From a bacterium (GTDB lineage: Bacteria; Patescibacteriota; Minisyncoccia; UBA6257; JAGOQP01), in contig JAKBUF010000004.1 in NCBI GenBank assembly GCA_021844025.1, positions 1 to 44,627 on the forward strand: DNA of 44,627 nt, in the 5' to 3' direction. Each line of letters starts with the position of its first letter. The stretch's first letter is position 1. Shown here piece by piece: positions 1 through 44,627 of the stretch. The notes beneath the pieces were generated by a model. The model had not been told where the DNA came from. It did no database searches and was given only the letters and a program-made list of their open reading frames with translations. The translations under genes were made by a program, and so were the position numbers.

Positions 1-82
1 GACCGCTATATCCTTTTTTCACTAAGTATTCTATCTCCTGACGTTCAACGTAGGAGAGATTTGTGGTGTGTATCTGACGCAT
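1..82 (-). CDS. N-terminus of HTH protein, IS30 transposase-like (partial)
   Basis: An ATG at 82 (minus strand) opens a frame that runs off the left edge after 27 codons. The peptide contains the pattern LSYVERQEIEYLVKKGYS, which resembles the N-terminal helix-turn-helix of IS30-family transposases (LSxxERxxIxxLxxxGxS). The catalytic part lies outside the window, so a plain HTH regulator is possible. It is divergent from the DGR target gene. Confidence 0.45.
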   Translation of the reverse strand, partial: MRQIHTTNLSYVERQEIEYLVKKGYSG

Positions 83-236
83 ACTTCTATGCTAGCAGAG
101 TGTCCGTAGATATTCCGGAATTGGCGACAACGCTTAATTTAGCAGCAAAAATATAGAACAAGATCTATCACTGGTTAGTCTGATGTTTCTGAAATGTAGT
201 AAGAAACGATGGGCGACCACAACATAGGAGGCACTT

Positions 237-926
237 ATGCCACGTACAAAAAAATCTGCATTCGCACTAACTTCTGCGTTTATGTTATTTACTGCTTGGG
301 CGGCCGACCTCTTCAAAGAAGTAAAAGAACTCGGAGGTAATGAACAACTGATCTATGATTTCTTTGCAAAAAAATCAAACATTAAAGAACTTGCGCAATC
401 AATCATTGGTTCGGTTGAAAAAGTTGTAAAAAAACTTTTCCCCGGTAACGAGTACTTGAAACTTATCTCGGGTGAGAAAGAAATCATTATTGATGTTTGT
501 GACGGTACCGAACTTCTTTCCGAGGCCACTGATACTTTCGTATCAATTGATCCCGATTTTAGAAATTACGATGCGAATGAAAAAGGTAATACAACCGAAG
601 CAACAAAAGTTGGGGTGTATGAGTTAATTAAAGACTCACAATTTACCGATTTCTTTAATTCTGTCGGTGTGGGTTTAGATAAATTATGCTTTACTCACCA
701 TCAGATCAAAAAGTTTGTTAATTCACACCGGAATTGGTTACGGGCTAACGGGTACGCAACGTTCTTTCTCTTTAAATCAGAAGGAAAGTTCTTCGTTTCC
801 AACGTGCACGTCAACGTTGTTGGTACGCTCAGCGTGAGCGTGTACCGACTTGAGCTCGGCCTTCTGTGGAGTGCGCAGGGCCGTCCTCGGGTGGTTATTC
901 CGCAACTGGATATTACTGCCCTTTAG
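237..926 (+). CDS. DGR target protein with C-terminal variable region
   Basis: A 229-residue protein. The start is supported by an AGGAGG box just upstream (226-231). Residues about 8-22 are hydrophobic and could be a signal or membrane anchor. The middle part (about 25-170) matches no family I recognise. The last 45 or so residues are encoded by the variable repeat (789-902), which is nearly identical to the template repeat at 1261-1374 except at template adenines. At least eleven codons differ, mostly template Asn/Asp codons changed to His, Val, Ser, Tyr, Leu or Gly. The fixed frame of the segment (VNV..DGTL.VSV.RLE...LW.AQ.R.RVVIP) recurs, as I recall, in other CPR proteins. The fold is not an obvious C-type lectin. 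By family knowledge this is the ligand-binding protein diversified by the retroelement, probably displayed at the cell surface; the ligand is unknown. Confidence 0.85.
   Translation: MPRTKKSAFALTSAFMLFTAWAADLFKEVKELGGNEQLIYDFFAKKSNIKELAQSIIGSVEKVVKKLFPGNEYLKLISGEKEIIIDVCDGTELLSEATDTFVSIDPDFRNYDANEKGNTTEATKVGVYELIKDSQFTDFFNSVGVGLDKLCFTHHQIKKFVNSHRNWLRANGYATFFLFKSEGKFFVSNVHVNVVGTLSVSVYRLELGLLWSAQGRPRVVIPQLDITAL
789..902 (+). repeat. DGR variable repeat (VR)
   Basis: Collinear with 1261-1374 without gaps. Sixteen mismatches fall inside 114 positions. Fourteen of them sit where the template has A (changed to C, T or G), and a fifteenth A-to-C lies just beyond, at 903. Only two mismatches are not at A: template G1270 versus T798, and template C1290 versus T818. 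That bias is the signature of adenine-specific mutagenic retrohoming. The last unvaried block is the 3' 16 nt, ending GGGTGGTTATTCCG. Confidence 0.93.
903..920 (+). other. Possible IMH element after VR
   Basis: After the VR the two copies stay alignable for about 18 nt (903-920 against 1375-1392), but now the differences are not restricted to template A. In classical DGRs the VR ends with an IMH sequence and the TR with a diverged IMH*, which fixes the direction of transfer. The spacing here fits that arrangement. This is inferred from similarity only. Confidence 0.45.
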
Positions 927-1258
927 ATCTTTTTCTCTTTTTTCTTTATCCCTTTAGTCCTTTGGTACTTTGTACCTTGAGATTAAGGGGATATTTTTAT
1001 ATGCTGTACGTGTAATTCTATATTGCCATGCGATTACGGTTGCAGGGCTAGGGTTATGAAATACTATGCTTGAGAGTTTTGTGGGATACGCCTGCCTGCC
1101 GGTAGGCAGGTCTTACAAAAGAGTGGGTATACTATTTCAAACAAAAAATATCCAGTTAGTGCGCTGTGCTAAAGAGCTTCTATGCTCTGCATGAGATTCA
1201 ATTCCAAGATATTGTCTTATATGAATCAAGGAATGGTGGTGGGGAAGGCACGGTGTAT
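927..1258. other. Non-coding interval between DGR target and TR
   Basis: No convincing gene. It contains a short palindromic repeat (1091-1110) and AT-rich sequence that probably carries the promoter for the template RNA; I cannot place that promoter with confidence. Confidence 0.4.
1091..1110. repeat. GC-rich palindromic repeat
   Basis: CCTGCC-TGCCGGTA-GGCAGG: 6-bp arms that can fold into a hairpin in otherwise AT-rich sequence. It resembles the short REP-like palindromes scattered in many CPR genomes. Only one copy is seen in this window. Confidence 0.5.
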
Positions 1259-1260
1259 AT

Positions 1261-1374
1261 TTCTTCGTTGCCAACGTGAACGTCAACGACGATGGTACGC
1301 TCAACGTGAGCGTGAACCGACTTGAGAACGACAATCTGTGGAATGCGCAGAACCGTCATCGGGTGGTTATTCCG
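1261..1374 (+). repeat. DGR template repeat (TR)
   Basis: Non-coding donor copy of the variable repeat. Read in the target frame it encodes a chain rich in AAC/AAT and GAC/GAT codons (N-V-N-D-D-G-T-L-N-V-S-V-N-R-L-E-N-D-N-L-W-N in pieces), as expected for a template that maximises variation when A is randomised. It lies 334 nt downstream of the target gene and about 410 nt upstream of the reverse transcriptase, on the same strand. A hairpin with a T-run follows at 1388. Confidence 0.93.
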
Positions 1375-1387
1375 AAACCTGGTATTT

Positions 1388-1419
1388 CTCCCGTCAGTTT
1401 TTGGCGGGAGTTTTCTTTT
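1388..1419 (+). terminator. Rho-independent terminator after TR
   Basis: A nine-pair stem (CTCCCGTCA with TGGCGGGAG, one G-T wobble), a 5-nt loop and TTTTCTTTT. It would end the template RNA. The left arm overlaps the last codons and stop of the opposite-strand avd gene. Confidence 0.7.
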
Positions 1420-1738
1420 CTAGTCCTTGTTTCCATCCATATAGTATCCGTCCCATTTCAGCGAGTAATTCTGAAAGTTGGATATACTGTGTTTGAGAAA
1501 TGCATTTATTTTCCCACGCAAGTTGCAAAAAGAATTTGATTCCTTCAAGTTTAGAAACAGCAAGAATGAGTTTGGGTATTTTCTGCTCACAAGAAAGATA
1601 AAGTGAGATAAAAATTAGCTCAAGTAGATCGAGAAAATAACTTTCTATTTTTCCGCCCAAGGTATAGCGATGTGTTTTGGGAAATTGAGCATATAGAGAA
1701 AACCAAAGTGCGTACGTTATCTTTCCTTTCACAAGCAC
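1394..1738 (-). CDS. avd: Avd-like DGR accessory protein (four-helix bundle)
   Basis: About 114 residues from a GTG at 1738 (another GTG is at 1732). The protein shows the Avd/four-helix-bundle pattern: QFPKTHRYTLGGKIE, then FLDLLELI, KLEGIKFFLQLAWE and a C-terminal LLAEMGRILYGWK. Avd forms a basic pentameric barrel that binds the DGR reverse transcriptase and template RNA and is needed for mutagenic cDNA synthesis. The frame stays open upstream to 1903, but that part is antisense to the reverse transcriptase and is unlikely to be translated. No clear ribosome site is seen at either GTG. An ATG at 1778 would enter this frame only if the C10 run (1751-1760) had nine or twelve C. Being on the strand opposite to TR and RT is unusual; avd normally lies in line with them. 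Confidence 0.78.
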   Translation of the reverse strand: MLVKGKITYALWFSLYAQFPKTHRYTLGGKIESYFLDLLELIFISLYLSCEQKIPKLILAVSKLEGIKFFLQLAWENKCISQTQYIQLSELLAEMGRILYGWKQGLEKKTPAKN

Positions 1739-1750
1739 CGAAGGTGCTGT

Positions 1751-1760
1751 GGGGGGGGGG
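1751..1760. repeat. Homopolymer G10/C10 tract at the avd 5' end
   Basis: Ten consecutive G on the plus strand between the divergent starts of avd and the reverse transcriptase. On the minus strand it puts ATG 1778 out of frame with avd by one base. It could be a slippage (phase-variation) site or a sequencing error. Confidence 0.6.
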
Positions 1761-1787
1761 TGAAACGTGTTTTTGCATATTTGTTGT

Positions 1788-2762
1788 ATGTTTGAAAAAA
1801 TAATTTCTTTGGAAAATCTATATAGTGCGTGGGAAGAGTTCCTGCGTGGCAAACGAAATAAAGCAGATGTGCAGGTATTTTCTTTACGACTCTCTGATGG
1901 CATTCTCTCACTTCATAAGGATCTCGTCAATAAATCCTATACCCATGGAGGATATTCTGCCTTCAAAGTTTCCGATCCAAAACCTCGTCAAATCCACAAA
2001 GCTCCCGTACGTGATCGGCTTTTACATCATGCGATGTATAGAGTTTTATATCCCTATTTTGATACAAAGTTTATCGCAGATTCTTTTTCCTGTCGGAATG
2101 ATAAAGGGTCGCATCGTGCGTTATATCGTTTTCAGCACTATGTGCAGATAGTCAGTAAAAATAACACCAAACAGTGTTGGATATTGAAATGCGATATACG
2201 GAAGTTTTTTGCAAATATCAACCACGAGGTATTACTCGCCATACTACACAGACATATTACTGATACAAATGTCTTATGGTTGTGTGAACGAATTGTTAGA
2301 AGTTTTGAGAGTTCTTCGGGGAAAGGGTTACCATTGGGGAATCTTACCTCACAATTATTTGCAAATGTGTACCTGAATGAACTAGATCAATTTGTAAAAC
2401 ACAAATTACAAGTAAAATACTATATCAGATATGCGGATGATTTTGTGTTGTTTTCTTCTTGTAAAAATGAACTAGAGGGTTATTTGCTAAAGATGAAGAA
2501 CTTTCTAGAAGAAAACCTAAAAATGTCGCTTCATAAAGATAAAGTTTCTATACAAAGCATTGGATCGGGAGTGGACTTCCTTGGATGGGTACATTTTCCT
2601 GATCATCGGATATTGCGAAAAGCAACAAGAAAAAGAATGTTCCGACGTTTACAGATGCATCGTGCCCCAGAGACTCTAAATTCGTATAAGGGATTACTAA
2701 AACATGGGAATGCACACAAAATTAAAGAACAAATTGACTCAAACTTTTTATCAAGTTTGTAG
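1788..2762 (+). CDS. DGR reverse transcriptase
   Basis: 324 residues from ATG 1788; a GTG at 1767 is possible but would overlap the avd region. Reverse transcriptase blocks are visible in order: KCDIRKFF (about 134-141, first catalytic Asp), LPLGNLTSQLFAN (about 181-193, the G-x-x-x-SQ block typical of DGR enzymes) and YADD (215-218, catalytic pair), followed by a thumb-like segment. There is no maturase or endonuclease domain, so this is not a group II intron protein. It copies the TR RNA with adenine errors, together with Avd, and the cDNA replaces the VR of the upstream gene. Its stop lies 3 bp from the end of convergent recG, so no separate terminator fits between them. Confidence 0.93.
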   Translation: MFEKIISLENLYSAWEEFLRGKRNKADVQVFSLRLSDGILSLHKDLVNKSYTHGGYSAFKVSDPKPRQIHKAPVRDRLLHHAMYRVLYPYFDTKFIADSFSCRNDKGSHRALYRFQHYVQIVSKNNTKQCWILKCDIRKFFANINHEVLLAILHRHITDTNVLWLCERIVRSFESSSGKGLPLGNLTSQLFANVYLNELDQFVKHKLQVKYYIRYADDFVLFSSCKNELEGYLLKMKNFLEENLKMSLHKDKVSIQSIGSGVDFLGWVHFPDHRILRKATRKRMFRRLQMHRAPETLNSYKGLLKHGNAHKIKEQIDSNFLSSL

Positions 2763-2765
2763 TTT

Positions 2766-5327
2766 TTATTCCCAATGTATTTGTTTTTCAAAGAGTTTTA
2801 TATAAGTAGCTAGGAGTGGGTGATCGTGCAACTGAGGATCTCTTTGCATAAGATGTTGCACTGATTCATACACATCTTTTACCATGGTTGGGTTTTGCAG
2901 TGCTTCCATTGCTAAATCAGGAAGTCCTGTTTGTTCGGTTCCCAGAAATTGCCCCGGTCCACGGAATTTTAAATCCATCTCCGCAAGCTCAAATCCATTT
3001 TTTGCAGATATAAGCGCCTTGAGTCGATCAAGAGTTATTTTTGAGTGGCTGTCGGTAAATAAAAAACAGTATGATTGATGCTGTGCCCTACCCACTCGTC
3101 CGCGGAATTGATACAACTGTGAAAGCCCAAAATGTTCAGATCCTTCAATAATCATGAGTGTGGCGTTGGGCACATCTACCCCCACTTCAATCACTGAAGT
3201 GGCAACTAGAATGTCTAGTTCATGATCTTTAAATTTTTTCATTACCGTGTTTTTTTCTATTGCCTTTAGTTGCCCATGCAACATACCAACTCGTAACTGG
3301 GGAAATACAGTTTTTGATAATTTTTTATACTCATCTTCAACATTTTTAACATCTAGTTGTGCAAGTTGCCGCGGGGTGAGTTTTTGTTCCGGATCTGCGG
3401 GTTGAATGCGTGGGCAAATTACAAATACTTGTCGTCCTTCTTTTATCTGTGAGCGCACAAATGCGTATGCGGTTGCTCGGTGTTGTGCGGGGACAATACG
3501 GGTGTCTATTTTTTTACGATTTTTAGGTAATTCGTTAATGGTGGAAAGTTCTAAATCTCCCAGTAGGGTGAGTGCGAGCGTGCGGGGAATAGGAGTGGCA
3601 CTCATGCTGAGTAAATGTGGACTGTAGTTCCGATGCGAACGATGCAAATTAGATTCGAATAACACGAACGAAGAGTTTAAAATTCGTTTTGCTTTTAGAT
3701 ATTTTTGTTGGAAATCAATAAGAAGCCCAAGCTTTAAATTTTTTGATTTTAGATACCTCATGGTTTGCGCATAATCTTCTTTCGTGAAAAATGGTTTTGC
3801 TTTAACTTCGATAAGTATTTTCCCATCTATAATAAAATCAGCAAAGTTTGATTTTCTTCCACCCACCTCTATAGCGGATTCTCTTTCATACGGAATCTTT
3901 TTTTCTTTTAGTTGTTGTTCTAATTCATCTGCATATTGACGTTCTCGTGCAAATCGCCCTAATTTATCTTGTACGTTAAAGAAAATACCCTGCAATGTAT
4001 AAGACAATTCCTTTTCTACAATTTTTTCATCATCCGTATTTTGTTCGCCAAATTCGAGTAAATTCGCATTGTTTGCATCGAATAATAAAGCTCTCTGGGC
4101 TACGCCGAATCGATGTTGTTCGTCAATAATAACCAACCCTACTTCATTAAATGAAATATTTTTTTGTATAACCGCGTGAGTTCCAATGATGATTTTTATT
4201 TTCCCCGAAGCAATGTACGCACGCAATTCTTTTTTGGTAATTTCTCGTTCCAACCCTTTTCCTAAAAACAACACGGTACGCGATGCGGTTAGTAGCCCCA
4301 CCCCACCTTCAAACTCCTCAAAAAAATTGGTGAATGTGTGATAGTGCTGTTGTGCCAAAACTTCAGTTGGGGCCATAAATACTGCTTGTTTACCGTGTGA
4401 CGCAGTTACTAATGCTGCTAGTGCTGCCACCACGGTTTTTCCTGACCCTACATCTCCTTGTAGTAATCGATGTGTGGCATGTGGTAGGGCAATATCTTGT
4501 AATATGTCTTGCAACGCGTGTTGTTGCCCCTCGGTTAGTTCAAATGGTATATAGGAAAGATATTTCGATATTTGTTTGGAGGTGTGGGGGAGTGCATATG
4601 ATACACGACGAGTAATTTCGTTTTTTTGATTTGTTTTTATAAGTTGAAGTAAAAATAAATCTTGATACATAAATCGTTTCCGTGCCTGTTGTGTTTGCAA
4701 TAATGATTCGGGTTTGTGCATTTGTACAAACGCCTCAGCAAGTATGGGGAATGTATGCTGCTGCATGATGCTCTCGGGAAGAAACTCCTTAGATGTTTTG
4801 GCAATGGGTAGTACTTTTTCCATAACAAATCGGATTCCCTTAGAGGTAATTCCTTTTGTTTCTGAATATATAGGAACTAACCTACCGGTGTGTCGAGGAA
4901 TATATGAATCTCTTGAAATAATCTCAAATTCGGGAGACTGAAATTGAGCGCGTTTACCCGTAAATGAAACCTTGCCTGCAATGTTAATTGCAAGGCCTTC
5001 TTTTAATTGATTCAGTAAAAATCGTTGATTAAACCACACCGCTTCTGCTTTCCCGCTCTCATCAACAATACGAGCGGTAATAACTAGATATTTTTTCCAT
5101 TTAGTTTTTGATACGGAGAGTTTTTCAATGGTGCCGTGTATGGTGGCAATTTCATTTGGCTGTAGTTGCGCAATTGGTTTTATAGCAGAAAAATCTTGGT
5201 ATCGAAATGGAAAATAATATAAAAGATCTTTTACGGTTTTTAGTTGTAATTTTTCAAGTTTAGCGGCAAATAGAGGTCCAATGCCTTTTATATGTGTGAG
5301 TGGAGTTGATAAAGATGCCAAGTCCAT
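2766..5327 (-). CDS. recG: ATP-dependent DNA helicase RecG with inserted GxxExxY nuclease-like domain
   Basis: 853 residues. N-terminal wedge/OB part to about 250; Walker A GDVGSGKT at 291-298; DEQHRFGV at 402-409; SATPIPRT at 576-583; helicase motif VI QFRGRVGR at about 740-747. RecG remodels stalled forks and Holliday junctions. Between motif II and motif III, about residues 416-568 (genome about 3625-4080), lies an extra 140-150 residues absent from ordinary RecG. This insert matches the GxxExxY family, a PD-(D/E)XK-like fold: ARERQYADELEQQLKEKKI, then ADFIIDGKILIEVKAK with Asp and Glu-x-Lys, then a conserved Gln (YAQTMRYL). The frame is continuous and no intein splice residues are seen, so it appears to be a tolerated domain insertion. 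Start ATG 5327; no clear Shine-Dalgarno site. Confidence 0.93.
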   Translation of the reverse strand: MDLASLSTPLTHIKGIGPLFAAKLEKLQLKTVKDLLYYFPFRYQDFSAIKPIAQLQPNEIATIHGTIEKLSVSKTKWKKYLVITARIVDESGKAEAVWFNQRFLLNQLKEGLAINIAGKVSFTGKRAQFQSPEFEIISRDSYIPRHTGRLVPIYSETKGITSKGIRFVMEKVLPIAKTSKEFLPESIMQQHTFPILAEAFVQMHKPESLLQTQQARKRFMYQDLFLLQLIKTNQKNEITRRVSYALPHTSKQISKYLSYIPFELTEGQQHALQDILQDIALPHATHRLLQGDVGSGKTVVAALAALVTASHGKQAVFMAPTEVLAQQHYHTFTNFFEEFEGGVGLLTASRTVLFLGKGLEREITKKELRAYIASGKIKIIIGTHAVIQKNISFNEVGLVIIDEQHRFGVAQRALLFDANNANLLEFGEQNTDDEKIVEKELSYTLQGIFFNVQDKLGRFARERQYADELEQQLKEKKIPYERESAIEVGGRKSNFADFIIDGKILIEVKAKPFFTKEDYAQTMRYLKSKNLKLGLLIDFQQKYLKAKRILNSSFVLFESNLHRSHRNYSPHLLSMSATPIPRTLALTLLGDLELSTINELPKNRKKIDTRIVPAQHRATAYAFVRSQIKEGRQVFVICPRIQPADPEQKLTPRQLAQLDVKNVEDEYKKLSKTVFPQLRVGMLHGQLKAIEKNTVMKKFKDHELDILVATSVIEVGVDVPNATLMIIEGSEHFGLSQLYQFRGRVGRAQHQSYCFLFTDSHSKITLDRLKALISAKNGFELAEMDLKFRGPGQFLGTEQTGLPDLAMEALQNPTMVKDVYESVQHLMQRDPQLHDHPLLATYIKLFEKQIHWE

Positions 5328-5430
5328 ATATTACAGTATAGCATATGAAAGGGTTGATTTTGTTTGGGGTTAGTATATATACTGCAATCAGCAACTAATC
5401 CAATTACTAATACTAACCGAAGGAGTTATT

Positions 5431-5691
5431 ATGGCTGCTCTAATAATATACGGAGACCCAGACTTTTTTCTCCCAACTATTCTTATGGGAGGATATATAA
5501 CCGATGCGGCGCAGGACGATCCTGTGCGTAGAAAAGTTTTCATCCCCCCTGCCTTTCAAATGTTTATGGATCGGCATGGGAGTGGGCAATCGGGTATGTT
5601 CGGTCCGGGTTCTCGTAAGGGAAGGGTGAACATTATTAAGGGGCAGGAATTTGTTCAAACCCTCCATAATTCACTTGTGTCAAATTTTTAA
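5431..5691 (+). CDS. Hypothetical protein, 86 aa
   Basis: The ATG is preceded by AAGGAG (5420-5425), one of the better ribosome sites in the window, and the gene is followed at once by a terminator, so it is probably a monocistronic real gene. The protein has a hydrophobic start (ALIIYGDPDFFLPTILMGG), a charged middle and a Gly/Ser/Arg stretch (RHGSGQSGMFGPGSRKGR). I recognise no family. It could be a small secreted or membrane-associated peptide; the function is unknown. Confidence 0.6.
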   Translation: MAALIIYGDPDFFLPTILMGGYITDAAQDDPVRRKVFIPPAFQMFMDRHGSGQSGMFGPGSRKGRVNIIKGQEFVQTLHNSLVSNF

Positions 5692-5697
5692 GGGTAT

Positions 5698-5720
5698 GCC
5701 GCTTCGTGCGGCTACTTTTT
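5698..5720 (+). terminator. Rho-independent terminator
   Basis: GCCGC-TTCGT-GCGGC stem followed by TAC and a run of T. It ends the 86-aa gene. Confidence 0.75.
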
Positions 5721-5735
5721 TTATTTATTTTAATG

Positions 5736-5741
5736 TATACT
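5736..5741 (+). promoter_or_regulatory. -10 box placed for a leaderless mRNA
   Basis: TATACT lies six nucleotides before ATG 5748, with no ribosome site between. If used, transcription would start at or next to the start codon. Confidence 0.4.
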
Positions 5742-5747
5742 TACGGT

Positions 5748-6263
5748 ATGGAAAATAAAGATACCCAGGTAAAACTAGATGAGAATCAAGAAGCTAGTAG
5801 CTTGTTTTCGTGGAGTATTCCCAGTCACGAACACCAAGAGCGTAGCTTTGGTTTTTTTGTTTGGATTATTTCAGTGATGGTTATTTTGCTTTTGTTTTCT
5901 GTTTGGCAAAAAAACTTTCTTTTTGGGATCTTTATTCTCATGGCATCGGGGACTGTTCTCTTTTTGTCTTTACAGCATCCCGAAACACATGAATTTGCTC
6001 TCACGGATAAATTTATTGTATTTGGTAATTATCAAGACACTCATACCTATAGCGAATTTTCTCATTTTGATGTGCAGGAGTTTTCTGATATTGATACAGA
6101 GATATTCCTTGCGTTTAAAGATAAGAAGCGTGCCCCCATTCATATGCGTATTTATCGGGGAGATGAACAAAAAATTGTTGCTATTTTAAAGGAGAAGAAA
6201 TTAGTAGAAAAAGAAATTGATGTTTCATTGTTTGAATCTATCTCTAAATTGTTGGGGGTATAG
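5748..6263 (+). CDS. Membrane protein with C-terminal PH-like domain (DUF5673-like)
   Basis: 171 residues from ATG 5748; an earlier in-frame ATG at 5706 lies inside the preceding terminator and is unlikely. A hydrophilic N-terminus (SLFSWSIPSHEHQERS) is followed by two membrane segments (about 33-55 and 57-76) and a cytoplasmic beta-rich domain ending ISKLLGV. The order W-x-I-P-x-H-E, two helices and a PH-like tail is one I recall from many Patescibacteria proteins of unknown role. It is probably inner-membrane; function is unknown. Confidence 0.65.
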   Translation: MENKDTQVKLDENQEASSLFSWSIPSHEHQERSFGFFVWIISVMVILLLFSVWQKNFLFGIFILMASGTVLFLSLQHPETHEFALTDKFIVFGNYQDTHTYSEFSHFDVQEFSDIDTEIFLAFKDKKRAPIHMRIYRGDEQKIVAILKEKKLVEKEIDVSLFESISKLLGV

Positions 6264-6343
6264 ATTCATTGCAATACTCTACGTTTTTTGGTATGGTTTT
6301 TTTACCCCGTATTCAGACAACGTAATTCATTTTTAAGAGCACC

Positions 6344-6390
6344 CGTTGTTCAACGGACCCCGAAGGATACTTCGTATCCAACGGGGTAAG
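6344..6390 (+). ncRNA. Structured leader element A upstream of tRNA-Arg(GCG)
   Basis: 47 nt with the same length and layout as 21297-21343, which also precedes a tRNA-Arg. The shared 5' block is CGTTGTTCAACGGACCCC (18 nt identical); the 3' block is GGGG-Y-AAG. Between them are 21 nt that differ in sequence yet pair the same way: outer helix CCCCG/CGGGG, an internal A-rich loop, then GGATAC/GTATCC closed by TTC. The tRNA begins 33 nt further on. It could be a processing or expression signal, or a decayed tRNA 5' half, since GCACCCG-TT-GTTC-AACGGA at 6339-6355 looks like an acceptor strand plus D-arm. Confidence 0.55.
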
Positions 6391-6423
6391 GTAGGACGAC
6401 AAGATTGTTTATCCCGTCTAAAT

Positions 6424-6498
6424 GCGCCCATCGTTCAATGGATAGGACGCGGGATTGCGGATCCCGTAATCGAGGTTCGACTCCTCGTGGGCGCACCA
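6424..6498 (+). tRNA. tRNA-Arg (anticodon GCG)
   Basis: A complete cloverleaf: acceptor GCGCCCA/TGGGCGC, D stem GTTC/GGAC, anticodon stem CGGGA/TCCCG with loop TTGCGGA (anticodon GCG, reads CGC and perhaps CGU), T arm CGAGG-TTCGACT-CCTCG, discriminator A, and CCA encoded. Most bacteria instead use ACG converted to inosine by TadA for this box. Confidence 0.93.
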
Positions 6499-6534
6499 GA
6501 ATCTGACTTTTTGATTTTTTTGACGCCATTTCGT

Positions 6535-6555
6535 GGGCGGCTCGCAGAGCCGCCC
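6535..6555. repeat. Perfect GC-rich hairpin
   Basis: GGGCGGCTC-GCA-GAGCCGCCC, nine perfect pairs and a 3-nt loop, just past the end of the convergent 6576-6986 gene. Neither side has a strong T-run, so it is either a weak terminator or a repeat. Confidence 0.5.
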
Positions 6556-6575
6556 ATTGATTTTGCCCCGACGAA

Positions 6576-6986
6576 TCAAGGCCGCTCGGCCCGGATGATC
6601 TCATCTCGTATCTCATCGTATAAGACCAACTGGTTCGGCCGGGACATGAACATCCTACACAAATCATTGAGTTGATCTCGCATCGGGATTACTGATCCCT
6701 TAAAACGGATCGTGCCGTCGGAATATGTCGCCAGGCCATTGATCTCCATCTCCTGCTTAAGTTGTTGGACTATCAAGTTGCAAGGTGTGTGTTCAGCAAT
6801 TCGTTTCTGGCTTTTTACACCATTGTCGTGCAACTCAGCGATTTCCTGACGGAGCGTTTTTATTTCGGATATAAGCAGGCGCAAAAGAATTTCGATCGGG
6901 ATTTCTCTGATCGAAAAACAATAAACTATTTTGATACTTACAATGGAATATCGGGTTGTCATTTTCATAGTCATTTTTTCTAACAC
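6576..6986 (-). CDS. Predicted coiled-coil plus winged-helix DNA-binding protein
   Basis: 136 residues if started at 6986; ATG 6974 or later is also possible. After a hydrophobic stretch (about 15-40) comes a short coiled coil (EIKTLRQEIAELHDNG, about 41-56). The C-terminal 50 residues resemble an OmpR-type winged helix (DGTIRFKGSVIPMRDQLNDL, then CRMFMSRPNQLVLYDEI). No enzymatic motif is seen. It probably regulates transcription at the left end of the island; a 49-bp inverted repeat sits just upstream. Codon choice looks more GC-rich than in recG, as in the rest of the island. The family name is unknown to me. Confidence 0.55.
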   Translation of the reverse strand: MLEKMTMKMTTRYSIVSIKIVYCFSIREIPIEILLRLLISEIKTLRQEIAELHDNGVKSQKRIAEHTPCNLIVQQLKQEMEINGLATYSDGTIRFKGSVIPMRDQLNDLCRMFMSRPNQLVLYDEIRDEIIRAERP

Positions 6987-6995
6987 CTAAACGAA

Positions 6996-7044
6996 ACGAG
7001 CTCGTAACCCAACTATCAAAATCGATAGTGGATTACGAGCTCGT
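6996..7044. promoter_or_regulatory. Long inverted repeat upstream of the winged-helix gene
   Basis: ACGAGCTCGTAA (6996-7007) pairs with TTACGAGCTCGT (7033-7044), and inside it ACTATC pairs with GATAGT. Each outer arm contains its own palindrome, ACGAGCTCGT. Operator for the adjacent regulator or an RNA hairpin are both possible. Confidence 0.5.
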
Positions 7045-7158
7045 GGGCAAGGAATACCGTTCAGGTCGCCCCGTGAGGCGAAGTTATTTAGTTGTTGAAT
7101 TTATTATAGCACTTTTTAGCAAACCTACCCAAAATCACTGACTTTTCCACAGGGCAGT

Positions 7159-7190
7159 TGACATATAGGATATAGGGGTATATCCTATAC
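7159..7190 (+). promoter_or_regulatory. csoR promoter with overlapping CsoR-type operator
   Basis: TTGACA (7159-7164), a 17-nt spacer and TATCCT (7182-7187). An exact inverted repeat TATAGGATATA-GGGG-TATATCCTATA (7165-7190) covers the spacer and -10. G-run-centred operators with AT arms are typical of CsoR/RcnR repressors, so metal-released autoregulation is likely. Confidence 0.75.
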
Positions 7191-7235
7191 TGTAAGGACT
7201 GTAAGGTCGATGCCAAATTAAGTAATTCCACAAAT

Positions 7236-7508
7236 ATGGTAAATCAAGAACTAAAAAACAAAGCTTTGCATCGTGCGAAAATCATTCGTGGTCAGATGGA
7301 CGGCCTAATTAAGGCCATCGAGGCAGAGGTATACTGCCCTGATTTATTGGGACAGTCTCTTTCAATTCAAAGGTCGCTCAAAAGCCTTGATGCTTTTCTC
7401 CTTGAGAATCATTTGCGCACGCATGTAAAAGATCAGATGCAGAAAAAGGAGGATACAGAAAAAGCAGTCAAGGAGTTGATCAGGGTTTATACTCTATCCA
7501 ATAAGTAA
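7236..7508 (+). CDS. csoR: CsoR/RcnR-family metal-sensing repressor
   Basis: 90 residues, all-helical DUF156 pattern (HRAKIIRGQMDGLIKAIE, VYCPDLLGQ, ENHLRTHV). Copper-type CsoR binds Cu(I) with Cys-His-Cys; here the aligned residues are Cys34, His59 and His63, so the last Cys is His. The ligand set C-H-H is intermediate between CsoR and the Ni/Co sensor RcnR (whose additional His3 is absent). The gene heads the island and has an operator-like inverted repeat over its promoter. Context (P1B-type ATPase with Cu signatures, Met-rich protein) favours copper or silver sensing, but the ligand change leaves the metal open. No ribosome site is visible before ATG 7236. Confidence 0.88.
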   Translation: MVNQELKNKALHRAKIIRGQMDGLIKAIEAEVYCPDLLGQSLSIQRSLKSLDAFLLENHLRTHVKDQMQKKEDTEKAVKELIRVYTLSNK

Positions 7509-7530
7509 TTAATTATAATTAAAAATTAAA

Positions 7531-8127
7531 ATGAGTATGAAAAAAATAATTTTAGGTCTCTTTATTTTTGGTGCTTTCAGTCTGGCAGGAGTCGCATCTG
7601 CGCAGGTCGGCATGATGGGCGGATATTGGCAGGGTGGAAGTCAGGCACAGCCAGTGCAGAGCGGAGAATTGAATAGCGTTTTGCAGAACATCTACTCGAG
7701 CCAAAATGTTTCAAGTCAGGCTCAAGTTGACTGCAGCAAAGTAACCGATGACCAGTTCGACAAACTCGGAGACGCCTACATGGGTGTTATGTTGCCTAAT
7801 CAACAACAGCACGAGGCAATGGACAACATGATGGGCGGCGAAGGATCGGCCAGCTTAAAACAAGCGCACATCAATATGGGGCGGTCGTATCTCGGCTGTT
7901 GGTCAAATTACAATTCCGGACCGGTTATGATGGGTGGGTACGGAATGATGAACGGGTACAACGGTGCTTATGGTAATTATTATCCAAGCGGAATGATGGG
8001 TGGGTACGGATCAGGCTGGAACATGATGGGTAATTGGGGCTTTGGCGGCTGGGTTACAACCGTTCTCATTTGGGCACTTCTTATTCTCGGCATTGTTGTG
8101 GCTGTGAAGTGGCTTCGGAAAAAATAA
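7531..8127 (+). CDS. Met/Gly-rich exported membrane-anchored protein
   Basis: 198 residues. A clear signal peptide (residues about 1-25, ending VASAQ) precedes an extracytoplasmic region with many Met, Gly, Tyr and Asn (MMGGYGMMNGYNG, SGMMGGYGSG) and two Cys (in DCSKV and LGCWS). A single membrane helix is near the C-terminus (about 172-193), followed by KWLRKK. Met-rich motifs bind Cu(I)/Ag(I), so it is likely to sequester or hand over copper outside the membrane. It lies 22 bp after csoR and is probably co-transcribed. Assignment is by composition and context. Confidence 0.7.
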   Translation: MSMKKIILGLFIFGAFSLAGVASAQVGMMGGYWQGGSQAQPVQSGELNSVLQNIYSSQNVSSQAQVDCSKVTDDQFDKLGDAYMGVMLPNQQQHEAMDNMMGGEGSASLKQAHINMGRSYLGCWSNYNSGPVMMGGYGMMNGYNGAYGNYYPSGMMGGYGSGWNMMGNWGFGGWVTTVLIWALLILGIVVAVKWLRKK

Positions 8128-8160
8128 TGCAAAAAATTAATAATTTAATTTGATAAAAAT

Positions 8161-8421
8161 ATGGACAAACTTTCACTAAAATCATACGGCTGGAAATGTG
8201 TTCTTGGTCTTGAAGTCTTGTATGTCATCTGCCTGGGATATGGCGCTGTTCTTTCGGAAAGCGCAAAGCAATTGCACAGCGCTTTATTTGGAGTGCTGAT
8301 TCCCGGATTTAACTGGGGAATAGGAAGCATTGTTTGGGGCGCAGTCTACTTGTTCGTTCTGGCTTGGATATTTGCCTGGTACTACGTCTGGATGCATAAC
8401 TCAAGCATAATCAGAAAATAA
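8161..8421 (+). CDS. Small two-helix membrane protein (DUF5676-like)
   Basis: 86 residues with two membrane segments (about 12-33 and 52-78) and the tail YYVWMHNSS. I recall similar short proteins next to copper ATPases in Patescibacteria (DUF5676-like). It probably sits in the inner membrane and assists metal handling. No catalytic or clear metal-binding residues beyond scattered His and Cys are visible. Confidence 0.6.
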   Translation: MDKLSLKSYGWKCVLGLEVLYVICLGYGAVLSESAKQLHSALFGVLIPGFNWGIGSIVWGAVYLFVLAWIFAWYYVWMHNSSIIRK

Positions 8422-8425
8422 GAAT

Positions 8426-8602
8426 ATGACTAACATAATATTAGTAATCATCTTGCTCGGCGGTTGTTTCCTTATGCACTATTTCATGATGCGAAAAGGA
8501 GGCCACTCCGGCCGTAGCGAGTCAGATGGTGAGAACAAAAAGCCGGAAGCCGACAGCCAGAACAAGCATTCTGATCATTCCGGTCATGGTTGTTGCCACT
8601 AA
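8426..8602 (+). CDS. Short membrane peptide with His/Cys metal-binding tail
   Basis: 58 residues: one N-terminal membrane helix (NIILVIILLGGCFLMHYF), a short linker, and a C-terminal tail SDHSGHGCCH. It lies 4 bp after the previous gene and 8 bp before the next. The layout resembles DUF2933-type peptides common in heavy-metal operons. The tail suggests Cu/Ag binding near the membrane. Confidence 0.65.
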   Translation: MTNIILVIILLGGCFLMHYFMMRKGGHSGRSESDGENKKPEADSQNKHSDHSGHGCCH

Positions 8603-8610
8603 ATAAATCC

Positions 8611-8796
8611 ATGTTCCAATCATTCTTCAACAAATTCAAAAAAGATCCGGCCAAGAAGCCACCTCGAGATCCAGTTTGTGGCATGCAAGCAAGCGAGGGC
8701 ATCACTTTATCCTATAAGGGACAAATGTATTCTTTTTGCTCGGATCATTGCCGAAGTGAATTTGAGAAAAATCCGGAAAGCTATATCAAGAAATAA
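8611..8796 (+). CDS. YHS-domain protein
   Basis: 61 residues from ATG 8611; an upstream in-frame TTG overlaps the previous gene. The body is a YHS (TRASH-like) domain: RDPVCGMQASEG, then SYKGQMYSFCSDHCRSEFEKNPESY. The three Cys (CGM, FCSDHC) bind soft metals, and this domain is often found with copper ATPases as a cytoplasmic metallochaperone or sensor. It sits in the middle of the operon. Confidence 0.88.
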   Translation: MFQSFFNKFKKDPAKKPPRDPVCGMQASEGITLSYKGQMYSFCSDHCRSEFEKNPESYIKK

Positions 8797-8798
8797 TC

Positions 8799-9239
8799 AT
8801 GACAAACACCGCGGCAAAACCAGTTTTGTATGGGGTACTCGCAAGCGCGATTCTGCTTGGTGTGTACTTTGCGGTGCTCACGCTTGTATCCGGGTGGGGC
8901 TTTACTCTGGAGCAATTCGGCAATTATTGGTATTTCATAACAAGCTTGGCGGCGGGCTTCGGAATTCAGATTGGTTTGTATCAGTACCTCAAAGCCTTAG
9001 TTCATGGAGGCCAAGGCATGGGCAAGGTGGTTGGTGTGTCAGGAACAACTTCCACGGCTTCTATGATCTCCTGCTGTGCGCACTATCTCGTAAATCTGGT
9101 TCCCATTCTTGGGGTCACCGGGCTCGCCACGTTTGTAGCTCAATATCAGATCAAGATCTTCTGGGTCGGCCTTGCTTTTAATATTTTCGGCATTCTCTTT
9201 ATCAGCAACAAAATCACCAAATTCAAAAAACACATATGA
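8799..9239 (+). CDS. Four-helix membrane protein with CCAHY motif, copper locus
   Basis: 146 residues with about four membrane segments and a Cys pair in STASMISCCAHYLVNLVPI near residue 90. The motif and context recall small heavy-metal transport proteins (MerT-like), but I cannot name the family. It starts 3 bp after the YHS gene and overlaps the next by 4 nt (ATGA), so translation is coupled. Likely inner-membrane metal handling. Confidence 0.6.
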   Translation: MTNTAAKPVLYGVLASAILLGVYFAVLTLVSGWGFTLEQFGNYWYFITSLAAGFGIQIGLYQYLKALVHGGQGMGKVVGVSGTTSTASMISCCAHYLVNLVPILGVTGLATFVAQYQIKIFWVGLAFNIFGILFISNKITKFKKHI

Positions 9240-9694
9240 AAAAAGTAGTCATTACAATTTTATCAATAGCTGCCTTTGTTGCTGGGTTTATAATCATTTA
9301 TCAAAGCCGCCCTGCAGTGCAGACTCCGGCATCTAATGAAAGTCAGCAGTCAGGCAATTCCCAAAAATGGGAAACGAAAACCGATGATCAAGCAAGCGTC
9401 AATGTAGTGATCACCCCGCTTGATCTGTCAGAGCAGTCTTCGGAATGGAAATTTGATGTCGGCATGAACACACATTCAGTCGAGTTGGATCAAGATATGA
9501 CGAAGTCTACCGTACTTATCGATGACCAAGGCAAAGAGTACACGCCGACAAAATGGGACGGACCTGTCGGTGGCCATCACAGAGAAGGCACACTGAGTTT
9601 TGCGCCCATCACACCCTATCCGCAGCATTTGACCATGAAAATAAAAGGTATAGGCGGAGTAGATCGATCGTTTTCGTGGACGCTAAACGAATAA
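9236..9694 (+). CDS. Membrane-anchored extracytoplasmic protein, copper locus
   Basis: 152 residues: an N-terminal signal anchor (about 4-24), a Ser/Gln-rich linker, then a beta-rich domain with VVITPLDLSEQSSEWKFDV and the His motif GPVGGHHREGTLSF. Similar proteins accompany copper operons in my recollection, but no function is established. It might bind metal through the HH pair. Overlaps the previous gene by 4 nt. Confidence 0.55.
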   Translation: MKKVVITILSIAAFVAGFIIIYQSRPAVQTPASNESQQSGNSQKWETKTDDQASVNVVITPLDLSEQSSEWKFDVGMNTHSVELDQDMTKSTVLIDDQGKEYTPTKWDGPVGGHHREGTLSFAPITPYPQHLTMKIKGIGGVDRSFSWTLNE

Positions 9695-9695
9695 T

Positions 9696-10403
9696 ATGCA
9701 ATACATTTGGCTAATTTGGAGCTTAATATTGATTGTAATCTGGCTGGTCATTTACTGGTCTCTTAGTTCGAATAAGGAGAAAAAAGAGATGCTCGTGGTA
9801 AGTTTGTGGACGTCACTTCTAGGATTGACTGAACCCTTGTTCGTACCGGTATATTGGTCGCCGCCGTCATTATTTAATTTGGCTTTGCGGACCGGTTTTG
9901 ATATTGAAAGTTTAATATTTTCTTTTGGCATAGGTGGCATTGCTATTATTTTGTATCAGAGAATTTTTCGAGGCCATGAAACGAGAATGACTGCCAGAGA
10001 ACATAACTCATCCCGGCATAAATTTCATACATGGGCGCTTCTATCCGCACCCGCAATTCTCATCATTCTCTTGACTGTTACCAATCTGAATCCTCTACAC
10101 TCTTCGATCATTGCCATGATTATAGGAGGATTGACCACTTGGTATTGTCGGCCGGATTTAAAGAAAAAAATGATCACGAGTGCTTTTCTTTTTCTAGCCC
10201 TTTATTTTGTGTACTTCTTGACCCTTATCGCCATATCGCCGGGCTATGTCGAGAAGGTTTGGAATCTTAAGGCAATCTCAGGAATTCTGATTATAGGAAT
10301 ACCGCTTGAAGAACTGCTATTTGCCTTAAGCTTCGGATTCATCTGGTCAAGTATCTACGAACATCTTACTTGGAATAAATTAAAATTAATGAAACAAGAA
10401 TAA
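9696..10403 (+). CDS. Lycopene cyclase-domain membrane protein
   Basis: 235 residues, about six membrane helices. Two diagnostic stretches of the CrtY/CarR-type lycopene cyclase domain are present: GLTEPLFVPVYWSPPSLFNL with TGFDIESLIF (about 43-76), and IPLEELLFALSFGFIWSSIYEHLTW near the C-terminus. In carotenoid makers two such domains form the beta-cyclase. No other carotenoid gene is in the window, so a different lipid or isoprenoid role is likely. It begins 2 bp after the previous gene and 4 bp before the ATPase. Confidence 0.75.
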   Translation: MQYIWLIWSLILIVIWLVIYWSLSSNKEKKEMLVVSLWTSLLGLTEPLFVPVYWSPPSLFNLALRTGFDIESLIFSFGIGGIAIILYQRIFRGHETRMTAREHNSSRHKFHTWALLSAPAILIILLTVTNLNPLHSSIIAMIIGGLTTWYCRPDLKKKMITSAFLFLALYFVYFLTLIAISPGYVEKVWNLKAISGILIIGIPLEELLFALSFGFIWSSIYEHLTWNKLKLMKQE

Positions 10404-10407
10404 ATTT

Positions 10408-12603
10408 ATGGATCACGAAAATCACAATCACAATCACGATTCGATGCAGGAAAAAATAATCTATACCTGCCCTATGCATCCGGAAGTTCGGAAAACCGAA
10501 CCGGGCAAATGTCCGGGCTGTGGCATGGATTTGATTCCGGAGAAGAAATCAGCCATCCGTGATGAACGCGATATGCAAAAAATGAGCCATATGGATCATG
10601 AGGTAGCAATGACAAGTCCGCAGATGGCAAAGAAGATGGAAAGAGACATGCGTCGCAGATTTTTTGTGTCATTTATTCTTTCAATCCCAATATTTTTGCT
10701 TTCGCCGGTTGGAGCAAACTTTTTAGGCATTAATCTTACAAGTCCGGAAATAACAAACTGGCTACTTCTTGTGCTAACCACTCCAATTGTATTCTGGACG
10801 GGTTCTATTTTTATTACGGGCACATACTATTCGCTCAAGGCTAAGAAGCTCAATATGGCCGTGCTTATCGCCACTGGCGTATTGGCAGCCTATCTTTTTA
10901 GTGTACTGCTTACAGTTGTTCGTCCTGGATCGGAAACTTTTTACGAAGCAGCGGCGCTCCTCGTGACGTTTGTTTTGTTTGGCCATTGGATGGAGATGCG
11001 ATCTCGCCGGGGCACATCAGATGCGCTTCGGGCATTATTTGATCTTGTCCCGCCTCAGGCAAGAGTGATTCGAGACGGCAAAGAAATAACTATCCCCAGT
11101 GCTGAAATTATTCACGACGACATCGTTGTTCTCCGGCCGGGTGATAAGGTGCCAGTCGATGGAGAAATTATCGAGGGCGAAACTTCTATAGATGAATCGT
11201 TGGTAACTGGGGAATCAATGCCGGTGACTAAAACTGTTGGCGGAAAAGTTGTTGGCGGCTCAGTGAATCAGACAGGAATAGTAAAATTCAAGGCTACGCA
11301 GGTTGGATCGGAAACAGTGCTTGCGCAGATCATCAAGATGGTTGAGACAGCACAAAATTCTAAGGCTCCTGGGCAGCGCCTTGCTGATAGAGCTGCTGGG
11401 TGGCTTGTTGTCGTCGCCATCGGATCTGGACTCGCGGCATTTCTCGGCTGGTATTTTGGAGCCGGAGTAGGACTTTTAACCGCACTCACGTTTGCGGTTT
11501 CAACCGTCGTGATTGCCTGTCCGGATGCTCTGGGATTGGCCACGCCGGCGGCTGTAGCTGTAGGGACTGGTATTGGCGCAAAGCACGGCATTCTTATAAA
11601 AGATGCCGCAACGCTTGAAAATACCTCGCGATTAAATGCTATTGTACTCGATAAAACTGGGACGCTTACCGAGGGAAAACCGAAGGTTACTGATGTGGTT
11701 ACTTTCAACGGCTTCAGCGAACAGGAGGTTCTGCTTTATGAAGCCAGTGTTGAATCTGGTTCTAATCACCCCCTCGCAAAGGCAATTATGGAAGAAGCGG
11801 AGAAACGTAGAGCTACGCCGCTTGAATCAATCGAAAAATTTGAATCCATCGCCGGTCATGGACTCAAAGCGATAATCAGAGGAAAAGAGGTGTTTACCGG
11901 TAAAGAGAAACTTCTTACTGATAAAGGAATCTCTGTCAGTGTGGGACGATCTATTCTCGACCAATTGGCAGCCGAAGGAAAAACTCTGAGTTTGCTTGCT
12001 GTGGACGGAAAACTTGCAGGTGTTATTGCGGCTGCCGATATGATCAAACCAAGTGCCAAAAAAGCAATATCCGCGCTTCAGGGACTCGGCTTAGAAGTCG
12101 CCATGATAACCGGCGATAATAAGAAAGTAGCAGAAGCTGTCGGGAATGAGCTTGGTATTGATAGAGTTTTCGCTGAGGTGCTTCCGGAAGATAAAGCCAA
12201 GTATGTAAGAAAACTTCAAGACGAAAAGAAATTTGTCGCTATGGTTGGTGACGGTATAAACGATGCACCAGCACTAGCACAGTCAGATATTGGTATCGCT
12301 ATTGGTGCCGGTACGGACGTCGCTATTGAGACTGGAAACATTGTCCTTATGAAATCCGATCCGTACGACATTGTGTCCGCGATTCGCTTGAGCAAGGCAA
12401 CTGTCGTAAAGATGAAACAAAATCTTTTCTGGGCTGCTATTTACAACCTGCTCTCTATTCCAGTGGCAGCCGGTGTATTTTACACAAGTTTTGGCTGGTC
12501 GCTTCGTCCAGAAATTGCAGCGCTCCTGATGTCCGCCTCATCAATCATTGTTGCAACAAACGCCGTCCTCCTTAAAAGAATCGAATCAAAATTAGCCGCT
12601 TAA
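10408..12603 (+). CDS. copA: P1B-type heavy-metal (copper/silver) ATPase
   Basis: 731 residues. A His-rich start (DHENHNHNHD) and a heavy-metal-binding domain YTCPMHPEVRKTEPGKCPGC (about 19-38) replace the usual HMA domain. Then TGES (267-270), the intramembrane motif CPD (371-373, in ACPDALGLATP), DKTGTLT (415-421), SNHPLA (452-457) and GDGINDAP (614-621). Helices 7 and 8 carry YN (about 679) and MSASS (about 708-712), the Cu(I) signature of P1B-1 enzymes. It exports monovalent copper or silver from the cytoplasm. The third residue of the metal motif is Asp rather than the usual Cys or His. It is the central gene of the operon starting at csoR. Confidence 0.93.
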   Translation: MDHENHNHNHDSMQEKIIYTCPMHPEVRKTEPGKCPGCGMDLIPEKKSAIRDERDMQKMSHMDHEVAMTSPQMAKKMERDMRRRFFVSFILSIPIFLLSPVGANFLGINLTSPEITNWLLLVLTTPIVFWTGSIFITGTYYSLKAKKLNMAVLIATGVLAAYLFSVLLTVVRPGSETFYEAAALLVTFVLFGHWMEMRSRRGTSDALRALFDLVPPQARVIRDGKEITIPSAEIIHDDIVVLRPGDKVPVDGEIIEGETSIDESLVTGESMPVTKTVGGKVVGGSVNQTGIVKFKATQVGSETVLAQIIKMVETAQNSKAPGQRLADRAAGWLVVVAIGSGLAAFLGWYFGAGVGLLTALTFAVSTVVIACPDALGLATPAAVAVGTGIGAKHGILIKDAATLENTSRLNAIVLDKTGTLTEGKPKVTDVVTFNGFSEQEVLLYEASVESGSNHPLAKAIMEEAEKRRATPLESIEKFESIAGHGLKAIIRGKEVFTGKEKLLTDKGISVSVGRSILDQLAAEGKTLSLLAVDGKLAGVIAAADMIKPSAKKAISALQGLGLEVAMITGDNKKVAEAVGNELGIDRVFAEVLPEDKAKYVRKLQDEKKFVAMVGDGINDAPALAQSDIGIAIGAGTDVAIETGNIVLMKSDPYDIVSAIRLSKATVVKMKQNLFWAAIYNLLSIPVAAGVFYTSFGWSLRPEIAALLMSASSIIVATNAVLLKRIESKLAA

Positions 12604-12615
12604 CATTAATAATTT

Positions 12616-13263
12616 ATGGAATCATCATATGGAATGTGGGGATTGGTAATATTGAACACGGCAATCTTTCTCATCTTTGCCTTCAGCTTTACCCATCCCA
12701 AAACTAAACGCGAATGGAGATCCCTCGGAGCCTTTTCGGCTTTTATGGTCGCCCTCTTTACAGAGATGTATGGATTCCCACTCACGATTTATTTCTTGTA
12801 TCCACTGATCTCAAAACTTCTGCCCGGGACTGATTTTCTAAACCACAATTCCGGACATTTGCTCGAGGACTTCTTTGGCTGGGGCGGCGATCCACATTTT
12901 GGACCCTTTCATATTGCGAGCTATATCCTGATATTTTATGGTTTTGTTTTGCTCGCCAATTCTTGGAGAGTTCTGTATAAAGCTCAGCAAGAACATGTGC
13001 TTGCTACCTCGGGGCCCTATGCGCGAATCCGTCATCCGCAATACATCGGATTTATAATCATCATGCTCGGGTTCCTTTTACAGTGGCCGACAATCCTGAC
13101 TGTATTAATGTTCCCGATCCTTGTTTGGATGTATACACGCCTTGCTAAAAGCGAAGAAAGAGAAGCCAAGAAAGAATTCGGTGAAATCTGGGATGAATAC
13201 GCAAGTAAAACCCCTGCATTTATTCCTCGACTTGCTAGTCAAAAAATGGTATCCTCTGAATAA
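12616..13263 (+). CDS. ICMT/PEMT-like membrane methyltransferase
   Basis: 215 residues, about five membrane helices. The C-terminal half has the isoprenylcysteine carboxyl methyltransferase pattern: ATSGPYARIRHPQYIGFI (SAM-binding RHPxY), then EEREAKKEFGEIWDEYASKTPAFIP (the EE and final Y...P elements). Bacterial members methylate lipids, isoprenoids or unknown small molecules. It begins 12 bp after copA and shares its GC-richer codon style. The substrate is unknown; proximity to the cyclase-domain protein may point to a lipid role. Confidence 0.75.
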   Translation: MESSYGMWGLVILNTAIFLIFAFSFTHPKTKREWRSLGAFSAFMVALFTEMYGFPLTIYFLYPLISKLLPGTDFLNHNSGHLLEDFFGWGGDPHFGPFHIASYILIFYGFVLLANSWRVLYKAQQEHVLATSGPYARIRHPQYIGFIIIMLGFLLQWPTILTVLMFPILVWMYTRLAKSEEREAKKEFGEIWDEYASKTPAFIPRLASQKMVSSE

Positions 13264-13268
13264 GCATT

Positions 13269-13670
13269 ATGAAACGATTTCTTCCAATACTTATTATATT
13301 GAGTTTCATCGGAATAGCCGCTTTTGGCGCATCGTTTTTTGATATGGGCATGGGTCATTCAGGTGGTTGTGTCGCTACGGCTATAGACGGAAGAGCATGT
13401 CCGACTGATATTATGGGAATTGCGGTGCATCACGTGTCGGCATTGCAGACTCTTTTGACGGCGGTACCACCGAGCTCCGGGTGGATTTTATTACTCGCAT
13501 CTCTGATCCTTGCTTCTGTTGGAATATTTCTACTCTACAAAGATTTACTGCTTCCAAAACTAGAACTTCTGCCCCAACGTCTGAGGGACCTGTCTTTTAA
13601 TCATTTACGTAGTCAGCAAAAAATTATCTCTTGGCTCTCTCTCTTTGAGCTTAGCCCTGCGATCAACTAA
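13269..13670 (+). CDS. Small membrane protein, copper locus
   Basis: 133 residues with two membrane segments (about 4-23 and 76-97) and an external loop holding MGMGHSGGCVATAIDGRACP, a Met/His/Cys-rich stretch that could bind copper. The C-terminus is basic and cytoplasmic. No named family. It ends the first operon: two hairpins follow immediately. Confidence 0.55.
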   Translation: MKRFLPILIILSFIGIAAFGASFFDMGMGHSGGCVATAIDGRACPTDIMGIAVHHVSALQTLLTAVPPSSGWILLLASLILASVGIFLLYKDLLLPKLELLPQRLRDLSFNHLRSQQKIISWLSLFELSPAIN

Positions 13671-13735
13671 CAGCACGCTTTAAGGCAAAGCCTTATTTCG
13701 TGCTGTCTGAATATCCTTAGTCGAAGGATATTTTT
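13671..13735 (+). terminator. Double hairpin terminating the first copper operon
   Basis: First stem-loop: CAGCACG (13671-13677) with CGTGCTG (13699-13705), inner TAAGGC/GCCTTA. Second: ATATCCTT-agtcg-AAGGATAT (13711-13731) followed by TTTT. Confidence 0.75.
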
Positions 13736-13739
13736 GTTA

Positions 13740-13768
13740 TTGACTAAAATAGATTAAACGAAATCTAT
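13740..13768 (+). promoter_or_regulatory. Possible promoter/operator for the second operon
   Basis: TTGACT (13740-13745) followed by an inverted repeat ATAGATT/AATCTAT (13749-13768) that overlaps the expected -10. The -10 itself is poor. Confidence 0.35.
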
Positions 13769-13780
13769 GAGAAAAATTAT

Positions 13781-14647
13781 ATGGAAACACTCGTAGGAAC
13801 ATCACTTATAGCAGCATTCACAGCCGGAGTGGCGGCACTCTTTGCGCCGTGCTGCATTACCGTGCTGCTTCCGTCCTATCTCGGAAATATCTTCAGAGAA
13901 AAATACAAAATATTCTTTATGACTTTTGTGTTTTTCTTGGGGGTAGCGACAGTCTTTCTGCCGATTGGCTTAGGAATGTCCTTTCTGGCGCAGCTCTTTA
14001 GCCGATACCACAACATCATTTTTACGATTGGAGGCATATTCCTCATCGTGCTCGGTGTATCGATGTTATTCGGTAAAAAGTTCGTCACTCCGGCATCAGT
14101 GCGGAACGATTTAAGGAAACATGTAGGCTCAATCTACGTTCTCGGCATTTTCTCGGCGATTGCAACTACCTGCTGTGCACCGGTATTGGCCGGAGTTCTG
14201 ACGCTCTCGGTTGCAAGCGGCACTATCCTGTGGGGCGCACTGTACACTTTGGCCTATGTGGTCGGCATGACTTTGCCACTTTTTATCATTGCTGCCTTCC
14301 TCGATAAGGTGAATCTCACTGAAAAATTCACTGGTGCAAAGAAAATGGTTGCAATGAGAATTGGCGGTTGGAAATGGAGAATCACGGTATCAGAGCTTGT
14401 CTCAAGCTTGATCTTCATCTTGATGGGAGGATACATAACTTATCTGGCTTTCGTGAACAAATTGTCGATGCGTTCCGATTACCAGCTGGAGATGAATCTC
14501 TACAATGCAAAATTCCTGAATGCCATCAAGGGCCTTATGGGACTCATCCCTGAATATATCTGGGCGTTCCTGTTCATTGGGATAGTCGCCTGGATATCGT
14601 ATGTGTTTATTAAACAGTATAAGAATCAAAATCATGAGCAAAAATAA
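13781..14647 (+). CDS. CcdA/DsbD-like thiol transport membrane protein
   Basis: 288 residues with about eight hydrophobic segments. Two Cys motifs sit in membrane helices: LFAPCCITVLLPSYLG (about 21-36) and ATTCCAPVLAGVLTL (about 128-142), matching the paired cysteines of the CcdA/DsbD transmembrane core that passes reducing power across the membrane. Both motifs have adjacent Cys pairs (CC), which is less common. The next gene is a thioredoxin-fold protein, a likely partner. It heads the second operon and overlaps that gene by 14 nt. Confidence 0.78.
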   Translation: METLVGTSLIAAFTAGVAALFAPCCITVLLPSYLGNIFREKYKIFFMTFVFFLGVATVFLPIGLGMSFLAQLFSRYHNIIFTIGGIFLIVLGVSMLFGKKFVTPASVRNDLRKHVGSIYVLGIFSAIATTCCAPVLAGVLTLSVASGTILWGALYTLAYVVGMTLPLFIIAAFLDKVNLTEKFTGAKKMVAMRIGGWKWRITVSELVSSLIFILMGGYITYLAFVNKLSMRSDYQLEMNLYNAKFLNAIKGLMGLIPEYIWAFLFIGIVAWISYVFIKQYKNQNHEQK

Positions 14648-15281
14648 TTACAACAAAAAAACGCCTTGGCTCACGATCACAATAATCGTGGTCGTAGTTC
14701 TGGGCTTGGGATACTGGATAGTCAAAAGTTCGCCTAATGGTGCGAATCAAACCGCAGCGACCGACAACATGCATGGATCGCCAGGCGCACCCAATACTGC
14801 ACAGTTGAATGCTTTGGTTGACAAAGCGCTTCCGGACATCCAGCTTACAGATAAAGACGGCAAAACATTCACCAATGCCGACTTGAAGGGTAAATACACC
14901 GTTCTGTTCTTCAATGAAGGCCTTATGTGCTATCCGGCCTGCTGGAATCAGATGGCATCATTCGGCAGTGATCAGAGGTTTAACAGTGACCAAATTCAGG
15001 CAATATCGGTTGTGACTGACTCTGCGAGAGACTGGCAAATGGCGATCGCTAAGATGCCGGAACTCGCAAAAGCAACCACAATGTTTGATTCGGGAGCCAA
15101 TGCTTCTCGACAGCTTGGGATGCTGACCACAAACTCTTCGATGCATCGCGGCTCACTCCCCGGTCATACATATGTCGTGGTCGATAAAGACGGGGTTGTG
15201 AAGTATGTGTTTGATGATCCGAATATGGCGATCGCGAACGATATGCTTTACAACAAAATTCAGGAATTAAGCAAACAATAA
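14634..15281 (+). CDS. Membrane-anchored AhpC/TSA-type peroxiredoxin
   Basis: 215 residues from ATG 14634. An N-terminal anchor (about 11-29) precedes a thioredoxin-fold domain: LPDIQLTDKDGKTFTNADLKG, then LFFNEGLMCYPACWNQM (Cys-x-x-x-Cys at the peroxidatic place), and a C-terminal PGHTYVVVDKDGVVKYV. It probably reduces peroxides or disulfides outside the membrane, fed by the CcdA-like protein upstream. In a copper context this would repair copper-induced thiol damage. The first Cys sits where Bcp/AhpC enzymes have theirs. Confidence 0.78.
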   Translation: MSKNNYNKKTPWLTITIIVVVVLGLGYWIVKSSPNGANQTAATDNMHGSPGAPNTAQLNALVDKALPDIQLTDKDGKTFTNADLKGKYTVLFFNEGLMCYPACWNQMASFGSDQRFNSDQIQAISVVTDSARDWQMAIAKMPELAKATTMFDSGANASRQLGMLTTNSSMHRGSLPGHTYVVVDKDGVVKYVFDDPNMAIANDMLYNKIQELSKQ

Positions 15282-15283
15282 TT

Positions 15284-15811
15284 ATGGACAAGAAACCGAC
15301 AATGGAAGAGCTGATTGAGAAAGTTAATAAGCTCAAAGCTACCGGCGAACTCGATCTTTCGATGGAGGAAGACTTGAGCATTGCTGTCATGAACCTAATC
15401 AGTCTTGAGGAACACTTCTATTTTACTGCCGAAAAGACCGGCAAAAACGATTACTTCGATCTGTTGAACCAGACGCGCGAGATCAGAAAACAGCTTCTGG
15501 CCAAGATGATCGATAAGCACGAAGGCGAAACGTGGTGTATCACGAAGCACCTTCTGGCCGCTACCATGCGCTTGATTGAGGTCGGCACGAAGCTTCACTC
15601 ATCAGGAAAAAAAGATGAGGCATTGGATACATTCAAAAAAGCATATGAAGTTTATTCGCTCTTTTGGGCATTACGGCTCAAATTGATTGATGTCTCCGGT
15701 GTGAAAAAGATTGGTGATAATCAGATAAATATTCACGATAAATCAAAAGGTGAAAAACTGATGACCAAAGAGGACCTAATTAGCAAATTAGTCGATTGCT
15801 GTAAGGAATAA
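15284..15811 (+). CDS. Helical protein of unknown function, copper locus
   Basis: 175 residues, mostly helical and charged: NLISLEEHFYFTAEKTGKNDYFDLLN, then GETWCITKHLLAATMRLIEVGTK and a possible TPR-like pair (SSGKKDEALDTFKKAYEVYS). It ends in CCKE. Similar soluble proteins recur beside such clusters in CPR genomes as I recall, with no known role. It starts 2 bp after the peroxiredoxin gene. Conserved His and Cys residues could bind metal. Confidence 0.55.
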   Translation: MDKKPTMEELIEKVNKLKATGELDLSMEEDLSIAVMNLISLEEHFYFTAEKTGKNDYFDLLNQTREIRKQLLAKMIDKHEGETWCITKHLLAATMRLIEVGTKLHSSGKKDEALDTFKKAYEVYSLFWALRLKLIDVSGVKKIGDNQINIHDKSKGEKLMTKEDLISKLVDCCKE

Positions 15812-15831
15812 TAAAACCAAATAAATTAAAC

Positions 15832-16737
15832 ATGGAAAACGAACCAGAATATGAAATACAGGAAGAGCCGACTCCTGAAGAACCGAAGAAAACCGATAAT
15901 AAATATATGCTTCCGATTGCGATTGTAATCGCCGGAGTCATGGTTGCTGGGGCTGTAGTTTATTCCTTCGGAAAAAGTGCGTTGCAAACGGGTGCCGTTA
16001 AGAATGCTTCGCAAACTGGTCAAGCAACCCTGGTAGATGGTGGAAAAATTCTGCCTCTGGAAACGGAAAAGAAAATGCTTGTTACGCTCACGACTAACGG
16101 CACAATTGACACGAGTAAGCTTTCCCAAGTGACAGAACTCAATTTGCTCTGGGCGTATGGCTTAGCCAATAAGAATCAGGTCTTAGAGAACGGGCCTATT
16201 ATGGACGCTCGCTATGGCGGACCGACAAACATGGCATCAGTTGGCGGCTGGACTGTTACTACCGGGTCAGTAATGGATCATTACGACAAGCACGCTTTAG
16301 CCACTCTGACGCCTGACCAGCAGACACTTGTTGAAAAAATTGCTAAAGGAATTTATAGACCATGTTGCAATAACTCCACTTACTTCCCGGATTGCAATCA
16401 CGGCATGGCCATGCTCGGACTTCTTGAATATCTGGCATCAACCGGAGCGACAGAAGATCAGATGTGGAACGCCGCTATAACGGCCAATATGAGCTGGTTT
16501 CCGGATCAATACCAGACAATTGCCCAATACCTTAAGATAAAAGGTACCGATATGAAAACCGTAACTCCGCAAATGCTTCTTGGCGCAGACTATTCAAGCG
16601 GTTCAGGTTTTGCAAGAATTGCAGCACAAGTTCCTCAAAATCAGCAGCAAAGAAGCAGCGGTGGCGGATGCGGTGTCGATTCAGGCGGAGCCTCGGCCGC
16701 ACCCCAAAAACAGCAAGGTAGCGGATGCGGAATATAG
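15832..16737 (+). CDS. Membrane-anchored Cys-motif protein, copper locus
   Basis: 301 residues. An acidic N-terminal tail, one membrane helix (about 26-46), then an external domain with a striking motif: YRPCCNNSTYFPDCNHGMAM (about 178-197), followed by helices. The C-terminus is Gly/Ser/Gln-rich with two small Cys motifs, GGGCGVDS and GSGCGI. Cysteines and His in the central motif could coordinate metal or heme-like ligands; the family is not known to me. It is the last gene of the operon and is followed by a strong terminator. Confidence 0.6.
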   Translation: MENEPEYEIQEEPTPEEPKKTDNKYMLPIAIVIAGVMVAGAVVYSFGKSALQTGAVKNASQTGQATLVDGGKILPLETEKKMLVTLTTNGTIDTSKLSQVTELNLLWAYGLANKNQVLENGPIMDARYGGPTNMASVGGWTVTTGSVMDHYDKHALATLTPDQQTLVEKIAKGIYRPCCNNSTYFPDCNHGMAMLGLLEYLASTGATEDQMWNAAITANMSWFPDQYQTIAQYLKIKGTDMKTVTPQMLLGADYSSGSGFARIAAQVPQNQQQRSSGGGCGVDSGGASAAPQKQQGSGCGI

Positions 16738-16741
16738 ATTT

Positions 16742-16768
16742 AAACCACCGGCATACACCGGTGGTTTT
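16742..16768 (+). terminator. Rho-independent terminator of the second operon
   Basis: AAACCACCGG-cataca-CCGGTGGTTT, ten perfect pairs, followed by T. Confidence 0.85.
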
Positions 16769-16852
16769 ACTTGTCCCCCTTCGAGAGGAAAACTCTGGGC
16801 TTTCAGCCCACGACTTCCAGTATGGATTCTCCGTATATAACAGTGCTAGAAT

Positions 16853-17299
16853 ATGCACATGGCACCGCAATATCGTCGTACGTCTCACACCCTATACGAC
16901 AATAAATATCATATCGTTTGGATTACCAAATATCGTAAAAAGATATTGGTAGACGATATTGCGGTGAGACTGCGTGATATCATACGTCAGATATGTGCCC
17001 AGGAGAAGATAGATATTCTCAAGGGCGCCATTGGTCCTGACCATGTGCATATCTTGCTTGATATCCCACCCTATATTGCCGTGAGTAGAATTGTGCAACA
17101 TCTGAAAGGAGAATCCTCCCGTAAGTTACAAATGGAATTTCCCAAACTCGGCAAGGTCTTCTGGGGACAACACCTCTGGCAGATAGGTTATTTTTGTGTG
17201 ACTACCGGAACCATTACCGAACAAACTATCAAACAGTATATTGCCGAACAAGGTAAAAAAGAAGAAGAGGAAGATAAAACCTTCATTCTCTTAAGTTGA
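16853..17299 (+). CDS. tnpA: IS200/IS605-family Y1 transposase TnpA
   Basis: 148 residues, the usual length. Signature blocks: YHIVWITKYRKKIL at the start, the HUH metal site GPDHVHILLDIPP, and the C-terminal helix ITEQTIKQYIAEQGKK with the presumed catalytic Tyr. It cuts and joins single-stranded DNA at hairpin ends during replication. The frame is intact, so it may be active. A second ATG two codons downstream is an alternative start. Confidence 0.92.
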   Translation: MHMAPQYRRTSHTLYDNKYHIVWITKYRKKILVDDIAVRLRDIIRQICAQEKIDILKGAIGPDHVHILLDIPPYIAVSRIVQHLKGESSRKLQMEFPKLGKVFWGQHLWQIGYFCVTTGTITEQTIKQYIAEQGKKEEEEDKTFILLS

Positions 17300-17311
17300 C
17301 TTACAGTCAAT

Positions 17312-17341
17312 GAAACAGTCCCGATACATCGGGACTGTTTC
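17312..17341 (+). terminator. Strong hairpin after tnpA
   Basis: GAAACAGTCCCGAT-ac-ATCGGGACTGTTTC, 14 perfect pairs, 12 nt after tnpA. It lacks a long T-run and may protect or terminate the transposase mRNA. Confidence 0.6.
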
Positions 17342-17413
17342 TCATACTCCGCACTTTCAGTGCGGAGTGGTTGATTTCAGGCTGATTTCTGTCTACGACA
17401 AATCCTGCCACTT

Positions 17414-17442
17414 TTGACGGGCGAATTTTATGAAGGTATAAT
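17414..17442 (+). promoter_or_regulatory. Sigma70-type promoter
   Basis: TTGACG (17414-17419), 17-nt spacer, TATAAT (17437-17442), 11 nt before ATG 17454. It would drive the 17454-20518 operon. Confidence 0.8.
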
Positions 17443-17453
17443 GACATTACTTT

Positions 17454-17735
17454 ATGGATAATAAAAATTGCGAGATACAATTTCAAAAAATTTCAACCGG
17501 CAACGGATATCAGAATGATCTGATTGCTACAGTTAATAACCGGTTGGAGATCACTGTAGTTGAGATTTGTAAATTACAAAAGGCCATTTCTAAGCTTGAA
17601 TCCACGATTATTTCCCTCGACGAGAAAAACGGAAAACTTCAGAGACGCATATTCTGGCTTACCGTAATCGGCGCGATATTTGCAGGTACTCAAATTGTAC
17701 AAGTTGTAGATATTTTAATCAGGTGGATCAAATAA
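17454..17735 (+). CDS. Small coiled-coil membrane protein
   Basis: 93 residues: a soluble N-terminus, a coiled coil (about 40-65, EICKLQKAISKLESTIISLD), and one C-terminal membrane helix (FWLTVIGAIFAGTQIVQVV). It has no family I can name. It begins the operon that continues with an HTH protein and lipid phosphatases. Confidence 0.6.
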   Translation: MDNKNCEIQFQKISTGNGYQNDLIATVNNRLEITVVEICKLQKAISKLESTIISLDEKNGKLQRRIFWLTVIGAIFAGTQIVQVVDILIRWIK

Positions 17736-17736
17736 T

Positions 17737-17931
17737 ATGAGTAAGCCGATAGAGAAATTATTTACTATTGAAGAAGTTGCGGAAATTTTACGCGTCAGTA
17801 CCAGATCGGTAACTCGGTATATTGAATCAGGAAAGCTTAAAGCCTCAAAGATTGGAATGTGGCGGATTAAGCAATCAGATCTTGATTCATTTCTTGAAAA
17901 GACAAGCAATATAAAACGAAAAAAGAAATAG
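17737..17931 (+). CDS. Excisionase-family HTH protein
   Basis: 64 residues. A MerR/excisionase-type HTH: LFTIEEVAEILRVSTRSVTRYIESGKLKASKIGMWRIKQSDLDSFL in segments. Such proteins bind DNA as recombination directionality factors or small regulators. It starts 1 bp after the previous stop. No integrase gene is found nearby, so a transcriptional role within the island is as likely as excision. Confidence 0.8.
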   Translation: MSKPIEKLFTIEEVAEILRVSTRSVTRYIESGKLKASKIGMWRIKQSDLDSFLEKTSNIKRKKK

Positions 17932-17934
17932 TTT

Positions 17935-20031
17935 ATGTCTCATTTCATTACATCATTACTCCCAACGTTTCAACATCTCGGTGTATTCGGCTATTGGCTG
18001 GTCTTGCTTATAGCACTTGTCGAATCGCTGGCATTTGTCGGTTCAGTCGTTCCTGGTGCGACATTTGTAGTTTTAGCCGGTTTTTTGTCTGCCCAAGGAT
18101 ATCTTGATCTTGGCGATTTGATATGGTTTGCAGCTATAGGCGCCATACTTGGCGACGGGATAAGCTATTGGCTTGGCACGAAAGGGACAAGATTTTTTAA
18201 AGAAGAAAGCAGATGGCTAAAGCGCGCACATCTGGAAAAAGGAGAACAATTTTTCAAAAAGCACGGTGGCAAGGGTGTTTTCTTTGGCAGGTTCATCGGA
18301 CCGCTTCGGCCGATCATCCCGTTCATTGCCGGTATTTCCAAGATGAACAAATGGCAATTTTTCCTTTGGAATGTCGCTAGTGCTTTTCTCTGGGCGATCT
18401 TACATCTCTTACTCGGTTATTTCTTTGGCGGTGCGTTAAACGTCATTGAGGCGTGGTCGACGAGAACTGGCATTTTTATCGGCGCGGTTGTTGTCATGGT
18501 CATCCTTATAAGATTGATCGTCAAATACTCCCGTCCGTTTTTCACTTTTTTGAAATCAATTTCAATTTCTATAAAAGATGCGATCGTTGCCAATCCTGAT
18601 ATCCAGAAATTCGTCCGCAAGCATCCGACATTCTTCGGCTTTCTTAAGAAACGGCTGGATACCAGTAAGTTCTCCGGCTTGCCCCTCACGCTTTTACTTA
18701 TCGCTTTTGTATACATTCTTTCGGTCTTTGTCGGCACAATTCAGGACGTCGTCACGGCCGAACCGTTAGTCGCGGCTGATATAAGAGTTGCAAATTTGCT
18801 TTATGTTTTTCGTGACGCCGAACTCATTAAAGTTTTCTTATGGATCACCTTGCTTGCCAAATGGCAGATGGTTGTCAGCTTTGCAATCATTACATCTGTT
18901 CTTTTGTGGTTCTGGAGGAAGCGATCATATATCCTGCCGTTCTTGGTCACTATCAACGGTTCATATCTTTTTTATACCTTAAGCAAAATCATTATCCATC
19001 GCCCTCGGCCGGAGATTGCATATTACCTTGAGAGCGGATATTCTTTTCCGAGCGGTCACGCGACAATGGCGGTTGCCCTTTATGGTTTTCTCATTTACAT
19101 CCTATTTTGGGAGCTCAAACATTGGAAAACTAAAGCCAATATTTTATTCGCAGGGCTCACGATTATTTTGGGAGTCGGATTGAGTCGTCTTTATCTCGGT
19201 GTTCACTATTTAAGCGATGTCTGGGGCGGTTATCTTTTGGGTGCCTTATGGCTCATAATCGGCATAAGCATTGCCGAATGGCTAAAGCGCCGTCGTCCAG
19301 TCGAGACTGTTACGATATCTCGCCCACTAAAGACAGTGTCCGTGATCCTGCCCATCCTAGGCATCATTTTTTATGTTGGCTTTGCCTTGCAATATAATCC
19401 GCCTCTGAATACAAAAATTACTGCGCCAGCAACTATTGTCGAGAGCAACATTCAGAATCTTTTTCAGGATAATAATCTACCCAAGTTCACCGAAACTCTG
19501 ATTGGTGACAATCAAGAACCGATTAGTTTGGTTGTGGTTGCCCGAAACGATCAGGAGTTTGTTAGTGATATGCAGAACACCGGCTGGACGCTGGCCAGTC
19601 AGCCGGATGTCGGTTCAATGTTAAATCTCGCTAAGACAGCCCTGTTAAATCAGAACTATCCTACAGCACCGATGACTCCATCTTTCTGGAATGCAAAAGT
19701 CCATGATTTCGGCTTTGAAAAGCCTACGGAAGAGCAAAGCGTCCGGCGACGTCATCATGCCCGATTCTGGAAGACAAATGTTGAAATGCCGGACGGCCAG
19801 CATGTTTATGTCGGGACCGTCAGTTTAGATACCGGTATCAAGTGGCTGATCACGCACAAGATTGCGCCTGATATTGATAGCGAGAGAGAACTGCTATTCA
19901 CTGACCTTGGAAAAGCTGGCTTGATTACAAGTTTTCAAAAAATCCAGTCGGTTACTTCTGTCCTCGGACAAAATTTCACCGGCGATCAGTTTTTTACGGA
20001 CGGCAAACTATATATAATCAATTTGAAATAA
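17935..20031 (+). CDS. DedA-PAP2-LssY_C fusion, lipid phosphatase
   Basis: 698 residues with many membrane helices. The DedA domain spans about 1-200 (ESLAFVGSVVPG, GDGISYWLG, FGRFIGPLRPIIPFIAG). The PAP2 domain (about 235-440) has all three phosphatase motifs: KIIIHRPRPE, PSGHATMAVA and SRLYLGVHYLSD. A C-terminal LssY-like domain (about 500-690) follows. DedA proteins flip or transport undecaprenyl phosphate or other lipids; PAP2 removes phosphate from lipid pyrophosphates; LssY_C is of unknown role. Fusing them suggests one membrane machine for lipid carrier recycling. It starts 3 bp after the HTH gene. Confidence 0.88.
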   Translation: MSHFITSLLPTFQHLGVFGYWLVLLIALVESLAFVGSVVPGATFVVLAGFLSAQGYLDLGDLIWFAAIGAILGDGISYWLGTKGTRFFKEESRWLKRAHLEKGEQFFKKHGGKGVFFGRFIGPLRPIIPFIAGISKMNKWQFFLWNVASAFLWAILHLLLGYFFGGALNVIEAWSTRTGIFIGAVVVMVILIRLIVKYSRPFFTFLKSISISIKDAIVANPDIQKFVRKHPTFFGFLKKRLDTSKFSGLPLTLLLIAFVYILSVFVGTIQDVVTAEPLVAADIRVANLLYVFRDAELIKVFLWITLLAKWQMVVSFAIITSVLLWFWRKRSYILPFLVTINGSYLFYTLSKIIIHRPRPEIAYYLESGYSFPSGHATMAVALYGFLIYILFWELKHWKTKANILFAGLTIILGVGLSRLYLGVHYLSDVWGGYLLGALWLIIGISIAEWLKRRRPVETVTISRPLKTVSVILPILGIIFYVGFALQYNPPLNTKITAPATIVESNIQNLFQDNNLPKFTETLIGDNQEPISLVVVARNDQEFVSDMQNTGWTLASQPDVGSMLNLAKTALLNQNYPTAPMTPSFWNAKVHDFGFEKPTEEQSVRRRHHARFWKTNVEMPDGQHVYVGTVSLDTGIKWLITHKIAPDIDSERELLFTDLGKAGLITSFQKIQSVTSVLGQNFTGDQFFTDGKLYIINLK

Positions 20032-20035
20032 CCCT

Positions 20036-20518
20036 GTGACATTCATCGATTACATTTTTATTTTCGGCGCAAAATATCTTTTTATATTGGCCGGCATTAT
20101 TGCATTGATCTGGTTTTGGAAACTGCCGAAAGAAAAGAAAAAAGAAGCAGTTATCTTTGGCATAATCGCTTTGCCAATAATCTACATTGTTTCAAAAATC
20201 GGCGCTTGGTTATACTTCGATCCTCGGCCGTTTGTAGCTGGCCATTTCACACCGCTCATACCTCATGATCCGGACAATGGCTTTCCGTCTGATCACGTTT
20301 TGCTCGTGTCCGCAATCGCGTCAATAATTTATCCTTTCAGCAAAAAGGCCTCCGCTATGGTTTGGGCTATAGCGGTGTTGGTGGGCGTATCAAGAGTCTA
20401 TGTCGGTATCCATCACCCGATTGATGTTATCGGAAGCGTGGGAATTTCGATCGTTATTTCTTGGTTCGTGTTTCTCATTCTTAACAAATTTATTCAGCGT
20501 AGTCCTCAATCAGTTTAA
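20036..20518 (+). CDS. PAP2-family phosphatase (undecaprenyl-pyrophosphatase-like)
   Basis: 160 residues from a GTG at 20036, 4 bp after the fusion gene. About five membrane helices. Motifs: a reduced first motif (YFDPRPF), FPSDHVLL (PSGH variant with Asp) and SRVYVGIHHPIDVIGS. It probably dephosphorylates a prenyl or lipid phosphate at the membrane. The 3' end overlaps the tail of a broken gene on the other strand. Confidence 0.82.
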   Translation: MTFIDYIFIFGAKYLFILAGIIALIWFWKLPKEKKKEAVIFGIIALPIIYIVSKIGAWLYFDPRPFVAGHFTPLIPHDPDNGFPSDHVLLVSAIASIIYPFSKKASAMVWAIAVLVGVSRVYVGIHHPIDVIGSVGISIVISWFVFLILNKFIQRSPQSV

Positions 20519-20800
20519 ATTGATTCATTTCCTCAATTGCTGTTTCCATGTCCTCGAGAACTTTCAGGTAGATAGTTTTGGTTTTTCGGAGTCAGGATTC
20601 TCGCTTGCGAACCTGGCATCGTTATCGTCCACGAAGCCGGCCAGTGAGATATAAGCACCGGCCAAAAGCTTGATGCGATCCTTGATCACTTGTCTAATTT
20701 TAGCTTTAGGTTCCGGAAGTAAGGATAGCGGATTCATTGATCCGCGCTGATGTGGCAATCGTACATTTTTTGCGTCCCGAAGGACGGCTTCCTCGTCCAT
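20490..20800 (-). pseudogene. Frameshifted conserved small protein
   Basis: From ATG 20800 the frame encodes MDEEAVLRDAKNVRLPHQRG, then DRIKLLAGAYISLAGFVDDN and PDSEKPK before stopping at about 20564. A coding-like continuation exists in another frame (TIYLKVLEDMETAIEEMNQF, then KLIEDYAE) up to 20490. One extra A in the A-run near 20575-20590 would join both parts into about 104 residues. Either the gene is broken or the base was lost in sequencing. I recall similar proteins in CPR genomes but no known function. Confidence 0.6.
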
Positions 20801-20852
20801 AGGCAAGCAAGACCATACGCTTGCCCTCGGAACAAGTCCAGCGAGGATTCAT

Positions 20853-20873
20853 ATTTGCTTAAGTTAAGCAAAT
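20853..20873. promoter_or_regulatory. Perfect palindrome, possible operator
   Basis: ATTTGCTTAA-G-TTAAGCAAAT, ten pairs around one base, about 50 bp upstream of the broken minus-strand gene. It looks like a dimeric-regulator site. Confidence 0.5.
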
Positions 20874-21210
20874 CGTTTTAGGCTCTCAATTTTGGTCAAA
20901 CCTGTGGGCTATGTTCGAGGAAGGTATCAAACGTCTACTCTCGGTACAAAGCTCGCCCCAGGGGCAAACACGTGGCAGAAATCGGGGTGTTTATTTGGGA
21001 GCCGATCAGGTCTGGAATAATCTCGATTTTTCTGATAAAATTCCAGTTGTAAAAGGTGGGTTCCATGTCTTTAGGCAAAAACGGTTGAAAAGTCCGGAAT
21101 TATGCCTGCCTCCGGGAGAACGAGCTGTAAAAGGTCTTTAATCTCTCGGATATTTCTGAGAATTGAGTTCCAATTCAATTCCCCGTAGGGCACAAAATAC
21201 ATCGGAATAA
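20874..21210. other. Right end of island, no confident gene
   Basis: Open frames exist on both strands but none has a ribosome site, a family match or conserved-looking composition. The stretch is probably decayed mobile DNA; an old recombinase remnant is possible but cannot be supported from the sequence. Confidence 0.35.
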
Positions 21211-21211
21211 T

Positions 21212-21236
21212 AGGGGTTTGATTCCCTTCGGGTGCA
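21212..21236 (+). pseudogene. tRNA 3' fragment (T-arm plus acceptor strand)
   Basis: AGGGG-TTTGATT-CCCTT forms a five-pair T stem with a 7-nt loop, followed by CGGGTGC and A as acceptor strand and discriminator. No matching D or anticodon arm precedes it. The complementary acceptor strand GCACCCG occurs at 6339-6345, just left of the island, followed by a D-arm-like TTGTTCAACGGA. Confidence 0.6.
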
Positions 21237-21237
21237 C

Positions 21238-21273
21238 AAAACAAAACACCCCTCTTGTGGGGTGTTTTGTTTT
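21238..21273. terminator. Bidirectional terminator
   Basis: AAAACAAAACACCCC-tcttgt-GGGGTGTTTTGTTTT: fifteen perfect pairs with T-rich right arm (and A-rich left arm for the other strand). Confidence 0.85.
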
Positions 21274-21296
21274 GCCGTAGTATACACACATGTTCT

Positions 21297-21343
21297 CGTT
21301 GTTCAACGGACCCCATAACACTCTTCGGGTGTAATGGGGCAAG
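21297..21343 (+). ncRNA. Structured leader element B upstream of tRNA-Arg(CCG)
   Basis: 47 nt, same length as 6344-6390. CGTTGTTCAACGGACCCC is identical; the 21-nt middle differs but keeps every pair: outer CCCCA/TGGGG and inner ACACTC/GGGTGT closed by TTC (one T-G wobble). Five pairs have changed on both sides relative to element A. The tRNA starts 47 nt downstream. Confidence 0.55.
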
Positions 21344-21390
21344 TAAAATATGGTTATCAGTAGATAAAATAGTTTTTCTAACCTCTACAT

Positions 21391-21462
21391 GTCCTCATAG
21401 CTCAATGGATCGAGCGCGGCCCTCCGAAGGCTGAGATCGGGGTTCAACTCCTCGTGGGGACA
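21391..21462 (+). tRNA. tRNA-Arg (anticodon CCG)
   Basis: Acceptor GTCCTCA/TGGGGAC, D stem GCTC/GAGC, anticodon stem CGGCC/GGCTG with loop CTCCGAA (anticodon CCG, reads CGG), T arm CGGGG-TTCAACT-CCTCG, discriminator A. CCA is not encoded, unlike the GCG tRNA. It ends 12 bp from the stop of convergent argS. Confidence 0.93.
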
Positions 21463-21474
21463 CAAAGTAAAAAT

Positions 21475-23208
21475 TTACATTTTCTCTTGCACCTCTATTC
21501 CTAGTAATGAGAGTCCATATTGTATAACGTGTGCGGTGTGGTTGATTAAATATAGCCGCGCAACCTTTGTTTTTTTATTTTGATCGGTAAGAATTGGAGA
21601 CTGCTCATAAAGGGTATTGAGTGTATTTGCAAGTGCAAATAGATAGTCGGTTATATGGTGTAATGAGCGTGCGCGTATAGAGGTGTCTACTGCGTGCTCA
21701 AAATTACTGATTGCATGAATGAGTTTTGTATCTGCTGGGGTAAGTTTTTCGGTTTGAGTAAATGAAGCGCGACGGGACGCTTTTTTTAATATGCTTTGTA
21801 TGCGTGCGTAGGTATATTGTAAGTAGGGGAAACTATTTCCCGAAAGTGAAAACAGGGAATCAAAATCAAACGAAATAGTAGACATACGATTGCTTTTGAG
21901 TATGCCATATTTTATAACTCCGGTTGCCAGTGTATTAATAATGACTTCTTGATTATCTAATGACTGGCCTGTTTTTTTGCTTTGTATTTCTCTTGTTCGT
22001 GTGGTGACCTGATCCAATACTTCATCGGCGGTTATAATGTCTCCAGTTCTTGTTGAAAACTTTTTTCCCAGTGCGTTTAATACCAGTCCAAATGCAATAT
22101 GTTCAAAGGGAACACTGGTTGCGTGTATAATGCGGTTTACTTCTTGTAGTTGTTGAAAGTGTAATGCTTGTTCGTTTCCCACAATATATAATATGCGGGA
22201 TGGTTTTATTTTTTGCGCGCGGTATTTCAAACTCACCAGGTCACGGGTTAGGTATAATGTTGCTCCGTCCGATTTTTGAATAAGCGCGGGTGGCAATGAG
22301 GGATCAGGCAGGGGAATTACTAATGCCCCCTGGCTTTCTTGTACTATATTTTTCTTTTTAAGCCACGCAATAAATGGTTGCAAGCGTGATTCATAAAAAC
22401 TTTCGCCAATAATATAATCAAACGTTACTCGTAACATTCCATATATACGGTTAAACTCTTTGAGTGATTGATCAACAATATAGCGCCATATATGACGGTT
22501 TTGATGGTCGCCCGTTTCCAGTTTATGAAACTCCTTACGTGCCTCGTCTTCTAATGAAGCGTCTTTATCTGCTTTTTGGTGGAATTCTACATATAACTTT
22601 TGTAATTCGGTAATAGGGTCCTTTTCTATGGTTTTTTGGTCTCCCCATCGTTTGTAAGCAACTAGTAGTTTGCCAAATTGAGTTCCCCAGTCTCCCAAAT
22701 GATTCCACGTGACTGGTTTTAGTCCATAGTGGGTGTATGTTTTCGCAAGCGCGTCTCCGAGTATGGTGGCGCGCAAGTGCCCCACGCTCATGGGTTTTGC
22801 TATGTTGGGAGAGGAAAATTCAATAATAATCTTTTCTCTAAAAAATTTTTTTCGTGGTTTGGGGTACGATAAATTTTTTGCGATTAAATTCCATCCGTGA
22901 AGAGTAATGAAAAAGTTTAAAAATCCATTTGCGGCAATTTCAATATGCGCAATTGACGCGGGAATATTTTTTTCTAGCGCGGTTTGCAATTCCTGTGCAA
23001 TAACTTGCGGAGATTTTTTTACGAGAGGCGCGTACACAAATGCTATATTTGTGGAATAATCTCCAAATGAGTCAATTTGTTTTGATTCAAATTCAAAATC
23101 AGACACCAAAATACCATAGAGTGTTTCTCCTGTTTGTTGTACCAGCTTATAGAGTTGTTGCCGCGGGTGTTTTGAAAATGACGAAATCTGAAATGATGGT
23201 TTTGGCAT
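21475..23208 (-). CDS. argS: Arginyl-tRNA synthetase
   Basis: 577 residues from ATG 23208; an ATG at 23226 is also in frame. Class I features: SSPNIAKPMSVGHLRATILGD (HIGH region), WNHLGDWGTQFGKL, YIVGNEQALHFQQL and LGKKFSTRTGDII (KMSKS region). The C-terminal DALR helical domain follows and is somewhat short. It charges tRNA-Arg. A TATGAT box six nucleotides before ATG 23208 on the minus strand suggests a leaderless transcript from that start. It lies tail-to-tail with tRNA-Arg(CCG). Confidence 0.95.
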   Translation of the reverse strand: MPKPSFQISSFSKHPRQQLYKLVQQTGETLYGILVSDFEFESKQIDSFGDYSTNIAFVYAPLVKKSPQVIAQELQTALEKNIPASIAHIEIAANGFLNFFITLHGWNLIAKNLSYPKPRKKFFREKIIIEFSSPNIAKPMSVGHLRATILGDALAKTYTHYGLKPVTWNHLGDWGTQFGKLLVAYKRWGDQKTIEKDPITELQKLYVEFHQKADKDASLEDEARKEFHKLETGDHQNRHIWRYIVDQSLKEFNRIYGMLRVTFDYIIGESFYESRLQPFIAWLKKKNIVQESQGALVIPLPDPSLPPALIQKSDGATLYLTRDLVSLKYRAQKIKPSRILYIVGNEQALHFQQLQEVNRIIHATSVPFEHIAFGLVLNALGKKFSTRTGDIITADEVLDQVTTRTREIQSKKTGQSLDNQEVIINTLATGVIKYGILKSNRMSTISFDFDSLFSLSGNSFPYLQYTYARIQSILKKASRRASFTQTEKLTPADTKLIHAISNFEHAVDTSIRARSLHHITDYLFALANTLNTLYEQSPILTDQNKKTKVARLYLINHTAHVIQYGLSLLGIEVQEKM

Positions 23209-23347
23209 GCTATTATCATACGGCATATATAGAATTAATTCAAAATATTCGGATAGTAGAAATTCACGCGCTTCACGATAGTTGTTTTACCACAAGTGAA
23301 TTTCACTCCCGGACACGTATTAAAAAAGTTATACACATGTCAATCCG

Positions 23348-23405
23348 AGTAGTAAAAACTTGCACGTATTCTGTGTTGTTTAATATAAAAGCAAGTTTTA
23401 CTACT
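23348..23405. repeat. Long inverted repeat between argS and rpoB
   Basis: AGTAGTAAAAACTTGC (23348-23363) and GCAAGTTTTACTACT (23391-23405), 15 pairs with one bulged A and a 27-nt loop, in the divergent promoter region. Confidence 0.55.
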
Positions 23406-23433
23406 GGACTTCGCTTGACGCTACTTATCCACA

Positions 23434-23470
23434 TGTCAATATTGACAATTCTTTTTAGTTAAACTACTAT
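23434..23470 (+). promoter_or_regulatory. rpoBC promoter with palindrome at -35
   Basis: TTGACA (23442-23447), 17-nt spacer, TACTAT (23465-23470). The -35 is half of the palindrome TGTCAATATTGACA (23434-23447), which could be an operator. It leaves a leader of about 150 nt before rpoB. Confidence 0.75.
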
Positions 23471-23575
23471 ACACCTAATGCAATTCTTTATAGGTTTTTG
23501 GAGCCTTTTTTGGGTTCCCACTATCCGACGCATGGAATTGCGCCTATTAATTAATTAATATGCACAATATGGACG

Positions 23576-23600
23576 CCCCTAAGACATGAGGGGAGTTCTT
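23576..23600 (+). promoter_or_regulatory. Possible attenuator in the rpoB leader
   Basis: CCCCT-aagacatg-AGGGG followed by AGTTCTTTTT, a short stem with T-run about 30 nt before rpoB. The stem is weak, so readthrough control is only a possibility. Confidence 0.35.
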
Positions 23601-23626
23601 TTTGTCGTTATACATACCCACGCTAT

Positions 23627-26600
23627 ATGCATACGTTACGTGTAAAATCGTTTTCTAAGCACGCGGGCGACCTTACTAAACTTCCTTATTTGGGAGAAAT
23701 CCAAAATCATTCTTGGAAATGGTTTGTGGAACACGGTATTAAAGAATTATTTGCCGAAGTTTCTCCTATTAAGGACTATACCGGAAAAGAGTACGAATTA
23801 TTCTTTGAAGGATATTCATTTGATGAACCAAAGTTTTCCGAAGAGGAATCATGGCAGCGAGGTTCAACTTTTGAAGCCGCTTTGCGGGCAAAGGTTCGGT
23901 TGGTACATATTCCTTCCAAACGAGAAGTAACACAAGATGTATATTTGGGTGATTATCCGGTCATGACTGATCGGGGCACGTTTGTGTTAAATGGCGTGGA
24001 GCGTGTGGTTGTTTCTCAGTTTATTCGCAGCGCGGGGGTAAACTTTACTGCGCGCGGAATTAAAGGAAGAAAATATTTTGGCGCAAAAATTATTCCCGAT
24101 CGAGGAAGCTGGATGGAATTTGAAACTGAAATTAGTGGATCTATTGAAGTAAAAATAGACAAACATCGTAAAGTGCCGGTTACCTCGTTGTTACGTGTGT
24201 TTGGGCTTGCTACCGATGAAGAAATAAAAAAGGCATTTGCGGGTGTTGATACCGGTGTGGTCAAATATATTGAGGCTACGCTCAAAAAAGATGTGGCGCA
24301 CGATGTGGATGCTTCTTATATTGAAATTTATAAACGATTACGACCGGGAGATTTAGCGAGCGTAGAAAATGCAAAAGGATTGATTGATAGCATGTTCCAG
24401 CGATTGGACCGCTTTAGCTTGTCTGAAGTAGGAAGATATAAATTTAATCAACGACTACAGATTTCAGAAAAGGTTTCTACACAATTGGTACGTTTGGAAG
24501 ATTTAATTTTAATTGTAAAAGAAATTATTCGTTTAAATAATGACCCTAAGTCAGTGCCCGACGATATTGATAGTTTGTCTAATCGTCGTGTTCGTAGTGT
24601 GGGAGAATTGTTACAGGGTCGTATGCGGGTAGGATTCGCGCGTATGCGTCGTATTATTCAAGATCGCATGTCTACCACTGAAGAGGCCATGCTTACCCCG
24701 ACGCAATTAATTAACCCTAAACCGCTTTCTTCGGTAGTTCGTGAATTTTTGGTGTCGTCACAGCTTTCACAGTTTATGGATCAAATTAATCCACTTGCCG
24801 AATTGGAACACAAACGCCGTCTCTCAGCACTAGGACCCGGAGGATTAACTCGTGAACGTGCTGGATTTGAAGTACGCGATGTACACGTTTCTCATTACGG
24901 ACGCGTGTGTCCTATTGAAACACCTGAAGGACAAAACATTGGATTGATTACCCACTTAGCAACTTTTGCTCGTGTGAATCGACTTGGATTTTTGGAAACT
25001 CCGTATGCTCGAGTAAAGAACGGAGTTATTACCGATGAAATTATATACATGGATGCGGGCGAGGAAATAAAATATAAAATTGCTGAAGGAGGAACCGAGT
25101 TTGATCCACAAAGTCATAAAATAAAACATGACACCGTAGAAGCTCGTATCAATGGAGAGCCGGGAATTTGTACTCGCCAAGAAGTTGATTTTATAGACGT
25201 GTCTCCGCGACAGGTAGTCAGCTCAGCAACTAATATTATTCCGTTTTTGGAACATGATGACGCAAACCGTGCACTTATGGGTTCAAACATGCAACGTCAG
25301 GCAGTACCGCCGGTACGTCCGCAAATGCCTTTGGTGGGAACCGGTTTTGAAGACGTGGTTGCTAAAGATTCAGGACGCGTTATTTTAGCTCCCGAAGATG
25401 GTGAAGTAACCAAAGCCGATGCGAAAGAAATTACGCTTAAAGGAAAAAGCGGTACGGTACATATATATGAACTTAAAAAATTCCGTCGCTCAAACCAGTA
25501 CACCACTATTAACCAAAGAACCATTGTTACTCCGGGGCAAAAGGTAAAGAAAGGAGATGTGCTTGCTGATGGGCCTTCTACTGACCATGGAACGCTCGCG
25601 TTAGGGCAAAACTTATTAGTAGCATTCATTCCATTTTTTGGAGGAAACTTTGAAGATGCAATTGTGCTTTCTGAACGGGTAGTACAAGAAGATCGTTTGA
25701 CTTCGGTATATATAGAAGATTTTTCATGCGACGTACGAGATACAAAATTGGGACCAGAGGTTACCACTGCCGATATTCCGAATGTGTCTGAAGACAAACT
25801 GCGTAATTTAGATGAAGAGGGAATTATTCGTATTGGCGCCGAAGTTCATGCCGGAGATATTCTCGTTGGTAAAATTTCTCCTAAAGGAGAAACCGAATTA
25901 ACCGCAGAAGAAAAATTGCTTCGTTCTATTTTTGGAGAAAAAGCACGCGATGTAAAAGATACTTCTTTATATGTACCCCATGGAAAATCAGGGCGTGTGG
26001 TGGGAATTAAAGTATTTTCACGTGAACGAGGAGATAAATTAGAACCGGGTATTATTAAACGTATTCAAGTAGAAATGGCTCAGTTACGTAAAGTACGCGC
26101 CGGTGACAAATTAGCGGGACGCCATGGAAACAAAGGAGTTATTTCTCGTATTCGTCCATTGGAAGATATGCCGTATCTTGCTGATGGAACTCCGGTTGAT
26201 ATTGTATTAAACCCGTTGGGAGTTGCCTCTCGTATGAACTTGGGACAGGTGCTCGAAACCCATTTGGGACTTGCGGCAAATAAATTAGGATACCGGGTAG
26301 TTACCCCTGTATTTGCGGGAGCAACGGAGGATGATATTTCACATGAATTAAAAGAAGCTGGGTATCCGCAAAATGGAAAAATGGTGGTATATGATGGTCA
26401 AACGGGTAAACGATTCGACCAAGAAGTTACCGTGGGATACATTTATATGCTGAAACTGAACCACTTAGTTGAAGATAAAATTCACATGCGTTCCATTGGG
26501 CCATATTCCTTAGTTACCCAACAGCCGTTGGGAGGAAAAGCACAATTTGGAGGACAACGGTTTGGAGAAATGGAGGTGTGGGCGTTAGAAGGATATGGAA

Positions 26601-26797
26601 GTGCGCATACACTACAAGAAATGCTTACTATTAAATCGGACGACGTGCTTGGACGCGCCGCCGCGTTTGAGTCTATTGTAAAGGGCGAGTCGATTAAAAC
26701 CTCAAATAATCCGTCTGCGTTTAGCGTGCTCACCAACGAAATCAACGCGCTCGGATTTAAAATTGAGCCTATTAAAAAAGAAGATGTTAACGAATAA
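23627..26797 (+). CDS. rpoB: DNA-directed RNA polymerase subunit beta
   Basis: 1056 residues, a compact RpoB lacking the large lineage-specific inserts of Proteobacteria. Recognisable blocks: [40 protein letters not shown] (rifampicin region), [41 protein letters not shown] and [20 protein letters not shown] near the C-terminus. It forms the catalytic core with RpoC. The start ATG 23627 has no ribosome site. Twelve bases separate it from rpoC. Confidence 0.98.
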
Positions 26798-26808
26798 CCA
26801 CCACCTCT

Positions 26809-29800
26809 ATGTCTATGTTTTTTGATTTTGATTATTTGCGTCTTAAAATTCCTTCACCTGAAGAAATTACTGCTTCTTCATTTGGTGAGGTGACCAAACC
26901 AGAAACTATTAATTATCGTACTCAACGTCCAGAAAAGGATGGATTGTTTTCTGAGCGTATATTCGGTCCTAGCAAAGACTATAAATGTTACTGCGGAAAG
27001 TTTAAGGGATTACGATATAAAGGAACCACGTGTGACAAATGCGGTGTGGAAGTCACTCGTGCTATCGTGCGTCGAGAACGTATGGGGCACATTAAATTAG
27101 TGTCTCCGGTTGCGCATATTTGGTTTTTAAAAACCGGAAATTCAAAAATTGGTATATTCTTTGACGCGCCTATCAGCAAGATTGAAAAGGTGGTGTATTA
27201 TGCAGCATACATGGTAACTTCGGTGCACGAGGAGCGGCGTCAGGAAGCATTAGAAGCATTAAAAACCGAATTTAAAAATAAGAAGAAAGAAGTTTCAGAA
27301 ACAGAATTAGAAACCGTGGAAGCTTCATTTATAAAATTACGAGACTTTCTTTCAAATTTGAAAGTGGGAAGCATTATTAATGAGTTAGAATATTTTGATT
27401 TTTCTCGCAAGTTTGGTGATGTGTTTGAAGCTGGCACCGGAGCGGAAGCTATTCGTAAAATTTTGGAAAAAGTAAATTTGAAAAGAGAAATTGCGGAGAC
27501 TGAAAAAGTTTTGGAGCGGGTAAGCAGACGCTCTGATAGTATTATAGAAAAGAAGTTATTACATAAATTACGCGTATTACATTCATTTTTGAAGAATGGT
27601 ATTCGTCCTGAATGGATGGTAATGACAGTGCTTCCGGTATTGCCGCCTGATTTGCGTCCTATGGTGGCGTTAGATGGAAATCGGTTTGCCAGCTCTGATT
27701 TAAACGACTTGTATCGCCGAGTTATTAACCGTAATAACCGATTAGAAAAATTAATTGAACTACGCGCACCTGAAATTATTGTGACCAACGAGAAACGTAT
27801 GTTACAAGAAGCAGTTGATGCGTTGATTGATAACACTATTCGTTTTGGACGTCAGCAGATGTCTTCACAGAATCGTCCCTTAAAATCATTAGCGGATATT
27901 CTAAAAGGAAAACAAGGACGTTTTCGTCAGAACTTGTTGGGAAAACGTGTTGACTATTCCGGACGTTCGGTAATTGTGGTTGGTCCTGAGTTAAAATTAA
28001 ACGAATGCGGACTCCCTAAAAAAATGGCGTTGGAATTGTTTAAGCCATTTATTATTAATCAGATTTTAGATCGGGGTATGGCACACAACATTAAAAATGC
28101 CAACCGATTAATTGAACAAGGAATCCCGGAAGTATGGGAAATTCTAGAAGAAGTAATTCAAAACAAAGCAGTACTACTAAACCGTGCGCCAACATTGCAC
28201 CGATTGGGTATTCAGGCATTTAAGCCTGTACTCATTGAAGATTTGGCAATTCGTATTCCGCCGATGGTATGTAGCGCGTTTAACGCGGACTTTGACGGAG
28301 ATCAAATGGCAGTACATGTGCCGCTTTCCCAGGAAGCGCAGGCTGAGGCGTGGGATCGCATGCTTTCTTCTAAAAATATTATTCGTCCGGCAAACGGAGA
28401 ACCAATCGCAACTCCCTCACTAGATATTGTGCTTGGGTGTTATTATTTGACTAAATTAGTGGGAGCAACTGAGCCAGCGGAACAATTGCATCGTATGAGT
28501 GATAGTGCCGAAGCTCTTATGGCGCTTGAATTTGGGGTGGTGCGTATTAATGAACCAATCTTAATTCCTTCATTGTGCGCAGAACCGACCTCAGTAGGAC
28601 GATTGATCTTTAATACCATTGTGCCACAAGAATTGGGATACATTAATGATCTCATGAACAAAAAGAACTTACAGAAGCTGGTGGCTCGATATGTAGATGT
28701 GTTAGGATTAGACACTGCATGGGAATTTTTGGACGCTATTAAGGTGTTAGGTTTTCGGTATGCGGCACTTTCTGGAATGACCTGGAGCACATTTGATTTG
28801 CGTGTGCCTACTCAAAAAGAAGATATTATTAAAAAAGCGCGGGAACAAGTACATGGTATTGAACAACAGTATGAAGAAGGATTCTTTGATGCTGACGAAA
28901 AGAAAGCGCGCGCTATTCAAGTGTGGAGTGCTGCTAAAGAAGAAGTAGCAAAGGTAGTTCCGGGAGCGCTTACTACTGAGGGAGAAAATCCTATCTTTAA
29001 CATTATTGATTCTGGATCTCGTGGATCATGGGCACAGGCAAACCAAATGATTGGAATGAAAGGGCTCCTTACCAATCCACAAGGAGAAACTATTGAATTG
29101 CCGGTTATTTCATCATATAAAGAAGGACTTTCGGTGCTTGAATTCTTTATTAATACGCACGGAGCTCGTAAGGGGTTAACCGACACCGCATTAAAAACTG
29201 CGGAAGCCGGATATTTAACTCGTAAAATGGTTGATGTGTGTCAGGATATCACTATCAACAAAGACGATTGTCATACGATAGATGGTATTACGATTGATCG
29301 CGCGGTGGGAGCCGAATATGGATTTTCGTTTGGGGTGCGACTCTTTGGTCGTCGGTTAGCAAAAGATGTAAAAGAAGGAAATAAAATTATTGCTCGCGCA
29401 GGACAAATTGTTGATCGGGCTCTGGGTGAGGTTATTCAAAAATCAGAAGTACAGCAGGTAGTAGTTCGTTCTCCGATCACGTGTCGTTCGTTGTATGGAG
29501 TTTGCTCGGCGTGCTACGGACTAGACCTAGGACGTTTGCACCCCATTGAAAAAGGGGAGGCAATTGGTATTATTGCCGCTCAATCAATTGGAGAACCGGG
29601 AACTCAGCTTACCTTGCGTACGTTCCACTCAGGAGGAGTCGCGGAAAAAGATATTACTTCAGGATTGCCGCGTATTCAAGAAATTCTTGAAGCACGTTCT
29701 CCCAAAGGACGTAGTGCGTTAGCAAAAGAAGGAGGAATAGTTGAAGAGATTGAAGACCGTCAAACTGCTCGGGTAATTAAAATTAAGAGCCGGATTCGTA

Positions 29801-30438
29801 GTGCTAAGGGCAAAAAAGCACACGATAAAGTAATTGAATACCAGGCGCCATGGAATGCTTCTATTTTTGTGGCGGTGGGAGATTCGGTTGAGAAAGGGGT
29901 TCAATTGCATGAAGGAAGTATTGATCTTAAAGAACTATTTGTCTTAAAAGGAAAAGAAGCAGTTGAAAAATATGTTATTAATGAAGTGCAAAAGATTTAT
30001 GTTTCAAACGGAAGCATTATCAGCGACAAACATATTGAAATTATTGTAAAGCAAATGTTTTCTCGTGTTATAATTAAAGACTCAGGAGATAGTTTGCTCG
30101 TAAGGGGGCAGGTAATTGAAAAATCGCGATTTCTAGAAATTAATCGCCGTTTACGTGCACGTGGAAAAGTTCCTGCGAAAGCTCGTCAATTATTATTGGG
30201 TATTACTCGTGCTGCACTTACTACCGAAAGTTTCCTCTCAGCCGCTTCATTCCAAGAAACTGCTCGTGTGTTAGTGAATGCCGCCGCGGAATGTAAGGTA
30301 GACAAACTCCATGGACTTAAAGAAAATGTTATTATTGGGCGCTTTATTCCCGCGGGAACTGGTTTGGCTTCCCGTGAAAAAAGTGGCATTACTCCCGAAT
30401 CATCCAAGGCCGATTCTAATCAGGCAGATGAAGAGTAA
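26809..30438 (+). CDS. rpoC: DNA-directed RNA polymerase subunit beta'
   Basis: 1209 residues. N-terminal zinc finger [10 protein letters not shown]...CDKCGVEV (about 58-78), the active-site motif NADFDGDQ at 492-499 with three Asp holding catalytic Mg, bridge and trigger-loop region ([16 protein letters not shown]), and a second Cys cluster ([13 protein letters not shown]). Compact size fits CPR. Codons follow the AT-rich core style (GGA, TTA, GTA), in contrast with the 7.2-20.5 kb island. Confidence 0.98.
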
Positions 30439-30559
30439 CTTGAATTAAGGTCTATTTTGTGGTACCTTCCTAAAGCCTACGCCAGTTTAAAGTATCTACA
30501 TTATTACTAAATAGTGCGGGATGTATACGAGATTTGTATATAGCACCTGCGATTATGGT

Positions 30560-30979
30560 ATGGAACAATCAGAAAAAAAAGAATACGAATTATCATTTTT
30601 ACTGAGAAGTGAAGAGGGAATTAGCGCTTTGCAAAGCGTGCTATCTCACTTTGGTTATGAGGTAACCTCACAAAGCGAAATTAAGCGCATGGTGTTGGCG
30701 TACCCCATTAAAAAAGAAACGAGTGCGTTGTTTGGATACGTATATTTTATGGCAGCACCCGAGACCGTGCATAACTTTATGCGCGAGCTTCGTTTGGAGC
30801 CAATGGTTTTACGCGTGCTTCTTATTAATGAGCCGATCAAGCGAACACTTCAGTATGGAGTGGAGGGGGCTACTCCCCGCGACATGACCGGCAAAGAAGA
30901 ACAGCAATCAACCGAGAAACCGGCAGATGCAGTTACGAATGAAGATCTTGAAAAGAAATTAGAGGAGATATTAAACTAG
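30560..30979 (+). CDS. rpsF: 30S ribosomal protein S6
   Basis: 139 residues from ATG 30560; an upstream in-frame start at 30521 would add 13 unlikely residues. The S6 pattern is visible: YELSFLLRSEEG, AYPIKKETSALFGYVYFMAAPE and MRELRLEPMVLRVLLI. The C-terminus (about 105-139) is an acidic tail. Gene order rpsF-ssb-rpsR is the usual bacterial one. Confidence 0.92.
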   Translation: MEQSEKKEYELSFLLRSEEGISALQSVLSHFGYEVTSQSEIKRMVLAYPIKKETSALFGYVYFMAAPETVHNFMRELRLEPMVLRVLLINEPIKRTLQYGVEGATPRDMTGKEEQQSTEKPADAVTNEDLEKKLEEILN

Positions 30980-31069
30980 TTATCAAGTTTAAAGTTCAAA
31001 GTTATAAAGTATTTATTTTAACAACTTGATAACTTGAAAACTTGATAACTTTATAACTAATTTTTAACT
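30980..31069. repeat. Short AT-rich repeats (AACTTGATAACTT)
   Basis: Several copies of AACTTGATAACTT-like units in both orientations between rpsF and ssb, able to pair. Probably slippage-generated. Confidence 0.4.
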
Positions 31070-31561
31070 ATGAATCTAAACAAAGTGATCATTATTGGTA
31101 ATGTGGCCTCCGAAGTAACTCTCAAGGCAACTGCTAGCAATCAGCCGGTGTGCAATTTTTCAGTAGCAACCAACCGAGTGTGGACTGATAAAAGTGGCGC
31201 AAAACAGGAAGCTGCGGAATTTCATCGGGTAGTTGCATGGGGAAGACAAGCTGAAATCGCCAGCCAGTTTCTCTCGAAAGGGGGATTGGTTATGATTGAG
31301 GGGCGTTTACAAACACGCAGCTGGAAAGGCACCGATGGACAGAATCATTACACTACTGAAATTGTGTGTGAAAATATGCAATTAGGGCCTCGTTCGGGAG
31401 GAGCCGCAAAAGGAAGTTATGCTCCACGAGGAAATGCTTCTGCAAAACCAGCGCAGCCAACGGCGCATGACGCCTTAGATACCATGGGAGATTTAGAAGA
31501 ATCATTACCAGAGGTTTCGTTAGATGATGCGGAGATTAAAGCGGAAGACCTTCCGTTCTAG
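31070..31561 (+). CDS. ssb: Single-stranded DNA-binding protein
   Basis: 163 residues. OB fold: MNLNKVIIIGNVASEVTLKA, NFSVATNRVWTD, EFHRVVAWGRQAEIASQFLSKGGLVMIEGRL, and TEIVCENMQLG. The linker is Gly/Pro-rich and the acidic C-terminal tip ends EDLPF, the usual SSB partner-binding tail. It acts in replication and repair. Confidence 0.95.
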   Translation: MNLNKVIIIGNVASEVTLKATASNQPVCNFSVATNRVWTDKSGAKQEAAEFHRVVAWGRQAEIASQFLSKGGLVMIEGRLQTRSWKGTDGQNHYTTEIVCENMQLGPRSGGAAKGSYAPRGNASAKPAQPTAHDALDTMGDLEESLPEVSLDDAEIKAEDLPF

Positions 31562-31569
31562 GAATTCTC

Positions 31570-31604
31570 AATTTTCAGTTACCAATAATCAATGAATTTT
31601 CAAT
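31570..31604 (+). repeat. 35-bp dispersed repeat, copy 1
   Basis: Identical over 35 nt to 34656-34690 (contains CAGTTACCAATAATCAATG). Similarity continues more weakly for about 50 nt after each copy. Confidence 0.7.
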
Positions 31605-31742
31605 TGTAAAATTTTAGAATTGATATTTGAATGAAAATTGGAAATTGCTGTGCCCCGTAGAGAATTTATTCTTCTGCTGGGGATAAATGAAAATTAATTT
31701 ATTATTTCTACATTTTATAATTTTTAACTTGATAACTGACAT

Positions 31743-31976
31743 ATGGCTTTTACTAAAAATTCAAAAAATAGTTCGGTTAAACAGTGTTTTTTCTGTTCAC
31801 AGAACTTAAAAGAAATTGACTATAAAGACCCGTTGCTTTTAAAACGGTTTGTTTCGGGACAGGGAAAAATCGTTGATCCGCAACACACCGCAACTTGTTC
31901 TAAGCATCAGCGTCGCCTCGCTCAATCAATCAAACGAGCGCGATATATGGGGCTTCTGTCATTTGTAAAAAAATAA
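31743..31976 (+). CDS. rpsR: 30S ribosomal protein S18
   Basis: 77 residues: QCFFCSQNLKEIDYKDPLLLKRFVSGQGKI, then ATCSKHQRRLAQSIKRARYMGLLSF. It retains the zinc-ribbon set (CxxC plus Cys and His), the ancestral C+ form of S18. Short, no extension. Confidence 0.95.
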   Translation: MAFTKNSKNSSVKQCFFCSQNLKEIDYKDPLLLKRFVSGQGKIVDPQHTATCSKHQRRLAQSIKRARYMGLLSFVKK

Positions 31977-32039
31977 CCCAGATAGTAGAACTTTTGCTTG
32001 CTTTGCAATGGAACTTTGTATCAAAAGTTCACTACTGGG
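31977..32039. repeat. Long imperfect stem-loop after rpsR
   Basis: CCCAGATAGTAGAACTTTTG pairs with CAAAAGTTCACTACTGGG with small bulges around a 25-nt loop. It begins at the base after the rpsR stop codon. Confidence 0.6.
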
Positions 32040-32067
32040 CAGGATATAATGCAAAAGAGTGAATAAC

Positions 32068-32091
32068 AAACCGCCCGAAAGGGCGGTTTTG
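32068..32091. terminator. Rho-independent terminator (bidirectional)
   Basis: AAACCGCCC-gaaa-GGGCGGTTTT, nine pairs and a GAAA tetraloop, between convergent genes. Confidence 0.88.
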
Positions 32092-32093
32092 CA

Positions 32094-32666
32094 TTACAAT
32101 TTTTCTATAATCTCCAAAACTTCTGGAAGCTCTCGTACATTATCTTCTCCTCCTATGTGTCCATAGTTGTGCAACATGAGAGTTTCTGCTCCTAATTTGT
32201 TTTTGAATGTTAATTCATTTTCTATTGGAACGTACGGGTCATTATCCGATCCCATATAGTAGAATTCTTGCGCGTGTGTTTTCGCCTTTTCAAAATCAAT
32301 TGGTTTGTTAAGCCATTCATGAGCTACCTCTTTATCTTCTTCTGTTTCAAACGATTCGTCTGCGTTGAGCGTAAACCACCCCGCCACACAAATAACCGCT
32401 CGAATTTTCGTGTTGGTGGGAAGCGTTTCTAAATATCGTAAAATAGTTTGGCACCCCACGCTGTGTCCTACTAAAATAGTATTAGGATCCGGTTTGATTT
32501 TGTGCTGTAGAACCGACACCCATTCGCGTATGGAAGGGGCATCTGGATTGGGCATTTCTAATATATCTGCCGTGTATCCCTTTTTTTCTAACTTTTGTTT
32601 TAGCCACGGAAACCAGCTGCCTTCGGGTGAATCACCCCATCCGTGAATAATATAGATATGGTTCAT
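32094..32666 (-). CDS. Alpha/beta hydrolase, RBBP9/YdeN-like
   Basis: 190 residues. IYIIHGWGDSPEGSWFPWL (oxyanion region), the nucleophile elbow GHSVG, an Asp in SDNDPYVP and His in NYGHIGG complete a Ser-Asp-His triad. The size and HGW.. start match the RBBP9/YdeN serine hydrolases; substrates are unknown. It lies convergent to rpsR and next to tRNA-Leu on the same strand. Confidence 0.88.
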   Translation of the reverse strand: MNHIYIIHGWGDSPEGSWFPWLKQKLEKKGYTADILEMPNPDAPSIREWVSVLQHKIKPDPNTILVGHSVGCQTILRYLETLPTNTKIRAVICVAGWFTLNADESFETEEDKEVAHEWLNKPIDFEKAKTHAQEFYYMGSDNDPYVPIENELTFKNKLGAETLMLHNYGHIGGEDNVRELPEVLEIIEKL

Positions 32667-32675
32667 AAAGCAATG

Positions 32676-32757
32676 TGCTCAGGGAGGGACTTGAACCCTC
32701 ATGGGAGACCCCACACGATTTTGAGTCGTGCGCGTATACCAATTCCGCCACCTGAGC
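32676..32757 (-). tRNA. tRNA-Leu (anticodon CAA)
   Basis: Minus strand: acceptor GCTCAGG/CCTGAGC, D arm GCGG..., anticodon stem CACGA/TCGTG with loop CTCAAAA (anticodon CAA, reads UUG), a long variable arm (class II), T arm GAGGG-TTCAAGT-CCCTC, discriminator A. CCA is not encoded. Confidence 0.93.
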
Positions 32758-32923
32758 TTTTATCTCGTTGATGTTATCAATTTTTTAAGGTAAAATCAAT
32801 GCGAAGCAATTATCAATTATCAATTGCCAATTAATTATTTAATTAAGTAATGAATCAATTTGGAAATTGTAATATTAAAAATTTACTGAAAATTGCAAAA
32901 TTGTAAATTGAAAATTCTTAAAC

Positions 32924-33859
32924 ATGGCTCGTGTTATTGCAATTACCAATCAGAAACATAATATTTATACACCTCATAATAAAGGAGTTACGAAATTTAA
33001 ATCCCATCCATGTTTATGTGGTTGTGGCGAGATGGTCGTGGTCCATAAATATCCGAAAAAAGATGGTCGTGGATATGGTTATTTAGTAAATAGTTTTATT
33101 AGAGGACATGGAAAACGTGGAGTAGATGGGTATGATAAAGAAATTCATAGTCCTCGTCTTTGCGCGTGTGGCTGTGGAAATATTACAAATAAAAATGGTG
33201 GGAGATTTTATAGATTTTTAAAGGGGCATGAAAATGTAGGAAGAGTTCCTTGGAACAAGGGCAGACACTTGAGTGAGAGTTCTCGTGCTAAAATGAGCTT
33301 AGCTAAGAGGGGGATAGAACCCAAAAATAAGGTTAAGGTTGATTTGAGTGTATTATATAATTTATATGTTGATAAAAAACTAAATATATCTGAGGTTAGT
33401 AGATTAATAAATGTATCCGAGGATGTGATAAAAAATAGACTGAGAAAATTTGGTTGGTCTAGAACCACAAAAGAATCTTGTTCTCTACCTCGTTTTAAAA
33501 ATAAAATGAGACACATACGAGTGAAAGTTTTATCTTCAAATCCTGTTGTAGAATCACCAAATAAGCTCGAAAAATTGGTGTACGACGAATTATCAAATAG
33601 AAAGATTTATTACGAAAAGCAGGTTCCACTCTTTGATAAATTTGTTGTTGATGTTTTGTTCCCACGAAAAAAGGTCGTGTTAGAAATTTTTGGAAAATAT
33701 TGGCATAATAATCCTAAAATAAAGAAAAAAGATTTTTCAAAGAAAAAATATCTTGAGAAGTGCGGATACAGGGTTGAAGAACTGTGGGACTATCAAATTA
33801 AAAGTCTTGGTGTAGTTTCAGCCATTGGAAATGTTCTTAATAAATATAATCTAGTTTAA
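32924..33859 (+). CDS. Homing-endonuclease-like protein fused to the original parA start
   Basis: 311 residues. Residues 1-11 are MARVIAITNQK, the N-terminus of ParA (usual continuation GGVGKTT). Then come two Cys clusters, CLCGCGE (30-36) and CACGCGN (80-86), each followed by an RGH/KGH element; a NUMOD3-like motif WNKGRHLSESSRAKMSLAKR (110-129); an HTH (about 148-180); and a Vsr/DUF559-like PD-(D/E)XK nuclease (about 213-295) with Glu216, Asp243, Glu254 and His261 in LEKLV, VVDVLF and LEIFGKYWH. NUMOD3 and HTH modules target DNA in homing enzymes. The stop is 2 bp before the parA start. Reading: a mobile nuclease gene landed after parA codon 11, captured its start, and brought a replacement start for parA. 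Confidence 0.85.
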   Translation: MARVIAITNQKHNIYTPHNKGVTKFKSHPCLCGCGEMVVVHKYPKKDGRGYGYLVNSFIRGHGKRGVDGYDKEIHSPRLCACGCGNITNKNGGRFYRFLKGHENVGRVPWNKGRHLSESSRAKMSLAKRGIEPKNKVKVDLSVLYNLYVDKKLNISEVSRLINVSEDVIKNRLRKFGWSRTTKESCSLPRFKNKMRHIRVKVLSSNPVVESPNKLEKLVYDELSNRKIYYEKQVPLFDKFVVDVLFPRKKVVLEIFGKYWHNNPKIKKKDFSKKKYLEKCGYRVEELWDYQIKSLGVVSAIGNVLNKYNLV

Positions 33860-33861
33860 CT

Positions 33862-34638
33862 ATGGCAAGAGTAATAGCGATCACAAATGCCAAGGGCGGA
33901 GTCGGAAAAACTACCACGTCTGTTAATCTGGCGGCGTATTTGGCGTCTATGGGGCGTCGCGTGCTTTTAATTGATTTTGACCCACAAGGAAACGCGTCTT
34001 CCGGGTTTGGAATTCCGGTCCATTTAATACATGAGAGTGTGTACGATGTACTTATGGGACGCATGCCCTATGATCAAGTGGTTCGCCGCACCGCTCTTTC
34101 GTATGTGCATATTATTCCCGCAAATAAAGATTTGGCTGGTGCGCTCGTTGAGTTAATGCAACTACCCGATCGTGAGTCAATGCTCAAACAGGTAATTACT
34201 CGTCTGCGGCATCAGTATCATTATATTATTATTGATTTGCCCCCCAGTTTGAGTTTATTAACCATTAATGGCTTAGTGGCAGCAGACGAAGTACTTATTC
34301 CTATTCAAGCGGAATATTATAGTTTGGAAGGACTGGGGCAACTATTACAGACCATTGATCTTATTAATAAAAATTTAAACGCTCGTGTAAAAGTATGTGG
34401 CGCTCTTTTAACCATGTACAACAAGCGAGAAACATTAAGCAGAGAAGTGGCAAAAGAAGTACGACGGCATTTTCCATATCATGTATTTGAAACCGAAATC
34501 CCTCGTTCTATTGCGCTTGCGGAAGCGCCTAGTTTTGCGCAATCGGTGTTGCAATATGATCCGCATTCACCGGGAGCTCACGCGTATGAATTATTGGCAC
34601 GAGAAATTATTGCACAGGAACAACGGACCACAATGTAG
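33862..34638 (+). CDS. parA: Chromosome partitioning ATPase ParA/Soj
   Basis: 258 residues. Deviant Walker A KGGVGKTT (11-18), Walker A' LLIDFDPQGNAS, and Walker B YIIIDLPPSLSLL. It segregates origins with ParB. The first nine residues MARVIAITN repeat those of the upstream endonuclease, but seven of eight codons after ATG differ at synonymous positions (for example GCT CGT GTT versus GCA AGA GTA). AGA, ATA and ATC here contrast with the CGT/ATT style of the rest of the gene. Two bases separate it from the upstream stop (TAACTATG) with no ribosome site, so expression probably depends on reinitiation. Confidence 0.96.
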   Translation: MARVIAITNAKGGVGKTTTSVNLAAYLASMGRRVLLIDFDPQGNASSGFGIPVHLIHESVYDVLMGRMPYDQVVRRTALSYVHIIPANKDLAGALVELMQLPDRESMLKQVITRLRHQYHYIIIDLPPSLSLLTINGLVAADEVLIPIQAEYYSLEGLGQLLQTIDLINKNLNARVKVCGALLTMYNKRETLSREVAKEVRRHFPYHVFETEIPRSIALAEAPSFAQSVLQYDPHSPGAHAYELLAREIIAQEQRTTM

Positions 34639-34655
34639 AAATTGTGGTAGTTTTT

Positions 34656-34690
34656 AATTTTCAGTTACCAATAATCAATGAATTTTCAAT
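34656..34690 (+). repeat. 35-bp dispersed repeat, copy 2
   Basis: Identical to 31570-31604. It lies between parA and parB. Related AT-rich sequence is also found upstream of the endonuclease gene (about 32800-32920). Confidence 0.7.
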
Positions 34691-34754
34691 GAGATAATTT
34701 TAAAATTGGTAATTGAATCGAAATTGGCTATTGGAAATTGAAAGCTATTGTGTA

Positions 34755-34760
34755 TATAAT
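34755..34760 (+). promoter_or_regulatory. -10 box of parB
   Basis: TATAAT 14 nt before ATG 34775, inside the near-palindrome TATTGTGTATATAATACACA. parB therefore may have its own promoter with a very short leader. Confidence 0.5.
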
Positions 34761-34774
34761 ACACACAATATCTC

Positions 34775-36079
34775 ATGGGCTTAGAATCACTTATTCCTAA
34801 TAAAAACAATCAACAACCGCAAGGAAACGGCGGTTATATTCCCAATGATCGTGATGACATTGAAGAAATAGATGTTGAAGAAACACGCTACACCATGCGG
34901 CGTGAGCGTGACAACTTAGGAGTGCTTAGTTCGTTGCTTGCGGGCACTTCACATCCACAGCGAGACCAGTCTCCGTTTCAACAACCGCAGTCTCCGTATG
35001 CGGCGCCACAGCAGGGAACACCTGGCATGGAACGTGGAGCATGGAACGTGGAACGGGGAGTAGTACATAATAGACAGCCACAGCCATATCAAGAACCACG
35101 ACAAGTACCACGCGAAACATATTACAAGGAAGAGCTATTTACTGAAAATAATGTGTGGCAAGAACCAGTTGCTTCGCGACCACAAAGAGCACCCGAATAT
35201 CAGCGGGAATCTTTTGTGCATTCAAAACCAAAAGAACGCCGTGAAACTCCCATGCTCTCGGGTCCTATTTTTCAAGTTGAGGTGGGTAAAATTTTTGAAA
35301 ATCCATATCAGCCGCGTAAAGAGTTTGATGAAACCGCGCTTGATGAGCTTGCCGCTTCTATTCGAGAATTTGGTGTTATGCAACCACTCGTGGTAACGCG
35401 CATGAATGAGGAAACAGAAGATGGTATGCGTACTACCTATCAATTAATTGCAGGACATCGACGTTTACTTGCGTCAAAAAAAGTTGGATTAAAAACCGTT
35501 CCGGTGGTTATTCGTACCGATCTCAAGCGCGCCGATGCGCTTGAAATGGCAATTGTAGAAAATATTCAGCGTCAAGATTTGAATGTGGTAGAAACTGCTC
35601 GCGCGTATGCGCGACTTTCTGATGAGTTTGGTCTTACCCAACGAGAAATTGCGGCTCGATTAGGTAAAAGCAGAGAATCAATTGCCAATACACTACGATT
35701 GTTGTCGTTACCCACCTATGTTCAAGATGCTATTTCCGCGGGAACTATTAATGAAAGCCACGCGCGTATTTTAATGCAAATTACCGATCCGGCGCGCCAG
35801 CAGTCTATGTTTGATCAAATTGTGAAAGATGGTTTAAGTGTGCGCGATACCAAACGCATGCTTTCGCGTGAGACTCCTTCTTCTACACATGTTCGCGGAG
35901 TGGCGCATCATGCTTCCAATCCCGAACTAAAATCATTAGAGCAAGATATTTCTGATGTGGTAGGAGCTCCCGTACATATTGAACTTTCCGACAAAGGAGG
36001 GAAAATTGTAATTCATTTTTACTCCCCTGAAGAAGTACAGGGAATTGCGCAACGCATCAAAAAGGATCAACAATATTAG
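34775..36079 (+). CDS. parB: Chromosome partitioning protein ParB
   Basis: 434 residues, longer than usual because of a Gln/Pro-rich disordered N-terminus (about 1-165). The ParB core starts near IFQVEVGKIFENPYQPRKEF and has the CTP-binding stretch AGHRRLLASKKVG; the HTH is LTQREIAARLGKSRESIANT; the C-terminal dimer domain follows (about 375-430). It binds parS and slides on DNA with CTP. In the disordered part two copies of ATGGAACGTGGA (35027-35038, 35041-35052) encode MERGAWNVERG. Confidence 0.95.
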   Translation: MGLESLIPNKNNQQPQGNGGYIPNDRDDIEEIDVEETRYTMRRERDNLGVLSSLLAGTSHPQRDQSPFQQPQSPYAAPQQGTPGMERGAWNVERGVVHNRQPQPYQEPRQVPRETYYKEELFTENNVWQEPVASRPQRAPEYQRESFVHSKPKERRETPMLSGPIFQVEVGKIFENPYQPRKEFDETALDELAASIREFGVMQPLVVTRMNEETEDGMRTTYQLIAGHRRLLASKKVGLKTVPVVIRTDLKRADALEMAIVENIQRQDLNVVETARAYARLSDEFGLTQREIAARLGKSRESIANTLRLLSLPTYVQDAISAGTINESHARILMQITDPARQQSMFDQIVKDGLSVRDTKRMLSRETPSSTHVRGVAHHASNPELKSLEQDISDVVGAPVHIELSDKGGKIVIHFYSPEEVQGIAQRIKKDQQY

Positions 36080-36194
36080 AATTAGTGATTAGGGTCTAGT
36101 GGCTAGTGATCAGTGATGAGTTCTCCTGTAATATATAGGATGTGTTTCTATAATATGAAGTAAATATAAAAACACAAAATAGTAAAATTTATTT

Positions 36195-36584
36195 ATGAAA
36201 GATTTTGATCAATGGGATGAATTAAAAAAGAAAATTGAGATTGATAAAGATAGTCCTGAAAAATTTCCTAAAGAAAGAGAGGTTTGGATGAGTAATATTG
36301 GTAGAAATATTGGTTTTGAACAAAATGGAAGTGGGGATAATTTTTCTCGCCCCGTCCTAATTATAAAGAAGTTTAATAATCATATGTTCTGGACCGTCCC
36401 TCTTTCTACTAAACAAAAAGATTTTGATTTTTATTTTAATTTTATTGATTTAAATAATCAAAAAGTTTCTATCATCTTGGCCCAAATGAAATTAACAAGT
36501 GTCAAAAGATTAAAAAGAAAACTTTACGATATTCCCAATGAAATCTTTAATACAATAAAGCAAAAGATGCGGTCTTTCCTCTGA
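36195..36584 (+). CDS. MazF/PemK-like toxin
   Basis: 129 residues: EREVWMSNIGRNIGFEQNGS, RPVLIIKKFNNHMFWTVPLSTKQK, and IILAQMKLTSVKRLKRK match the PemK/MazF fold (a ribonuclease of type II toxin-antitoxin systems). A 30-residue helical N-terminal extension may be part of an antitoxin-like segment, since no separate antitoxin gene is seen upstream. A TATAAT lies about 40 nt before the ATG. Function as a toxin is inferred. Confidence 0.72.
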   Translation: MKDFDQWDELKKKIEIDKDSPEKFPKEREVWMSNIGRNIGFEQNGSGDNFSRPVLIIKKFNNHMFWTVPLSTKQKDFDFYFNFIDLNNQKVSIILAQMKLTSVKRLKRKLYDIPNEIFNTIKQKMRSFL

Positions 36585-36590
36585 AAACTC

Positions 36591-36615
36591 GAAACCCCGC
36601 TTTTGGCGGGGTTTC
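36591..36615. terminator. Rho-independent terminator
   Basis: GAAACCCCGC-ttttg-GCGGGGTTTC directly after the MazF-like gene. Confidence 0.85.
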
Positions 36616-36709
36616 TCGGAGCCTTGCGGCACTTTGTATGCCCAGTATAGCAAAATGAATACATAAGTCAATATATGTGGATAACTCATTATGGTACATT
36701 ATTATTGAT

Positions 36710-37228
36710 ATGATCATTCTTCTAGGTACGACCAGTGAACAAAAAATAAATATTGCCAAGCGATTTTTTAAAGACAAGAACATCACTGTTAATTTTGTGC
36801 CTACTGAGGTTAATTCGGATATATCTGACCAACCTTTTGGAGAAGACCTTATTATACAAGGTTCCATTAATCGGGCGCGTAATGCTGTGCAAGATACCAA
36901 TAATTACGACCTTTCTATTGGATTTGAGGGTGGTATTGGTAAAACAGATACAACGGGGTATTATCTATGTGTCGCCTCTATACTAGATGCTCAGAAAAAT
37001 ATATATACTGGAGTGAGTAGAAAAAATCCTATTCCTGATCAAGTTATGCAGCAAGTGAAAAACGGAGCATACTTCGCTACCGTTATTAGAGAATTTGAGA
37101 AGGATATTTCAAACGAGAGTGCAGAATTACAAAGATTAGTTTCTGAACTTATTCATCGCACCGAGAGTTTTTTAGAGGCGCTTGATCTTGCGTGGGTGCA
37201 ATATAAAAATAGCCCTTATTTTAAATAA
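36710..37228 (+). CDS. Inosine/xanthosine triphosphatase (DUF84 family)
   Basis: 172 residues from ATG 36710; an upstream in-frame start at 36677 would add 11 unlikely residues. LLGTTSEQKINIAKRFF, then TEVNSDISDQPFGEDLIIQGSINRARNA and LSIGFEGGI match the YjjX/DUF84 NTPase. It removes non-canonical ITP/XTP. It is followed 6 bp later by a P-loop kinase gene. Confidence 0.8.
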   Translation: MIILLGTTSEQKINIAKRFFKDKNITVNFVPTEVNSDISDQPFGEDLIIQGSINRARNAVQDTNNYDLSIGFEGGIGKTDTTGYYLCVASILDAQKNIYTGVSRKNPIPDQVMQQVKNGAYFATVIREFEKDISNESAELQRLVSELIHRTESFLEALDLAWVQYKNSPYFK

Positions 37229-37234
37229 ATAGTT

Positions 37235-37819
37235 ATGATTCAAGAACACAAAGGGAAACGGCTATTTATTACTGGAATTCCCGCATCGGGAAAGTCTTAC
37301 TTAGCAAAAACTTTGGCAGAAAAAACAGATGGTATTGCGGTCGCGCTTGATGGTTTGCGGATGAATTTTTTAAAAGATGATCGCTATAAACAATGGATAC
37401 TTTTTTATTTTAATCAGGATGAAGCAAAATATCTTACCCAAACCCCTCCGGACGAGTTATGGAATAATGTAGTAAGGCAGTCCGAAGAATTATGGCCTAT
37501 TTTTCTTAATGGTATAGAACAGCACAAAAACGAAACCCGCCCGGTTATTTTTGAGTGTGTGAATTTATTACCACATATTGCAAAACGAGAACTGTATTTT
37601 CCGGGTTTGGTTATGTTGGGGGATTCGTTTGAGACTATTTTAGACCGGAATAAAAAAGATCCTCGGTGGGGGAAAACGGAAGAACTACAAGAACTAGAGG
37701 TTAAAGAATTTTTTTATGTACAACGCCCGCGATATAAATTAGAAGCGGAAAAATATGGGTATCTGACTTTTGAACACTACCAAGATGCTTTGCAAGAGGG
37801 ATCAAGATTACTTGTTTAG
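37235..37819 (+). CDS. P-loop kinase-like protein
   Basis: 194 residues. Walker A GIPASGKS (about 14-21) preceded by RLFIT, a DGLRMNF acceptor-like stretch, and a LID-like RNKKDPRWGK. It belongs to the adenylate/shikimate kinase-like AAA_33 group; the phosphorylated substrate is unknown. Probably co-transcribed with the preceding NTPase. Confidence 0.75.
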   Translation: MIQEHKGKRLFITGIPASGKSYLAKTLAEKTDGIAVALDGLRMNFLKDDRYKQWILFYFNQDEAKYLTQTPPDELWNNVVRQSEELWPIFLNGIEQHKNETRPVIFECVNLLPHIAKRELYFPGLVMLGDSFETILDRNKKDPRWGKTEELQELEVKEFFYVQRPRYKLEAEKYGYLTFEHYQDALQEGSRLLV

Positions 37820-37831
37820 TCTATAATTGAA

Positions 37832-38536
37832 TTATACTTTCCATTCAGCGTGCTCGTGTGGGTTTTCTTTCATGTATATACACGCTTTTTCACAGGTTAT
37901 TTTAAAATCATTTGTTTCTGTATACCATTCTCATATTTTTGCGCGAAGATTTTTGTGTTCTTGATATCCGAAATCGGTATCAATAAGCAGATCTTTGAAC
38001 CACGTATTAAGCAGAGTAGTGAATGCTTCTTTAATGTCCCATATATAATTCTCTTCAACGCCCTGTTTTTTACAGAAATCCCACCATTGTTCATGAAAAA
38101 AGATATGCATGATTTCGTGCATAGCAGTCGCGGTATTTCTAAAGGTGCTTGCGTGCGTGCTGGTAGCAAACCATTTCTCTTTATTATTATATCCGCATCC
38201 GTAGCGAATGCTTAAAAATGAATTGATGGTTTCTACGTCATACCACGATTCTAATTGCATTTTTGAATACAATTTTTCAAAGAAACTTTCTTCAATAGAA
38301 TTCCAATATGACTGTAGGGGAGTGAGAATAAGGGGTTTTATATGCTCTTTCTGTTTCCACTACCCGTCTATATACGCAATGAGTTGTTCATCGGTTGGGT
38401 TATTTCCAATCTCTCGTATAATTTTGTTTATCTCTCCGTCCGAATCTCTTCCCTTATGTGCTATCTCAAGGCCTATTCTAATATTTTCGATATCTTTTTT
38501 AATATCATATTGAAATTGTACGTGGGGGTAATTCAT
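37832..38536 (-). pseudogene. HExxH metalloprotease-like gene with two in-frame stops
   Basis: Starting at ATG 38536 a single 235-codon frame holds MNYPHVQFQYDIKKDIENIR, then TAG, then WKQKEHIKPLILTPLQSYWN and the zinc-protease motif TATAMHEIMHIFFHEQWWD-like segment (HEIMH), then TGA after NLRAKI, then EWYTETNDFKITCEKACIYM and a final TAA at 37832. Codon use continues coding-like through both stops, so decay or nonsense errors are likely. Intact relatives would be HExxH peptidases. The middle piece (37931-38272) may still be translated. Confidence 0.65.
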
Positions 38537-38742
38537 GGTCTAATTATAGCTTGATATATACAAAAAATAAATTTCTTGGATACAGAGAAAATAACAATAT
38601 AAAATATCTCGTTACAGTGAGGTATCTTGCGCGTCTCTCCCAGACTGTCCGGTATTGACATAATTGCTTGTATATTTTCTGTATGTGCTATATACTTGAG
38701 AGTAGTTATTTTAAAATTGAAAATTTATTAGTGGAGGTATTT

Positions 38743-39723
38743 GTGAATTGGATATTATTTATTACTAATAGTCTTGATGTGCACGCTGATGTCGTGCAAA
38801 AGCTTCTTTTAGAGAGGGGTGAGGATGTTATTCGTTTAAACACAGACTCTTTTTCTTCCGATAGGTTTAGATTGGTTTTTAATATTCATCAAGGAGAAAA
38901 CTCTCTTTCTTTTCTTGGGAAAAGGGTGAATCTTGCTGAAATTAAAAGTGTTTGGTATAGAAGACCTGAGTCCTTACAAACTAATATTTCTCACTCTGGT
39001 CAGAATGAGTTTGCTCAAAGAGAACTTAAGGAATTATTATTTCAGCTTTATTTTAATCTTCCGAACTCTTTTTGGGTTAGTGATTATATCTCACTAGAGA
39101 AATCGAGACGCAAATACTCTCAGTTATTAACTGCTCATAGCTGTGGCTTCTTTATTCCGAAAACCTGTATAACTAATGATCCCGATGAAGCTAAACGGTT
39201 CTTTGCGGAGTGTAATGAAAACATGATATATAAAACATTACACTTACCAATCATCCAACCGGATAAAAGTAATGAGAAGACGTTAGGAGTTCCAACTAGT
39301 CTTGTTACTAATAATCTTATAAACCAAATAAGTTTAATAACCGCAACCGGGGGGATATTTCAGGAATATGTTGAGAAGGATTATGAAATTAGAGTTACGG
39401 TTATAGGTAATCAGATTTTTTCTGCGAGAATTGATTCTCAAAATGATCTATCATCTAAGGTTGATTGGAGAGACGGAGTTTTCTACGGGAAGACCGACGT
39501 CTATGCTCATAAACTTCCAGCGGAAGTAGAGCAACGCTGTTTTGATGTTACAAAAAAGATGGGATTAAATTTCGGGGCGTTGGATCTTATAAAAACCCCC
39601 GATGGTGAATATTTTTTTCTAGAAATAAACCCAAATGGCCAATGGTTATGGATAGAGGAGTTAACAGGGCAACCGCTGGTTTGTACTATGGCGGATTTGC
39701 TTTCTAAACCACCATCAAAATAA
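38743..39723 (+). CDS. MvdC/MvdD-like ATP-grasp ligase (graspetide synthetase)
   Basis: 326 residues from GTG 38743, chosen because GGAGG (38733-38737) lies five bases before it. The N-terminal pre-ATP-grasp domain has SVWYRRPESL, the hallmark of graspetide ligases. The ATP-grasp core shows IYKTLHLPII, GIFQEYVEKDYEIRVTVIG, and FGALDLIKTPDGEYFFLEINPNGQWLWIE (Mg/ATP-binding Glu and Asn). Such enzymes use ATP to join Ser/Thr or Lys side chains of a precursor peptide to Asp/Glu side chains (omega-ester or amide rings). A 45-residue acidic peptide follows 18 bp later. Confidence 0.9.
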   Translation: MNWILFITNSLDVHADVVQKLLLERGEDVIRLNTDSFSSDRFRLVFNIHQGENSLSFLGKRVNLAEIKSVWYRRPESLQTNISHSGQNEFAQRELKELLFQLYFNLPNSFWVSDYISLEKSRRKYSQLLTAHSCGFFIPKTCITNDPDEAKRFFAECNENMIYKTLHLPIIQPDKSNEKTLGVPTSLVTNNLINQISLITATGGIFQEYVEKDYEIRVTVIGNQIFSARIDSQNDLSSKVDWRDGVFYGKTDVYAHKLPAEVEQRCFDVTKKMGLNFGALDLIKTPDGEYFFLEINPNGQWLWIEELTGQPLVCTMADLLSKPPSK

Positions 39724-39741
39724 ATAGAAAGGAGTGTAGAT

Positions 39742-39879
39742 ATGGAAAAAGAACAAATAATTGAGGTCTTTGCTCTATTGGTAGCAAAAGAGGATCCTCA
39801 AGATCTTTCTCCCAAAGATGTCCACGGATCGTATTCCAAGTCGACATACAAGGGTACCGACAGAGATGATTCTGACTAA
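39742..39879 (+). CDS. Putative graspetide precursor peptide
   Basis: 45 residues, AAAGGAG box at 39728-39734. The leader MEKEQIIEVFALLVAKEDPQ is followed by a core rich in Ser/Thr then Asp: GSYSKSTYKGTDRDDSD. Hydroxyl residues before a run of acids is the layout from which ATP-grasp enzymes make side-chain lactones. It sits between the ligase and a terminator. The core boundary and ring pattern are not known. Confidence 0.75.
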   Translation: MEKEQIIEVFALLVAKEDPQDLSPKDVHGSYSKSTYKGTDRDDSD

Positions 39880-39909
39880 AGAATAGTTAGTTTCTTGCCT
39901 CTTTGATAG

Positions 39910-39938
39910 TGCACCAGAGAAATTTGGTGCATTTTTTT
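39910..39938 (+). terminator. Rho-independent terminator after precursor gene
   Basis: TGCACCA-gagaaatt-TGGTGCA followed by seven T. Confidence 0.85.
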
Positions 39939-39961
39939 AGGTAGTGGGGTATTATATACCT

Positions 39962-40621
39962 ATGTTATTGTTAACTAAAAAACAGAGAAATAACTTTTCA
40001 AAAATACAACTATTTATTGTTGGAGAAATGCATGGCGCGAAAGAGAATATAAGAATTATTAAGGAACTTGTTAATATTCTCGATATTAATATTATCTGTT
40101 TTGAATTAGAAACAAAGTGGAACAAAGAATTTGCTCATTTTAATCGTAATAATTTTTTGTATAAATTAAAAAAGGAGCAGTGGATTTTGGATTCAGGTCT
40201 TTTTTCTTTGTCTCATGTTAACTTAGTCTCTTGGCTTTTAAGGCGCAAGAAGAGTGTGTGTGCTGTTCGTAAAGAGAAGAAAGATTGGAATGTATCGGAA
40301 AAAGAAACGGCATTGTATATTAATTCTCTTGCGCGGAAAAATCGGCCAGAGAGAATACTTGTTATTGTTGGTAATTCGCATGCTAGGAAAGGAACGTTTA
40401 CTTCAAAAGATGAATTTGGTAAAAAATATATTTATAAACCAATGCGTCTTTTTTTAAAAGATAAGGCTGTTAGTTTTTTGGTACGATATAGTAACTCTGT
40501 GGCCTATAATTTTGGAGCGATAGATCTTAAGGATGATGTTGCTTACAAAAAACTAGAAGGTTTATCTATGAGAGTAATTCCCTCGTCTAATAGTAGTTTC
40601 GAATATGATATTCTCGTATAA
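39962..40621 (+). CDS. TraB/ChaN/EreA-superfamily protein
   Basis: 219 residues from ATG 39962; a GTG at 39944 is an alternative. Motifs: LFIVGEMHGAKENIRII (GExHG), IICFELE, and VIVGNSHARKGTF (GNxHxxxG). These match the fold shared by ChaN, TraB/PrgY, Tiki and erythromycin esterase, which includes metal-dependent proteases and esterases that act on peptides or lactones. Next to a graspetide cluster it could trim the peptide or open ester rings (immunity). That role is inference. Confidence 0.65.
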   Translation: MLLLTKKQRNNFSKIQLFIVGEMHGAKENIRIIKELVNILDINIICFELETKWNKEFAHFNRNNFLYKLKKEQWILDSGLFSLSHVNLVSWLLRRKKSVCAVRKEKKDWNVSEKETALYINSLARKNRPERILVIVGNSHARKGTFTSKDEFGKKYIYKPMRLFLKDKAVSFLVRYSNSVAYNFGAIDLKDDVAYKKLEGLSMRVIPSSNSSFEYDILV

Positions 40622-40648
40622 TATTTGGTTTACCTTGGGTTACACAAT

Positions 40649-41494
40649 ATGATAAACCGAGAGCTTGAAAAAATATATAACAAGATTGTTGATGTTTATC
40701 CATTTCTCAGTGAAAAGGAACGTATTGATTTTGAGAAAAAGGCAAAAAATCTTATAAAGAAAACTCTGTTTAGTAAGAAGGGTGTTGGTTTCCTGTTAAA
40801 CCTTTTAAAAAATCCGCACGCATATTTATGGGTATGGAAAAAACCATCACTAGCCAAAATAAGAAAAAAAAGAAAGGTTTTATCTAAAATAGAAAATAGA
40901 ACTCTCAGCCTTACCATACCTTCGTGGTCTGGAGAGTTAGGAGTTTTAGATAAGAAATTAATAGATATATGTGTAAAAAATATTGAGAGATATGATGGCA
41001 TACTTATTGATGTCCGCAATAATCAAGGGGGGAATTCCCGCATAGCTCATAGCTTTGCCAGTATCTTTTTTAAGACCCCGTGTGTCTATGGGAAATTTAT
41101 AAAAAGAAAAGAGGGGGGTAAATTATTTTCTGTTACGGCGGTGCTTCAACCAAACAGTGAAATTTATCTTGATAAGCCAATAGTTATTCTTACTTCGAAT
41201 AAATGTTTTAGTTCCAACGAGTTATTTTTGGCTCCATTCAAAGTTTCGGGTAGAGCAATTCTAATAGGAGAAAAAACACGGGGAGGGAGTGGAAATCCGA
41301 TGCAAGAAGAAGTGAATCTAGGACATAAAAAGATTATTGTTCTGATTCCAACCTGGAGATTCTTTTTGGCGCGAAACAATGATCCTATAGAAAAAACAAA
41401 AATTAATCCAGATATTATATATAAAAAAAAGAATATACTTAATTTTGCTGTGAAATATTTGCAGGAAAAATCCAGTCACAGCAAGTCTTCTTAA
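40649..41494 (+). CDS. S41-family peptidase
   Basis: 281 residues from ATG 40649; an upstream TTG is unlikely. The C-terminal core shows GILIDVRNNQGGNSRIAHSF, VILTSNKCFSSNELFLAPFK (catalytic Ser region) and GEKTRGGSGNP, typical of C-terminal-processing (tail-specific) proteases. No PDZ domain or signal peptide is obvious. It may process the precursor peptide of the nearby graspetide locus; the link is by position only. Confidence 0.78.
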   Translation: MINRELEKIYNKIVDVYPFLSEKERIDFEKKAKNLIKKTLFSKKGVGFLLNLLKNPHAYLWVWKKPSLAKIRKKRKVLSKIENRTLSLTIPSWSGELGVLDKKLIDICVKNIERYDGILIDVRNNQGGNSRIAHSFASIFFKTPCVYGKFIKRKEGGKLFSVTAVLQPNSEIYLDKPIVILTSNKCFSSNELFLAPFKVSGRAILIGEKTRGGSGNPMQEEVNLGHKKIIVLIPTWRFFLARNNDPIEKTKINPDIIYKKKNILNFAVKYLQEKSSHSKSS

Positions 41495-41566
41495 ATGGTA
41501 ATGTATCAATTTTATTAGGTGAGTTAGTGATATTATGTAAGGTATTAGAAGTAACACAAAAATAAT

Positions 41567-41848
41567 ATGGAAAATGTTGAGAAAAAGAACTTATCCATAG
41601 ATATAGATGCCTATTACGAAAAAAATGCAAAACAAGAAGGGTGGAATAAAGAAGATTTCACAAAAATAGTTTTAGAACTCCAATCAATGGATCGAGAACA
41701 ACTCGTATTCCTCTGCAAACAACCCAATATCAAATTAACTTTCACATCAAGTAATTGGGAGAATACGGTCCCCGAAGAAGAGATGATTCTTGCTCTTATT
41801 GCTGATTGTAATCCGCAAATATTAAAGGACACTGTAGAAAAATTATAG
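41567..41848 (+). CDS. Hypothetical acidic protein
   Basis: 93 residues, soluble and acidic: SIDIDAYYEKNAKQEGWNKE, then QLVFLCKQPNIKLTF and EEEMILALIADCNPQ. No family recognised. It is followed by a terminator. Codon use and a lone ATG support it as a gene. Confidence 0.5.
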   Translation: MENVEKKNLSIDIDAYYEKNAKQEGWNKEDFTKIVLELQSMDREQLVFLCKQPNIKLTFTSSNWENTVPEEEMILALIADCNPQILKDTVEKL

Positions 41849-41951
41849 TAGTGAAGAAGGTATTTGATGCCGTTTTGGGTGGGGATTTTGTTGTAAAATT
41901 AAATCTTGACTCACTCTATTTTATCTGTGCATAAGTTTTGGTAAAAGTTCA

Positions 41952-41977
41952 AAAACTCCCTATAAATAGGGAGTTTT
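41952..41977. terminator. Rho-independent terminator
   Basis: AAAACTCCCTAT-aa-ATAGGGAGTTTTT. Confidence 0.85.
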
Positions 41978-42007
41978 TGTGTGCCGAAGGGGTCTTGACA
42001 AATATAC

Positions 42008-42036
42008 TTGCGTATTTTTGGTAGATGGTGTATAAT
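42008..42036 (+). promoter_or_regulatory. Promoter of the secreted protein gene
   Basis: TTGCGT (42008-42013), 17-nt spacer, TATAAT (42031-42036). Confidence 0.6.
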
Positions 42037-42275
42037 ATAGGTAGTAAATTATAAAACTTCGCGCGTCTGTTCTCTCAAGAATAATGTGCGTTGTATAGGG
42101 AAAATTGCCTTGCCCCGTTTCTTGAGTGCTATATACTTCTTAGTGGGTGTTAAGGTAAACAAGATAGGCTCCCTTTGATATGAAGTTATATGCTTCATAA
42201 TCAAGTAATGGGGTTTATTTTCTGTATTCCTGTGAAAAATTAAATTTGAAAAAGAAAAATAAATAGGAGTATAAA

Positions 42276-43196
42276 ATGAAAACAACAAAATTGTTTTTTG
42301 TTTTGGCTTCTGTCTTGATTTTTATTGTGTTGTTGCCAAGTCTTGTTTTTTCTCAAACCACCCAAAGTACTGCGGATCCGCAGAACGACTGGGTAGACAC
42401 CAATTCGTGGGTTGCATCTATTCCTCGGGCTCCATTCTATCAACAGAAGGTATATCTTTATAACGATGCTAGGAAGCATTATCCGGTGCTCGTATTTGAG
42501 CAGATGGACAGTAGTGTGACTATTGACGGAGCTACTTATTCTCAATACTACTACACCAGGACCAATTTCAATACCCCGAGCTCAATGCCTGCATATGTTG
42601 AAGTTGAGGGATGTATAGAAAATATCTCAACAAACCCCGATATTCAGATACGTCTGTCCGTTTATTTTGCTAATAGTAAAACGGGAGAATGGTCTGAGTC
42701 TGGAACACAGGTCATTTCAACCGATTGGAAAAAATATATATTTGATTTTAACAGACCGAGTGTTATGAAAAAATATAATATTTTTTCAATTACTGTTGGG
42801 ATGTATCCTGCGAATGGTAGGAGGGTGTTTTCGAAGGTGGGGTTGTATCAAATTAATTACTATGATCCCTCTATGAATCTCACGTGGAACTATAATCTTA
42901 TCACCGATGTTCCACGTGGAACCTCAACTCCAACCGAGTTTAAACTTGAACAAAACTACCCCAATCCATTTAATCCGGTAACAATTATAAAGTTCAAAGT
43001 TCCAAGTTCTCAAGTGGTGACTTTGAAAATCTATGACTTACTGGGCAGAGAAGTTGCTACTCTGGTGAATGAAGAAAAAGCTCCGGGTAGCTACGAAGTT
43101 AAATTTGACGGAAGCAATCTTGCAAGTGGGATGTATATCTACCAATTGCAAGCGGGCAATATGGTCATCAGCAAGAAGATGATGTTGATGAAGTAA
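42276..43196 (+). CDS. Secreted protein with T9SS type A C-terminal signal
   Basis: 306 residues. Signal peptide (about 1-27, ending FSQ), a beta-rich region of unknown kind (about 30-210), a short linker, then a textbook type IX sorting domain: LEQNYPNPFNPVTIIKFKVP, YDLLGREVATLVNEEKAPGS, NLASGMYIYQLQAG and KKMMLMK. AGGAG lies before the ATG. Type IX secretion belongs to Bacteroidota/Ignavibacteria; CPR cells are not known to have it. The gene is therefore probably acquired, or the tail is used differently. A parS-like site lies in the linker. Confidence 0.85.
   Translation: MKTTKLFFVLASVLIFIVLLPSLVFSQTTQSTADPQNDWVDTNSWVASIPRAPFYQQKVYLYNDARKHYPVLVFEQMDSSVTIDGATYSQYYYTRTNFNTPSSMPAYVEVEGCIENISTNPDIQIRLSVYFANSKTGEWSESGTQVISTDWKKYIFDFNRPSVMKKYNIFSITVGMYPANGRRVFSKVGLYQINYYDPSMNLTWNYNLITDVPRGTSTPTEFKLEQNYPNPFNPVTIIKFKVPSSQVVTLKIYDLLGREVATLVNEEKAPGSYEVKFDGSNLASGMYIYQLQAGNMVISKKMMLMK
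42908..42923. promoter_or_regulatory. parS-like centromere site
   Basis: TGTTCCACGTGGAACC: a 14-bp palindrome GTTCCACGTGGAAC matching the bacterial parS consensus (TGTTNCACGTGNAACA) at all but the last base. A second half-site, CACGTGGAAC, lies about 25 bp upstream. parA/parB are 7 kb away in this window. Confidence 0.65.
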
Positions 43197-43338
43197 TTAA
43201 TTTGCAGTTTTCCCTTGTGGTGCGAGATGTGAATCTCATGCCACAAATGTTCTTTGGTTTTACAAAATATCCCTATCATTTGGTAGGGATTTTTTGTTTG
43301 TTGTATTTTTTGTTGTATGTTGTATGATATAAGTACGG

Positions 43339-43352
43339 TTATCGCGCGATAA
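43339..43352. promoter_or_regulatory. Palindrome upstream of precursor gene
   Basis: TTATCGCGCGATAA, 14-nt perfect palindrome about 45 nt before the second precursor start; a possible operator. Confidence 0.45.
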
Positions 43353-43396
43353 TCGAAGTAAATAATTGTTCTTTAACTTTCATGGAGGAACATATC

Positions 43397-43597
43397 ATGA
43401 AATCTCAGGGTTCTTCTGCCGTAACCGAAGAACAAACCTTGAAGGGTAAGGTAAATATCATCAAGCCGTTTCCATTGCTTTTTGCGGAGCACATGGAATC
43501 CAAAGGAATTCTTCGTCGGGGATTTGAGATTTATGACGATCCCACTACAGTTTCCACAACCGATGATCACGAAGATGCGGAAAGTGACGAATCTTGA
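43397..43597 (+). CDS. Second graspetide precursor peptide
   Basis: 66 residues from ATG 43397, chosen because GGAGG (43384-43388) precedes it; an in-frame ATG at 43382 is too early. The leader contains KPFPLLFAEHME, close to the PFFxxFLE leader helix that graspetide ligases bind in microviridin systems. The C-terminus is a Thr/Ser then acidic core: YDDPTTVSTTDDHEDAESDE. A terminator follows, then an opposite-strand TPR gene, then a second ATP-grasp gene (44373). Confidence 0.78.
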   Translation: MKSQGSSAVTEEQTLKGKVNIIKPFPLLFAEHMESKGILRRGFEIYDDPTTVSTTDDHEDAESDES

Positions 43598-43618
43598 TCT
43601 CGTGTCCTTGTGCAGTTT

Positions 43619-43645
43619 GAGGCGACCTAAGATCGCCTCTTTTTT
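43619..43645. terminator. Rho-independent terminator
   Basis: GAGGCGA-cctaaga-TCGCCTC then TTTTTT. It overlaps the end of the convergent TPR gene. Confidence 0.88.
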
Positions 43646-44322
43646 ATGAGAGGCAATGGACTTTCTGAATTAGCAAATAGTTCCCGGACCTTTTTTCCCC
43701 AAGGAGTTTTTTTGAATGATGCGGTGGTATCTTTTTGAAATAATCTCATTCCGATTGGTGCATACCTTCTCGATTTTTTAAATTGATTGGTTAGCCGATA
43801 AAAGTTCACTATATTTACGTATACTCCCCAATTTTTTTCATCCTCTCTAAGTCCTTTTTTTAACCACTGCTCTGCCTTCTTATATTCTCTTAACGATTCA
43901 TATACCAAGCCAACATTTTGAGTATATATTCCTTTTTTCCCCCGTTTTTGTGCAAACTTATATGCCTGCTGTACATAGAAAATTGCCCGTTTATTTTTTC
44001 TGTGCCACCAAACTCTTCCAATTCCCCATAATGCTTTATGTGAATGTGGATATTTTTTGAGAACCAGATGATAGATTTTTAATGCTTTTCTTTCAAGATC
44101 ACGTCGCGCCTTTTGATTTTTCATTTGTAGCGCATAATGGTCGTATAGTAATCCGAATTTGCACATCAATTCTTCATCAAAAACAGTAAGATGCTTTGAA
44201 AAATATTTCTCGAATTTTTTTACTCCATCCGCATATTTATATGTGTTCGTATAACTATCAAACACCCCTTTTAAATATTTATGATCTTTTTTTGAGATGA
44301 GTGTATTGACTATTTTTTCCAT
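43627..44322 (-). CDS. TPR-repeat protein
   Basis: 231 residues, all-helical with several TPR-like pairs: ALKIYHLVLKKYPHSHKALW, GIYTQNVGLVYESLREYKKAEQWLKKGLREDE in pieces, NIVNFYRLTNQFKKSRRYAP. The C-terminus is basic. A likely scaffold for protein contacts. It is set between the second precursor and the second ligase but on the other strand; a link to peptide maturation is not shown. Confidence 0.72.
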   Translation of the reverse strand: MEKIVNTLISKKDHKYLKGVFDSYTNTYKYADGVKKFEKYFSKHLTVFDEELMCKFGLLYDHYALQMKNQKARRDLERKALKIYHLVLKKYPHSHKALWGIGRVWWHRKNKRAIFYVQQAYKFAQKRGKKGIYTQNVGLVYESLREYKKAEQWLKKGLREDEKNWGVYVNIVNFYRLTNQFKKSRRYAPIGMRLFQKDTTASFKKTPWGKKVRELFANSESPLPLIKKRRS

Positions 44323-44372
44323 ACGGTTTATTATATTTATAGCTATTTAAAACAAACTTATAGGAGCATGAA

Positions 44373-44627
44373 ATGAAAAATATTATCTTAATCGTTACTA
44401 GTTCTGAGGAACCTAACATTAAAAATGTTACTCCATTTCTTGAAAAAATGGAAGCGAAAATTGTTAGAGTAAACAACGATCTACTTTTTCACGATTATGA
44501 TCCCGTAACCTTTGGTCTTGTTAAAAATAATTGGATGTTATCTATCGGAGACGAGAGCATTTATCCATCTGATGTGAAGAGTATTTGGTATAGGAGACCC
44601 CATTTGCCAAAAATCAACGAATCGGTT
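44373..44627 (+). CDS. Second ATP-grasp ligase, N-terminus (partial)
   Basis: The first 85 residues of a gene cut by the window edge; AGGAG lies six bases before ATG 44373. MKNIILIVTSSEEPNIKNVTP and, at the end, SDVKSIWYRRPHLPK mirror the pre-ATP-grasp domain of the 38743 ligase (SVWYRRPESL). It probably acts on the 43397 precursor. The catalytic part is outside the window. Confidence 0.75.
   Translation, partial: MKNIILIVTSSEEPNIKNVTPFLEKMEAKIVRVNNDLLFHDYDPVTFGLVKNNWMLSIGDESIYPSDVKSIWYRRPHLPKINESV

Follow-up and report, generated by a model that had tools for sequence, protein, structure and literature searches.

Two probable graspetide clusters lie side by side on a contig of a Parcubacteria-group CPR genome

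Introduction

Graspetide clusters and their precursors have already been reported in two CPR branches (Makarova et al. 2022, PMC8939145). There, the neighboring genes encode TPR proteins in branch 1 and Tiki/TraB-family proteins in branch 2, the branch 1 core reads TxxxTx(6-10)Dx(1-4)D, a Phhx(1,2)h leader motif is present in only about half of the precursors, and no precursor could be found at the majority of branch 2 loci. Further graspetide groups from candidate phyla are described in a 2026 survey (PMC13097080). In microviridin, the core TxKYPSDxEE is closed by Thr1-Asp7 and Ser6-Glu9 esters and by an amide from Lys to the last Glu (PMC7823629).

Here we analyze the window, the whole 44,627-nucleotide stretch that constitutes contig C7 of a 528-kb genome (25 contigs, 90% complete). 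An initial annotation had proposed a graspetide-type RiPP locus in this CPR genome; the locus is real, and there appear to be two clusters, A and B, the second of which that annotation did not include. The presence of graspetides in CPR is not in itself new, since Makarova et al. had reported them. The loci described there and ours are alike in their CPR hosts, MvdC/D-type ligases, and short, diverse precursors; by description, cluster A resembles branch 2 in its Tiki/TraB-fold neighbor, and cluster B resembles branch 1 in its TPR protein, its leader of the Phhx(1,2)h type, and a core of the form TxxxTx(6-10)D, whereas precursor A departs from them in lacking a Phhx(1,2)h leader.

Results

Ligase A (38743..39723, + strand, 326 aa) begins with a GTG at 38743, preceded by GGAGG, and its stop codon ends at 39723. 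It had been read as an MvdC/MvdD-type ATP-grasp ligase from its WYRRP and NPNGQW blocks; both blocks are found, and the assignment is borne out by matches to PF21068 (the MvdD pre-ATP-grasp domain, 4.6e-13), TIGR04187 (1.2e-67), MvdD (1e-57), and MvdC (5e-57), with the NCBIfam scores lying below the curated cut-offs. The family profile leads to the solved graspetide enzymes AMdnB 7m4s (4e-85), 5ig8/5ig9, and CdnC 7mgv, with 7drm likewise among the structural relatives, and D281, E294, and N296 are invariant in 14 relatives. These profile matches, structural relatives, and invariant residues identify an MvdC/MvdD-type graspetide synthetase that includes the pre-ATP-grasp domain, a defining feature of a graspetide locus. 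It is improbable that the ATP-grasp protein is instead a RimK-like ligase that modifies or extends another protein or peptide, with the small ORF beside it incidental: a PF08443 (RimK) match at 1e-6 and the sub-cut-off NCBIfam scores point that way, but the MvdD pre-ATP-grasp domain is there, the MvdD and MvdC scores are far above that for RimK, and the small ORF is kept in place, leader, and core with the ligase clade.

Graspetide-type ligases occur in 22 of the 244 genomes of the order and in 16 of 380 genomes sampled from the phylum, and the trait is thus patchy. In the ligase tree, the window ligase groups with L029/L050, L049, and L030/L051 (clade A, SH-aLRT 100), and the sister of clade A comprises L031/L055, L052, and L053 (support 93). 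Ligase relatives at 28-36% identity are encoded by 13 viral contigs; a phage-borne copy was considered and rejected, none of these contigs holding a close relative. PADLOC defence models returned no match for the ligase, for the EreC/ChaN-fold hydrolase, or for the S41 peptidase discussed below. A DUF6624 gene, possibly the equivalent of the cluster 23 family that marks Makarova branch 2 loci (to which the paper gives no Pfam name), lies by the L052 ligase and, with a score below the cut-off, by that of L158; no gene of this type was seen in cluster A of the window.

Precursor A (39742..39879, + strand, 45 aa) starts with an ATG at 39742, 18 nt past the ligase stop, with GAAAGGAG upstream; its leader reads IIEVFALLVA and its core is approximately STYKGTDRDDSD. 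An intrinsic-terminator-like hairpin-T site (39908..39933, + strand) lies directly 3' of the gene, and the L049/L050 peptide gene is likewise followed by a hairpin and T; across the region, six terminator-like sites are observed against 3.5 expected. A small ORF directly follows the ligase in all six distinct clade members and shares the leader [VI]FAx[LVI]xA, which, when 11,212 ORFs of up to 110 aa were scanned, gave 15 matches, all downstream of clade ligases, and none in any other short ORF. The three closest members also share the core [ST]T[YW]KG[ST]DxDD (in shorter form, [YW]KG[ST]DxDD); they are divergent, their ligases being 50-53% identical to the window ligase; the three peptides of the sister clade end in SWTGQGSFKHQDD, SWTGQGSSKHRDD, and SWSTGPNGKQDPDD. 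At the DNA level, the core pattern is found in the 244 genomes at four A-type loci and at two places that are not precursors, in G406 and G614, which we discarded as chance matches: one is inside a 343-aa protein and the other falls in no matching ORF. Between L049 and L050, 30 of 976 bases differ in the ligase region, and the peptide gene is identical.

The initial annotation had staked its reading of the 45-residue peptide as a graspetide precursor on finding a conserved small peptide next to homologous ligases. The computational half of this check was run and came out in its favor, because leader, place, and core are conserved with the ligase clade, a homologous peptide standing beside every clade-A ligase and conservation with the ligase extending to six of six clade members. 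Precursors A and B both show what is expected of graspetide precursors, namely a place beside a ligase, a leader, and Ser/Thr/Lys donors followed by Asp/Glu acceptors. Judged from its sequence conservation, the pairing of ligase A with precursor A is very probably real. The leader IIEVFALLVA, having no such Pro, does not fit the Makarova signature, which is still allowed given that the motif marks only about half of the published precursors.

The window core, T-Y-K-G-T-D-R-D-D, keeps the microviridin donor/acceptor order (T-x-K..S-D-x-E-E) with one residue fewer. Cluster A is like the microviridin system (MdnA/MvdE with MdnB/C) in ligase family and fold as well, but its core (TxKG[ST]DxDD) has no Pro and has Asp for Glu, TxKGTDRDD stands in place of TxKxPSD and VFALLVA in place of the PFFARFL leader, and a single ligase is complete. 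The earlier remark that the core does not match the microviridin pattern is thus right as to the exact motif, and the donor/acceptor order is nevertheless kept. Predicted links would be Thr35-Asp40 and Thr39-Asp42 esters, with Lys37-Asp43 as a possible amide. With marinostatin, precursor A has in common a short core in which Thr and Ser esters to Asp are possible (PMC7823629), but the leader and core sequences differ and PFFARFL is not present.

The sequence would thus most likely correspond to a contracted microviridin or a marinostatin-like core, and a new ring topology is possible. The sister-clade cores (SWTGQGSxKHxDD, SWSTGPNGKQDPDD) differ from that of the window, so that only three of the six members fit and the microviridin-like reading may be a coincidence. 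Microviridins require two ligases for their esters plus amide; the single complete ligase in cluster A and the differing sister-clade cores together weaken the contracted-microviridin reading. We give an even chance to a bicyclic marinostatin-like or other hairpin topology in place of a contracted tricyclic microviridin: the one complete ligase, the additional acceptors offered by the C-terminal DSD/DD, and the strongly different sister cores speak for it, but Thr, Lys, Ser/Thr, Asp, Asp, and Asp follow in microviridin order in three of the three close relatives, and some single synthetases make both esters and amides, according to the 2026 survey (PMC13097080).

The next gene encodes an EreC/ChaN/Tiki-fold hydrolase-like protein (39944..40621, + strand, 225 aa) for which a Pfam search gave no match of its own. 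A homologue passes the PF04187 (ChaN/Tiki) cut-off, and the AlphaFold model (pLDDT 83.8) is matched by Foldseek to EreC 6xcq (4.7e-6, TMq 0.66) and ChaN 2g5g (4e-5), which upholds the earlier TraB/ChaN/EreA-like assignment. Invariant in eight homologues are G27-E28-x-H30-G31 (GExHG), E54, and G143-N144-x-H146 (GNxH), so that the protein has both the fold and the GExH ... E ... GNxH set of the Ere/ChaN/Tiki superfamily. EreC catalysis depends on H50, E78, and H289 with E47 (PMC7979712), and by order and motif H30, E54, H146, and E28 would be their counterparts. The likeness to the superfamily thus extends to the fold and the counterparts of three catalytic residues, whereas the 225-aa protein is shorter, about 10% identical, and has ExH, not ExxH. 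The family occurs in seven of the 244 genomes of the order (G000, the genome studied here; G389; G118; G534, where a contig break divides the gene; G599; G432; and G415), in seven of seven cases beside a graspetide ligase, which marks the protein as a dedicated part of the cluster; by our own arithmetic, which assumes a random draw and ignores relatedness, the chance of a complete overlap with the 22 ligase genomes is ~2e-8.

We posit that the EreC/ChaN-fold protein acts on precursor A, either by releasing the leader or by hydrolyzing esters in self-protection. A serious possibility, although we put it somewhat below an even chance, is that the protein is no leader protease but a macrolactone esterase, with ring opening serving self-immunity or recycling. 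The top structural match is the erythromycin esterase EreC, a macrolactone hydrolase; the putative counterparts of EreC H50, E78, and H289 are invariant; and the family is strictly linked to ester-forming ligases. However, the TMq is only 0.66 and the identity 10%, an additional lobe is present in EreC, the spacing within GExH is off by one from the EreC ExxH, the relatives by fold include Tiki-type proteases and the haem-binding ChaN, and Makarova et al. (PMC8939145) regard Tiki/TraB neighbors as likely maturation peptidases.

The S41 peptidase gene that follows (40625..41494, + strand) is genuine (PF03572, 1.1e-18). No homologue was found near related ligases, so that it is weakly linked to the cluster, by position alone, and we rejected it as a fixed component; of the earlier claim of an S41 protease in the cluster, the gene stands and conservation beside related ligases does not. 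Neither an exporter dedicated to the product nor a C39-ABC transporter was observed among the cluster genes, and of two C39-like matches in the genome neither is fused to an ABC transporter.

Cluster B reaches the contig end. Precursor B (43397..43597, + strand, 66 aa) has the leader KPFPLLFAE, which is close to the microviridin PFFARFL and fits the Phhx(1,2)h signature (KPFPLLFA), and the core IYDDPTTVSTTDDHEDAESDES; it is not a microviridin precursor by motif, its leader being PFPLLFAE and its sequence containing no TxKxPSD. A hairpin-T site resembling an intrinsic terminator (43619..43639, + strand) lies 3' of it, and an antisense gene for a 231-aa TPR-repeat protein (43627..44322, - strand) separates it from ligase B (44373..44627, + strand), whose first 85 aa are encoded before the contig edge and match TIGR04187 (6e-4) and the L033 ligase (37% identity, E 6e-12). 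The remainder of ligase B was not found elsewhere in the genome, and placing it in the tree was abandoned, the fragment being too short (25% of columns). Precursor B has homologues in L033/L104 (5e-9) and L163 (5.9e-9), and the same leader class appears in further loci; TPR homologues occupy the corresponding place in L033, L163 (1e-53), L035, and L036. The order of peptide, antisense TPR gene, and ligase is repeated in L033/L104, L163, L036, and L035; of these, L033/L104 and L163 have the close precursor homologues. Ligase A and the incomplete ligase B are 5 kb apart, and at other loci each is kept together with its own precursor. Near cluster-B-type ligases, a radical SAM gene (PF04055) at 9190-10566 of L163 is a candidate tailoring enzyme, and genes of similar appearance lie at 12086-13486 of L163 and 9747-10880 of L033; none was seen in the window up to the contig end.

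The host is a CPR organism of the Parcubacteria group, probably with an epibiotic lifestyle. The contig encodes rpoB, rpoC, parA, and parB; its ParA and ParB are ~69-86% identical to those of the same-genus genomes G380 and G381, and the named relatives with ligase loci are Colwellbacteria, Paceibacterota, Wolfebacteria, and Nomurabacteria. A protein with a T9SS sorting tail, encoded at 42276-43196 between the clusters, where a 93-aa ORF also lies, could suggest misbinning or a chimeric contig end, the cluster having come from a Bacteroidota-like organism. We consider this highly improbable: the contig carries CPR rpoBC, parAB lies 3 kb upstream, the clade-A ligases and their best-supported tree neighbors all belong to CPR or same-order relatives, and homologous T9SS-tail genes lie near parAB in both G380, where a counterpart of the 93-aa gene precedes the homologue, and G381. 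No graspetide ligase was found in G380 or G381; the T9SS-tail and 93-aa genes, having counterparts near parAB in these ligase-free genomes, are background and were rejected as cluster components. A second T9SS sorting-tail protein of this CPR genome is encoded on another contig (G000:C24:12807-13034), and at L036 and L160, too, similar genes lie close to a graspetide ligase.

Elsewhere in the window, a diversity-generating retroelement (237-2762) comprises a target ORF (237-926) that contains a variable repeat (789-920), a 132-nt template copy (1261-1392) 83% identical to that repeat, bAvd (1394-1903, - strand; PF22296, 7.8e-14), and a reverse transcriptase (1767-2762; PF00078, 6e-25). The adjacent RecG helicase (2766-5327, - strand) contains a PDDEXK_3 nuclease-like domain between its helicase halves, at residues about 440-545. 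Immediately upstream of parA, a homing-endonuclease-like ORF (32924-33859; DUF559, PADLOC HEase) starts with MARVIAITN, a repeat of the ParA start, as if the element had duplicated the start of parA. Between parB and the graspetide clusters lies a PemK/MazF-type toxin gene (36195-36584; PF02452) with no obvious antitoxin.

Discussion

The observations comprise the gene identities, their co-conservation, and the hydrolase fold with its catalytic-type residues, and two graspetide clusters side by side are, with good confidence, the best explanation of the whole. How the two clusters work, from the chemistry and the ring pattern to export and function, we infer as follows. Ligase A would bind the hydrophobic leader helix VFALLVA of the 45-aa peptide and phosphorylate Asp side chains in its C-terminal core, whereupon Thr/Ser, and perhaps Lys, side chains would attack to form ester, and perhaps amide, rings. 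Cluster B would use the same chemistry with its own ligase, its own peptide, and the TPR protein. Export of the product is probable, and it would act on proteases or cells outside. The two adjacent clusters most likely occupy a variable part of a Parcubacteria-group CPR chromosome, downstream of parAB, and have been gained and lost independently of the intervening genes, since those genes persist near parAB in ligase-free relatives.

What appears to be new, set apart from the published loci by their descriptions, is the precursor family of the small, previously uncharacterized clade A, its non-proline leader, the dedicated hydrolase, and the adjoining of two cluster types. A bolder proposal, which we regard as rather unlikely, is that cluster A represents a distinct graspetide class of CPR epibionts, in which a proline-free leader would direct formation of a contracted, Asp-only microviridin-like cage and a dedicated Ere-fold macrolactone esterase would reopen its esters for producer immunity. 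We know of no earlier ring-opening immunity enzyme paired with graspetides; if the proposal is true, the Ere-fold esterase would be the first.

CPR graspetides have so far been predictions only, and here ligase, precursor family, and hydrolase are joined by conservation. The locus supplies precursors for CPR ligases with a Tiki/TraB-type neighbor, a type that has mostly lacked them, and its ligase, peptide, and hydrolase form a compact three-gene set of ~1.9 kb that is suited to expression in E. coli. Two questions thereby become testable: in which peptide a reduced-genome epibiont invests, and whether ester-linked RiPPs can be substrates of a protein with the erythromycin-esterase fold.
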